From NCBI GenBank assembly GCA_022925895.1, contig JAKSYS010000592.1:1-39763 (forward strand): 39,763 bases of DNA, read 5' to 3'. The notes under the pieces were generated by a model. The model was given only the letters and a program-made list of their open reading frames with translations. It did not search any database and had not been told where the DNA came from. This document shows, piece by piece, positions 1 to 39,763 of the stretch; the stretch's first letter is position 1; the number at the start of each line of letters is the position of its first letter. A program made the translations under genes and the position numbers. The stretch is from Fragilaria crotonensis. Taxonomy: Eukaryota > Bacillariophyta > Fragilariophyceae > Fragilariales > Fragilariaceae.

Positions 1-103
1 ACGAACTTGCGAGCAAGGCGCTTAGGTCCTACACCCAAGGCAACGAAACAGAAGATCAAGAGTTGCATGCAGGTTCTGCAGAAGCGAGCCAGTTCCCTTC
101 GAA

Positions 104-1024
104 ATGCAAATCGCAAACGAAGTAAATCTGCTGAATCAGACCGACCCGATACTGCGAAGGGTCGCAGCACTTACGACGACAGCGGATGCGAGCTCGGAGG
201 AGATTGGCATTGCGGCGATACGAACTGGAGATGTGACTTCCGATGTAACCCCAGAAAATGTGGCACGACGCTGGATGGTTGGATTAGAGACGGCAAAGAA
301 CTCCTTGAAGGTGACCACCCAACAAGGAATCCGGTCGATACCGAATCCAGCGACGCGACGTTTTAAAACTCAGATGGCACATCTGCGCTATCCAAGGTTG
401 AGGGGGATGTTTTACGCCGACATAATGGAACCGAAGATCAAATCAATTGATTCGCAACGATATGCTCACATTATTGGGAATGGCCGGGGATACACGAAGG
501 CTTACCCGATGGAGCGTAAGAACGAGTCAATCTATGCGCTAGATGATTTTGTCAAGAAAGTGGGAATTCCAGTATTGTTGTGCGATAACGACGCCACAAT
601 GGAAGGATGGGGCGAGTGGAAGAAGAGGATCCGGAAGTATTCAATTGATCCGAAGTACACGGAACCCTATTCACCGTTTCAGAACAAGGCTGAATTGGAC
701 ATCAGAGAGTTGAAGAGGATGATCCGAAGATTCCAAGACAAGACGCGATCACCAAGAAGACTCTGGAATTATCTCGTCAACCTTTGCGCAAGGATCAGAT
801 CCTTCGTTGCGGGACACATCCGGATCTACAAGGACGCTCTGCCTTCGAACAGGTCCATGGGTGGACACCAGATATTTCGCTCTACGTTATGCATGGTTGG
901 TACGAAGTTATTTCACCTCGACAATGACAACGAGCGGAAGTTGGCATGCTGGTTAGGGCCAGCAGAAGATTATGGTGGCGGGGACGCAGCGTTCCTGTTA
1001 CCGAAGTCGGCAAAGCCATCGTGA
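104..1024 (+). pseudogene. Copia A integrase region (partial pol)
   Basis: This is the integrase of a copia polyprotein, which inserts retrotransposon cDNA into nuclear DNA. A pre-integrase stretch (WMVGLETAKNSLK) is followed by the catalytic core: first Asp in FYADIMEPK, second in LLCDNDATMEGW, and Glu in YSPFQNKAELDI, in the order of a D,D35E triad. The C-terminal part (LACWLGPAEDYGGGDA) matches the end of the integrase in element C. The frame is lost near 1000-1024, because homologous sequence continues in another frame (KAIVRSTFWALTPDE, about 1008 onward). The ATG at 104 is only the first Met of the fragment. The true polyprotein starts upstream of the window. Confidence 0.82.
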
Positions 1025-2010
1025 GGAGCACGTTCTGGGCCCTAACACCTGATGAACGTGCAGATCGAAGGGAGGAGATCGCGGAATTGTTGGAATCGAT
1101 AGAAGAGAAGATAGGGATAAGCGGACAAACGAGGAGGTGGCGGAAGAGCTTGGTGAAAATCAGTTTCCCTGGTTGACATCTTCGGGGACTTGAATGACGC
1201 AACGGAGGACGGAGGAGAATTCCGACGCTCCGACGCTGATGATTATACCCGGAGGCTTTTGATCAGTACTTAACTGCTGAGATAGTAACCGACCGCGGCG
1301 GAGATATCCTTCGCGGCACCGTGAAAAGCCGAAAAGAGATCATGACGGAAAGCCAATTGATCGTCAAACCCAAATCCTTTATTGATTCCCGCGAATACCT
1401 TGTGTGTTTCGAGGACGGGACGGAGGAGACATACACTGCGAATCTAATTGCTGAGTGTTTATACTCGCAAATAGATGACGATGGTCGACGCTTGCAAGTG
1501 ATGCAGGAGATCGTTGACCACGAAAGAGTCATAGTGCGCTACGAGAGGACGAGGCGTACTACTCTACCAAGACTGGACCGAAACCAAAGAGAACGACAAA
1601 GGGCTGGCGCCTATTAGTCGAATGGAAAGACGGTTCCAGTACTTGGGTACCGCTGGCAGATTTAAAGGACTCTTACCCAGTTCAAGTTGCCGACTACGCC
1701 GTTACAAACAACCTGTCAAACGAACCAGCGTTCCGATGGTGGGTTCCATTTGTACTCAAGAAACGAGAAAGGATTCTAAAAAAGGTCAAGTCGAAATATT
1801 GGTCGGTTTCACACAAATACGGATTAGAACTCCCGAAAAGTGTCGCCCATGCGTTAGCGATCGACAAGAGAACGGGAACGGATTTCTGGACGAAGGCGAT
1901 CGAAAAGAGATTCGGAACGTTTTCCTGCATTCGAGTTTATCGAAGACGACGACACAAAAGTTCCACCTGGGTACGAGTTCGTTGATACATATTTTGTCTT
2001 CGACATCAAA
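1025..2010 (+). pseudogene. Copia A integrase-RT linker, broken into several frames
   Basis: This stretch is the acidic, poorly conserved linker between integrase and reverse transcriptase. It is readable only in pieces in different frames. Piece 1321-1617 holds DSREYLVCFEDGTEETYTAN and NLIAECLYSQIDDDGRRLQ, which align with element C at 4770-4900 (DTREYQVEFPDGSTATYAAN). Around 1790-1920 another frame reads KSKYWSVSHKYGLELPKSVA and AIDKRTGTDFW, matching C at 5160-5280. At least three frame changes are needed to read through. No separate gene is expected here. Confidence 0.7.
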
Positions 2011-2502
2011 ATGGACCTTACTAGAAAGGCCAGATTGGTAGCGCGAGGCAATATGACCGAGGCAACGAAGGAACAAACGTTTGCGTCTGTCGTGAGCAGA
2101 GATACGGTGAGACTCTTCTTCCTCTTGGCCGCTCTCAACGATTTAGACCTCTTGTCGTGTGATATTCAAAATGCTTACCTGGCGGCACCGAATAAGGAAA
2201 AGGTGTGGACTAAGTTTACTGATCAATTAGGACCTGAGTACAATGGTAAAAGAGCTATAATCGCGAAAGCTCTCTATGGCTTAAGATCGAGCGGAAGATC
2301 GTTTCGCGACTACTTGGCTAAGAATTTAAGGGAACTGGGCTTCGCGTCGTCGAAAGCTGACCCTGATCTGTGGATGAAAGCGGCGGTCAAACCGAACGGG
2401 GACAAAGTCTACGAGTACGTCATATCGTACGTGGACGACTTGATTTTTCAAGGAATAGATCCGAGGGCTTTATGGATGCCCTGGGACAGCGTTTTACCTT
2501 GA
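2011..2502 (+). pseudogene. Copia A reverse transcriptase, N-terminal half
   Basis: This is the reverse transcriptase (RVT_2 type) of a copia polyprotein. It opens with MDLTRKARLVARGN and carries the conserved block CDIQNAYLAAPNKEKVW, which contains the first catalytic Asp. KALYGLRSSGRSFRDYLA follows, then the catalytic box SYVDDLIF (YVDD). The Met at 2011 is internal. Upstream sequence in another frame (GYEFVDTYFVFDIK, about 1968-2010) belongs to the same domain. The frame ends early at 2502 in an apparent indel: one frame over, the text continues as FMDALGQRFTLKPG and joins the next segment. Confidence 0.85.
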
Positions 2503-2533
2503 AGCCGGGAGCATTAAAGAACCAGATACTTAT

Positions 2534-3514
2534 TTGGGCGTTGACATAAAGAAATTCCGTATCCCAGATTCTGACGAGCCCGATAAGGTGCGGTGGGCGT
2601 TCGAGTCAACTTCATACGTGAAGAAGGCGATCGCCGACCTGAAAAAGGAACTTGAAGATGCCGATCTCAGACTGTTGCCAAATGCAAAGACTCCGCTGGC
2701 AAGTGGATACCGGCCTGAGTTAGACCTTTCAGCGGAGTTGGGGAGCAAACAATTGAACTACTATCAAGGTTTGATTGGCGTCCTCAGATGGATTTGCGAA
2801 ATTGGGAGGATTGATGTTTTGATGCCGGTGTCGTTAATGTCGCGGTACTTGGTATCGGCACGACAAGGACATTTAGAACAAGTCTTCCATATTTTTGCAT
2901 ACTTAAAGCATCATCCGAGATCGACAATGGTGTTCGACGATACGATCCCGACATTCCGAGGTGAGCGATTCGTCAAATGTGACTGGTCCGAGTTCTACCC
3001 CGACGCAGCCGAAGCAATACCCGAAAACATGCCGACGCCACGTGGAAAGGATGTCACAATGTCATGTTTCGTGGATGCTGACCACGCAGGGTGTAGAGAG
3101 ACAAGGAGGTCACATTCAGGGATCTTAATATTCGTTAATCGAGCGCCGATACTTTGGTTTTCCAAGAGGCAGAATACGGTCGAGGCGTCTACGTATGGTT
3201 CAGAGTTACTTGCAATGCGACTATCGATTGAGATGATAGAGGGACTACGTTACAAACTGCGGATGATGGGTGTTCCGCTAACCGAGGAATGCTCCGTGTT
3301 TTGTGATAATTCGGCAGTTGTGACTAATTCCCGACCTGAATCGACACTCAAGAAGAAGCACGCTGCAATTAACTTTCACCGCGTACGCGAAGCGATTGCT
3401 GCCGGGACCATCAGGGTGGCAAAAGAAAACACACAGACGAACTTGGCAGATATCTTGACAAAGTTAATGCCAGGACCGAAGATGAAGGAGTTGTTGCATA
3501 ACATACTCTGGTAA
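2534..3514 (+). pseudogene. Copia A RT C-terminus and RNase H
   Basis: This piece continues the RT from the thumb and connection region (YLGVDIKKFRIPDSDEP at the start, LNYYQGLIGVLRWICEIGRI near residue 75) into the RNase H domain. The RNase H acidic residues are visible in CFVDADHAGC (Asp), STYGSELLAM (Glu) and VFCDNSAVVTNS (Asp). The block ADILTKLMPGPKMKELLHN is the usual copia C-terminus and ends in TAA at 3514. It is nearly collinear with element C 13197-14114, showing that A and C belong to one family. It is intact within this frame and separated from the RT half by one or two single-base shifts near 2450-2530. Confidence 0.88.
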
Positions 3515-3697
3515 TCGACGACCAACACCCGGGGACACGAATTGGGTAGTCGCGATATAATGGTAACTGTCCATCGAAAACAGTAGGTGACCGTCGCAGG
3601 GTTATATATGTTAACGACGTAGCCGGGGCCTCTGTCGATCGGTTCAGGAAGTGTGATTCGCCTCTGATTCAGGAACTTAATTCAGAGTCGCGGGGAC

Positions 3698-3915
3698 TGT
3701 TGATATTACAAGCTACCGGTACTGTATCATTCAGGATGCTATGAATCATGTATCAAGTATCAAGTACCATTATACGGTACTACATCTGCACAGTACGACT
3801 CGGGATTGAAGGATGACTCCGAACAAGGTAATGCTCACTTTTCTATGTTTTAGATAATTCATAACTGAATCAAGACATGCTTTCCTGCAAGGATGATCTA
3901 CTTGTAGGATTAACA
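3698..3915 (+). repeat. Putative 3' LTR of copia A
   Basis: The segment begins TGTTGATATT just after a polypurine tract and ends ATTAACA, giving a short imperfect terminal inverted repeat. This predicts a 218-bp LTR. The matching 5' LTR is outside the window, so the end is inferred from the TG...CA rule and from the resumption of element C coding sequence right after it. CTGGG at 3916-3920 would be the right-hand target duplication. The interior is rich in ATCAAGTA and GTAC words. Confidence 0.6.
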
Positions 3916-4886
3916 CTGGGGTTCCGGGTTGGCTGATTTCGGATGGCGCCTTGGAACAGCGAACGAGACACTGGCAGGACGTCGTCCGCGACTATCAGAT
4001 TCGCCAGACGCTGACGGAGCCCTATAGCCCGTGGCAGAATAAGGCGGAGAGTTCCATTCGCGCTATCAAACGTGGAATTCGGCGGTTCATGCAAGCTGAA
4101 GGATCACCAAAGCGAACTTGGTGCTTCTGCGGCGAATGGTACGCTGGAACGAGGAGACTGACGGCGCATGATACGCCGGTTTTGAATGGTCGAGTTCCGG
4201 CAGAGAGGGTGGATGGTGACACGCCCGACATCTCGATGTACGTCCAGTTCAGTTGGTACCAATGGGTACATTACATGGACCATGACGGAGAGGTGAAGCT
4301 TGGTCGCTGGTTGGGACCGGCAAGAGGGATTGGGAGCGGCAACTGCCATTGGGTATTGCCAATCTCCTGCCGTCCAATCGCAAGGTCAACGGTCTTCCTG
4401 ATCGGGGACGAGATCGAGCGAATGCAGCACACGATTGAGGCAAAGGAACGCTTCGACGAAAAGGTGCAAGACAAGATCGGCGACAGTAAACGCCAATCTG
4501 AGGTTGATGACGACTTCGATGGGTTGTTTCCATCGATCGAGGAAGTTCAGGAAGCGGAACGAGATGCGGACGACGACCTCGAACCGTTCGAACCCGAGTC
4601 AACCAGGAAGGATGCAGATGACTACACGCCCGAGTCGATGGACGAATACATCTCGGCAAGCGTGCTTCTGCCACGTGGCGAAGACGTGGTGCGCGCGAAG
4701 GTTGTTGGTCGGATGCACGGGAGGGACGGTAATCCACTCGGTATGCGGCACTCGAATCCGATCTTGGACACACGGGAGTACCAGGTTGAGTTTCCAGATG
4801 GATCGACTGCGACGTATGCCGCGAATGTGATTGCGAAAACTTATATTCACAAGTGGACGACGAGGGTCGCCACTTTGCCATTTTAA
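3916..4886 (+). pseudogene. Copia C integrase C-terminal part
   Basis: The frame is open from the A insertion point (GVPGWLISDGALE, with the second catalytic Asp in SDGA) to a stop at 4886. The third catalytic acid lies in YSPWQNKAESSIRAIKRGI, and the integrase tail LGRWLGPARGIGSGNCHWVL follows. After it comes an acidic linker (EVDDDFDGLF, AERDADDDLEPFEPES) and the block DTREYQVEFPDGSTATYAAN shared with A. The last residues (YIHKWTTRV...) are out of frame relative to the A homologue (LYSQVDDEG in another frame), so a single-base shift lies near 4845. The N-terminal integrase half is left of the window. Confidence 0.82.
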
Positions 4887-5365
4887 AAGAGATCACCGAC
4901 CACAAGAAAGATGGATCGGCACTGTCAAAGGACGACGGTTTCATCGAGAACCGCCATGGCAGCGTCGTCCCAAGTTGACGACGAGGGGTTGGAAACTCTG
5001 GTCTCTTGGAAGACGGCGCAGCACGGATTGGATTCCGTTAAAGGACTTGAAAGAAGCGAACCTGCCGAGGTGGCGGGAGTACGCGGTCGCCACAAGATTG
5101 CAGAAGAACCTGCATTCGCTTGCAGTGAGATGTACTTCGCCGGCGAGATCGTAATCAAGAAGGTGAAGTCCACCAAGTATTGGTTGCGGTCGCACAAGTA
5201 TGGCGTCGAACTGCCGAAGACTGTGGCGGAGGCGTTGGCGATCGATCGCAGAACGGGGACTACCTTTTGGCGCGATGCCATCGAGAAAGAAATGAAGAAC
5301 GTGATGGTGGCATTCGAGTTCAGCGACGATCCAAGTCCGCCGGTTGGTTACGCGAAGGCGACATG
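4887..5365 (+). pseudogene. Copia C linker to start of RT, frameshifted
   Basis: Homology to copia A continues in changing frames. LYSQVDDEGRHFAIL and EITDHKKDG occur in one frame (4847-4920) and GWKLWSLGRRRSTDWIPL in another. KKVKSTKYWLRSHKYGVELP and AIDRRTGTTFWRDAIEKEM follow in a third (to 5365). The last codons before element B are VGYAKATC, the RT entry. At least two indels are needed. The region has no function of its own. Confidence 0.72.
5361..5365. repeat. Target-site duplication ACATG, left of element B
   Basis: ACATG precedes the TG of the left LTR of B and recurs at 12581-12585 after the terminal CA. Removing B and one copy restores the collinear RT reading of element C. Five base pairs is the usual duplication size for copia integrases. 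Confidence 0.9.
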
Positions 5366-5768
5366 TGTGAGACCCTCCCTAGTACGGCGGCTCCACAAAC
5401 AGTGACTCGCTTGGGAGTCGGGTTAGGACAAAGCCGTCGCAATGAAGAGGAACGAACGCAGAAGCAAGAAGGCACGACGCGTGGCGATGTCGATATCGAA
5501 CGTGTGATGGGTGATGTGTTGGCGTTCGTGTTGTGGCTAAGTATATCCTTCGGCCTCTTCACCCTTACGATCAAATGGACCGGCAAGAATGCGATTGAGG
5601 GAATAAAGGATTATATTAGAAGTTGTGTGCCGATGGAGTACATCGGCCTTAAGCTAAATTAGTCGGAGTTGCGCATTTGATAGCGCATCAGCATCGACCG
5701 TAGATAGTCGACCGTGCGCAGTAGACAGTAGCACGGTGTCATGGAGATATATAGAATATGCACTGACA
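5366..5768 (-). repeat. 3' LTR of copia B
   Basis: This 403-bp LTR begins TGTGAGACCC and ends CACTGACA on the plus strand. It is base-for-base identical to 12178-12580. Read in element orientation it starts TGTCAGTGCA. A TATATA-like stretch (about 5749-5757) and short direct repeats (GCGCAT twice, CGACCGTAGATAGTCGACCG) lie in the U3 side. Small open frames inside are duplicated in both LTRs and are not genes. Confidence 0.95.
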
Positions 5769-5782
5769 CACTCCCCCATTGT
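5769..5782 (-). promoter_or_regulatory. Polypurine tract of copia B
   Basis: On the minus strand AATGGGGGAGTG lies directly before the 3' LTR (TGTCAGTG). This is the expected place and composition for the plus-strand DNA primer. Confidence 0.7.
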
Positions 5783-5833
5783 GAGCATAGGTCGCAATGA
5801 GCAAACAGAAGTGCATCGGGAAGAGAAGAGAGA

Positions 5834-6442
5834 TTAGGGCGACATTGGTGCCCAGGGAGCGCCATAGTGACCCATGAGACGACGGACATGACGATGGTGC
5901 AAGGTGGAGCCGAGTGACTTTGTCAAGGAGTCCGCAGAATTGACGACGCCAGGGATATGAGAGAGAACAATTTCTCCATTAGCCTTCCATTCTTGCAGAG
6001 CGAAGTGCTGAATGTCGATATGGCGCGCACGTGGCGTTGGACGACTTGCGTTCACCATGAGGATGGCAGCGGCGTTATCTTCAAACAGGGTCGTCGGTTC
6101 GAGCTGTGGATAACCGAGTTCGAGAAGTATGGACCGCAAGTATTTCGCAATCTTGGCGGCGTGAACGGCAGCGAGGAATTCCGCCTCAGTGGAACTCGTG
6201 GAGACCGTCGATTGTATCTTGGATTTATACGCCAAGGGACCACCGCCGAGCATGAAAACGAGACCGGTGATTGAGCGACGTGTAGTCAGATCGGTAGCGT
6301 GCGCGGCATCCACGTATCCGGCGAGTTCGGTAGGCGACTGTGGTTGCGGGAAAACAGGAGAGATGGATCGGATGGCAGAGGTTGGAAAACGCCGGGCGGA
6401 AGCGATGTAATGAGAGTGCGTCGCCAATAGAACAAACCCCAA
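5834..6442 (-). CDS. Copia B RNase H, end of pol
   Basis: Ribonuclease H domain that degrades the RNA strand of the RNA-DNA hybrid. Acidic residues lie in AGYVDAAHATD (Asp), TSSTEAEFLAAV (Glu) and LFEDNAAAILMVN (Asp). The C-terminal block HIDIQHFALQEWKANGEIVL, followed by ADSLTKSLG, is the usual copia ending. The stop is at 5834, 65 nt from the 3' LTR. The apparent start is internal to the polyprotein. Confidence 0.9.
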   Translation of the reverse strand: MGFVLLATHSHYIASARRFPTSAIRSISPVFPQPQSPTELAGYVDAAHATDLTTRRSITGLVFMLGGGPLAYKSKIQSTVSTSSTEAEFLAAVHAAKIAKYLRSILLELGYPQLEPTTLFEDNAAAILMVNASRPTPRARHIDIQHFALQEWKANGEIVLSHIPGVVNSADSLTKSLGSTLHHRHVRRLMGHYGAPWAPMSP

Positions 6443-7361
6443 TTTTCGTCATACGAAGATATCGCGCTACGCGTCGTAGGGCATCGTAGTGGACTTTAGC
6501 CGGATGATCGGAGAAACGAGCGAGCGTTGTGACTGCATATCCAATGTCCGGTCGAGCGACGACATATGCGTAAATTAACGCGCCCAGGACACTTCGGTAG
6601 GAAAACCCAGCAGCCGTTTCAAGGTCACGGGATTCGGCAGTGTCATCACGAGGCGCAGTGGCGTAATCATCAAACATTTGTTGTGTTGTTGATGCGGCAA
6701 GAGGTTCAATTGGCTTCTCGTCAGCCTCACGTGATCCGGAAGATGACCAACCATAGTGCGCGAGCAGTTTGTCGATGTAAGACTCGCATGTGATCTTGAT
6801 ATATCGATCACATTGTTCGACGTCGACGCCATTGAAAGAATCCAAAACACCTTCGTCACGAAGATCGATACCGTCCTCAGAGCAGATGATGCGCACAAGG
6901 TCTCTGATCGCGTCGGGATTGACACAACCGATGGCCAAGTCATCGACTTGGCGACAGATGAGCATGCGATGGCCTTTGTAGACGCCTTGGTAGAGACTTC
7001 GCTCATGGGTTGTTGAAGTGAAGCCATGACGAGCGATGACGGAATTCACAAACTTCTCCCAAAGCGCGCCAGATTCCGGATGACCTTGAAGGGCATGTTG
7101 GACAGGGAGCACCATGTCACGAGAGATGGCAACCTCGTATCGAGCAAGATACCAATCGGCATACTGGTCGTCGATGACAACGAAAGTCGGTTGATTCGGT
7201 GGCGGTGAGTTCGCGTATGCGTTCGTTGCATCCACTTTTAAACTGACGAAGCCCTCGTGGGCACACAAGGCAAAGAAAAGACGCATGCAAGGTTGTTCGA
7301 TACAACTAGAGTAGGTGTTAGCCAACTTTAGTTGAGGTGCCGCACAGGGGATCCGTCGCAA
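6430..7361 (-). CDS. Copia B reverse transcriptase
   Basis: RVT_2-type reverse transcriptase. The first block is SLKVDATNAYANSPPP, with the first catalytic Asp. It is followed by VQHALQGHPESGALWEKFVN and the catalytic box CRQVDDLAIG. This has Gln where most copia RTs have Tyr (YVDD), and the two Asp are kept. The thumb and connection region (FNGVDVEQCDRYIKITCESY, VLGALIYAYVVARPDIGYAV) is complete. The same frame runs on to 6225 but is out of phase after MTK near 6440, where one A too many in an AAAA run separates it from RNase H. Confidence 0.88.
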
Positions 7362-8770
7362 CAGTTTCTCGCCTTGCGAGTGCCATCACCTTTGATGGCG
7401 TAGTTCCAATGTTGACGAAGGACAATCGCATCTTTTGGTGCGGGGACAGGGGCACCATACATTTCCTGCTTTGCCATTGAGTCAAGCTGTTTGAATTCAG
7501 CAGCTTGCCACTCTTTCCAATTGGGAAGACGTCGGAGTTTACGTCGCGTGAAACTCCCAAGGCCTTGTTCTTCGGATGTTCCATGAGTCGTTGTGTTGAG
7601 CGATCGCAGCAGAAGCTGTACATGGTCATCATCGAGTTCGTCGGTATTGTCATGACGAGCGACATCATCGTCGATGGACTCTGCCGTCGAAGGTGAAGAG
7701 TTGATCAACGAGATGGTGCGAAGCTGATCAACCGACAGATGAAGCGGCTGGTCGAGATGTCGATCGGCGACGGGGATGTATCGGTCGGGAGCGAACACGA
7801 TCTTGAAGGACGGTGCGTCGGAAGCCACAGCGGCGTGGAGGGCATCCAGGATGGACGCCGCGGTGAACACGGCCACGTCGTTGATTGAAACGACGAAGGC
7901 GCCGATATACTTTCGACGAACATTTCGGATCCGAGAGGCAGTGGTGTTTGGTATTACTCCAGAGACAAAGCCTCGTTTCCGAATATGACATTCTTTGATC
8001 TCGAAGCCGAGGCTGGGATGCTCACAAGAAATGTGAGGGGACAGTTCATCGAGGCGGTCGAAAGGATCGTCGGAAACATCCAAGTTGAGGAGCGGGAGGT
8101 CTAAACGATCAGGTTCGATGACGCCATCGTCGGCCAGGTTCCGTAGAAGCTTTACGTTCGGAGGCGGCTCACTAAGATCGTTCATTCCTTCGTCGAAGCG
8201 CGCATGGGTGGCAGTCTTGACGGTTGAGCTGGCAAGGTCGAAGTAGTACATGACCTTCAGGGAGCGCGAGTAGCCAAGGAAGGTGCCGAGTCGAGAGTTG
8301 GGAACGACGCGACCGTAGCGAGCGGTTGTTGGGCGCACGTGCATACGACATCCGAATGTCCGAAGCTTTGCCAGGTTGGGGAGCGGAGCGCCACACATTT
8401 CGTATGGGCTCGACGGTCGGTCGCCATGGGGAACAAAGTTGTAGAGTCGGATGTAATGGTAGAATGCATATGGCCAGAAGTTTGGTTGTAGATTCGCGCC
8501 AGAAAGCATGGCACGAAGTGCATCGCCGATTGTCTGGTGTGGTCGTTCGCCAGGTCCATTTTGGTGTGACGAGTCGGGACCAGTAAGCTCAACTGCGTAG
8601 CCAAAGTTCGCAAAGGTACGGTGAATGTCGCGACATTTGCCGAGTTCGCCACCCCCCATCCATGCGAACATACTTGTCTGGACAATTAGGAGCATTGCTG
8701 GCAAGCCAGCTATTGATCCAATCGACGGGAGGAGCCTTTGTTGGGAAGGCACGACCGAATATACGGCCAC
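7328..8770 (-). CDS. Copia B integrase core, PDZ-like linker and RT entry
   Basis: From about residue 40 this frame carries integrase: GELGKCRDIHRTFANFGY, then the catalytic Glu in SSHQNGPGERPHQTIGDALR, and the copia integrase tail LRTFGCRMHVRPTTARYGR and LGTFLGYSRS. Residues about 250-345 read HPSLGFEIKEC, GFVSGVIPN, GAFVVSINDVAVFT and SFKIVFAPDR, a pattern resembling a PDZ fold. RT begins at LPNWKEWQAAEFKQLDSMAKQ and continues to HWNYAIKGDGTRKARNCCDG. The first 38 residues are out of frame, because a run of six G near 8655 shifts the reading. The frame ends at 7328 where a four-C run shifts it again. Integrase positions are clear. The PDZ assignment is a pattern judgement only. Confidence 0.85.
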   Translation of the reverse strand: MAVYSVVPSQQRLLPSIGSIAGLPAMLLIVQTSMFAWMGGGELGKCRDIHRTFANFGYAVELTGPDSSHQNGPGERPHQTIGDALRAMLSGANLQPNFWPYAFYHYIRLYNFVPHGDRPSSPYEMCGAPLPNLAKLRTFGCRMHVRPTTARYGRVVPNSRLGTFLGYSRSLKVMYYFDLASSTVKTATHARFDEGMNDLSEPPPNVKLLRNLADDGVIEPDRLDLPLLNLDVSDDPFDRLDELSPHISCEHPSLGFEIKECHIRKRGFVSGVIPNTTASRIRNVRRKYIGAFVVSINDVAVFTAASILDALHAAVASDAPSFKIVFAPDRYIPVADRHLDQPLHLSVDQLRTISLINSSPSTAESIDDDVARHDNTDELDDDHVQLLLRSLNTTTHGTSEEQGLGSFTRRKLRRLPNWKEWQAAEFKQLDSMAKQEMYGAPVPAPKDAIVLRQHWNYAIKGDGTRKARNCCDGSPVRHLN

Positions 8771-10143
8771 TGAAGTGGTCGGTCAGTAGGGACATAGCAC
8801 GTCTCACCGTTGAGGCCGACGAGAGTGTTGTGTCGGATTGAATCGCGGCTCTTTTGGACCATGAAACCAAAGTCGATTGACAGGCCTTGGTTGCAAGTTG
8901 TCGCCCGCATTGTGGTCCCTGTTCCTTTTGGAGTCTTCCGAAGCTTAGCGGCAAGGCAGATGGGACATTCTTCGAGCTCCGTCGGGAGCTTGAATTGTGG
9001 CATTCCTTTTACAAACCGGTGCATTTCTGATAAACGCCGGAAATTTATGTGTCCAAGGCGTTGATGCCACAGCATTCGCAAGGCCGAGCGGCTGAGGGAT
9101 CGCACGACGTATGCTTCCTGGTGGTTCGGCGAGAATTCCGGGAGGTCTTCGTCGGTGTCCAAGATGTCAGGACGTTCGGTAATGATGTCCTGGTAATCGA
9201 TTGTACGGAATTCAAGACCTGCGGGAGCCATCCCATACCCATAGATGTAGGGCCTTGCGTTACCGTCAGGTGAAACGGGCAACAGGCCTAACGGTGGGTC
9301 CAGGGCAGGTGGAGAATGGCATGCGGTGCAAGTCATGCCGTCGGTCGGATCGAGGATCGTGGCGGCAGTGGCAGGTGCATGTTCCGTGCATAGTTTCCGA
9401 ACGAGGACTTGATCCGAAGGGAGCGGAGCCAGATGGGCTTCGGGCGACGGAGCAATCAAGGCTTCGGTGAACGTCAAACCTCCTCGACTTGCCGTCGGTT
9501 GCAAGATAATGTAGATGTCTTGCGAACTTCGGAGGCGATTCGGGAAGTGAATATGTCCGATGCTCTCGGTGAAGCTTGACATGTGGTATCCATCGGTGCC
9601 CAGCTGCTTCGAAATGGCTGCGTGCGAAATAATGATGCCTGGAATTGTGGGAGTGTAGTACGTCCGAATGAACACGGACGATGGGCCTCCGGCATTTCCA
9701 CGATTATCCACTGGTACACACAAGAAACCGACGCCGACAGGTTGGTGCGCGTGATGACCGGCATCAAAGAGGCGGACGTTTGTGCGGAGTGGACGATAAG
9801 CAAACAAAAGGTGGCGATCGTTGGCAGTGCAAGCCATGGATCCGTTGTCAGCATGTGCGAACGAGAGTTGGCGGGCACGATCATATGTCTCGGCCAACCG
9901 ACGAAGCAGGATGGGATCGGGAGCAACGTCGAGACGGACGGTGTCGGACGGGAAGGGCAGGAAGCACGTCGGCAACTGAAATGGAGATCGAATTGACGTT
10001 GGGGGCTTCGAAACAGGCTTCAAAGTCGACTTCGTCTTCAGCGGTGGCACGGAGCGAATTCTGTTGATATCCCACGAGATCTTCTTTGTCGCCGTCGTCG
10101 TCGTCGTCGTTGGTGGCGGCGACGTCGATGTTGGCGGGTTCAT
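8710..10143 (-). CDS. Copia B protease and integrase N-terminus
   Basis: This frame overlaps gag by 263 nt in the +1 frame. From about residue 75 it carries DVAPDPILLRRLAETYDRAR and then the aspartic protease signature HADNGSMACTA (D-N-G/S variant of D-T/S-G). Next comes a protease-like body with DAGHHAHQPVGVG. Near residues 365-410 is the GAG-pre-integrase zinc-binding module WHQRLGHINFRRLSEM ... CPICLAAK (H-H-C-C). The integrase core begins at LSIDFGFMV (first catalytic Asp). The frame is lost at GETCYVPTD near 8790, where removing one base of CCC gives the core continuation LLTDHFSGRIFGRAFP. Confidence 0.87.
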   Translation of the reverse strand: MNPPTSTSPPPTTTTTTATKKISWDINRIRSVPPLKTKSTLKPVSKPPTSIRSPFQLPTCFLPFPSDTVRLDVAPDPILLRRLAETYDRARQLSFAHADNGSMACTANDRHLLFAYRPLRTNVRLFDAGHHAHQPVGVGFLCVPVDNRGNAGGPSSVFIRTYYTPTIPGIIISHAAISKQLGTDGYHMSSFTESIGHIHFPNRLRSSQDIYIILQPTASRGGLTFTEALIAPSPEAHLAPLPSDQVLVRKLCTEHAPATAATILDPTDGMTCTACHSPPALDPPLGLLPVSPDGNARPYIYGYGMAPAGLEFRTIDYQDIITERPDILDTDEDLPEFSPNHQEAYVVRSLSRSALRMLWHQRLGHINFRRLSEMHRFVKGMPQFKLPTELEECPICLAAKLRKTPKGTGTTMRATTCNQGLSIDFGFMVQKSRDSIRHNTLVGLNGETCYVPTDRPLQWPYIRSCLPNKGSSRRLDQ

Positions 10144-11398
10144 CCTCCAAGATGCGATGCATTACTCGATTGTTGGCGCCAAGAGGTGGACGGTTGCGGG
10201 TGTTGGCAGAGTTCAGACGGCTGCGAAATTGTTTGTGTGAATTCGCAATCTGAGCCTTGAGCTGGGGATTGCGTTGTGCTAATCCTTCAGCGACGATATA
10301 ATCCACAAAACGGTTGCAATCTTCCAGCTTGTGACCCGGGAGTTGGCAGCCAAGGCAAACGGAAGACGCATCTTGGTTTTGAGAGATAGCCCGAACCATG
10401 AGATTGATTTCCTCATCGTCGAGGGTGGCGTCTGACGTCGACGACGAGAAATCCGGCGACGCGGTTTCGATCCTCCGGATGATGGACGTCGGCGTTCTTC
10501 CTGACGGCGGATGCTGCGAGGATGGTGGGTCGCGGCCAATCTCGGAGGCATACTCGACGAAAGTCGTCGCGAGTTGCGCCAACGAAAGTTTGAACGGAAG
10601 CGTGCCGTCGAGGCCGGTGCGCTTGTCGCGTTCGACTAAACGTCGGATCTCGGGACGCCATTCGGACGTCAAATTGCGGACAGATAGATCGAGGGCCTCC
10701 GATTCGGTGTACGTGCGAGTGGCTTGGCGCTCGCGTACCATGAAGTCTTGAAGCCGGCGGATGTACAAGCTGAATGTCTCCGTTCGTCGTTGGCGGGGAA
10801 TTTCGCTTGCGGTCGAGAAGACTGAATGCAACAGGGGATGGTGGAGGCGAAATAGGGAGTAGATAGCATGGTATCCCGCCTGCGGTGGGCATCCTTCAAC
10901 AGCGCCATGCTCTCGGGAGCCATTGGGGAATGTGGAGTCCTGGCTCAAAGCAGTGTAGATCAGACCGGACATGAAGGAATCTTTCTCTCGGACGGAAGCA
11001 GGGAGCCAAGTCCACCAAGCACCGTGGATTTCGTCTTCCTTTGCGGATTCATACGGCGGGCACCACACTCCCCATTGTAAGCATGTGGAACAAAAGAGTT
11101 TGAACCAGTGCACGAACGAATCATTTTTGGATGAGTCGAATCTTGGGAAGCTAGCCTTACGAAAATCTTTGAACTTGACCTCGCCATACATGAATTGACT
11201 CATGTAATCTTCGTAGGATTCGGCGCCGAAGGTGACCTCTGCAGAGAAAGGATGCATACGTGTAGGTGTCCGAGTCAAATTACCACCAGTTGTGCGTGGG
11301 CGAGCCGCCGAATTGAAGAGGGGGCGAGGTTCCGGGGGAGTGTGGAACCGTCCAGCAGTGATCGGAGGGCCGTGTCCGCTTGTTGGGCGAGTGTCCAC
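9881..11398 (-). CDS. Copia B gag with zinc knuckle
   Basis: This 505-residue frame is the main Gag body. A conserved capsid-like region (FRKASFPRFDSSKNDSFVHW, residues about 79-98) is followed by a helical region (RTETFSLYIRRLQDFMVRER) and a CX2CX4HX4C zinc knuckle (CLGCQLPGHKLEDC, about residue 345), typical of nucleocapsids. A low-complexity acidic run DDDDDGDKEDLVG comes near residue 430. The first Met is internal, since homologous text extends upstream through a CCC run near 11440. Past about 9990 the protein becomes arginine-rich and is probably out of frame, because protease coding sequence is already open in the +1 frame from 10143. Confidence 0.85.
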   Translation of the reverse strand: MDTRPTSGHGPPITAGRFHTPPEPRPLFNSAARPRTTGGNLTRTPTRMHPFSAEVTFGAESYEDYMSQFMYGEVKFKDFRKASFPRFDSSKNDSFVHWFKLFCSTCLQWGVWCPPYESAKEDEIHGAWWTWLPASVREKDSFMSGLIYTALSQDSTFPNGSREHGAVEGCPPQAGYHAIYSLFRLHHPLLHSVFSTASEIPRQRRTETFSLYIRRLQDFMVRERQATRTYTESEALDLSVRNLTSEWRPEIRRLVERDKRTGLDGTLPFKLSLAQLATTFVEYASEIGRDPPSSQHPPSGRTPTSIIRRIETASPDFSSSTSDATLDDEEINLMVRAISQNQDASSVCLGCQLPGHKLEDCNRFVDYIVAEGLAQRNPQLKAQIANSHKQFRSRLNSANTRNRPPLGANNRVMHRILEDEPANIDVAATNDDDDDGDKEDLVGYQQNSLRATAEDEVDFEACFEAPNVNSISISVADVLPALPVRHRPSRRCSRSHPASSVGRDI

Positions 11399-11527
11399 CG
11401 GTTGTCCACGGAAAGTGGGAAGTGCAGCCGTGGAGTCGGCTATCTCAACGTCCTCGACGGGCGGTGCGATTTCTCGTTCATGCCGGGTGCGGTCTCGTTG
11501 ATAGGGGCGTCCATCGGGGCAGACGTA

Positions 11528-11998
11528 TCAACCACCGAAGGAGGGCCCTGGCGCGAGCGATGAGATCGACTCGTGAGTGCTCTGGGAAGATGCAGAGGAT
11601 CCCGGCGGCTTTGGGATGTCGATATCCGGAAGTAGGAAGCGGATCATGATAGGGACGTGTACGATGTCGGACGGGCGAGAACGTTCCTTGAGACGTTGGA
11701 CGATGAGGCGCTGGAGCGCCGGCTTTCGTAACGAGATGACGGAGTTGCGGCTGCGGGCGTGGTACATGCCAAATCCGGGGTCGGTCAGTGTAGGCAATAA
11801 CTCTTCCGACAACCATGTGGTGTCTTCGAGTTGTTGGAGAACGCAGTTACGGATGGTGTCGTGATAGGTTTCCGTAAGTGACATTGTAGGCACATCGAAG
11901 ATCTCTGTGAGTGGGATTTCTGCCATCGGGCAGTCCACAATATCGATGGTTATAACGAGACAGTCATTGTCGTATTGAACCTCCTCGGCGTCCACCAT
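11528..11998 (-). CDS. Copia B gag, N-terminal segment
   Basis: This is the first long frame after the 5' LTR and a leader of about 180 nt, starting with ATG at 11998 (MVDAEEVQYDNDCLVITI). It is acidic at first and later has a basic helical stretch (LRKPALQRLIVQRLKERSR). No enzymatic domain is recognised, and it is presumably the amino end of the Gag protein that coats element RNA. The frame stops at 11528 after LAPGPSFGG. Shortening the CCC run by one base lets the text continue as SVVDTSAPMDAPINE into the next segment. I therefore read it as part of one gag-pol ORF, not a separate gene. Confidence 0.65.
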   Translation of the reverse strand: MVDAEEVQYDNDCLVITIDIVDCPMAEIPLTEIFDVPTMSLTETYHDTIRNCVLQQLEDTTWLSEELLPTLTDPGFGMYHARSRNSVISLRKPALQRLIVQRLKERSRPSDIVHVPIMIRFLLPDIDIPKPPGSSASSQSTHESISSLAPGPSFGG

Positions 11999-12159
11999 TT
12001 TGTTATCGGGTTTCAGAAATATGCGGTCCCGGATGTCTGGTCGGAGAGTATTTTTAACGCGGAGTGGCTACGTGGTTCCCGATATCATGTGAATCGTGTG
12101 ACACCGAAGAACGCGAGAGAACTCGAAATCAGTCGGAGAGTGCGCAGAAAACAGTCGTA

Positions 12160-12177
12160 GAATTTGGGCTCATAACC
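12160..12177 (-). promoter_or_regulatory. Primer-binding site of copia B (tRNA-Met anticodon arm)
   Basis: The plus strand here reads GAATTTGGGCTCATAACC, directly next to the LTR. It contains CTCATAA, a tRNA-Met anticodon loop (CAU), flanked by GGG and CC stem bases. The element RNA would therefore pair with the anticodon arm of a tRNA-Met rather than with its 3' CCA end. Drosophila copia is known to prime from such a half-molecule of initiator tRNA-Met. The match to a real tRNA of this organism has not been tested. Confidence 0.7.
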
Positions 12178-12580
12178 TGTGAGACCCTCCCTAGTACGGC
12201 GGCTCCACAAACAGTGACTCGCTTGGGAGTCGGGTTAGGACAAAGCCGTCGCAATGAAGAGGAACGAACGCAGAAGCAAGAAGGCACGACGCGTGGCGAT
12301 GTCGATATCGAACGTGTGATGGGTGATGTGTTGGCGTTCGTGTTGTGGCTAAGTATATCCTTCGGCCTCTTCACCCTTACGATCAAATGGACCGGCAAGA
12401 ATGCGATTGAGGGAATAAAGGATTATATTAGAAGTTGTGTGCCGATGGAGTACATCGGCCTTAAGCTAAATTAGTCGGAGTTGCGCATTTGATAGCGCAT
12501 CAGCATCGACCGTAGATAGTCGACCGTGCGCAGTAGACAGTAGCACGGTGTCATGGAGATATATAGAATATGCACTGACA
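12178..12580 (-). repeat. 5' LTR of copia B
   Basis: Identical in length and sequence to the LTR at 5366-5768. In minus-strand orientation this is the upstream LTR, so transcription of B is expected to start inside it and run toward lower coordinates. The U5 end (...GGTCTCACA) abuts the primer-binding site with no spacer. Confidence 0.95.
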
Positions 12581-12585
12581 ACATG
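12581..12585. repeat. Target-site duplication ACATG, right of element B
   Basis: This is the second copy of the 5-bp duplication and directly follows ...CTGACA, the end of the right LTR. The codons of C (TGT CAC ATG ATA TTT GAC) resume here. Confidence 0.9.
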
Positions 12586-13534
12586 TCACATGATATTTGA
12601 CATCAAGTTCGACCTAACGCGGAAGGCGCGACTCGTCCTGAACGGTGCGAAACATGAAGTACCGAAGGAGATGACCTTCTCGAGCGTCGTTTCACGTGAC
12701 AGCGTTCGGAACGCATTCACTCTTGCGGCATTGAACGGACTCGATATCTTGGCAGCGGACATCCAAAATGCTTATCTCTCGGCACCGACCGAGGAAAGGC
12801 TATACGTCGTTGCCGGGTTGGAGTTCCCACCCGATCTGCGAGGACGACCAGCAAAGATTGTGCGGGCACTTTATGGCATGAAGTCGTCGGGAGCGCGATT
12901 CAGGGACCATCTTGCCGCATCGCTCCGGGACATGGGGTATGTCAGTTGCAAGGCGGATCCGGACGTATGGATGAAGGCTGCGACAAAGGCCGATGGAACG
13001 AAGTTTTACAGTTATGTTTTGGCGTACGTCGATGATATCCTTTGCCTCGACACGAATCCAAAGAATGTGATGGACGCTTTGTCCAAGGTCTACAAGCTAA
13101 AGGATGGGAGCGTCAAGGCACCGGATGTATATCTTGGGGCTGAAGTAAAGCAATTCAAGATACCCGAGTCGGACGAGCCTGAAGATCAGGTGGGCCATGT
13201 CTTCATCCAAGTATGTGACAAGGGCAGTCAAGGACGTCGAGACAGAGTTAGAAAATGTGGGATTGGGGTTGCCGAAACGCACTACGACCCCACTACGTCA
13301 GGGTTATCGACCGGAGTTGGATCAAACGGCGGAGTTGGATGCGCAGCGACTAAACTATTACCAAGGGCTGGTCGGCGTATTGAGGTGGATCTGCGAACTC
13401 GGGCGAGTGGACATACTGATGCCGGTTTCTCTCATGTCACGTTACCTTGTGTCGGCGAGGGAGGGGCATCTTCAGCAATTGTTCCATGTGTTTGCATATT
13501 TGAAACAGTACGACCGATCGACGATGGTGTTTGA
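12581..13534 (+). pseudogene. Copia C reverse transcriptase
   Basis: This is the right half of C after element B. The reading CHMIFDIKFDLTRKARLVLNG continues the left half in frame. RT motifs are LAADIQNAYLSAPTEERLYV (first Asp), RALYGMKSSGARFRDHLAAS and AYVDDILCL (YVDD). It proceeds through YLGAEVKQFKIPESDEP to about 13190, where a single-base shift (after EDQVGHV) moves the true reading to the next segment. The residues after 13195 in this frame are spurious. An ATG at 12548 lies in the LTR of B and is not a real start. Confidence 0.85.
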
Positions 13535-14114
13535 CGACACGGAGCCAAGCTACGACCCGCGACGGTTTGCCACACAGGATTGGTCGAAGTATTATCCCGA
13601 CGCGAAGGAAGCGATACCGGAAAACATGCCAGAGCCGCGAGGGAAGCCAGTGATGATGACTTGTTTCGTTGATGCCGACCACGCAGGATGTCAGTTGACA
13701 CGTCGATCGCACACTGGCGTGATCCTCTATATCAATCGCGCCCCGATCATTTGGTACTCCAAGCGACAGAACACGGTGGAATCTTCCACGTTTGGCTCGG
13801 AGTTCATTGCCATGAAGATCGCGGTAGAGTTGATTGAGGGGCTGCGGTACAAGTTAAGGATGATGGGTGTTCCGGTTGAGGATCCTTGCAATGTTTTTTG
13901 TGATAATGAGGCAGTCGCCAAGAATTCCACCAGGCCAGAGTCGACTTTGAAGAAGAAGCACCAGGCGATTGCGTACCATCGCACTCGTGAGGCTCAGGCT
14001 CCGGGGACTGTGCGGATTGCCAAGGAAGATGGTGAGACAAACCTGGCGGATATCTTTACAAAGCTCTTGGCGGGACCGAAGCATCGGGATTTATCGCAAC
14101 GCATCCTATGGTAA
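13197..14114 (+). pseudogene. Copia C RT C-terminus and RNase H
   Basis: Continues the RT connection (LNYYQGLVGVLRWICELGRV) into RNase H. The acidic residues are in TCFVDADHAGC, SSTFGSEFIAM and NVFCDNEAVAKNS. The C-terminal block ADIFTKLLAGPKHRDLSQRI ends with TAA at 14114. It is closely collinear with copia A 2534-3514 and intact in this frame. The first residues (SSSKYVTRAVKDVETELENV) align with A's STSYVKKAIADLKKELED, so the break with the previous segment is only one base. Confidence 0.88.
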
Positions 14115-14129
14115 TGGGATGGCGTTTGG

Positions 14130-14169
14130 CCTGCGAAGCAGGTGGCTGGCCTTGGCCTACGAGCGTAGG
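14130..14169 (+). other. Two small hairpins in the 3' untranslated part of copia C
   Basis: CCTGC-GAA-GCAGG (14130-14142) and CCTAC-GAGC-GTAGG (14156-14169) are perfect five-base-pair inverted repeats just after the pol stop. Their role is unknown. The 14171-14304 stretch to the LTR holds no gene and ends in the purine tract CGCGGGGAC (14296-14304). Confidence 0.5.
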
Positions 14170-14304
14170 TGTGGATGGGCTAATACTATTCGGTAATGGA
14201 TGTCCGAACGGCCTCTGGTGTTACGTGATATTTGGAGTATTGTGAGGAGTGCGAATCCGGGGACGAGCGAATCACCGATGGATCGGTATTTTGCTCGCGG
14301 GGAC

Positions 14305-14458
14305 TGAACGAATTCTACTGTGTCTGCGTCATATTGGGCTACGGCCAGACCATGTGGGGTTTCTCCGGACTTAGTTTATAATTTTGTTCTATCCTAATCT
14401 CTAATGCCATGCTGCCCCACAATGATGGATTTCCAGTAGTAACGGTAGGTTTTATTCA
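14305..14458 (+). repeat. Putative 3' LTR of copia C
   Basis: Begins TGAACGAATT after CGCGGGGAC, the same purine tract that precedes the LTR of A. It ends TTTATTCA, an imperfect inverted match to the start. Length would be 154 bp. Minus-strand coding sequence of element D starts right after it, supporting the right boundary. The other LTR is outside the window, so this is inferred. Confidence 0.55.
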
Positions 14459-14988
14459 CGGGAACATATTGGGACTTATGGCATCAGGGCTAGTATTAAG
14501 ATGAAACCACTGTTGGAGGGCCTCGGAGAGAACATGTCGCAACAAAGGGCTGGTCGCCATATTTCTATGAAATTGAGTGATTGCTTGCAACAAAGTGGTT
14601 CGCCACTGCTGCCGGGTGGGGTGTGGACTACGAAGGATGTGGTCTCTGTCTTCTGTGGTATGCTTGCATTTGGGACATGTTCGATTGCCTGAGTCAAATT
14701 TGTTTAGGGAAGAATGAGTGGGCAAGCACTCGTGTACCAACTTGGAATTGTGGACCTTTGAAGTTCGATGAGCTTGAAATCATTATCATGGTGACGGTTG
14801 GCATACTCCGGGATATCTTCGTAGTGTGTCAAAGTCGTTTGTTCTTGGTCATCGCGGTCGGTTGTTTGGCCACACAGTATGTATGTATCTGCTTCCTGCT
14901 TGACTGCCAGATACTTTCCGTATTGAAACGCCAGACATTGAATCCATTGTTTTGAGTGTTGGGTGGTCCACTTGCCAAGGGGTTGCAT
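14456..14988 (-). pseudogene. Non-LTR D: zinc-binding C-terminal domain
   Basis: Frame 14988-14704 carries GKWTTQHSKQWIQCLAFQYG. A shift near 14740 leads to HECLPTHSSLNKF and the zinc-binding motif CPKCKHTTEDRDHILRSPH. It resembles CPLCHTAVEDWSHILKCPH in element F, but the third Cys is Ser here. LLRHVLSEALQQWFHLNTSP follows. The reading ends at PNMFP exactly where the LTR of copia C begins. Confidence 0.68.
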
Positions 14989-15650
14989 TAATTTGCCGCG
15001 CGAGTTGCTCCATAGTTATTAACGCGCTTCCAGAGACGCCATTCAAGTTGTGATGGTCGATCTCGGTTAATTCTCATCCAACGACTCATTGTGCTGAAAA
15101 GTGACGAGGTCCCCATAAGCTTCTTGTCCCTTCCACTGGTGTCTTTATGTCAGAGAGAGTGACAGCATTCAAATATAATCCGCAGCAATTGAGTCGCCGT
15201 ATCTGTGCTGGTGTAAATCTCTGCAATCCGATAATTATGTCCATAATATAACAATCATGCTCTCGTTCGAGCGTTGGAATACCGGAATCTTCCACCTGGA
15301 TCCAAGCATAAATGCTTTTTAGATATTGTCGGAGTGCGCCAAACCACTTCAGTTCTAAGTGGGGTAGATGTGTCGTCACGTCTTCCAGCAAGCATCGGGA
15401 CATGCCCAAACTATAGTTCCCCAAGAAATGATGTTTTGCATCAGCTGCCCTGCAATTGTTTTGGCTCTCCAATGTTTTAAGATTGACTGAATGTGTCCAA
15501 TGCCTTCTCGGTCGTCAAACCGTTTAAATTCAATCCCTCCATACTCGCTAGGTCCGTATGCGATTGCTTGATGTATATGCCTGTTAAAGCCGCATCTTAC
15601 GATGACAATGCTCATCGCTTCCTCTGAATTTTTGTTAAGTGTGGCTCTGT
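14459..15650 (-). mobile_element. 5'-truncated non-LTR retrotransposon D (RT tail)
   Basis: Minus-strand sequence matches the C-terminal region downstream of the polymerase domain in diatom non-LTR (LINE-like) elements: a helical thumb-like region, then a CX2C...H zinc-binding motif. It starts abruptly near 15650 (an in-frame stop precedes IYRATLNKNSEEA), which fits 5' truncation. It ends abruptly at 14459, where copia C is inserted. Reading it needs at least three frame changes. Confidence 0.72.
15086..15615 (-). pseudogene. Non-LTR D: RT C-terminal (thumb-like) region
   Basis: Two overlapping frames give one family pattern. From 15615 the text reads QAIAYGPSEYGGIEFKRFDD and GIGHIQSILKHWRAKTIAGQ. 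A shift near 15410 leads to HLPHLELKWFGALRQYLKSI, IPTLEREHDCYIMDI and LNCCGLYLNAVTLSDI, ending at 15086. This pattern is familiar from reverse transcriptase tails in diatom genomes. The polymerase active site itself is absent, so no activity is expected. The family assignment rests on recall of the pattern, not a search. Confidence 0.65.
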
Positions 15651-15654
15651 AAAT

Positions 15655-15894
15655 TTAGAATTTGGCAGAGGATAACTCAAGCTGGGTACGTAACATGATG
15701 AGTAGAATGCCCATGATTCCTCCCTTGTCAGCGGACATTTCCACAGAAATGGTACCACCTCGTCGTTGCTTTTTGCTTAAAGTTGCTTCTGTTGTTCTTT
15801 TTGACTTCCGGCGGGTTTCTTTTAACCGGAAAGATGCGGATCCTGTATCATCCAAATCGTATGTACAACTACTGGAGACTGGAGTATCATCCAC
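15655..15894 (-). CDS. Short basic ORF of unknown function
   Basis: Seventy-nine codons on the minus strand: a polar N-terminus (MDDTPVSSSCTYDLDD), a basic nuclear-signal-like run (KETRRKSKRTTEATLSKKQR) and a short hydrophobic patch (GIMGILLIML). It ends immediately upstream of the truncated D element. No family is recognised. It may be a chance frame or a remnant of an ORF cut by the D insertion. Confidence 0.2.
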   Translation of the reverse strand: MDDTPVSSSCTYDLDDTGSASFRLKETRRKSKRTTEATLSKKQRRGGTISVEMSADKGGIMGILLIMLRTQLELSSAKF

Positions 15895-15992
15895 AATTCA
15901 TGAGGACGTGGATTCACTGATTCACTGATTCATTCCCAACCTCCAACCTCGTAGAAGTGTAGCACGCCTTGGATATTCAGTAATTACCTTGA

Positions 15993-16022
15993 GGGTAAAG
16001 GTAAAGCACTTTACCTTTACCC
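15993..16022. repeat. 30-bp near-perfect palindrome of GGTAAA/TTTACC words
   Basis: Two perfect 14-base arms (15993-16006 and 16009-16022) surround the two bases CA. Two further TTTACC-containing units follow to about 16052 (TTGTTTACCTTTACCCTTTG). It could extrude as a cruciform or mark a transposon end. No function is assigned. Confidence 0.75.
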
Positions 16023-16059
16023 TTGTTTACCTTTACCCTTTGTTTACCTTTTTCCGTAC

Positions 16060-17650
16060 CCTGCCGAGGCCTATTGGGGACCCCAAACCCCCAAGACGAC
16101 AGTGGGATGTGGTGTGATCGCCCCGAAGATGACAGACGGTTGCTATAAATCTGCATGTAATATGTACATACGCCACCTCATCCTTTGAAGGAAAACGCAA
16201 GCACTGGGAGTGCAAGGTGCAAGTATCAAGGCACAATATTTGTCCTGGTATCGTACCGCCCTACCAATCAGAAATGCTCTTGATACACGACACGGACTCC
16301 GAGCCTTCCGTAGCGTCGAAACTAGTCTGCCACCGCTTCGTTTGTTGCTGACCTTGCTTGTTCCCGTTGCCAACCCCTCTATGAGTGGGATTGTTCTACC
16401 AGATATGGGTCAGTGAGAAGAAGGCTTGTATTGGCGTTACCATGGCTTATGCCACGGTGTTTTTATTTGGTGCTTCAACTCCCAAACCCCTCTTGGTTTT
16501 CGGCGTCTCGTCTGTTCTTTCTTTTTAGGGGTGGGTGGGCGGTATTTAAGATTATTTTAGGACCGATGACACAAGGCACAAATCTGACCGGTTGGTTAGA
16601 TAGTGAGAGGCCTTGTTTGTTTCGGTACAGAGCCAGGCTCGGGTTTGGCTTTAATTTGTCCGAGCTCGCTCATAAGCAGGGTATAAGCTCCCTCAGTCAG
16701 CTAGTTCCATTGTCTGGCCCGTCGTAGGGAGGGCTGTGATCTTGGGTAGGTCACGCTTGCGTTTTAGCTATCGACGGAGTTGTTCCTAACAGAACTCATG
16801 CTTCGCAAGAATCACAGGTTTCGCAAGCATTTGAACAAAAGAATTGTTCTTCTTTTTCATGACACGTCACTGATGATGCGCACGACAACAAGTCTCCGTT
16901 CTTATTCATAAACAACTATTGTTTCGCAAGCTCCACAAGATCTGCAAATTTTCTAGTTATTCCGCGTGGAAGCGTATCCTTTCCAGCTGGACAGTGTCTC
17001 TCGCATTTCACTTGCGATCACTTGAACTTGCATGTCTGCTCCTAAACCACTGCTGTCGGCGGCTCTTCCAGAACCGAAAAGGGCCCGAGCTGTGAACAGA
17101 TTTTTGTACTACAGTGGAATGCATCGTACTCCACTAGTACAGTCATGTAAAATGTACGTTTAAGTTGGGTGCGTAGAACGTTTAATGGCAAGTAGCAAGT
17201 ACTGTAGTACTGCGTACTAGGTGTCAAATACGTGTGGCGGAAATTCGTGCGAAACAGGAATTTCGGAGTGGGTGCTCATAACCCGCGCAAATGGCAAGCC
17301 TCTGTTTGCTAGGGTTATGAGTTACGAGCACTCATGCGAGGGTTATGGGCTCTATCTTTGGAAGAAACTGATTCGCAAGGTTTATGTGTTTTTGTTGTGA
17401 TGTCACGACACGGATTTGCGACACTCGTGTTCTTCGCAAGGAATTTCGCATGATAGGAACGACTCTCTCAGGTTCTCAGGTACAAGTACCAGTACTTGTA
17501 TGCATACCGTGATGATTCCCTTGCCTGGCGTACTAGCTCTACCGGTAGTATAGATTTCTGTACCGTTGTCGCGGTCGTACTGTCGCCGAGTCAGACCTAG
17601 AGTAAGAATATAGTACTTGTAGTAGTACATGGTACTAGTAGTAGTATGAT
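16060..17650. other. Gene-free stretch with dispersed short words
   Basis: No frame here shows protein-like composition or a known motif. The sequence has five TTCGCAAG words (about 16805-17440), GGGTTATGAG/GGGTTATGGG words (about 17313-17350), and is rich in GTAC and AGTAC. A 20-bp palindrome with 9-base arms lies at 17481-17500. It may be old intergenic DNA or decayed transposon ends. Confidence 0.5.
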
Positions 17651-17751
17651 ACATGTTGGAAGTACTGGTCCTGCACTCCAGCTGTGTATGCCGAAGCGCC
17701 ATGGATGGTCTGATGGCACGCTTCATGGCATCGAATTGGCCTGATGCCCAC

Positions 17752-18053
17752 CCACGAAATAAATTCCGAGTCTTGTCCGCATTTCTCTAAGTCCGTTTAG
17801 TCGGATGAGTCGGCCGCCTAGTGGTTTCGTCGTACCGCTGTCTCGCGTACTGTCGCGTCGATTCGTGTGTTGCTGTGTGTGGTTTTCTGGATTCTCCTTC
17901 ATGTTCACGAGGCTAGTGGAACTAAATAGATGGCATCGGAATCTGGTCCTAATAGTTTTGTCTCTCTCTCCTGGTTCGTCTCGCGGGGTCGGTCCCGTGA
18001 TATTCATCTAGCGGGGGTCCGTCGCGTCGTTGTGAGTCGACCTGGTTTCCGCC
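17752..18053 (-). repeat. Split direct repeat B2 of element E (3' end)
   Basis: This 302-bp copy equals B1 and forms the outer 3' end of the element. The flank left of it (GATGCCCAC) can be joined in frame to the element F sequence right of A1. Confidence 0.9.
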
Positions 18054-18142
18054 CCATGCAGTGCATGGCCAGGAGGTAACCGGCGCCGGAGGCGCCGATG
18101 AACCTAGGCATCGGGCCAGGAGAGGAGGTGTGGGTGGGTGGG
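18054..18142. other. Spacer between B2 and A2 with inverted repeats
   Basis: This 89-bp GC-rich spacer is found only between B2 and A2. It holds CCATGCA-G-TGCATGG (18054-18068) and the self-complementary run CCGGCGCCGGAGGCGCC. Such structure could mark the recombination or priming region. The role is inferred only from position. Confidence 0.45.
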
Positions 18143-18293
18143 ATTAACTAGAGTAGTGTCTTTGTTGATTCGAGTTCGTCCGGATTGTGAGCAATTCGCA
18201 TCTTGTGTTGTGTCCGGGTGTTCGTCTGTCTGTGTCTCGTGTTCGTCTGTCTGACGGCGACTGCTCTCCCTTTCCCGAACTTCGGACATGCCA
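18143..18293 (-). repeat. Split direct repeat A2 of element E
   Basis: Second copy of A (151 bp). Its last three bases CCA are shared with the start of B1, as expected if A and B are joined in the replication circle. Confidence 0.9.
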
Positions 18294-18592
18294 CGAAATA
18301 AATTCCGAGTCTTGTCCGCATTTCTCTAAGTCCGTTTAGTCGGATGAGTCGGCCGCCTAGTGGTTTCGTCGTACCGCTGTCTCGCGTACTGTCGCGTCGA
18401 TTCGTGTGTTGCTGTGTGTGGTTTTCTGGATTCTCCTTCATGTTCACGAGGCTAGTGGAACTAAATAGATGGCATCGGAATCTGGTCCTAATAGTTTTGT
18501 CTCTCTCTCCTGGTTCGTCTCGCGGGGTCGGTCCCGTGATATTCATCTAGCGGGGGTCCGTCGCGTCGTTGTGAGTCGACCTGGTTTCCGCC
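18291..18592 (-). repeat. Split direct repeat B1 of element E
   Basis: This 302-bp copy runs from CCACGAAATAA to GGTTTCCGCC and matches 17752-18053. It lies 63 nt beyond the recombinase stop. Confidence 0.9.
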
Positions 18593-18655
18593 ATTTTCCG
18601 GTTGTCGTTCGTCCGCAGGATCATGGGCGACTGTGAAGAAAGTTTGTCGATTCGT

Positions 18656-19240
18656 CATGCGCGTGGCGACCCGATCGTGGTGTCTGGCACTTGGATGCGT
18701 AGGTATCTCATGAACGTCCTGCTCCGCCAACGGCCCACCATCTGTATCGTTTCGCTTGGCACACCTGCCAAGTGCATTGCCATGGCCGCGCCCGACCTAA
18801 TCGAGTGCGTACCGATTCGATCGGCCTGGAGTCCCAGCCTCCCTCTCCCGATAGTATTGTCGCGGCCCTCAGCTGTTCGAGGATCGTTTTCGAAGAGACG
18901 TGTTCGAGCTCGTTCGATGTTGTCGATACGAAAGCGTTTATCTTCGGGTTCGTCCGACCAAGTCGTTCGTAGCCTCTAATTCTGTGAATCAATTCCGCAA
19001 GTGTCCGTACCGGACATATGTCTGCCTGACCGGGGTTGTTGTTCCTGTGCTGCGTCACCTTCGCTCCTTTGTCTCCGTTCTTTGTTGTCGATAGGTGATC
19101 GTTACGGCGTCTGCATTTCGGGTTTGTTCGTAGGAGAAAGTCGTCAGCGTTTCGTCCTGTTTCCTGAATCGAACGTCGTCTACTCTGACTACCGATGTTC
19201 GTCTGCCGCCTCCCACGTCGGAGTATTCGCAAGACCTCAT
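18656..19240 (-). pseudogene. Element E tyrosine recombinase catalytic domain
   Basis: DIRS elements integrate circular DNA with this enzyme. The first catalytic Arg appears in FAMRSCEYS near 19240. Frame 19232-18708 then gives KNGDKGAKVTQHR and DICPVRTLAELIHRIRGYE. After a shift near 18850, a further frame reads RIGTHSIRSGAAMAMHLAGV (H-x-x-R) and SETIQMVGRWRS, followed by TFMRYLRIQV with the catalytic Tyr. It stops near 18657. All key residues R, HxxR, W and Y are therefore present, and only the frame is broken. Confidence 0.8.
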
Positions 19241-21426
19241 GGCGAAGAAAAGGCCGTGACCACCAGTTGTCCGACTGCCACGTCCAACTCGTTCCTGGAC
19301 CAGGATCTCACCTTCCTGATCACTTCAAGAGGAATGGCTTGTTGTTGTGCGACTCCCGGGTCGTCGTCCGCGTACTTCTTCAATTGTAAAGCCAGAAGGG
19401 GGTCGAGGCGTCCGGCGGAGTCGTGGATTGGGCTCTCAAGTTTGTTAAGCCTGAAGGTCTGAGCCACACCGTCGAGGGTGGCACGAATGGTACCGGACAT
19501 GGCTCCATTGCCATCTGTCGCAGGCTGTCTGGAGCGAAGCCGTCCGTCCCGAAGGGCGGCAGCGAAACACGCGAAGATTTCCGTCCTTTCGTTTCGTCCG
19601 AACCGGCGGAGAAAAGGGTCGAGGTCGACTCCGACTCGCTCGAGGAATCGTGCGTAGCAGTTCCAGCTGCTGCTGCGCTTGGCGCGGGTTGAGTCGGCAA
19701 GAGCTGCGTTTGGGCAGCAGACGCAGCCAGTCTCCAATCTGCGAAATGAGGGCTGGCTGCAAGGGGATGATCCTGAAGTTCTGTGGGACAAAGGGTGAGC
19801 CATGTTTCCTGATGAGCGAGGTGACCTCGTCGTCGTCGAGCGCGAAGTCTCGCGATAAAATGTCCGCCACCTTGTTCTCTCGCCCGGGAACCATTGAGTG
19901 TAGTGGTCGATCTCGTGCGTCAGACAGAAATCAGCGAAACTCCTCGCGATGGTGAGGTGAAGCGGACAGTTGTCGTCGAAGCTGGACTTTGCCAGCCACC
20001 CTGCGGCCGAGGTGCTATCCCCTTGGCTTAGCAGGACGTCCGAGACTGGCGACCACTTTTTTCCTTCGCGGAATTCGACTACCATTCCCACGAAGGCTGC
20101 TAGAAACTCCAACGTATTAAGTGTCGCTCGTCCCGCTAGATCTTCGGGCAGTTGGTATCGCCAAGCAATCCCGCTTTGGAGACCATATCCTCCTATCCCT
20201 TGCGGGCAAGCGTCCACCCGAACGATTCGCGTCGGCCACCTGCAGACCAATCTGTTGATGGAGATCCCTTGCGCCGCTCTTCGCAGGAAGCTCCTCCAAA
20301 GGCTCAGGTCATCGCGTTGGGGATTCGTCAGTCTCGTCTTTCCACTTCGTTTCGATCTCTCGCATGCCTTGTAGAGTCGCCCCATGAAATGCCTGGAGTA
20401 CGGGACGACGTATGCGGCGTGGCTGAGTCGTCCGAGGGTCTTCTCCAGATCGTTCGTCGTTACGTGCGCATGCCTGTTCGCTAGGATCTTGTCGATCACT
20501 TTCGTCCATGCGTGGTATTTGTCCTCAGGCAGAGCGACCGTGAAGCGGCGTGTGTCTACCAGCCATCCCAAGATCATCTTCCGCTCAGATGGTTTCGCCT
20601 CGGCCAGGAACTTCGGGATGGCAAGGATGTCGTCTCTGGGAAAGGATTCGTTTCCCTCTGCGTTGTGGGGTCTTCCCACTATGTGCAATGCAAGGGGAAT
20701 CGCTGCCGAGCTCTTTTCTGCGTCTCTTGGGTTGAAAGCCCCAAAAATGTCGTCCAGGTAACAGTCGAATCTGGGTAGATCGTCGTCGTTTGCGATCGGG
20801 TAGTTCACAGCGAAGAAATCGGCTTCTCCGAATTCGCTCGACCCGTCGATCATTCCATCGTCGTTATCTACGGCTTCGTCAGAATCAAGCAAGTGTTGAT
20901 GCGGCGAGTGGAATACCTTCGGGTCCCAGTCTGATCTCCTGACGAGGTCATTCGCAAGGTCCGTGATTACTTCGGACACGTCGCTCCACTGGGACGGGTT
21001 TGGTGCTCCTCCGAAAGTCATCCTGAGTGCCACGAGGAGCAGGTCGTCAATGCTAGTGCAAGACTTCAGGGCGGTTCGTGCCTTTAAGTGTATTCGTCTG
21101 TAGGCGGATTTGCAGTCCACCTTTGTGAGGAGGATGGGTTCTTTCGGCCACAATTGTCTGAGGTACGAGATGTGGTACATCAGTCGACTGAAAGCCCTGC
21201 CAAATCGTGCGGTCGTCAGTTGTGACGTGTCCACTCTGTCGTTTACGCTTCGTCCTGGGATCCCGCTGGGGTTGAATGACTGGTCGTGTGTGAGCCTTAG
21301 CTTCTCGATGGTCTGTCCCTTCTCGTCGATCGATGTCTGTGCCACCATGCCCAAAGGCGCCACCTCGCAGCCTTCTAATTCCAGAGCGGCCTCCCTCGGT
21401 AGGGGCAGTTGCCAGCCCCTTTCCAC
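19237..21426 (-). CDS. Element E reverse transcriptase-RNase H, with start of recombinase
   Basis: DIRS-type RT. It begins ERGWQLPLPREAALELEGCE and THDQSFNPSGIPGRSVNDRV. The first catalytic Asp is in LTKVDCKSAYRRIHL and the catalytic box is FDCYLDDIFGAF (LDD). RNase H residues are RVDACPQGIGGYG (Asp), NTLEFLAAFVGM (Glu) and LSQGDSTSAAGWL (Asp). RNase H ends one frame over as MVPGRENKVADILSRDFALD (about 19890). The C-terminal part after SWNCYARFLERVGVDLDPF is the helical N-terminal domain of the tyrosine recombinase. The segment between about 19890 and 19650 is out of frame, so two compensating indels lie inside this open frame. Confidence 0.85.
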   Translation of the reverse strand: MERGWQLPLPREAALELEGCEVAPLGMVAQTSIDEKGQTIEKLRLTHDQSFNPSGIPGRSVNDRVDTSQLTTARFGRAFSRLMYHISYLRQLWPKEPILLTKVDCKSAYRRIHLKARTALKSCTSIDDLLLVALRMTFGGAPNPSQWSDVSEVITDLANDLVRRSDWDPKVFHSPHQHLLDSDEAVDNDDGMIDGSSEFGEADFFAVNYPIANDDDLPRFDCYLDDIFGAFNPRDAEKSSAAIPLALHIVGRPHNAEGNESFPRDDILAIPKFLAEAKPSERKMILGWLVDTRRFTVALPEDKYHAWTKVIDKILANRHAHVTTNDLEKTLGRLSHAAYVVPYSRHFMGRLYKACERSKRSGKTRLTNPQRDDLSLWRSFLRRAAQGISINRLVCRWPTRIVRVDACPQGIGGYGLQSGIAWRYQLPEDLAGRATLNTLEFLAAFVGMVVEFREGKKWSPVSDVLLSQGDSTSAAGWLAKSSFDDNCPLHLTIARSFADFCLTHEIDHYTQWFPGERTRWRTFYRETSRSTTTRSPRSSGNMAHPLSHRTSGSSPCSQPSFRRLETGCVCCPNAALADSTRAKRSSSWNCYARFLERVGVDLDPFLRRFGRNERTEIFACFAAALRDGRLRSRQPATDGNGAMSGTIRATLDGVAQTFRLNKLESPIHDSAGRLDPLLALQLKKYADDDPGVAQQQAIPLEVIRKVRSWSRNELDVAVGQLVVTAFSSP

Positions 21427-22347
21427 TTCTTCTTTAGCATTGATATCAACTTCGCTTCGTGGCCTCGGGCCGATTTGTGATTGCCACGGGCGAGGTTGTC
21501 GCGGACGTCGGCGAGGCGGTCGGCGTCGGAAATCTCGCGGAGGGGAAAATCCGCGCCGTCTGAAATGCGCTCTTGGAAGCGCGACCAGAGCGGTGTGCGG
21601 AGAGGAGCGGCGCCAGGAGCGCGGCGGATCGAAATTCGGATCCGGGTGTCACCGCGCTGAACGGTTGGGCGTCCACGGCTGCCCGAGGTCCAGCGCGTAG
21701 CGCCGGAGGACTGCCAGGTTGTGAGCGGCCGCCTCGTGAGTCCATTCGAAGCGGAATTCGGTCGGGTGCGTCGTCGGCTGGGGGGCGTCGAGGATGCTGG
21801 CCAGAGCATCGGCGAGTCGAGGTTCGGGAAGGCGCGGGAAAGGCGAGTCGACATTCGGAAGCGGTATCGTCGGAAGTGGAACCAGGGCGAGTGACTTACC
21901 GTTGGTCCTAGGACCCCCAGAGGGGGTGTCCAGGAGTCGTGACGTGAGACGAACGTCCTCGTTCGCAGTGCCGGGGCGGTCAGCTCCGCGGCGGACGGTC
22001 GTGGGCGGTCGGGCGGGGCGAGGCGGTGTCGCGGCCGCGAGCGATGTCTCATGCGTGGCGATCGTTGCCGTCGGGCGTGGTTGTGCAGCCGGGATTGCTA
22101 TGGACGGACCCGCTATGGGTCCATCGGTCGGCTGGCGCGAGTCGCGGAAAGGCGGTGCGTCCCCTGTCGTTCGTCGATTGTGAAATTCGCGATGGGCTGC
22201 CTCGTGATCAAAGGACCACCGGGAAGGCTGAGCGACGAAAAAAGTTGTAGTGTAAGCAGATGCAGAGGTCCTAATTTCGTTTTCTTGCTGGGCGGCGTCG
22301 AGTCGGACGAGGGTCGGCGCATGCGCGCCCTGCATTGTTCGATCCAT
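21375..22347 (-). pseudogene. Element E RT ORF, N-terminal extension
   Basis: Two overlapping minus frames give the region before the polymerase. From 22347 there is a Pro/Thr-rich linker ending in EWTHEAAAHNLAVLRRYALD. From about 21700 the adjoining frames read AQPFSAVTPGSEFRSAALLA and FQERISDGADFPLREISDAD, then RLADVRDNLARGNHKSARGH, ending near 21400 where the RT frame takes over. This order matches the start of DIRS pol in algae. Two indels are needed to read through. Confidence 0.65.
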
Positions 22348-22943
22348 GCCCTAACGCTCGCGGTTTGTTCGGTCGTAAGGGCGACGTGCGAAGCGCTCAG
22401 GAAGCAGCTCCGGACACACTTGCCGTTCAAGTGCCAGCGGCAGCACATGTTCGGGAGCGGCCCGCTCCGCACGTGATCGAGGAAGACCTGCCAGACGTCG
22501 TTGGCGTCCTTCGTGAACAGGTCCTGCTGCGGGTTCGTGACAGCGTCTGCTGGTTGTCCCTTTCGTCCAGATCGTGCGCCGCCTCCTCCTGATGCGCTGG
22601 GGCTTCCGCCTTCGCGGCAGCGCTGCCCCGGACCCCATCCTGTCTTTCAAGAAGTCGCAGGCGGGAAGACGAAGGCTCCGTCCTCCAGTTGCTGACGCGT
22701 CGAACGGAAGTCTAGCAGATTCAGGTTGATATCGTCCTCGTGTTCCACTCCTGCGCACAACACCAAGTATTGTTGCGTGCGTTTCTCGATGAACCAACCG
22801 AGGCGACAGGCGGCCGAGTTGTCTTCGTGAGCTAGCTGTCGTAACGTCGCTAAGGTCGATCCGACTGCTCGCGTCAGGAAACGACACCACTCGTCCAACA
22901 TATGCGTCAACGGGGACCGCGGGCCGAAGAGGAGCTCGGCCAC
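22113..22943 (-). pseudogene. Element E gag C-terminus with cysteine finger
   Basis: Two frames make up this end of Gag. Frame 22943-22647 reads AELLFGPRSPLTHMLDEWCR and CRLGWFIEKRTQQYL. Frame 22472-22113 carries NMCCRWHLNGKCVRSC followed by SASH, a C-WH-G-C-C-H finger of the type found at the end of DIRS Gag proteins, presumably for nucleic-acid binding. A proline-rich or acidic linker and at least one frame break lie between. Confidence 0.6.
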
Positions 22944-23965
22944 CCCGCCATGTTCTCGAGTAGTCGCGCGAGCTCGTGAAAATCACGCGGGATAGTGAAA
23001 TTGAGCTTCGTCATGCTCTTGATGTCTTTGTCCGAGAATCCAGTTGTCGTGTCTGTCGTCTTAAGTTGCATTTGAACAAGGGTGCTTGCGTGGTCGAGCA
23101 TCCCTGCCCGTCGCGTTCGATCGTGCGAGCGTCTGGGGCCCGCAAAAAGGCTGAAGGCTCCTGGTCTGTCCGAAGCGTCGGCTAGGAAGGATGCGGTCCG
23201 AATGGCTGCGCAGAAACCCATTGGGATGAATGCATCCCTCCCTTTCGTGTTGCGCAAGAAATGGTGTATGTGGTTTTGGACGTACGCCACGTTGCTGAGC
23301 GCTAGGATGTCTGCGAAGGTCTGGACGGGGCGAGTTGGGGTCCTCCCAAGGCGTCCTTCTCCGAAACGAACAGGATCATCCGCTTTGTCGACGGGGAACG
23401 AGTCGAATCCTGTCTTCGGGATTTGAGGAGATGACGCGACTGCGCTAGCGACCTGTCTTTCGAGGCTCGACAAGTTTCTGATGGCGTCGTTCTCTCGTCC
23501 TGGCGTTTCTGACTGATCGTCCGATTGGATGAGGCTTTTAGCCTTCACGGCCAGGTACTTCATGTGTAGGACTTTCGCCCAGTCGTCCGCTCGCCTAGAG
23601 TAAGCTGACGGCCGCCACTCCCCACTTTGTTGGACCGTGAGTGGTTCTGGTGCTCGCTGCAACGCAGAGAACCCATCGAGGTACGTAGGACGCTGCTTCG
23701 GCCAACCTCGACGCCCGGTCGGGTCCGGGTCCTCACTCGCCCTCTGTTTGATGGTCCTGACTATCATCAGGGCCAATTCCTCAGGGTCGGTGACGTATGA
23801 TTCCATGATGGCTGCTGCGATGAACGCCGGAACTGGTACTGTCGGTTTCATGGTGAAACCGACGACCGTGACGTCTTCTGTGTCGCGCGTCCGCGTCGTT
23901 CGTCTTGTCTTGGTCGTTAGTCTCGTTAGTATGTTTGCTCGACTTGGATCTGCCTCTTGGGGCAC
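22907..23965 (-). CDS. Element E gag-like ORF, second segment
   Basis: A 352-residue frame overlapping the previous one by 185 nt. It contains a helical region (FIAAAIMESYVTDPEELALM), a Pro/Arg linker (RRGWPKQRPTYLDGFSAL) and a conserved-looking block (FADILALSNVAYVQNHIHHF). Near the end is LNFTIPRDFHELARLLENMA, which continues in another frame as AELLFGPRSPLTHMLDEW. No enzyme motif is present. Position and composition fit the Gag body of a DIRS element. Confidence 0.6.
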   Translation of the reverse strand: MPQEADPSRANILTRLTTKTRRTTRTRDTEDVTVVGFTMKPTVPVPAFIAAAIMESYVTDPEELALMIVRTIKQRASEDPDPTGRRGWPKQRPTYLDGFSALQRAPEPLTVQQSGEWRPSAYSRRADDWAKVLHMKYLAVKAKSLIQSDDQSETPGRENDAIRNLSSLERQVASAVASSPQIPKTGFDSFPVDKADDPVRFGEGRLGRTPTRPVQTFADILALSNVAYVQNHIHHFLRNTKGRDAFIPMGFCAAIRTASFLADASDRPGAFSLFAGPRRSHDRTRRAGMLDHASTLVQMQLKTTDTTTGFSDKDIKSMTKLNFTIPRDFHELARLLENMAGWPSSSSARGPR

Positions 23966-24446
23966 TGCCTTTCTTGGGGCGTCCTCGTCGCTGCCACAGG
24001 AGGTGGCTCCCGCGCCGGCGCCGATGCCTGTCCGGCGCCTCGCTGACGCCTGACACCGAAGATCTCGTCGTCACCAATTCTTCAATCGCTCTTCGTACGT
24101 CGGACGTAGAATTCCACGTGAGCATTTTGGACCAATCGTAAGGCGTTCCAACGTGGCTTCTGACGATCTGTTTCGTGTCGACCGCCATGGCGGCTGCGAA
24201 TCCACCGCCGCCGAGAAGTGCCCATAGGGCGTTCGTTCCGTCGTTTAGTCCGTCGTCGGCGTCGTGGTGAAAGTGGTGGAACAGACGGATCGTCCCGTGC
24301 GTGTTTACCATCAGGTGTGCGATGTCCGGCGAACACAGGTGTACAAACCCTGTAGACTCCGTATTAATCGAATTCGATTTCGTGTGTAATCTGTTGAGCT
24401 TCGGGACCACTTCCCACTGGTCAAGGGCACGGAAGACGTCTCCCAC
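23781..24446 (-). CDS. Element E gag-like ORF, first segment
   Basis: This is the first frame after repeat A1, with ATG at 24446 (MGDVFRALDQWEVVPKLNRL). The N-terminal ~140 residues look folded (GTIRLFHHFHHDADDGLNDG, ALWALLGGGGFAAAMAVDTK). They are followed by a basic, low-complexity tail (RHRRRRGSHLLWQRRGRPKK). It occupies the gag position of a DIRS element and probably binds element RNA. The last part may be out of frame, because the next gag frame (from 23965) overlaps it. Confidence 0.6.
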   Translation of the reverse strand: MGDVFRALDQWEVVPKLNRLHTKSNSINTESTGFVHLCSPDIAHLMVNTHGTIRLFHHFHHDADDGLNDGTNALWALLGGGGFAAAMAVDTKQIVRSHVGTPYDWSKMLTWNSTSDVRRAIEELVTTRSSVSGVSEAPDRHRRRRGSHLLWQRRGRPKKGSAPRGRSKSSKHTNETNDQDKTNDADARHRRRHGRRFHHETDSTSSGVHRSSHHGIIRHRP

Positions 24447-24548
24447 GTAGACGTCATCGTCATAGGGGACGACATGTCGGCCATCCTATCTGCGTTCGTC
24501 GTTCGAGTCGTCGGTCGGTTGGTGGTTTGAGGGAAGAGGCCAGATTAA

Positions 24549-24699
24549 ATTAACTAGAGTAGTGTCTTTGTTGATTCGAGTTCGTCCGGATTGTGAGCAA
24601 TTCGCATCTTGTGTTGTGTCCGGGTGTTCGTCTGTCTGTGTCTCGTGTTCGTCTGTCTGACGGCGACTGCTCTCCCTTTCCCGAACTTCGGACATGCCA
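24549..24699 (-). repeat. Split direct repeat A1 of element E
   Basis: This 151-bp copy at the 5' end of E (minus orientation) matches 18143-18293 from ATTAACTAGAG to GGACATGCCA. It contains GTTCGTCTGTCTG twice. It abuts the coding sequence of element F at 24699/24700. Confidence 0.9.
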
Positions 24700-25381
24700 A
24701 GCGACACAGCCGGGTCTCGCAAAGTATATTCAGGAGAGATACGGGTGGTCGACCACGGAGATGAAAAACTTAAATTGGTCAGCCCATGGCGCGAGCCTTA
24801 GGCAGAAAATTAAGCGGAAGACTCATTATACGAAACTGGTCCATGGAATCCTCCCGACATGTAAAAACATACATCGACGTGATCTACTCAGGAATAAGTG
24901 CCCCTTATGCCATACCGCCGTGGAGGACTGGAGCCACATATTGAAATGTCCACACGAAAGCCGCGCCACTTGGCGAGCTCAGGCGGTAAAAGCTGTGGCT
25001 GAGAAATGCGACTTCCTCCGCACGAGGCCACTCCTTAAAAGGGTGCTGTGCGACGCATTGACGGGATGGCTTAAACACGATACCGATGACTACATCCTGG
25101 ACTTCCGAACCTATCCGTCCGACGTCCACCGTTTTATCAAACAACAGAACGACTTGGGGTGGCAGCAACTGTTCCTAGGGCGCTTTAGCAACGAATGGAG
25201 TGACCTACAAGACACTTTCTACGCACAGAAAGCAGACGAGAACGAACATACCAAAAAGAAGACAAAGAAACAAACGGGACGCAGGTGGCAAGTTGCAATG
25301 ATCGGACTGCTGTGGGATCAATGGTGGGTTGTATGGGAAAGCCGGAATAAAGATTTACATGGGGCTGATGAACGCTCCTGA
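24698..25381 (+). pseudogene. Non-LTR F: zinc-binding C-terminal domain
   Basis: The reading starts at the E junction with QATQPGLAKYIQERYGWSTT. A helical region follows (KTHYTKLVHGILPTCKNIHR), then the zinc-binding motif CPLCHTAVEDWSHILKCPH (CX2C...HX3CX1H). Next are LLKRVLCDALTGWLKHDTDD and the Trp-rich tail WQVAMIGLLWDQWWVVWESR and NKDLHGADE. This is the region after the polymerase in many diatom non-LTR elements, and the catalytic domain is missing. The open frame also extends left into repeat A1 of element E, but that part is not coding. Confidence 0.75.
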
Positions 25382-25540
25382 GCGCATGAGACACGAGAAT
25401 TACAGAGGAAGTTGAGGGAACCTTATGACCTTAAGGCAGTTGAGCACTGCAGTGCAAGACCTGATGTATGAAGAGGTAACGGAGCATTATGATCGCCCAA
25501 ATTGGGTTAATAAAACTGGATTGCTATACACGAACCAGTG
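24698..25540 (+). mobile_element. Non-LTR retrotransposon F, C-terminal part
   Basis: The zinc-binding tail of a non-LTR element, cut on its left by element E. In the flank left of E, 17700-17751 is open in a frame reading LMARFMASNWPDAH, which joins to QATQPGLAKYIQERYGW at 24698 without a shift, so F probably begins left of 17752. The C-terminus runs past the stop at 25381 in another frame (AHETRELQRKLREPYDLKAV, then YDRPNWVNKTGLLYT) to about 25540. Confidence 0.7.
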
Positions 25541-25754
25541 ATCAAAGCGGATTTGAAACGCGTGGCAACGGGATCGAGCCGGCACAAGATCTATTCGGCA
25601 GTTTTGATATCAATGGTCTCATAGGTAATGGATGCATGAAAGTGCATGGAAGCGGGGGCTTGTCTGAAGTGAAAGGCAAGGTTCCGCCGTGTGGGTCGAG
25701 TGTTCCTGGTATGAACACCGCGGCAGTACGTTAATCTAGAGTTCAGTTTTTTTT

Positions 25755-26237
25755 TATCAAGACAATAAAAGTACGATCCTACTGGCCGAAAACGGGAAGG
25801 CGTCAAGTGGAAAGCGAACTCGACATATCAACATTCGTTATTTCTTTATCAAGGATCGAGTGGCCTCTGGAGAGGTCAAAATTGAGCATTGTCCTACCAA
25901 CGATATGGTTGGTGACTTCTTTACTAAACCTTCGCAAGGGATGCAATTTATAATTTGGACCGCTCGGAACGAAGTCCTCCATTCAGCAGACGATGACGAC
26001 CAAATAAATATCCGGTCCACAGAAATTGCGGAAATCAAGGCACTGTACCGACAACCTCACTTACTTCGAGTATGTGATCGTCACTACTGTGAAAGGCCCA
26101 TGGATAGTATCATTAACGGATCTTCTTCCATTCGTCGCCGTTGGCTACGAAGCGTTCGGAAATCGATCAAGGAGAATGAACAGGATGGTGGACGACAAGC
26201 TCTTATTACAACTTATTTTGCACCAAAAATGGGGTAA
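25755..26237 (+). pseudogene. Chimeric ORF: copia RNase H end joined to a non-LTR tail
   Basis: The first part reads YQDNKSTILLAENGKASSGK, then RHINIRYFFIKDRVASGEVK and NDMVGDFFTKPSQG. This is the end of a copia RNase H of a third lineage (DN...ADFFTKP). From about 25950 the same frame changes family to IIWTARNEVLHSADDDDQIN and TEIAEIKALYRQPHLLRV, matching the W..RN..LH tail of non-LTR elements such as F. It ends in TAG at about 26237. The join lies within a few codons of GMQF. No LTR or other border is seen. It is a fusion of two transposon fragments and is unlikely to be a working gene. Confidence 0.65.
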
Positions 26238-26855
26238 CGATGTGGCCACATGCAGACGGAGAAATCTACATATTTAGATGAAACTCTCGCGGGTAACACC
26301 GCCGGGGTGGGGTACGCATTCTGGGCCTAACGGTCTGGACGAGGCGATAACCCGATAATTAGTTTACGTTTTGTTTCAATTTATAAAGTTCCGTGACGAG
26401 ATCATGAACGTCAATCCTACGACCTACGATGATGGATCGCAAGATTGCAGGAGTGTGTTGAATAATATTACTGACGGAATGACCGGACATAGTGAGAGGA
26501 CGAACTGAGACGAAACGAATACCGGATGGAGAACCGTGGAGTCTAAACAAGACATTAAGGAGAAACCGAAGCGGTCACGATTAAGTGCCGGCAAGACTGA
26601 GAACGTATCACGTGTGAACGAAAAGGTCAATTGTAAACGGACCAGCTTGGGAAAGGAGTGATAGTCTCATTCTAATTTAATTTTCCGATTTACAAGCGAT
26701 TTAATCTCCCAGTGTTGACTGCAGTACTGTATCGTTGTCTAATTGGCACGTAGGTACTGTGTGTTAATATTGTGGTTTCAACACTTACATGTATGATACT
26801 ACGAGCCGCTAAAAAGGTTGCAGCTCGGATTATTGTCGACACCACACTATTCCAA
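26238..26855. other. Gene-free stretch downstream of the DUF6824 gene
   Basis: Short open frames on both strands have no protein-like character. CAACACTGGGAGATTAAATC and the GTAC-containing words near 26720-26760 are the only notable sequence. It probably includes the 3' untranslated region of the minus-strand gene ending at 26856. Confidence 0.5.
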
Positions 26856-27919
26856 TCACAAAAATTGACTACTAAACCAGCGGCAAAGGCTCTGCGCATC
26901 CTCAACCTGGCACCCCAATGTCTGATTTGGATCGCCAAAAAAGAAGTTGACAATGGACCGTCCGTAAATAGCGGTATACATATTCAAAGTCGCTTCCACC
27001 GAATCCAAACCATGCGCGTCACGCGTTTCCCAATCATTAGGTGAGACAGCTGGCAGCATCGAAGCATCATTCAAGTCCTCCCAACGTCGATCTGATTGTT
27101 CCGACGGTTGATCCACCTCAGAGTCTGCGGGGGAAAGAGGTTTATGATGCCTTTGCTCAGAAATAGTGTTGACAGTAATGCAACCGTTCTTTCTATGCTT
27201 GGAAGCTTCTTCAAGCACAGCAAGTTGGTTATCCTGCAGCGCCGAAGTGAAGTCAAAAGGTGTTTTCGGTGAGGAAACGGATGCATAGGTATTCTTCTCT
27301 GGCTTTGTTGGAGCACCATGGCAATGAGGGGCCTCGTCGTCAACAGTGATCTCGGCCCTATTGTCGTATGACTTGATGCTGCACATTTCCTCCAGGGTTT
27401 GTTCCTCCCCAGAGATGACTGGCTTGGCCTGGTCTGTGTACTTTTGTTCTGTAATGGCGGGACGGAAGTTCTTCGGAACCACTTTCATGTTGCCCCCGAT
27501 CGTAGCCGTTGACAGTCGAGCATCGCGAAGTCCGTGACCCACCTTGTTCACGGCCATATGATGAGGCGCTTCAATCCAGGTCCCAGTTGAGGATCTCTGG
27601 AGAAAACGATAACCCAGCGCTTCAAGCTTGAGAATCAACATCTTGACCACGGCCGTCTTTTCCCCTTCGAAGTGCTTTATTCGTGGTATAGTGGACCGTA
27701 TTTCTTCACCATTTTGCGAAAGACCCTGTTGCCTGGGTTGTTGTAGGACCCGGGACCGCGTCCAAGCAAAATGTCTGTCGGCTCAATCAACAACATGGTT
27801 GGAGCCTCGAATCTGGTTGCCAACCCCTCCTGCAATGTGCCTTGACGGTTCATGCGAGGGCTCGAATTTGGATTTGCCTGTTCCGAAGCGAGATGAAGGT
27901 AACATTTTTTATGGGACAT
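26856..27919 (-). CDS. DUF6824-domain protein (apparent frameshift)
   Basis: Host-type gene. The N-terminal frame (27919-27677) carries TDILLGRGPGSYNNPGNRVF and KMVKKYGPLYHE, the opening of the DUF6824 domain found widely in diatoms. The second frame (27650-26856) continues the same domain as HFEGEKTAVVKMLILKLEAL and GYRFLQRSSTGTWIEAPHHM, then VGHGLRDAR. A polar C-terminal region of about 200 residues follows, ending NQTLGCQVEDAQSLCRWFSS. The two frames differ by one base at CACGAATAAAGCAC (about 27675-27688), with no splice signals there. This is either a sequencing indel or a pseudogene. The function of the family is unknown to me. It may be nuclear, because some members carry other DNA-binding domains. 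Confidence 0.8.
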
Positions 27920-28005
27920 CTCGACTACATATAGAAACCGACGTGAAATCTACTTGTGTCGACAGTCTTTTCTGAACCTCGCATACGTGCACTTATATCC
28001 TTCTC

Positions 28006-28016
28006 TATATATATAT
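28006..28016 (-). promoter_or_regulatory. TATA-like stretch upstream of the DUF6824 gene
   Basis: A TATATATATA run lies about 90 bp upstream of the ATG at 27919, at a plausible distance for a minus-strand promoter. No other support. Confidence 0.3.
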
Positions 28017-28379
28017 TGCTTCGTGCGATTGTGGCACGCAGTGTTCTGGATGTGAAACGACCTTAACGCAAGAAATTTTATCTTATCTATTTGTATTATA
28101 GGTAATGCAGTCATGCATGTGCTTCAAAATGGTATTGACATTGGGTCAGCTATGCGGTCATGCGTCATTTGGCAGAACCAAACTGGGACCTTGGTATTAA
28201 GTCGTTCTTGCATGCCGTTACCAACTTTTGCATGTGTCAGATCAACGAGCCTACTGTAGTACTTGTAACTGGTACATGCTTACAGAACAACTGCTTTTGT
28301 CGCGTTCCGACACAGTGCACTATGTGATAAAAAAACTCAAAATCTAATTTACGTGCTGCCGCTGTATCCAACGAAGGAG
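28017..28379. other. AT-rich intergenic DNA, nothing recognised
   Basis: No coding pattern, repeats or RNA signatures seen. A GTAC-rich patch (AGTACTTGTAACTGGTACATG) lies at about 28257-28277. Confidence 0.5.
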
Positions 28380-28890
28380 ATACTCGCATAAACATAGTAC
28401 TCTATCTGGACAACCAAAATTACGAGAGTAGCTGGACGGATTTAGAAACCGCTAATTTCACCACATACATGCACGAAGATTGACGATTTCGGTAACTAGA
28501 GAGTAGTACTACGCCCTGAAACATATGGGGTTACCGTAGCTTGTTTGTGGTTAGGTGGGACAGTTCAAAAGATGAGGCGAGTTAAAATTTTGGAAATTTT
28601 TTGGGAATGTAAACTTTCGCTTCGTAATTAAATTGCACATTTTTATATCATGTCAACAAAAGCAACGAACGACAGTACTGCTTCTTTGACACTGTTAGTA
28701 CTTGTTGGTATGCCGGTAATCTAATGTTCTGTCAAATTTGCAGTCAAATATCCAACTTTTGCATTTCTCGCGGCCACTTCAAAGTCAACATGGTCAAAGT
28801 CAATTTTGATTATAGAAGTGCGTTCACGTCGCAATTTTTTAATCCTACGGCACCTTCCATACAAAAAATTACATGCTACTAATTTAATCG
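28380..28890 (+). repeat. Diverged direct repeat P1 with a putative first exon
   Basis: P1 is related to P2 (29335-29820). Shared blocks in order are GCATAAACATA, CCAAAATTACGA, TTACCGTAG, TTCAAAAGATG, TTCGTAATT, ATGTC(A/T)AC(A/G)AAAG, TTGTTGGT, and TTCTACGG / ACTAATTTA near the end. The ATG at 28650 opens a short frame, MSTKATNDSTAS. Conservation of the ATG and of upstream blocks suggests a promoter plus first exon, duplicated long ago. Confidence 0.6.
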
Positions 28891-29334
28891 CACTAACGGT
28901 CGCAAAAGCATGCGTTCAATTACGAACCACGAAATATTCCTGCTGTCCATGTCGACTGCAATTCGAATGTAATCATTGCTGAATAGATAAATTCCAAGAT
29001 GGCAGACTCCTAGAATAGACCCTTCCGATGTATTTGTAACGTGAAGAAAAACTTGTTCCGACTTGAGATTGTCAAAAGGGACTCAATTTGCCACACTAGT
29101 GACTGAATGTCCAGTTACTATGTTTAAAAAAATCTCGAAAAATAAAATTAGACCACTCATAACTCCATCAATATACACTGTATCACTGCTTTGAGTAGCT
29201 GAAAAGAAAGCCCTTTATGAGATCTTTAATTTGCTGCCGTTAGAAGTTGTGTATGAAGTGTGCCGATACAGCGAATAATTTTTCTAGTCCAGGTACTATG
29301 TTTATGCTTGTACTCGACCCACACGGTCCAACAC

Positions 29335-29820
29335 TACCAGCATAAACATATAGTAATGGGACGACCAAAATTACGACAGAAACGGGACAAATGCAAAATC
29401 GAGCCAAATCACATTATCCATTAATGTTCATCGAACATTTCGCCCAGTGAAGAGTTGCTCTAAACCTCAATGCATGTGGGGGTACCGTAGGATTTTTTTG
29501 TGCAAGAGGTCTCATTCAAAAGATGGCGCGGCTCAAAAAGTTGATGTATTTTTACACGCAATTATTTTTAGTTCGTAATTTGAGTACAAAATTCTAGAAC
29601 ATGTCTACGAAAGGGAAGACTGGCCATAACGCTTCTGCGACCGCGGTAGCATCTGTTGGTGGGCAAGTGACCGTGTCAAGTTGGTACGTATTTTGTTGCT
29701 TGCGGCTGCACTGAAATTGCCATCGTGAAATTAGAAAATGGCCAAGAAAAAATGAGGTTCGAACTCCAATCAGTTTTTCATTCTACGGTAAAATCATACT
29801 AACTAATTTATTTGCATCCG
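29335..29820 (+). repeat. Diverged direct repeat P2 with a putative first exon
   Basis: Second copy, offset 951 bp over its centre (ATG 29601 versus 28650). It carries GGTACCGTAG (29481), TGGCGCGGCTC (29524) and a frame MSTKGKTGHNASATAVASVG ending at a GTACGT donor-like site near 29682. A short inverted repeat (ACTATGTTTATGC ... GCATAAACATATAGT) sits at its left edge. P2 ends where module M1 begins. Confidence 0.6.
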
Positions 29821-30021
29821 CCTAAGGGGGCGGGCCTAAAAATAGATAAAATATCCACAGATATAGATACTTTTACTTGATACGGCGGGTGTCATTTTTA
29901 ACTGAGGATTTGTACGGTGGGTGTCACTTTTTGTACGTCGTGTGTCACTTTTTATTTAGAGACGTGTACGTCGGGTGCTACGCCGCGTTCCCGTAGATCC
30001 CGTACCATCTCAATTGGCGCG
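29821..30021 (+). promoter_or_regulatory. Phased regulatory module M1
   Basis: Starts CCTAAGGGGGCGGG, then TAGATAAAATATCC and ATAGATACTTTTACTTGA. TACG repeats begin at 29881, 29913, 29934 and 29967 (variant CGGGTGTCA). GTAC is at 30002 and TGGCGC at 30015, 48 bp after the last repeat. The distance from start to first repeat is 60 bp, the same as in the other three modules. Confidence 0.7.
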
Positions 30022-30042
30022 CTAACCCCTAACCCCTAACCC
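30022..30042. repeat. Telomere-like CCCCTAA repeat
   Basis: Three units of the CTAACCC type in CCCCTAA spacing directly follow the TGGCGC box of M1. Diatom telomeres are usually CCCTAA, so this seven-base variant is telomere-like only and very short. Confidence 0.45.
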
Positions 30043-30758
30043 GGCGGCACACCATCCCATCGATCTCCACGGGGTACCCCCAGTCTGTCGCGTCCCCGGT
30101 GCCCCTGGTTGCTCCCATGACCCTCTTGCCGGTGTGACTCGCGTTTGGGAGTGCCAAACCAACAATCACGACGAGTGTCAATGATGTCTCCTCCTCGACG
30201 ATGCTCCCAGTGTCGACCGTGTTCACGAGGCTCCCAATCAGGCGCACCACCTTCTCGACCCAACGCACACTGCATACCGTCACCTTCAACATCACACCAA
30301 ACGCCCGAACGTGGGCGCTTCCGTTCACCATGCCACGAACCAGGATCACGACTGCGGCAAAGACTCCAGTGGTTATCCGACGAGCCCGGATCACGACTGC
30401 GGCAAAGACTCCGGTGGTTATCCGACGAGCCCTTGCCACCATAGCCAGGCTCACCCTCGCGACCGCTCCGATCCGGATGCCGACCGCCGTATCTGTGTTC
30501 ACGAGGTGCGTTTCGCGTTCCACACACCTCAAATTCCCATGACCGCAAGTTTCGACACCTCCGAAGCGATTCCCACCCGCTTGTTTGACGTTCTCCATCA
30601 ACATAATCGTCACATCCGCCGATGAAAGCAGCAGCCTCACCGGAACACGAGTGATGTTCCCTGGAACGGATTTTTCCACGTCGATCGGATTTTTCCTCGA
30701 AAATCGGACCCGTATCACGAGATGCGACATCACCAGGGCACCGCGCCACGCAATCCAC
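30036..30758 (-). CDS. GC-rich low-complexity region with long open frames
   Basis: About 720 bp that are much richer in GC than the surroundings. The minus strand is open in two frames (240 and 234 codons) and the plus strand in several shorter ones, so codon bias alone cannot decide. The minus product would be Gly/Arg/Asp/His-rich (SLCRSRDPGSSDNHWSLCRS) and contains a 15-residue repeat. The plus strand, downstream of M1, offers HDCGKDSSGYPTSP units. No family is recognised. If M1 is a promoter, the plus-strand reading would be the natural one. Confidence 0.2.
   Translation of the reverse strand: MDCVARCPGDVASRDTGPIFEEKSDRRGKIRSREHHSCSGEAAAFIGGCDDYVDGERQTSGWESLRRCRNLRSWEFEVCGTRNAPREHRYGGRHPDRSGREGEPGYGGKGSSDNHRSLCRSRDPGSSDNHWSLCRSRDPGSWHGERKRPRSGVWCDVEGDGMQCALGREGGAPDWEPREHGRHWEHRRGGDIIDTRRDCWFGTPKRESHRQEGHGSNQGHRGRDRLGVPRGDRWDGVPPG
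30343..30432. repeat. Two tandem 45-bp units
   Basis: GGATCACGACTGCGGCAAAG starts at 30343 and again at 30388, and the units differ by about one base. The period is a multiple of three, so all frames stay open across it. Confidence 0.8.
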
Positions 30759-30771
30759 GTAACCGCGGATC

Positions 30772-30983
30772 CCTAAGGGAGCGAGCTTCTATGTAGATTA
30801 TATATCCTCAGGTATGGATACTTTTATTAGATACGTTGGGAGTGATTTTTGTACGTCGGGAGGGACATTTTTGTACGTCGAGAGGGATCCCCCAGTAATG
30901 ATTCCTACGTTAGACAGCTCGATTTTGTACGTCGGGAGTTACGATCGATCCAAGTAGAATTCGGTACTATCGAAATTGGCGCG
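30772..30983 (+). promoter_or_regulatory. Phased regulatory module M2
   Basis: Starts CCTAAGGGAGCGAG, then TAGATTATATATCC and ATGGATACTTTTATTAGA. TACG repeats begin at 30832, 30852, 30874, 30906 and 30928 (variant CGGGAGGGA). GTAC is at 30964 and TGGCGCGGCTC at 30977, 49 bp after the last repeat. M2 replaces the continuation of the M1 region. Confidence 0.7.
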
Positions 30984-31055
30984 GCTCCCGACTGACTTTA
31001 TTACACAGGCACACAAACATCACGGCTTGTCCATAACAAACTCATCATTCCCATC

Positions 31056-31156
31056 ATGCCATCATCAAGCTCTCCTCCAATACAAAAGCTGGTTAACGGA
31101 ATTATCAGTCCTGTTGTTTCTGTCCGTCTTCCGGTGCAAAGCACAGAGATCGACCC
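31056..31156 (+). pseudogene. Truncated ORF start downstream of M2
   Basis: ATG at 31056 opens MPSSSSPPIQKLVNGIISPV, then VSVRLPVQSTEIDP, a protein-like N-terminus of about 33 codons. It is cut by the start of module M3 at 31157, after which the frame enters non-coding sequence. No homologue is recognised. It fits the pattern that each module is followed by the beginning of a gene. Confidence 0.4.
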
Positions 31157-31346
31157 CCTAAGGGGGCGGGGTTCAAATTAGATAAAATGTCCTCAAGTAT
31201 AGATGCTTTTACTTGATACGGCCGGAGGGGAAATTTGTACGTCCGGAGGGGAATTTTATACGTCCGGAGGGTTTTTTACTTAGGAACGAATACGTCCGGA
31301 AGGAAAACGCTATCCGTACAATTTGCTCGTACAAAAATATGGTGCA
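31157..31346 (+). promoter_or_regulatory. Phased regulatory module M3
   Basis: Starts CCTAAGGGGGCGGGG, then TAGATAAAATGTCC and ATAGATGCTTTTACTTGA. TACG repeats begin at 31217, 31238, 31259 and 31291 (variant TCCGGAGGGG; spacings 21, 21, 32). GTAC is at 31329 and TGGTGC at 31340. The ATG of helicase copy 1 is at 31476. It is nearly identical to M4. Confidence 0.75.
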
Positions 31347-31475
31347 ATTTAGGTGCATCAACTCATCGAATGATAGTCTTTACGTATGTTAAACCAGGTA
31401 TGGTCAAAATGTTTTTGCCGCCCAATTTTTGAACTATGCACTCGGCACTCCTGGTACAAGCGCCATTATCACATC

Positions 31476-33307
31476 ATGATGACCACCCTTGAGATACAAG
31501 AGGTGACTACCAACAACATGTCTCCTTTGCAAGCATCTGATCAACTTGATCACCCCCCTGCATCACTTCAAGGTATATTTTCCATTTCTCCCTTTGGACT
31601 TGGGTGTCGACTCTGCCCAAAAAAAGTGTCTATCCAGATCAATGAGAGATGCATCCGTGAGCATGTCAAAAAACATGGTTTTGACAGCAGGGCCGCGTCT
31701 ATCCGTTCCCTTTTTGATACTTTTGTAACAAAACTGGAAGTCATAAAGGCTGCTGGAACAATTGAGCCGTTCCGAATTGACAACAGTACTTATAAGGGAT
31801 TTTCATGCATCTGCGGTGAAGTTTTTCCAAGAAAGGACAACGCACGCCGTCACTGCACAAGGTTGGTTGTGATCCGTCTTGTCTCCAGAAGGTTGAGCTC
31901 ATCAAATTGTGTTGTGGTCAATTTGTTTCAGAGGTGCAAATTGACAAGTTCTTCAACACTGTACCTCGAATCACGCAGCAATTTGATTACTGCAAGGCAA
32001 GAGCGGCTTTGCTTCCTTTCCTTCCACCCAGGGAAAAGCACGACCATACGTACACACACATGTACACCCCATCATTGATGGTTGTGTTTGTCCACAAGAC
32101 TTTGTAAGAAGGATAAAAATGACTTCATTTCTATCCATTCTCCACTGAGCCAAATGCATGAGACAGTTCTGATCAAAATTCATAACCAAGCTGAAAATTG
32201 GCTTTGAATTTTGCGCAGAAGAATATTTTGATGGTGCTAGGGAATCTCCGCGCTGGACTACAAAATTTTGATGCTGGTGAAGTCAATGGTATGTCACAAG
32301 GGAAGACTTATACGATGCAGCATGATCCATCCAGCTTACTACCTGAATTGAAGAAGCTTTTATCCTATTCCTATCGCAAGGGCCTTTTTGCATCAAGGGT
32401 TTTGATGAAAGCGATGAATTTGCAGTCGCATATTTTGAAAGATTTTTTGCTTGAAGTTCCACCATCAGTTGCCACGCATCCCTTTGCGGTGGAATTCTGT
32501 CTCATGTTTCCTTTTCGTATCTGCTCAGGAATCAAAAATCTCTGATATCCTGTGACACTGTGTCATCGTTATTCTCCAAGGTAGCATCGCTTCTGAAAGC
32601 AGCAGTAGTTCCCGTCATCTGCTCTTTTCAGAGCAGTCATCCACCCATTCTGGAGATTTGCTTGTGTCATCTATTCGCAAGGCTCCGTACTCCATATTCT
32701 GTCACCGATGGTTCGACAAATAAGAGAAATGCATGAACGACTACCAAAAAGGCAAAACTATGATTGACTCCGTGGAAATATCATTGTTGACCAATATGCA
32801 TTTCCATCGACAACTGGTCACGATAGTACCCACAGCCTTACCTTGATGCGGAGTCGCTAACTCATTTGGCTGATGGTTCCTGGTGGAGCCTGTGGTGATC
32901 CATCAACATTTATCAGAGTCCATGTCGATGATGATACGGCAGACATTTCATTGCTCGATGTCACTCCCTGTTGGAATTTTGGACTTTCATTCCTTGTTGA
33001 TCATTTGGATTGTTTAACGGCACTGTTGAAGATGGCATTTCATGGTTTTGGAGGAGGATCTGCAAGGATGAGAGAGTTGACAGAACCAACTATGTTTCAC
33101 TGCGTGTACAGCAACAATGCTTTATATTACTCCATGACGTCACTGAAGGGTTTTAACAGTTCTTCTCGTCGTCGGTTTAAGAAAGTGGAGCGAAAACTCC
33201 CTCCTGTCATCACTCGATACTTTTTGTTGTACCGATCTCTCGTCAATGCGAATGTGAATCTTTTTGAGCAATCCAATTCCCTTTTCATCTTTCCAAAGCG
33301 GATAACA
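31476..33307 (+). pseudogene. OrsD-like zinc-finger/helicase protein, copy 1, truncated
   Basis: This is the N-terminal part of the protein encoded in full by copy 2. ATG 31476 (MMTTLEIQEVTTNNMSPLQA) leads to a zinc finger CRLCPKKV ... CIREHVKKHG, and then CICGEVFPRKDNARRHC. This matches the two-finger pattern of fungal OrsD (DUF3505) proteins. Homology to copy 2 continues to GATAACACC at 33309, where module M4 starts and the coding text is cut. The helicase motor is absent. The copy differs from copy 2 mostly by one- or two-base indels in homopolymers, with its first frame break at AAGGTTGG near 31863. Confidence 0.75.
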
Positions 33308-33497
33308 CCTAAGGGGGCGGGGTTCAAATTAGATAAAATGTCCTCAAGTATAGATGCTTTTACTTGATACGGCCGGAGGGGAAATTTGTACGTCCGGAGG
33401 GGAATTTTATACGTCCGGAGGGTTTTTTACTTAGGAACGACTACGTCCGGAGGGAAAACGCTATCCGTACAATTTGCTCGTACAAAAATATGGCGCA
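33308..33497 (+). promoter_or_regulatory. Phased regulatory module M4
   Basis: Lies 2151 bp after M3 with the same layout: CCTAAGGGGGCGGGG, TACG repeats at 33368, 33389, 33410 and 33442, GTAC at 33480 and TGGCGC at 33491. The helicase copy 2 ATG is at 33627. It directly interrupts copy 1 after ATAACACC. Confidence 0.75.
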
Positions 33498-33626
33498 ATT
33501 TAGGTGCATCAACTCATCGAATGATAGTCTTTACGTATGTTAAACCAGGTATGGTCAAAATGTTTTTGCCGCCCAATTTTTGAACTATGCACTCGGCACT
33601 CCTGGTACAAGCGCCATTATCACATC

Positions 33627-35586
33627 ATGATGACCACCCTTGAGATACAAGAGGTGACTACCAACAACATGTCTCCTTTGCAAGCATCTGATCAACTTGA
33701 TCACCCCCCTGCATCACTTCAAGGTATATTTTCCATTTCTCCCTTTGGACTTGGGTGTCGACTCTGCCCAAAAAAAGTGTCTATCCAGATCAATGAGAGA
33801 TGCATCCGTGAGCATGTCAAAAAACATGGTTTTGACAGCAGGGCCGCGTCTATCCGTTCCCTTTGATACTTTTGTAACAAAACTGGAAGTCATAAAGGCT
33901 GCTGGAACAATTGAGCCGTTCCGAATTGACAACAGTACTTATAAGGGATTTTCATGCATCTGCGGTGAAGTTTTTCCAAGAAAGGACAACGCACGCCGTC
34001 ACTGCACAAGGTTGGGTTGTGATCCGTCTTGTCTCCAGAAGGTTGAGCTCATCAAATTGTGTTGTGGTCAATTTGTTTCAGAGGTGCAAATTGACAAGTT
34101 CTTCAACACTGTACCTCGAATCACGCAGCAATTTGATTACTGCAAGGCAAGAGCGGCTTTGCTTCCTTTCCTTCCACCCAGGGAAAAGCACGACCATACG
34201 TACACACACATGTACACCCCCATCATTGATGGTTGTGTTTGTCCACAAGACTTTGTAAGAAGGATAAAAAATGACTTCATTTCTATCCATTCTCCACCGA
34301 GCCAAATGCATGAGACAGTTCTGATCAAAATTCATAACCAAGCTGAAAATTGGCTTTTGAATTTTGCGCAGAAGAATATTTTGATGGTGCCAGGGAATCT
34401 CCGCGCTGGACTACAAAATTTTGATGCTGGTGAAGTCAATGGTATGTCACAAGGGAAGACTTATACGATGCAGCATGATCCATCCAGCTTACTACCTGAA
34501 TTGAAGAAGCTTTTATCCTATTCCTATCGCAAGGGCCTTTTGCATCAAGGGTTTTGATGAAAGCGATGAATTTGCAGTCGCATATTTTTGAAAGATTTTT
34601 GCTTGAAGTTCCACCATCAGTTGCCACGCATCCCTTTGCGGTGGAATTCTGTCTCATGTTTTTTTCGTGTATCTGCTCAGGAATCAAAAATCTCTCTGAT
34701 ATCCTGTGACACTGTGTCATCGTTATTCTCCAAGGTAGCATCGCTTCTGAAAGCAGCAGTATGCTCCGTCATCTGCTCTTTTTCAGAGCAGTCATCCACC
34801 CATTCTGGAGATTTGCTTGTGTCATCTATTCGCAAGGCTCCCGTACTCCATATTCTGTCACCGATGGTTCGACAAATAAGAGAAATGCATGAACGACTAC
34901 CAAAAAGGCAAAAAACTATGATTGACTCCGGTGGAAATATCATTGTTGACCAATATGCATTTCCATACGACAACTGGTCACGCATAGTACCCACAGCTCT
35001 TACCTTGATGCGGGAGTCGCTAACTCATTTGGCTGATGGTTCCTGGTGGGAGCCTGTGGTGGATCCATCAACATTTATCAGAGTCCATGTCGATGATGAT
35101 ACGGCAGACATTTCATTGCTCGATGTCACTCCCTGTTGGAATTTTGGACTTTCATTCCTTGTTGATCATTTGGATTGTTTAACGGCACTGTTGAAGATGG
35201 CATTTCATGGTTTTGGAGGAGGATCTGCAAGGATGAGAGAGTTGACAGAACCAACTATGTTTCACTGCGTGTACAGCAACAATGCTTTATATTACTCCAT
35301 GACGTCACTGAAGGGTTTTAACAGTTCTTCTCGTCGTCGGTTTAAGAAAGTGGAGCGAAAACTCCCTCCTGTCATCACTCGATACTTTTTGTTGTACCGA
35401 TCTCTCGTCAATGCGAATGTGAATCTTTTGAGCAATCCATTCCCTTTTCATCTTTCCAAAGCGGATAACACCTTCAAATTTTGGTGTTCCAAATTTGTTC
35501 AGGAATATTTTCAATTTGGATTCATCACCCGATATGCGGCAGATTCGACAATTTTGGGCGTGTGTTTCAAACTTTGTTACTGGTGA
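33627..35586 (+). CDS. OrsD-like N-terminal and middle region of helicase copy 2
   Basis: Reads from ATG 33627 with the same start as copy 1. The two cysteine/histidine fingers come first (CRLCPKKV...HVKKHG and CICGEVFPRKDNARRHC). Then come RITQQFDYCKARAALLPFLP and SQMHETVLIKIHNQAENWLL. The 34588-35586 frame carries LHILSPMVRQIREMHERLPK, HGFGGGSARMRELTEPTMFH and KLPPVITRYFLLYRSLVNAN. The last two blocks resemble the middle region of fungal OrsD/telomere-linked RecQ proteins (about 1,300 residues overall). The frame is broken near 33866 (TTT where copy 1 has TTTTT) and near 34545-34600. Copy 1 is open across both, so the gene may be intact in reality. Confidence 0.7.
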
Positions 35587-35664
35587 CGATGAGGATGGAA
35601 AGGCTTTTTGACATCCACAGCAAGTTCTGTGGCGGCATCAAAATGGGGCACTCAAAGATGACAC

Positions 35665-37659
35665 ATGGTGTTGCTTATTCAAGCAAGCGACTTGGGGCTG
35701 AAGAATCTCACTTCAATGCTTATCACTTTGCCATCGGGGACATCCTACCAGATGTCTCATCTGCAATCATGCAAACTATCATTGGGTGATATTCGGATGG
35801 CAATGTCGCTACGGTATCCGAAGGCTATTTTAACTGATGGACACAACTATCTTTCATCTCAACAGAAGGAACTTGTTGAGTTTGGATACGGTCGTGAACA
35901 TGACTTATATCAGAGACCACAACATTGCTTTGGACTTCTTGCCCCTGGTGAAGGAAAATCTGAAGTTTTCATTATTCCAACCATTGCAAGACGGATCGGC
36001 AATCAAAGAAGCAAAATGATTATTCATGTGTCGCCCTATAATTTTTTGGCTCTCTACCAATTCAATAATGCAACCACTGCTTTTGACAAAGTCGGCTTTG
36101 GAACAAGCATTTCCACTTGCATCTTCACTGGCGGGGACATCAATGTTGGATTGCTACCCGATGAGCTTTCCAACAAGGAGGATCTCCCAAACATTCTCTT
36201 TCTCAACCTGGACGCTCTCTTCAACTTGTTCACGTTTCATTTTGAAACATTCAAGTCGTGGATTGACGTCATGGATAAGATTGTTATTGATGAGGTCCAT
36301 ACTTTTCTTACAGAATTAAGCTTTCGGGAGAAGTATCAGGTTTATTGGAGACTTGCTGTTCTTGGGATTCCGATTGTGGCATTGAGTGGATCAGTCCCTT
36401 TGTTCATTCTTTCTAAATTTGCAATGCGACTTTGTTTGTCTCGTGACAAACAGATGAATGACATCAAGATTATTCACGGCGGGCTCCTTTTTGGACATTT
36501 TCCTCATGGATTCCGAATCAAATTTTCAGTCACACCGAGATACATACACCAAGTTGCCAGTTTTGCTATTCATCGTGTGCATGAGGGTGTGGGAGCAGTT
36601 CATATCTTTGTTGTTGACAAGTGTGATGGAGAACTTCTTGAACAGCGCATTACATCCAAATCTGTAAATTGTGTCTTCATATCGTCTGATACCCCCGCAG
36701 AAGATTTGAAGGCTGTTGCTAAAAAATGGGGCATGGGAGGATTCGACATCCTGATATCAACCTCGATTGCATTAGTTGGGAATGAAAATCCTGCTTGCCG
36801 ATTCGTTGCTTGCGCGGGGTACCTGTTCGATGCTATGCAGGTTATTCAAGGGTTTGGTCGCCTTCGACAGTACATGAGAATTCCTAGCGGCCAAATCTTC
36901 TTTGCGGCACCAGAAGCCTTGTCAAAACGAAGAATCAAGGACGATGAACAGCGATTCACAAGGCTTCTGAATGAAAACCTTGTATCTGAGGGGGATCATG
37001 CACTTTTTAGACAAACAATGACTTCGGGCGGTGTACGTGACTGGACCATGGATGCAGCATCAGGAAACCGTGACTGTGCATTGAAGGTTATGTCACAGTC
37101 ATTTGGAAAAGAGATGGAGAATTGCGGTGCTTGCCATTTTTGTCGCCACATTCCAACCCATAATGCTCAGGCTGAGGCCACCAAACGGATGGCAACTGAA
37201 AGGCGAAACGAACAAGCGACTGAACGAGTCCTTCAGAAGCTCGCTTTGTGTTGTCTTGCGTGCAACAAGACTTATTGTCGTGGAATCCCCTTATTGAATG
37301 GGAAGGGCAGCAAATCACTGCCTGAGAATAAAGGTTGTTGTTTCCTCTGGAAAAACTGTTATCAATGCGGTGTGAGTTCTCATGACCGCCAGCTTTGTTT
37401 TGATAAGACCTATTTGAATAATGTGGCTTGTTGTGAGTGTTGGGTTTTCAAAAAGGTACCAGGCTCTAAACATCACGCAAAGACAGATTGTGAAGTAAAG
37501 GGTAGGTTGAGGCGGTTGTTGTCACATCATTTTGTTAACACCAAGGTTAAGGGATCATTCAAGGACTTCCTTGAGGGTATCTACACTTCCTCGACCTCGT
37601 TCTGTGAGTTCATGGCTGTGATTGATAGTACTTACAATACAAAAAATAATTCTATTTAG
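35665..37659 (+). CDS. SF2 DNA helicase, RecQ/telomere-linked-helicase-like, copy 2
   Basis: Motor domain continuing the OrsD-like protein. Walker A is APGEGKSE (residues 93-100) and the DExH box is VIDEVH (207-212). Motif III is ALSGSVP (239-245), motif V FDILISTSIALVGNENP (from 360) and motif VI QVIQGFGRLRQ (392-402, arginine finger). The C-terminus is rich in Cys/His pairs (CGACHFCRHIPTHNA, CCLACNKTYC, NCYQCGVSSHDRQLCF, CCECWVF), suggesting several zinc sites. The first ~40 residues are out of frame; the true upstream text (MGHSKMTHGVAYSSKRLGAE, about 35642-35701) joins near 35785. The stop is at 37659, 21 bp before the minisatellite. It is probably nuclear, unwinding DNA. A role in telomere maintenance or mobility is inference from fungal relatives. 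Confidence 0.8.
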   Translation: MVLLIQASDLGLKNLTSMLITLPSGTSYQMSHLQSCKLSLGDIRMAMSLRYPKAILTDGHNYLSSQQKELVEFGYGREHDLYQRPQHCFGLLAPGEGKSEVFIIPTIARRIGNQRSKMIIHVSPYNFLALYQFNNATTAFDKVGFGTSISTCIFTGGDINVGLLPDELSNKEDLPNILFLNLDALFNLFTFHFETFKSWIDVMDKIVIDEVHTFLTELSFREKYQVYWRLAVLGIPIVALSGSVPLFILSKFAMRLCLSRDKQMNDIKIIHGGLLFGHFPHGFRIKFSVTPRYIHQVASFAIHRVHEGVGAVHIFVVDKCDGELLEQRITSKSVNCVFISSDTPAEDLKAVAKKWGMGGFDILISTSIALVGNENPACRFVACAGYLFDAMQVIQGFGRLRQYMRIPSGQIFFAAPEALSKRRIKDDEQRFTRLLNENLVSEGDHALFRQTMTSGGVRDWTMDAASGNRDCALKVMSQSFGKEMENCGACHFCRHIPTHNAQAEATKRMATERRNEQATERVLQKLALCCLACNKTYCRGIPLLNGKGSKSLPENKGCCFLWKNCYQCGVSSHDRQLCFDKTYLNNVACCECWVFKKVPGSKHHAKTDCEVKGRLRRLLSHHFVNTKVKGSFKDFLEGIYTSSTSFCEFMAVIDSTYNTKNNSI

Positions 37660-37680
37660 AGAAGAGCTAAGTTGTTGGAA

Positions 37681-37951
37681 GGCACTGGAATGTTTTGTTC
37701 GAGTAGCCCCGCGGAGATTTACTGTCCGTCAACCGGGGAACGCGGGGCACTGGAATGTTTTGTTCGAGTAGCCCCGCGGAGATTTACTGTCCGTCAACCG
37801 GGGAACGCGGGGCACTGGAATGTCTTGTTCGAGTAGCCCCGCAGAGATTTACTGTCCGTCAACCGTGTAACGCGGGGCACTGGAATGTTTTGTTCGAGTA
37901 GCCCAGCAGAGATTTACTGTCCGTCAACCGGGGAACGCGGGGCACTGGAAT
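37681..37951. repeat. 65-bp hairpin minisatellite (4.2 copies)
   Basis: Units start with GGCACTGGAAT at 37681, 37746, 37811 and 37876, and a partial unit starts at 37941. Consecutive units bring GCCCCGC and GCGGGGC within about 30 bases, so each can fold into a seven-pair GC stem with a loop holding GGAGATTTACTGTCCGTC. Copies 3 and 4 carry a few substitutions. In copy 4 GCCCCGC is GCCCAGC, which weakens the stem. The array separates two convergent genes. Confidence 0.92.
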
Positions 37952-38028
37952 ATTATCAAGTAATCATGAAGTGCGTAACAATCATCCAGATTGTTTGCAC
38001 CTGTAAACACACAACTACTAAAACAGAG

Positions 38029-38691
38029 CTAATTCAAACTATTATCATTCTTACCAACCACAGCCGTCTTCAGGTACAAGGACAAACAAAAGACATCCAC
38101 ACTTTGAAATGCAGAAGTACGAGAGGACAAACAGTGGTGATACAGCGGATTGAAAATCAGCATGTCACCTGGTCTCAATGCAACAGCGATTCCTTGTTCG
38201 GCAAAAGTGAAATAGTTACTGACATCAGCATCCATGCTGTACCTGTCAATGTCTTGCTGCAGTCCGTGCTCAGAAGTAACGGTTGTCAAAGAATAAAAGA
38301 AATCCTCATCAACATGGGAATTCAAATAGTAGTTCCGCCCACAAGCAAGACTTCCCCAGATTGGATTGGAGGACACTCCACTGATCTCCTTCCACTCACC
38401 AAGTACTTGTGCAATGCGCAGACCACGGAGTTCGTTTGATGGAATGTAGCCCTTGGCAGCTTCCTCACAACGTGCCATTAACTTTCTAATTGAGTTCCTG
38501 TCAGCAATGTTCAATTTCTGCGGCCAGATCTCAGAAACGCCCACAGAGCCTCGGTTTGGTTTCAATCCCACTGTCACATACTTGCCATTGTCTTCCGCCA
38601 CTGTGATTCGAGTCTTTCCACGCACTTCAGCTGCTCGCTTCGCATCATCTAAGGCATACAGAGAAGCAATTGTCTTTTTCACATGTGTCAT
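38029..38691 (-). CDS. TET/JBP-like 2-oxoglutarate/Fe(II) dioxygenase domain protein
   Basis: A 220-residue frame with a double-stranded beta-helix oxygenase core. NYYLNSHVDEDFFYSLTT gives the HxD iron pair (about residue 127). NYFTFAEQGIAVALRPGDML and IFNPLYHHCLSSR give the distal His and a following Arg that would bind 2-oxoglutarate. Upstream is a basic region (DDAKRAAEVRGKTRI) and KYVTVGLKPNRGSVGV. The GI-LRPGD-L-F-P--H layout fits the TET/JBP group, which oxidises thymine or 5-methylcytosine in DNA, but other 2OG oxygenases share it. ATG 38691 is probably internal, since homologous-looking text (MESAAGDTVFTLIPVTMQSI) lies just upstream in another frame. Confidence 0.7.
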   Translation of the reverse strand: MTHVKKTIASLYALDDAKRAAEVRGKTRITVAEDNGKYVTVGLKPNRGSVGVSEIWPQKLNIADRNSIRKLMARCEEAAKGYIPSNELRGLRIAQVLGEWKEISGVSSNPIWGSLACGRNYYLNSHVDEDFFYSLTTVTSEHGLQQDIDRYSMDADVSNYFTFAEQGIAVALRPGDMLIFNPLYHHCLSSRTSAFQSVDVFCLSLYLKTAVVGKNDNSLN

Positions 38692-39220
38692 TTTATGGAT
38701 TGCATCGTGACGGGGATCAAGGTAAACACAGTGTCACCAGCAGCAGACTCCATTCTGGCTCCAAAATGGTGTCGATTACCTTTAGATCTTCCATTGCTGA
38801 AAGCATAATGCCATTGTCAATGGGATTGGGAGACTTCTCCTGGGTGTCCCACTATAAAACACAGGGCGCGTGCTCAAGAATGACCTTCCCATTGCGTGCA
38901 CATTTGATGGCAACACCTCCTGAAGGCTGGCGATTTTCTTTGACTTCTTATTATCTCTACGTTTGCCCAGCTTGCTATTTGGCGTACCTTTGTCGTCGAT
39001 GCATCGTGTGCAACCATCACTCTGTGACTCGAATTTGTCTTCGACTTGTAGACATGCTGGAACCCCGCTTCTTGGGATTGGGATTGTCATCACTTACATC
39101 ATCATCTGAGTATTCTTTGCTGTGTGTATTCATGTCGATCTGGGCTCTGCCACCATTCCCGATGTCCAGACTAGCTGTGTCCATTTTCTCAATGATAGGG
39201 AAGCATGTATGCCGTCGCAT
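38692..39220 (-). pseudogene. Probable N-terminal part of the dioxygenase gene, frameshifted
   Basis: Minus-strand pieces with coding character precede the oxygenase. From 39184 they read MDTASLDIGNGGRAQIDMNT, an acidic stretch (KEYSDDDVSDDNPNPKKRG) and SSMSTSRRQIRVTE. Then come CIDDKGTPNSKLGKRRDNKK and SKKIASLQ. A third frame gives GVAIKCARNGKVILEHAPCV and NPIDNGIMLSAMEDLKVIDT. The basic clusters could be nuclear signals. Joining them needs about four single-base shifts, one at an AAAA run beside the 38691 ATG. A pseudogene or sequencing errors are both possible. Confidence 0.45.
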
Positions 39221-39344
39221 TAATCATGCCCCCCCAGTCATTGGTCTCGGCGCTGCGGCTACCTGGTACATCATGGTGAGCAGCGTCCATTTCGCTACAA
39301 GAGTACAAACATTAAAGGGCAACACAGAAGCGATGCAGGATTAA

Positions 39345-39763
39345 TGAGAAAACACAAAAAAAGTGATTCCAAACAGGTGCATTTGCTTTCTTGTTAAGAA
39401 TATTTGTAAGTAATAAATTTTTAGTAAGACTTAATTTGCTAACAATTTAATTAGTATCCAAATTCAATACACATACATGAAAGCTAAGTGTTTCATGTGT
39501 TAACAAGTCATGCAAAGGTATATTTAACAATGATGGGAGTTGAAAGATGCCGGTACTTAGATTATTATTGACTTGCATTTAATTGTAATAAATAACTAAA
39601 TGGTTGGATTAATATATTCTACACTTTATTTAATTAGCCTTAACTAGAAGTCTAAGATTCCTTAATTAAAGGAATCATGGACAAATCTGTGCGTTGAAAA
39701 TAAAAACACGATTCATTTCGTGTAACAAAACTGACGTTTTGCGATGACGTTTATATACAATTA
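39345..39763. other. AT-rich gene-free end of the window
   Basis: Strongly AT-rich and without protein-like frames. A perfect inverted repeat GATTCCTT-AATTA-AAGGAATC lies at 39656-39676. AT-rich tracts of this kind are ordinary between diatom genes, though diatom centromeres are also AT-rich. The segment is too short to judge. Confidence 0.5.

What the first reader, a model, noticed from the sequence alone, without database searches (positions are those of the whole stretch)
29821..33497. Four promoter-like modules with rigid spacing and helically phased repeats
Modules starting at 29821, 30772, 31157 and 33308 share one layout despite strong sequence divergence. The first TACG repeat is exactly 60 bp from CCTAAGG in all four. 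Repeats are then spaced 32/21/33, 20/22/32/22, 21/21/32 and 21/21/32 bp, that is about two or three helical turns. TGGCGC or TGGTGC lies 48, 49, 49 and 49 bp after the last repeat, preceded by GTAC at 11-13 bp. The repeat flank differs between modules but is nearly uniform within one (CGGGTGTCA; CGGGAGGGA; TCCGGAGGGG), as if each set co-evolved with its own binding protein. Measured by hand from the sequence. The binding-protein idea is inference.
Basis: partly seen in the sequence, partly recalled or inferred. Interest (0 to 1): 0.88.

Follow-up and report, generated by a model that had tools for sequence, protein, structure and literature searches.

The report
Telomere-ended recombinase elements in a diatom
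The four "modules" are the fixed starting ends of mobile DNA elements that pile up, all facing the same way, toward chromosome tips of a diatom and carry a gene for a predicted DNA-recombining enzyme fused to a helicase; this may be a new way for mobile DNA to use a chromosome end.

Summary
The layout is real, but these are not free-standing promoters: CCTAAGG is the fixed end of a mobile element. I found 95 such heads on 29 contigs of this genome, very probably Fragilaria crotonensis. Each contig is one-directional. On the four contigs that begin with telomere repeats, heads point at the telomere. Left flanks differ and homology starts at CCTAAGG. The older element is cut at a varying place, mostly at CC or CCT, and was not seen to resume. 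So arrays grew on the telomere side. In 40 of 64 longer head segments one gene follows in sense: zinc-finger motifs, a domain with a predicted tyrosine-recombinase/topoisomerase-IB fold and its catalytic residues, and a RecQ-like helicase. I found no reverse transcriptase in the window's element. Best reading: a recombinase-driven, one-ended element whose other end is the telomere; the head is recombination end, promoter and probable zinc-finger array. That the recombinase acts at the head is inferred. Modules 3 and 4 are near-identical copies, so the window shows three families.

The parts
29821..30022 (+). Head of element family B, truncated after 202 bp
   Evidence: 95-100% copies at C508, C572, C783, C754, C411 (92-95%) and others over about 202 bp; same head at C411:13318 aligns over 202 bp
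30022..30042 (+). Three telomere-like repeats (CTAACCCC) in the orientation opposite to a telomere lying to the right
   Evidence: sequence; not part of the B copy at C411
30039..30771 (+). G+C-rich segment, 98.6% identical over 733 bp to a stretch proximal of the B head on C411; probably joined by end fusion
30772..31156 (+). Element family C: head (TGGCGC at 30977-30982), truncated after 385 bp
   Evidence: empty site CCTTGATCC in C654, C271, C588 at the next junction
31157..33310 (+). Element family A, copy 1: head, repeats at 31217/31238/31259/31291, TGGTGC at 31340, start of the gene; truncated at CCT
33308..39763 (+). Element family A, copy 2: head (TGGCGC at 33491) to contig end
   Evidence: C592 copy colinear for 6.07 kb at 97%
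33718..37659 (+). Gene for zinc-finger / tyrosine-recombinase-fold / RecQ-like helicase protein; frame interrupted in this copy
37681..38005 (+). 65-bp tandem repeats distal of the gene

Best explanation
The modules are the one defined end of a family of mobile elements that lie at chromosome ends of a diatom. The head combines the recombination end (CCTAAGG...), an array of repeats for the element's own zinc fingers, and the promoter of its one large gene, which makes a zinc-finger / tyrosine-recombinase / RecQ-like helicase protein. The element has no second end of its own: it runs on to the telomere. To move, the recombinase cuts just before CCTAAGG in a donor and at a C^CC(T) site in another chromosome end and joins the target's 3' end to the head. 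The helicase peels the donor strand toward the telomere, so everything from head to telomere is copied onto the target, and the target's old tip is lost. Shown: fixed end, one direction per contig, telomere side on four contigs, junctions at CC(T), no resumption of the target, gene content, predicted recombinase fold with conserved residues. Inferred: that this recombinase acts at the head, one-stranded transfer, peeling by the helicase (a 3'-5' polarity of RecQ enzymes, recalled, would fit), zinc fingers binding the repeats, promoter function.
Confidence: 0.55

Rival explanations
1. Break-induced replication or end joining by host enzymes alone: broken chromosome ends capture the distal part of another end with a few bases of microhomology; the head is only a break- or fork-stall-prone site.
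For: CC/CCT microhomology; three-head tract shared behind different flanks on C588 and C783; telomere healing and a fused end are present.
Against: Microhomology repair would use many donor positions, but the donor side starts at the same base; target preference extends to -1 C and +4 T; does not explain a recombinase gene behind the head.
Confidence: 0.2
2. Chromosome-end retroelement, as in Drosophila HeT-A or rotifer terminons: an RNA whose 3' end is ...CCUUAGG is copied onto an exposed chromosome end, primed by CC, by a reverse transcriptase supplied elsewhere.
For: One-directional head-to-tail arrays with truncation, as described for Drosophila (passages of PMC5537684); CC priming would fit; 14-bp leaders at 5 loci look like restarts.
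Against: No RT family in the ORFs of element A that I scanned; RVT_1 matches on head-bearing contigs lie outside the A copies (RVT_2 not searched genome-wide). The gene reads away from the fixed end, so the template would be antisense. No poly(A) or poly(T) run at junctions.
Confidence: 0.12
3. Promoter modules only: conserved promoters of a subtelomeric helicase gene family, copied about by ordinary recombination between chromosome ends.
For: Gene 214-534 bp behind the head in 40 of 64 segments; TGGYGC box 47-50 bp after the last repeat in 20 of 73 heads.
Against: Does not explain the exact left border, differing left flanks and CC(T) junctions. Promoter function is probably true as well.
Confidence: 0.08
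4. Nested insertions of an ordinary two-ended transposon.
For: Heads sit inside other copies.
Against: Targets were not seen to resume; the resumptions listed are partial matches or second copies of the same family; one direction per contig.
Confidence: 0.03

Closest known systems
Starship elements of fungi (captain tyrosine recombinase)
   Same: Recombinase gene first behind the fixed edge, reading inward, and a Cre-like predicted fold (passages of PMC12506042).
   Different: Starships have direct repeats and empty sites with both halves; here one end only, telomere position, helicase fused, and no Pfam DUF3435 match.
Crypton elements, including CryptonS of oomycetes and a diatom
   Same: Tyrosine recombinase in DNA elements of stramenopiles (passages of PMC3212892).
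   Different: [quoted passage not shown] RecQ is not mentioned in that paper (term count 0); here a helicase fusion, one end, telomere arrays.
HeT-A/TART/TAHRE, GilT/GilM, Athena and terminons (telomeric retroelements)
   Same: Head-to-tail arrays in one direction at chromosome ends, with truncation (passages of PMC5537684 and PMC6431247).
   Different: Those move through RNA; here no RT found in the element and the gene reads away from the fixed end.
Telomere-linked helicases of fungi
   Same: RecQ-like helicase genes near telomeres (passages of PMC12857005).
   Different: Whether they carry a recombinase domain or a fixed head was not tested here.
Helitrons
   Same: Nuclease/helicase fusion (passages of PMC6431247); strand-peeling as an idea (recalled).
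   Different: Helitrons use a Rep nuclease and have a 3' end (recalled in part); here a tyrosine-recombinase fold and no 3' end found.

Membership tests
Tyrosine recombinase / topoisomerase IB superfamily | Catalytic-domain fold | tested here: met
   Rows 1-22 and 1-30 of two structure comparisons are all of this superfamily; Foldseek E-values alone not significant
Tyrosine recombinase / topoisomerase IB superfamily | Catalytic R-K-R-H-Y (motif recalled) | tested here: met
   R534, K561, R640 invariant, H672 and Y681 at least 90% of 30 sequences
Tyrosine recombinase / topoisomerase IB superfamily | His of the H-x-x-R box (variable in the superfamily, recalled) | tested here: not met
   T or R at that place in most rows
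Starship | Tyrosine-recombinase gene first at the 5' edge | tested here: met
   Sense gene behind 40 of 64 head segments, antisense behind 0
Starship | DUF3435 captain domain | tested here: inconclusive
   No Pfam match up to E 5 in five proteins; distant relatives could be missed
Starship | Second boundary with direct repeats and a resuming target | tested here: not met
   No resumption in the sequences held
[quoted passage not shown]
   Only one terminus defined
Telomeric retroelements | Reverse transcriptase in the element family | tested here: not met
   None in the element A ORFs scanned or among RVT_1 matches inside A copies; HeT-A itself also lacks one (recalled)
Telomeric retroelements | One-directional arrays at chromosome ends | tested here: met
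Telomere-linked helicase (fungi) | RecQ-like helicase gene near telomeres | tested here: met
   Protein matches on C490, C592 and C754, which begin with telomere repeats
Telomere-linked helicase (fungi) | Common ancestry with the fungal proteins | not tested
   No fungal protein was compared; the database search lists named hits only from F. crotonensis
Helitron | Rep (HUH) nuclease domain | tested here: inconclusive
   No Pfam Rep match; absence is not proof

The most novel reading that the evidence does not exclude
A class of DNA mobile elements with only one end of their own, the other being the chromosome tip. A zinc-finger/tyrosine-recombinase/RecQ-like helicase fusion transfers the strand from head to telomere onto other chromosome ends, so the element both spreads and re-caps eroded ends without reverse transcription, and each family's repeats are matched to its own zinc fingers.
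Probability: 0.4. Interest if true: 0.95.

Novelty: new variant of a known kind. Interest (0 to 1): 0.82.

Why it matters
The telomere-attached mobile elements in the review passages I read move through RNA (PMC5537684, PMC6431247). A recombinase-helicase element that uses the telomere as its second end would be a new route for building and exchanging chromosome ends, would suggest a function for RecQ-like genes near telomeres, and gives a natural series of DNA repeats paired with zinc fingers. My ten searches of the held library listed no paper that by title or abstract describes such elements; most subscription papers and preprint servers are outside it.

Tried and rejected
Rfam at gathering threshold over the window: no match. 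PDB by sequence: none for P0001, helicases only for P0016 and the profile. Pfam on P0001, P0016, P0027, P0034, P0033 and P0008: DEAD and, in some, Helicase_C only. IMG/VR: 44 stretches matched a peptide pattern, none encodes a relative by tblastn. Protein database with the profile: 61 proteins, organism names only from F. crotonensis (7,991 candidates scored). Reciprocal products of exchange: 24 rows over 40 sites, no clean case; most lie in one minisatellite. Nested insertion: rejected. C389:38490 and C588:16371 first looked like one site with two heads; flanks are 62% alike over 300 bp, so I count them as the same position in two related elements, not one locus. An inverted pair TCAAGTA...TACTTGA seen by eye in head A is absent from head C and was dropped. 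C273 was followed 2.5 kb further: its element leaves the C578 copy at about 35,120 without a new head; unexplained.

Caveats: heads are related and some contigs near-duplicates (same flank and head: C121/C847, C121/C411 twice, C273/C578 twice, C300/C665, C349/C703), so the 2^-66 overstates independence. Binomial backgrounds (C 0.24, T 0.28) were assumed. Loci were fetched because they match modules A, B or C, contigs were read in part (about 218 kb in all), and genome searches score a capped list (for example 40 of 96 candidates, 55 of 184). An earlier count said 81 and 'about 169' where the output gives 82 (19-22 bp) and 169; entry 4 calls the 1.3-kb-residue relatives 1330-1370 aa, the table gives 1,325-1,370.

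Full report
What was checked first. CCTAAGG is at the four stated positions and the layout is as described. Modules 3 and 4 start two copies of one 2.15-kb direct repeat, 98-99% identical, so the window holds three head families: B (29821), C (30772) and A (31157, 33308).

Which genome. The window is contig C551 of a 62.1-Mb, 881-contig genome. Three NCBI proteins named Fragilaria crotonensis lie on contigs whose lengths equal those of C592, C389 and C776 (lengths). The organism is very probably this pennate diatom (lineage). Telomere repeats are a CCCTAA/CCCCTAA mix.

The modules are element ends. Module A, B and C queries gave 41, 42 and 25 genome matches, lower bounds. CCTAAGGGDGCGRG has 58 matches, its reversed control none. 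In the fetched loci the sequence left of CCTAAGG differs between copies, apart from near-duplicate contigs, and homology starts at CCTAAGG. A head profile finds 90 heads on 29 contigs, 95 after more pieces were added. All 29 contigs are one-directional, 21 of them with two or more heads.

They point to telomeres. Four contigs begin with telomere repeats: C23, C490, C592, C754. All four carry heads, on the strand that points at the telomere. C427 has telomere arrays at 70.4-70.7 and 97.1 kb, its length is unknown to me, and no head was found on it. In C23 the last element runs into telomere repeats. The A copy on C578 goes on past the window's end into a minisatellite also found, at 76%, beside the C754 telomere. 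Of the 29 contigs, 18 have less sequence ahead of than behind their heads, 10 of the 14 above 45 kb; C273, C300, C349 and C431 do not. This measure is rough: C754, which has a telomere ahead, also fails it.

How elements join. For 43 of 95 heads I found an unoccupied relative of the flank, 40 distinct sites. The target reads C at +1 in 34, C at +2 in 35 and T at +3 in 27 of 40, matching the head's CCT. It also prefers C at -1 (22) and T at +4 (18), which matching the head does not explain; binomial tails 2.5e-5 and 0.016. Eight sites share no or one base, one of them (C23:12809) because of the relative chosen; other relatives there read CCT. One site (C592:22631) has a head without its first bases. 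The older element is truncated: A copies stop at 456, 1328, 1494, 2166 and about 2640 and 2746, and none was seen to resume on its contig. Resumptions listed are partial matches or second copies of the same family.

Swaps at the head. Two loci have 97% identical flanks but different heads, diverging 9 and 14 bp after the junction: C23:1482/C121:83993 and C588:12139/C783:10420. A three-head tract is shared by C588 and C783 behind different flanks. Five loci carry one or two 14-bp leaders CCTAAGGAGAAGGC before another head, 7 matches in all, as if a head had joined at the first internal CCT of an earlier one.

The gene. Of 64 head segments of 700 bp or more, 40 encode the same protein in sense, first match 214-534 bp behind the head, and 24 show no match; none matches in antisense. 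A protein search of the genome gives 71 matches; 61 lie on the 29 head-bearing contigs, all in the heads' direction. Some copies have open frames, others are broken; the window copy is interrupted. Relatives of 1,325-1,370 aa occur in metagenomes. Order: two Cys/His zinc-finger-like motifs, a middle region, a DEAD/Helicase_C helicase (Pfam) and a Cys-rich end; some sources name it RecQ.

No reverse transcriptase found in element A. The ORFs scanned have no RT family. RVT_1 has 111 matches in the genome; those on head-bearing contigs (C23, C121, C271, C273, C300, C413, C508) lie outside the A copies. Copia-type RVT_2 occurs in the window's left part, away from the heads; it was not searched genome-wide.

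Co-variation. Repeat units correlate with the zinc-finger region, r 0.38, partial 0.34 given the head, 0 of 2000 permutations; head against finger region 0.20, and -0.09 given the unit (30 distinct of 32 rows). Over all 24 rows the values are 0.47 and 0.42 for the two finger regions and 0.24 for the control stretch; over 17 family representatives 0.36, 0.28 and 0.04. This supports, modestly, the idea that each repeat set has its own binding protein.

Mechanism (inference). A tyrosine recombinase leaves a 3' phosphotyrosine and a 5' OH (recalled). Cutting the target at C^CC(T) and the donor before CCTAAGG would let the target's 3' end join the head's 5' end. A 3'-5' helicase on the other donor strand would travel toward the telomere and peel off the head-to-telomere strand. 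Direction and subtelomeric position then follow from viability, since other outcomes would lose genes or a centromere. No reciprocal product was seen, in line with one-sided transfer, but only about 218 kb was searched.

Comparison. It works like a chromosome-end retroelement in its arrays and like a Starship in having a recombinase gene at the fixed edge, but a defining feature of each was tested and not met: no RT in the element, no second end. Literature seen as passages: PMC3212892, PMC10799480, PMC12636532, PMC12857005, PMC6431247, PMC12506042, PMC5537684, PMC12477816; for other papers only search listings.

Noticed in passing
window 30022-30042; C411:23106-23126: Interstitial telomere repeats. 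On C411 an element is cut inside its gene and followed by TTAGGGG repeats in telomere orientation, then foreign sequence; in the window the repeats face the other way and lead into a segment 98.6% like C411, as in an end fusion.
   Followed up: partly
C427:70399-70733 and 97101-97146: Two telomere-repeat arrays of opposite strand away from the contig's start; fusion or assembly chimera.
   Followed up: no
C273:33153-35120: Two heads with 155 kb of contig ahead; the element leaves its C578 counterpart without a new head.
   Followed up: partly
window 38029-38691 (- strand): 220-aa ORF convergent with the helicase gene in the distal part of element A; no Pfam family over its cut-off (best TRI9, E 0.016). 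By eye it recalls an iron-dependent oxygenase; untested.
   Followed up: partly
window 37681-38005: 65-bp tandem repeats, four copies of which the last is 68% alike, behind the helicase gene.
   Followed up: no
window 8710-10143 (-) and 12548-13534 (+): Retrotransposon pieces: gag_pre-integrs and RVT_2.
   Followed up: no
C588:18203-19399 and 26542-27871: A copy of element A appears split at one point by 7.1 kb, with complementary borders overlapping by 4 bp, as if an LTR-type element had inserted.
   Followed up: no
C269:54335, C783:6210, C754:15168 and others: 24 of 64 head segments, several with CCTAAGGAAAAGGGG heads, show no match to the gene; possibly non-autonomous elements.
   Followed up: no
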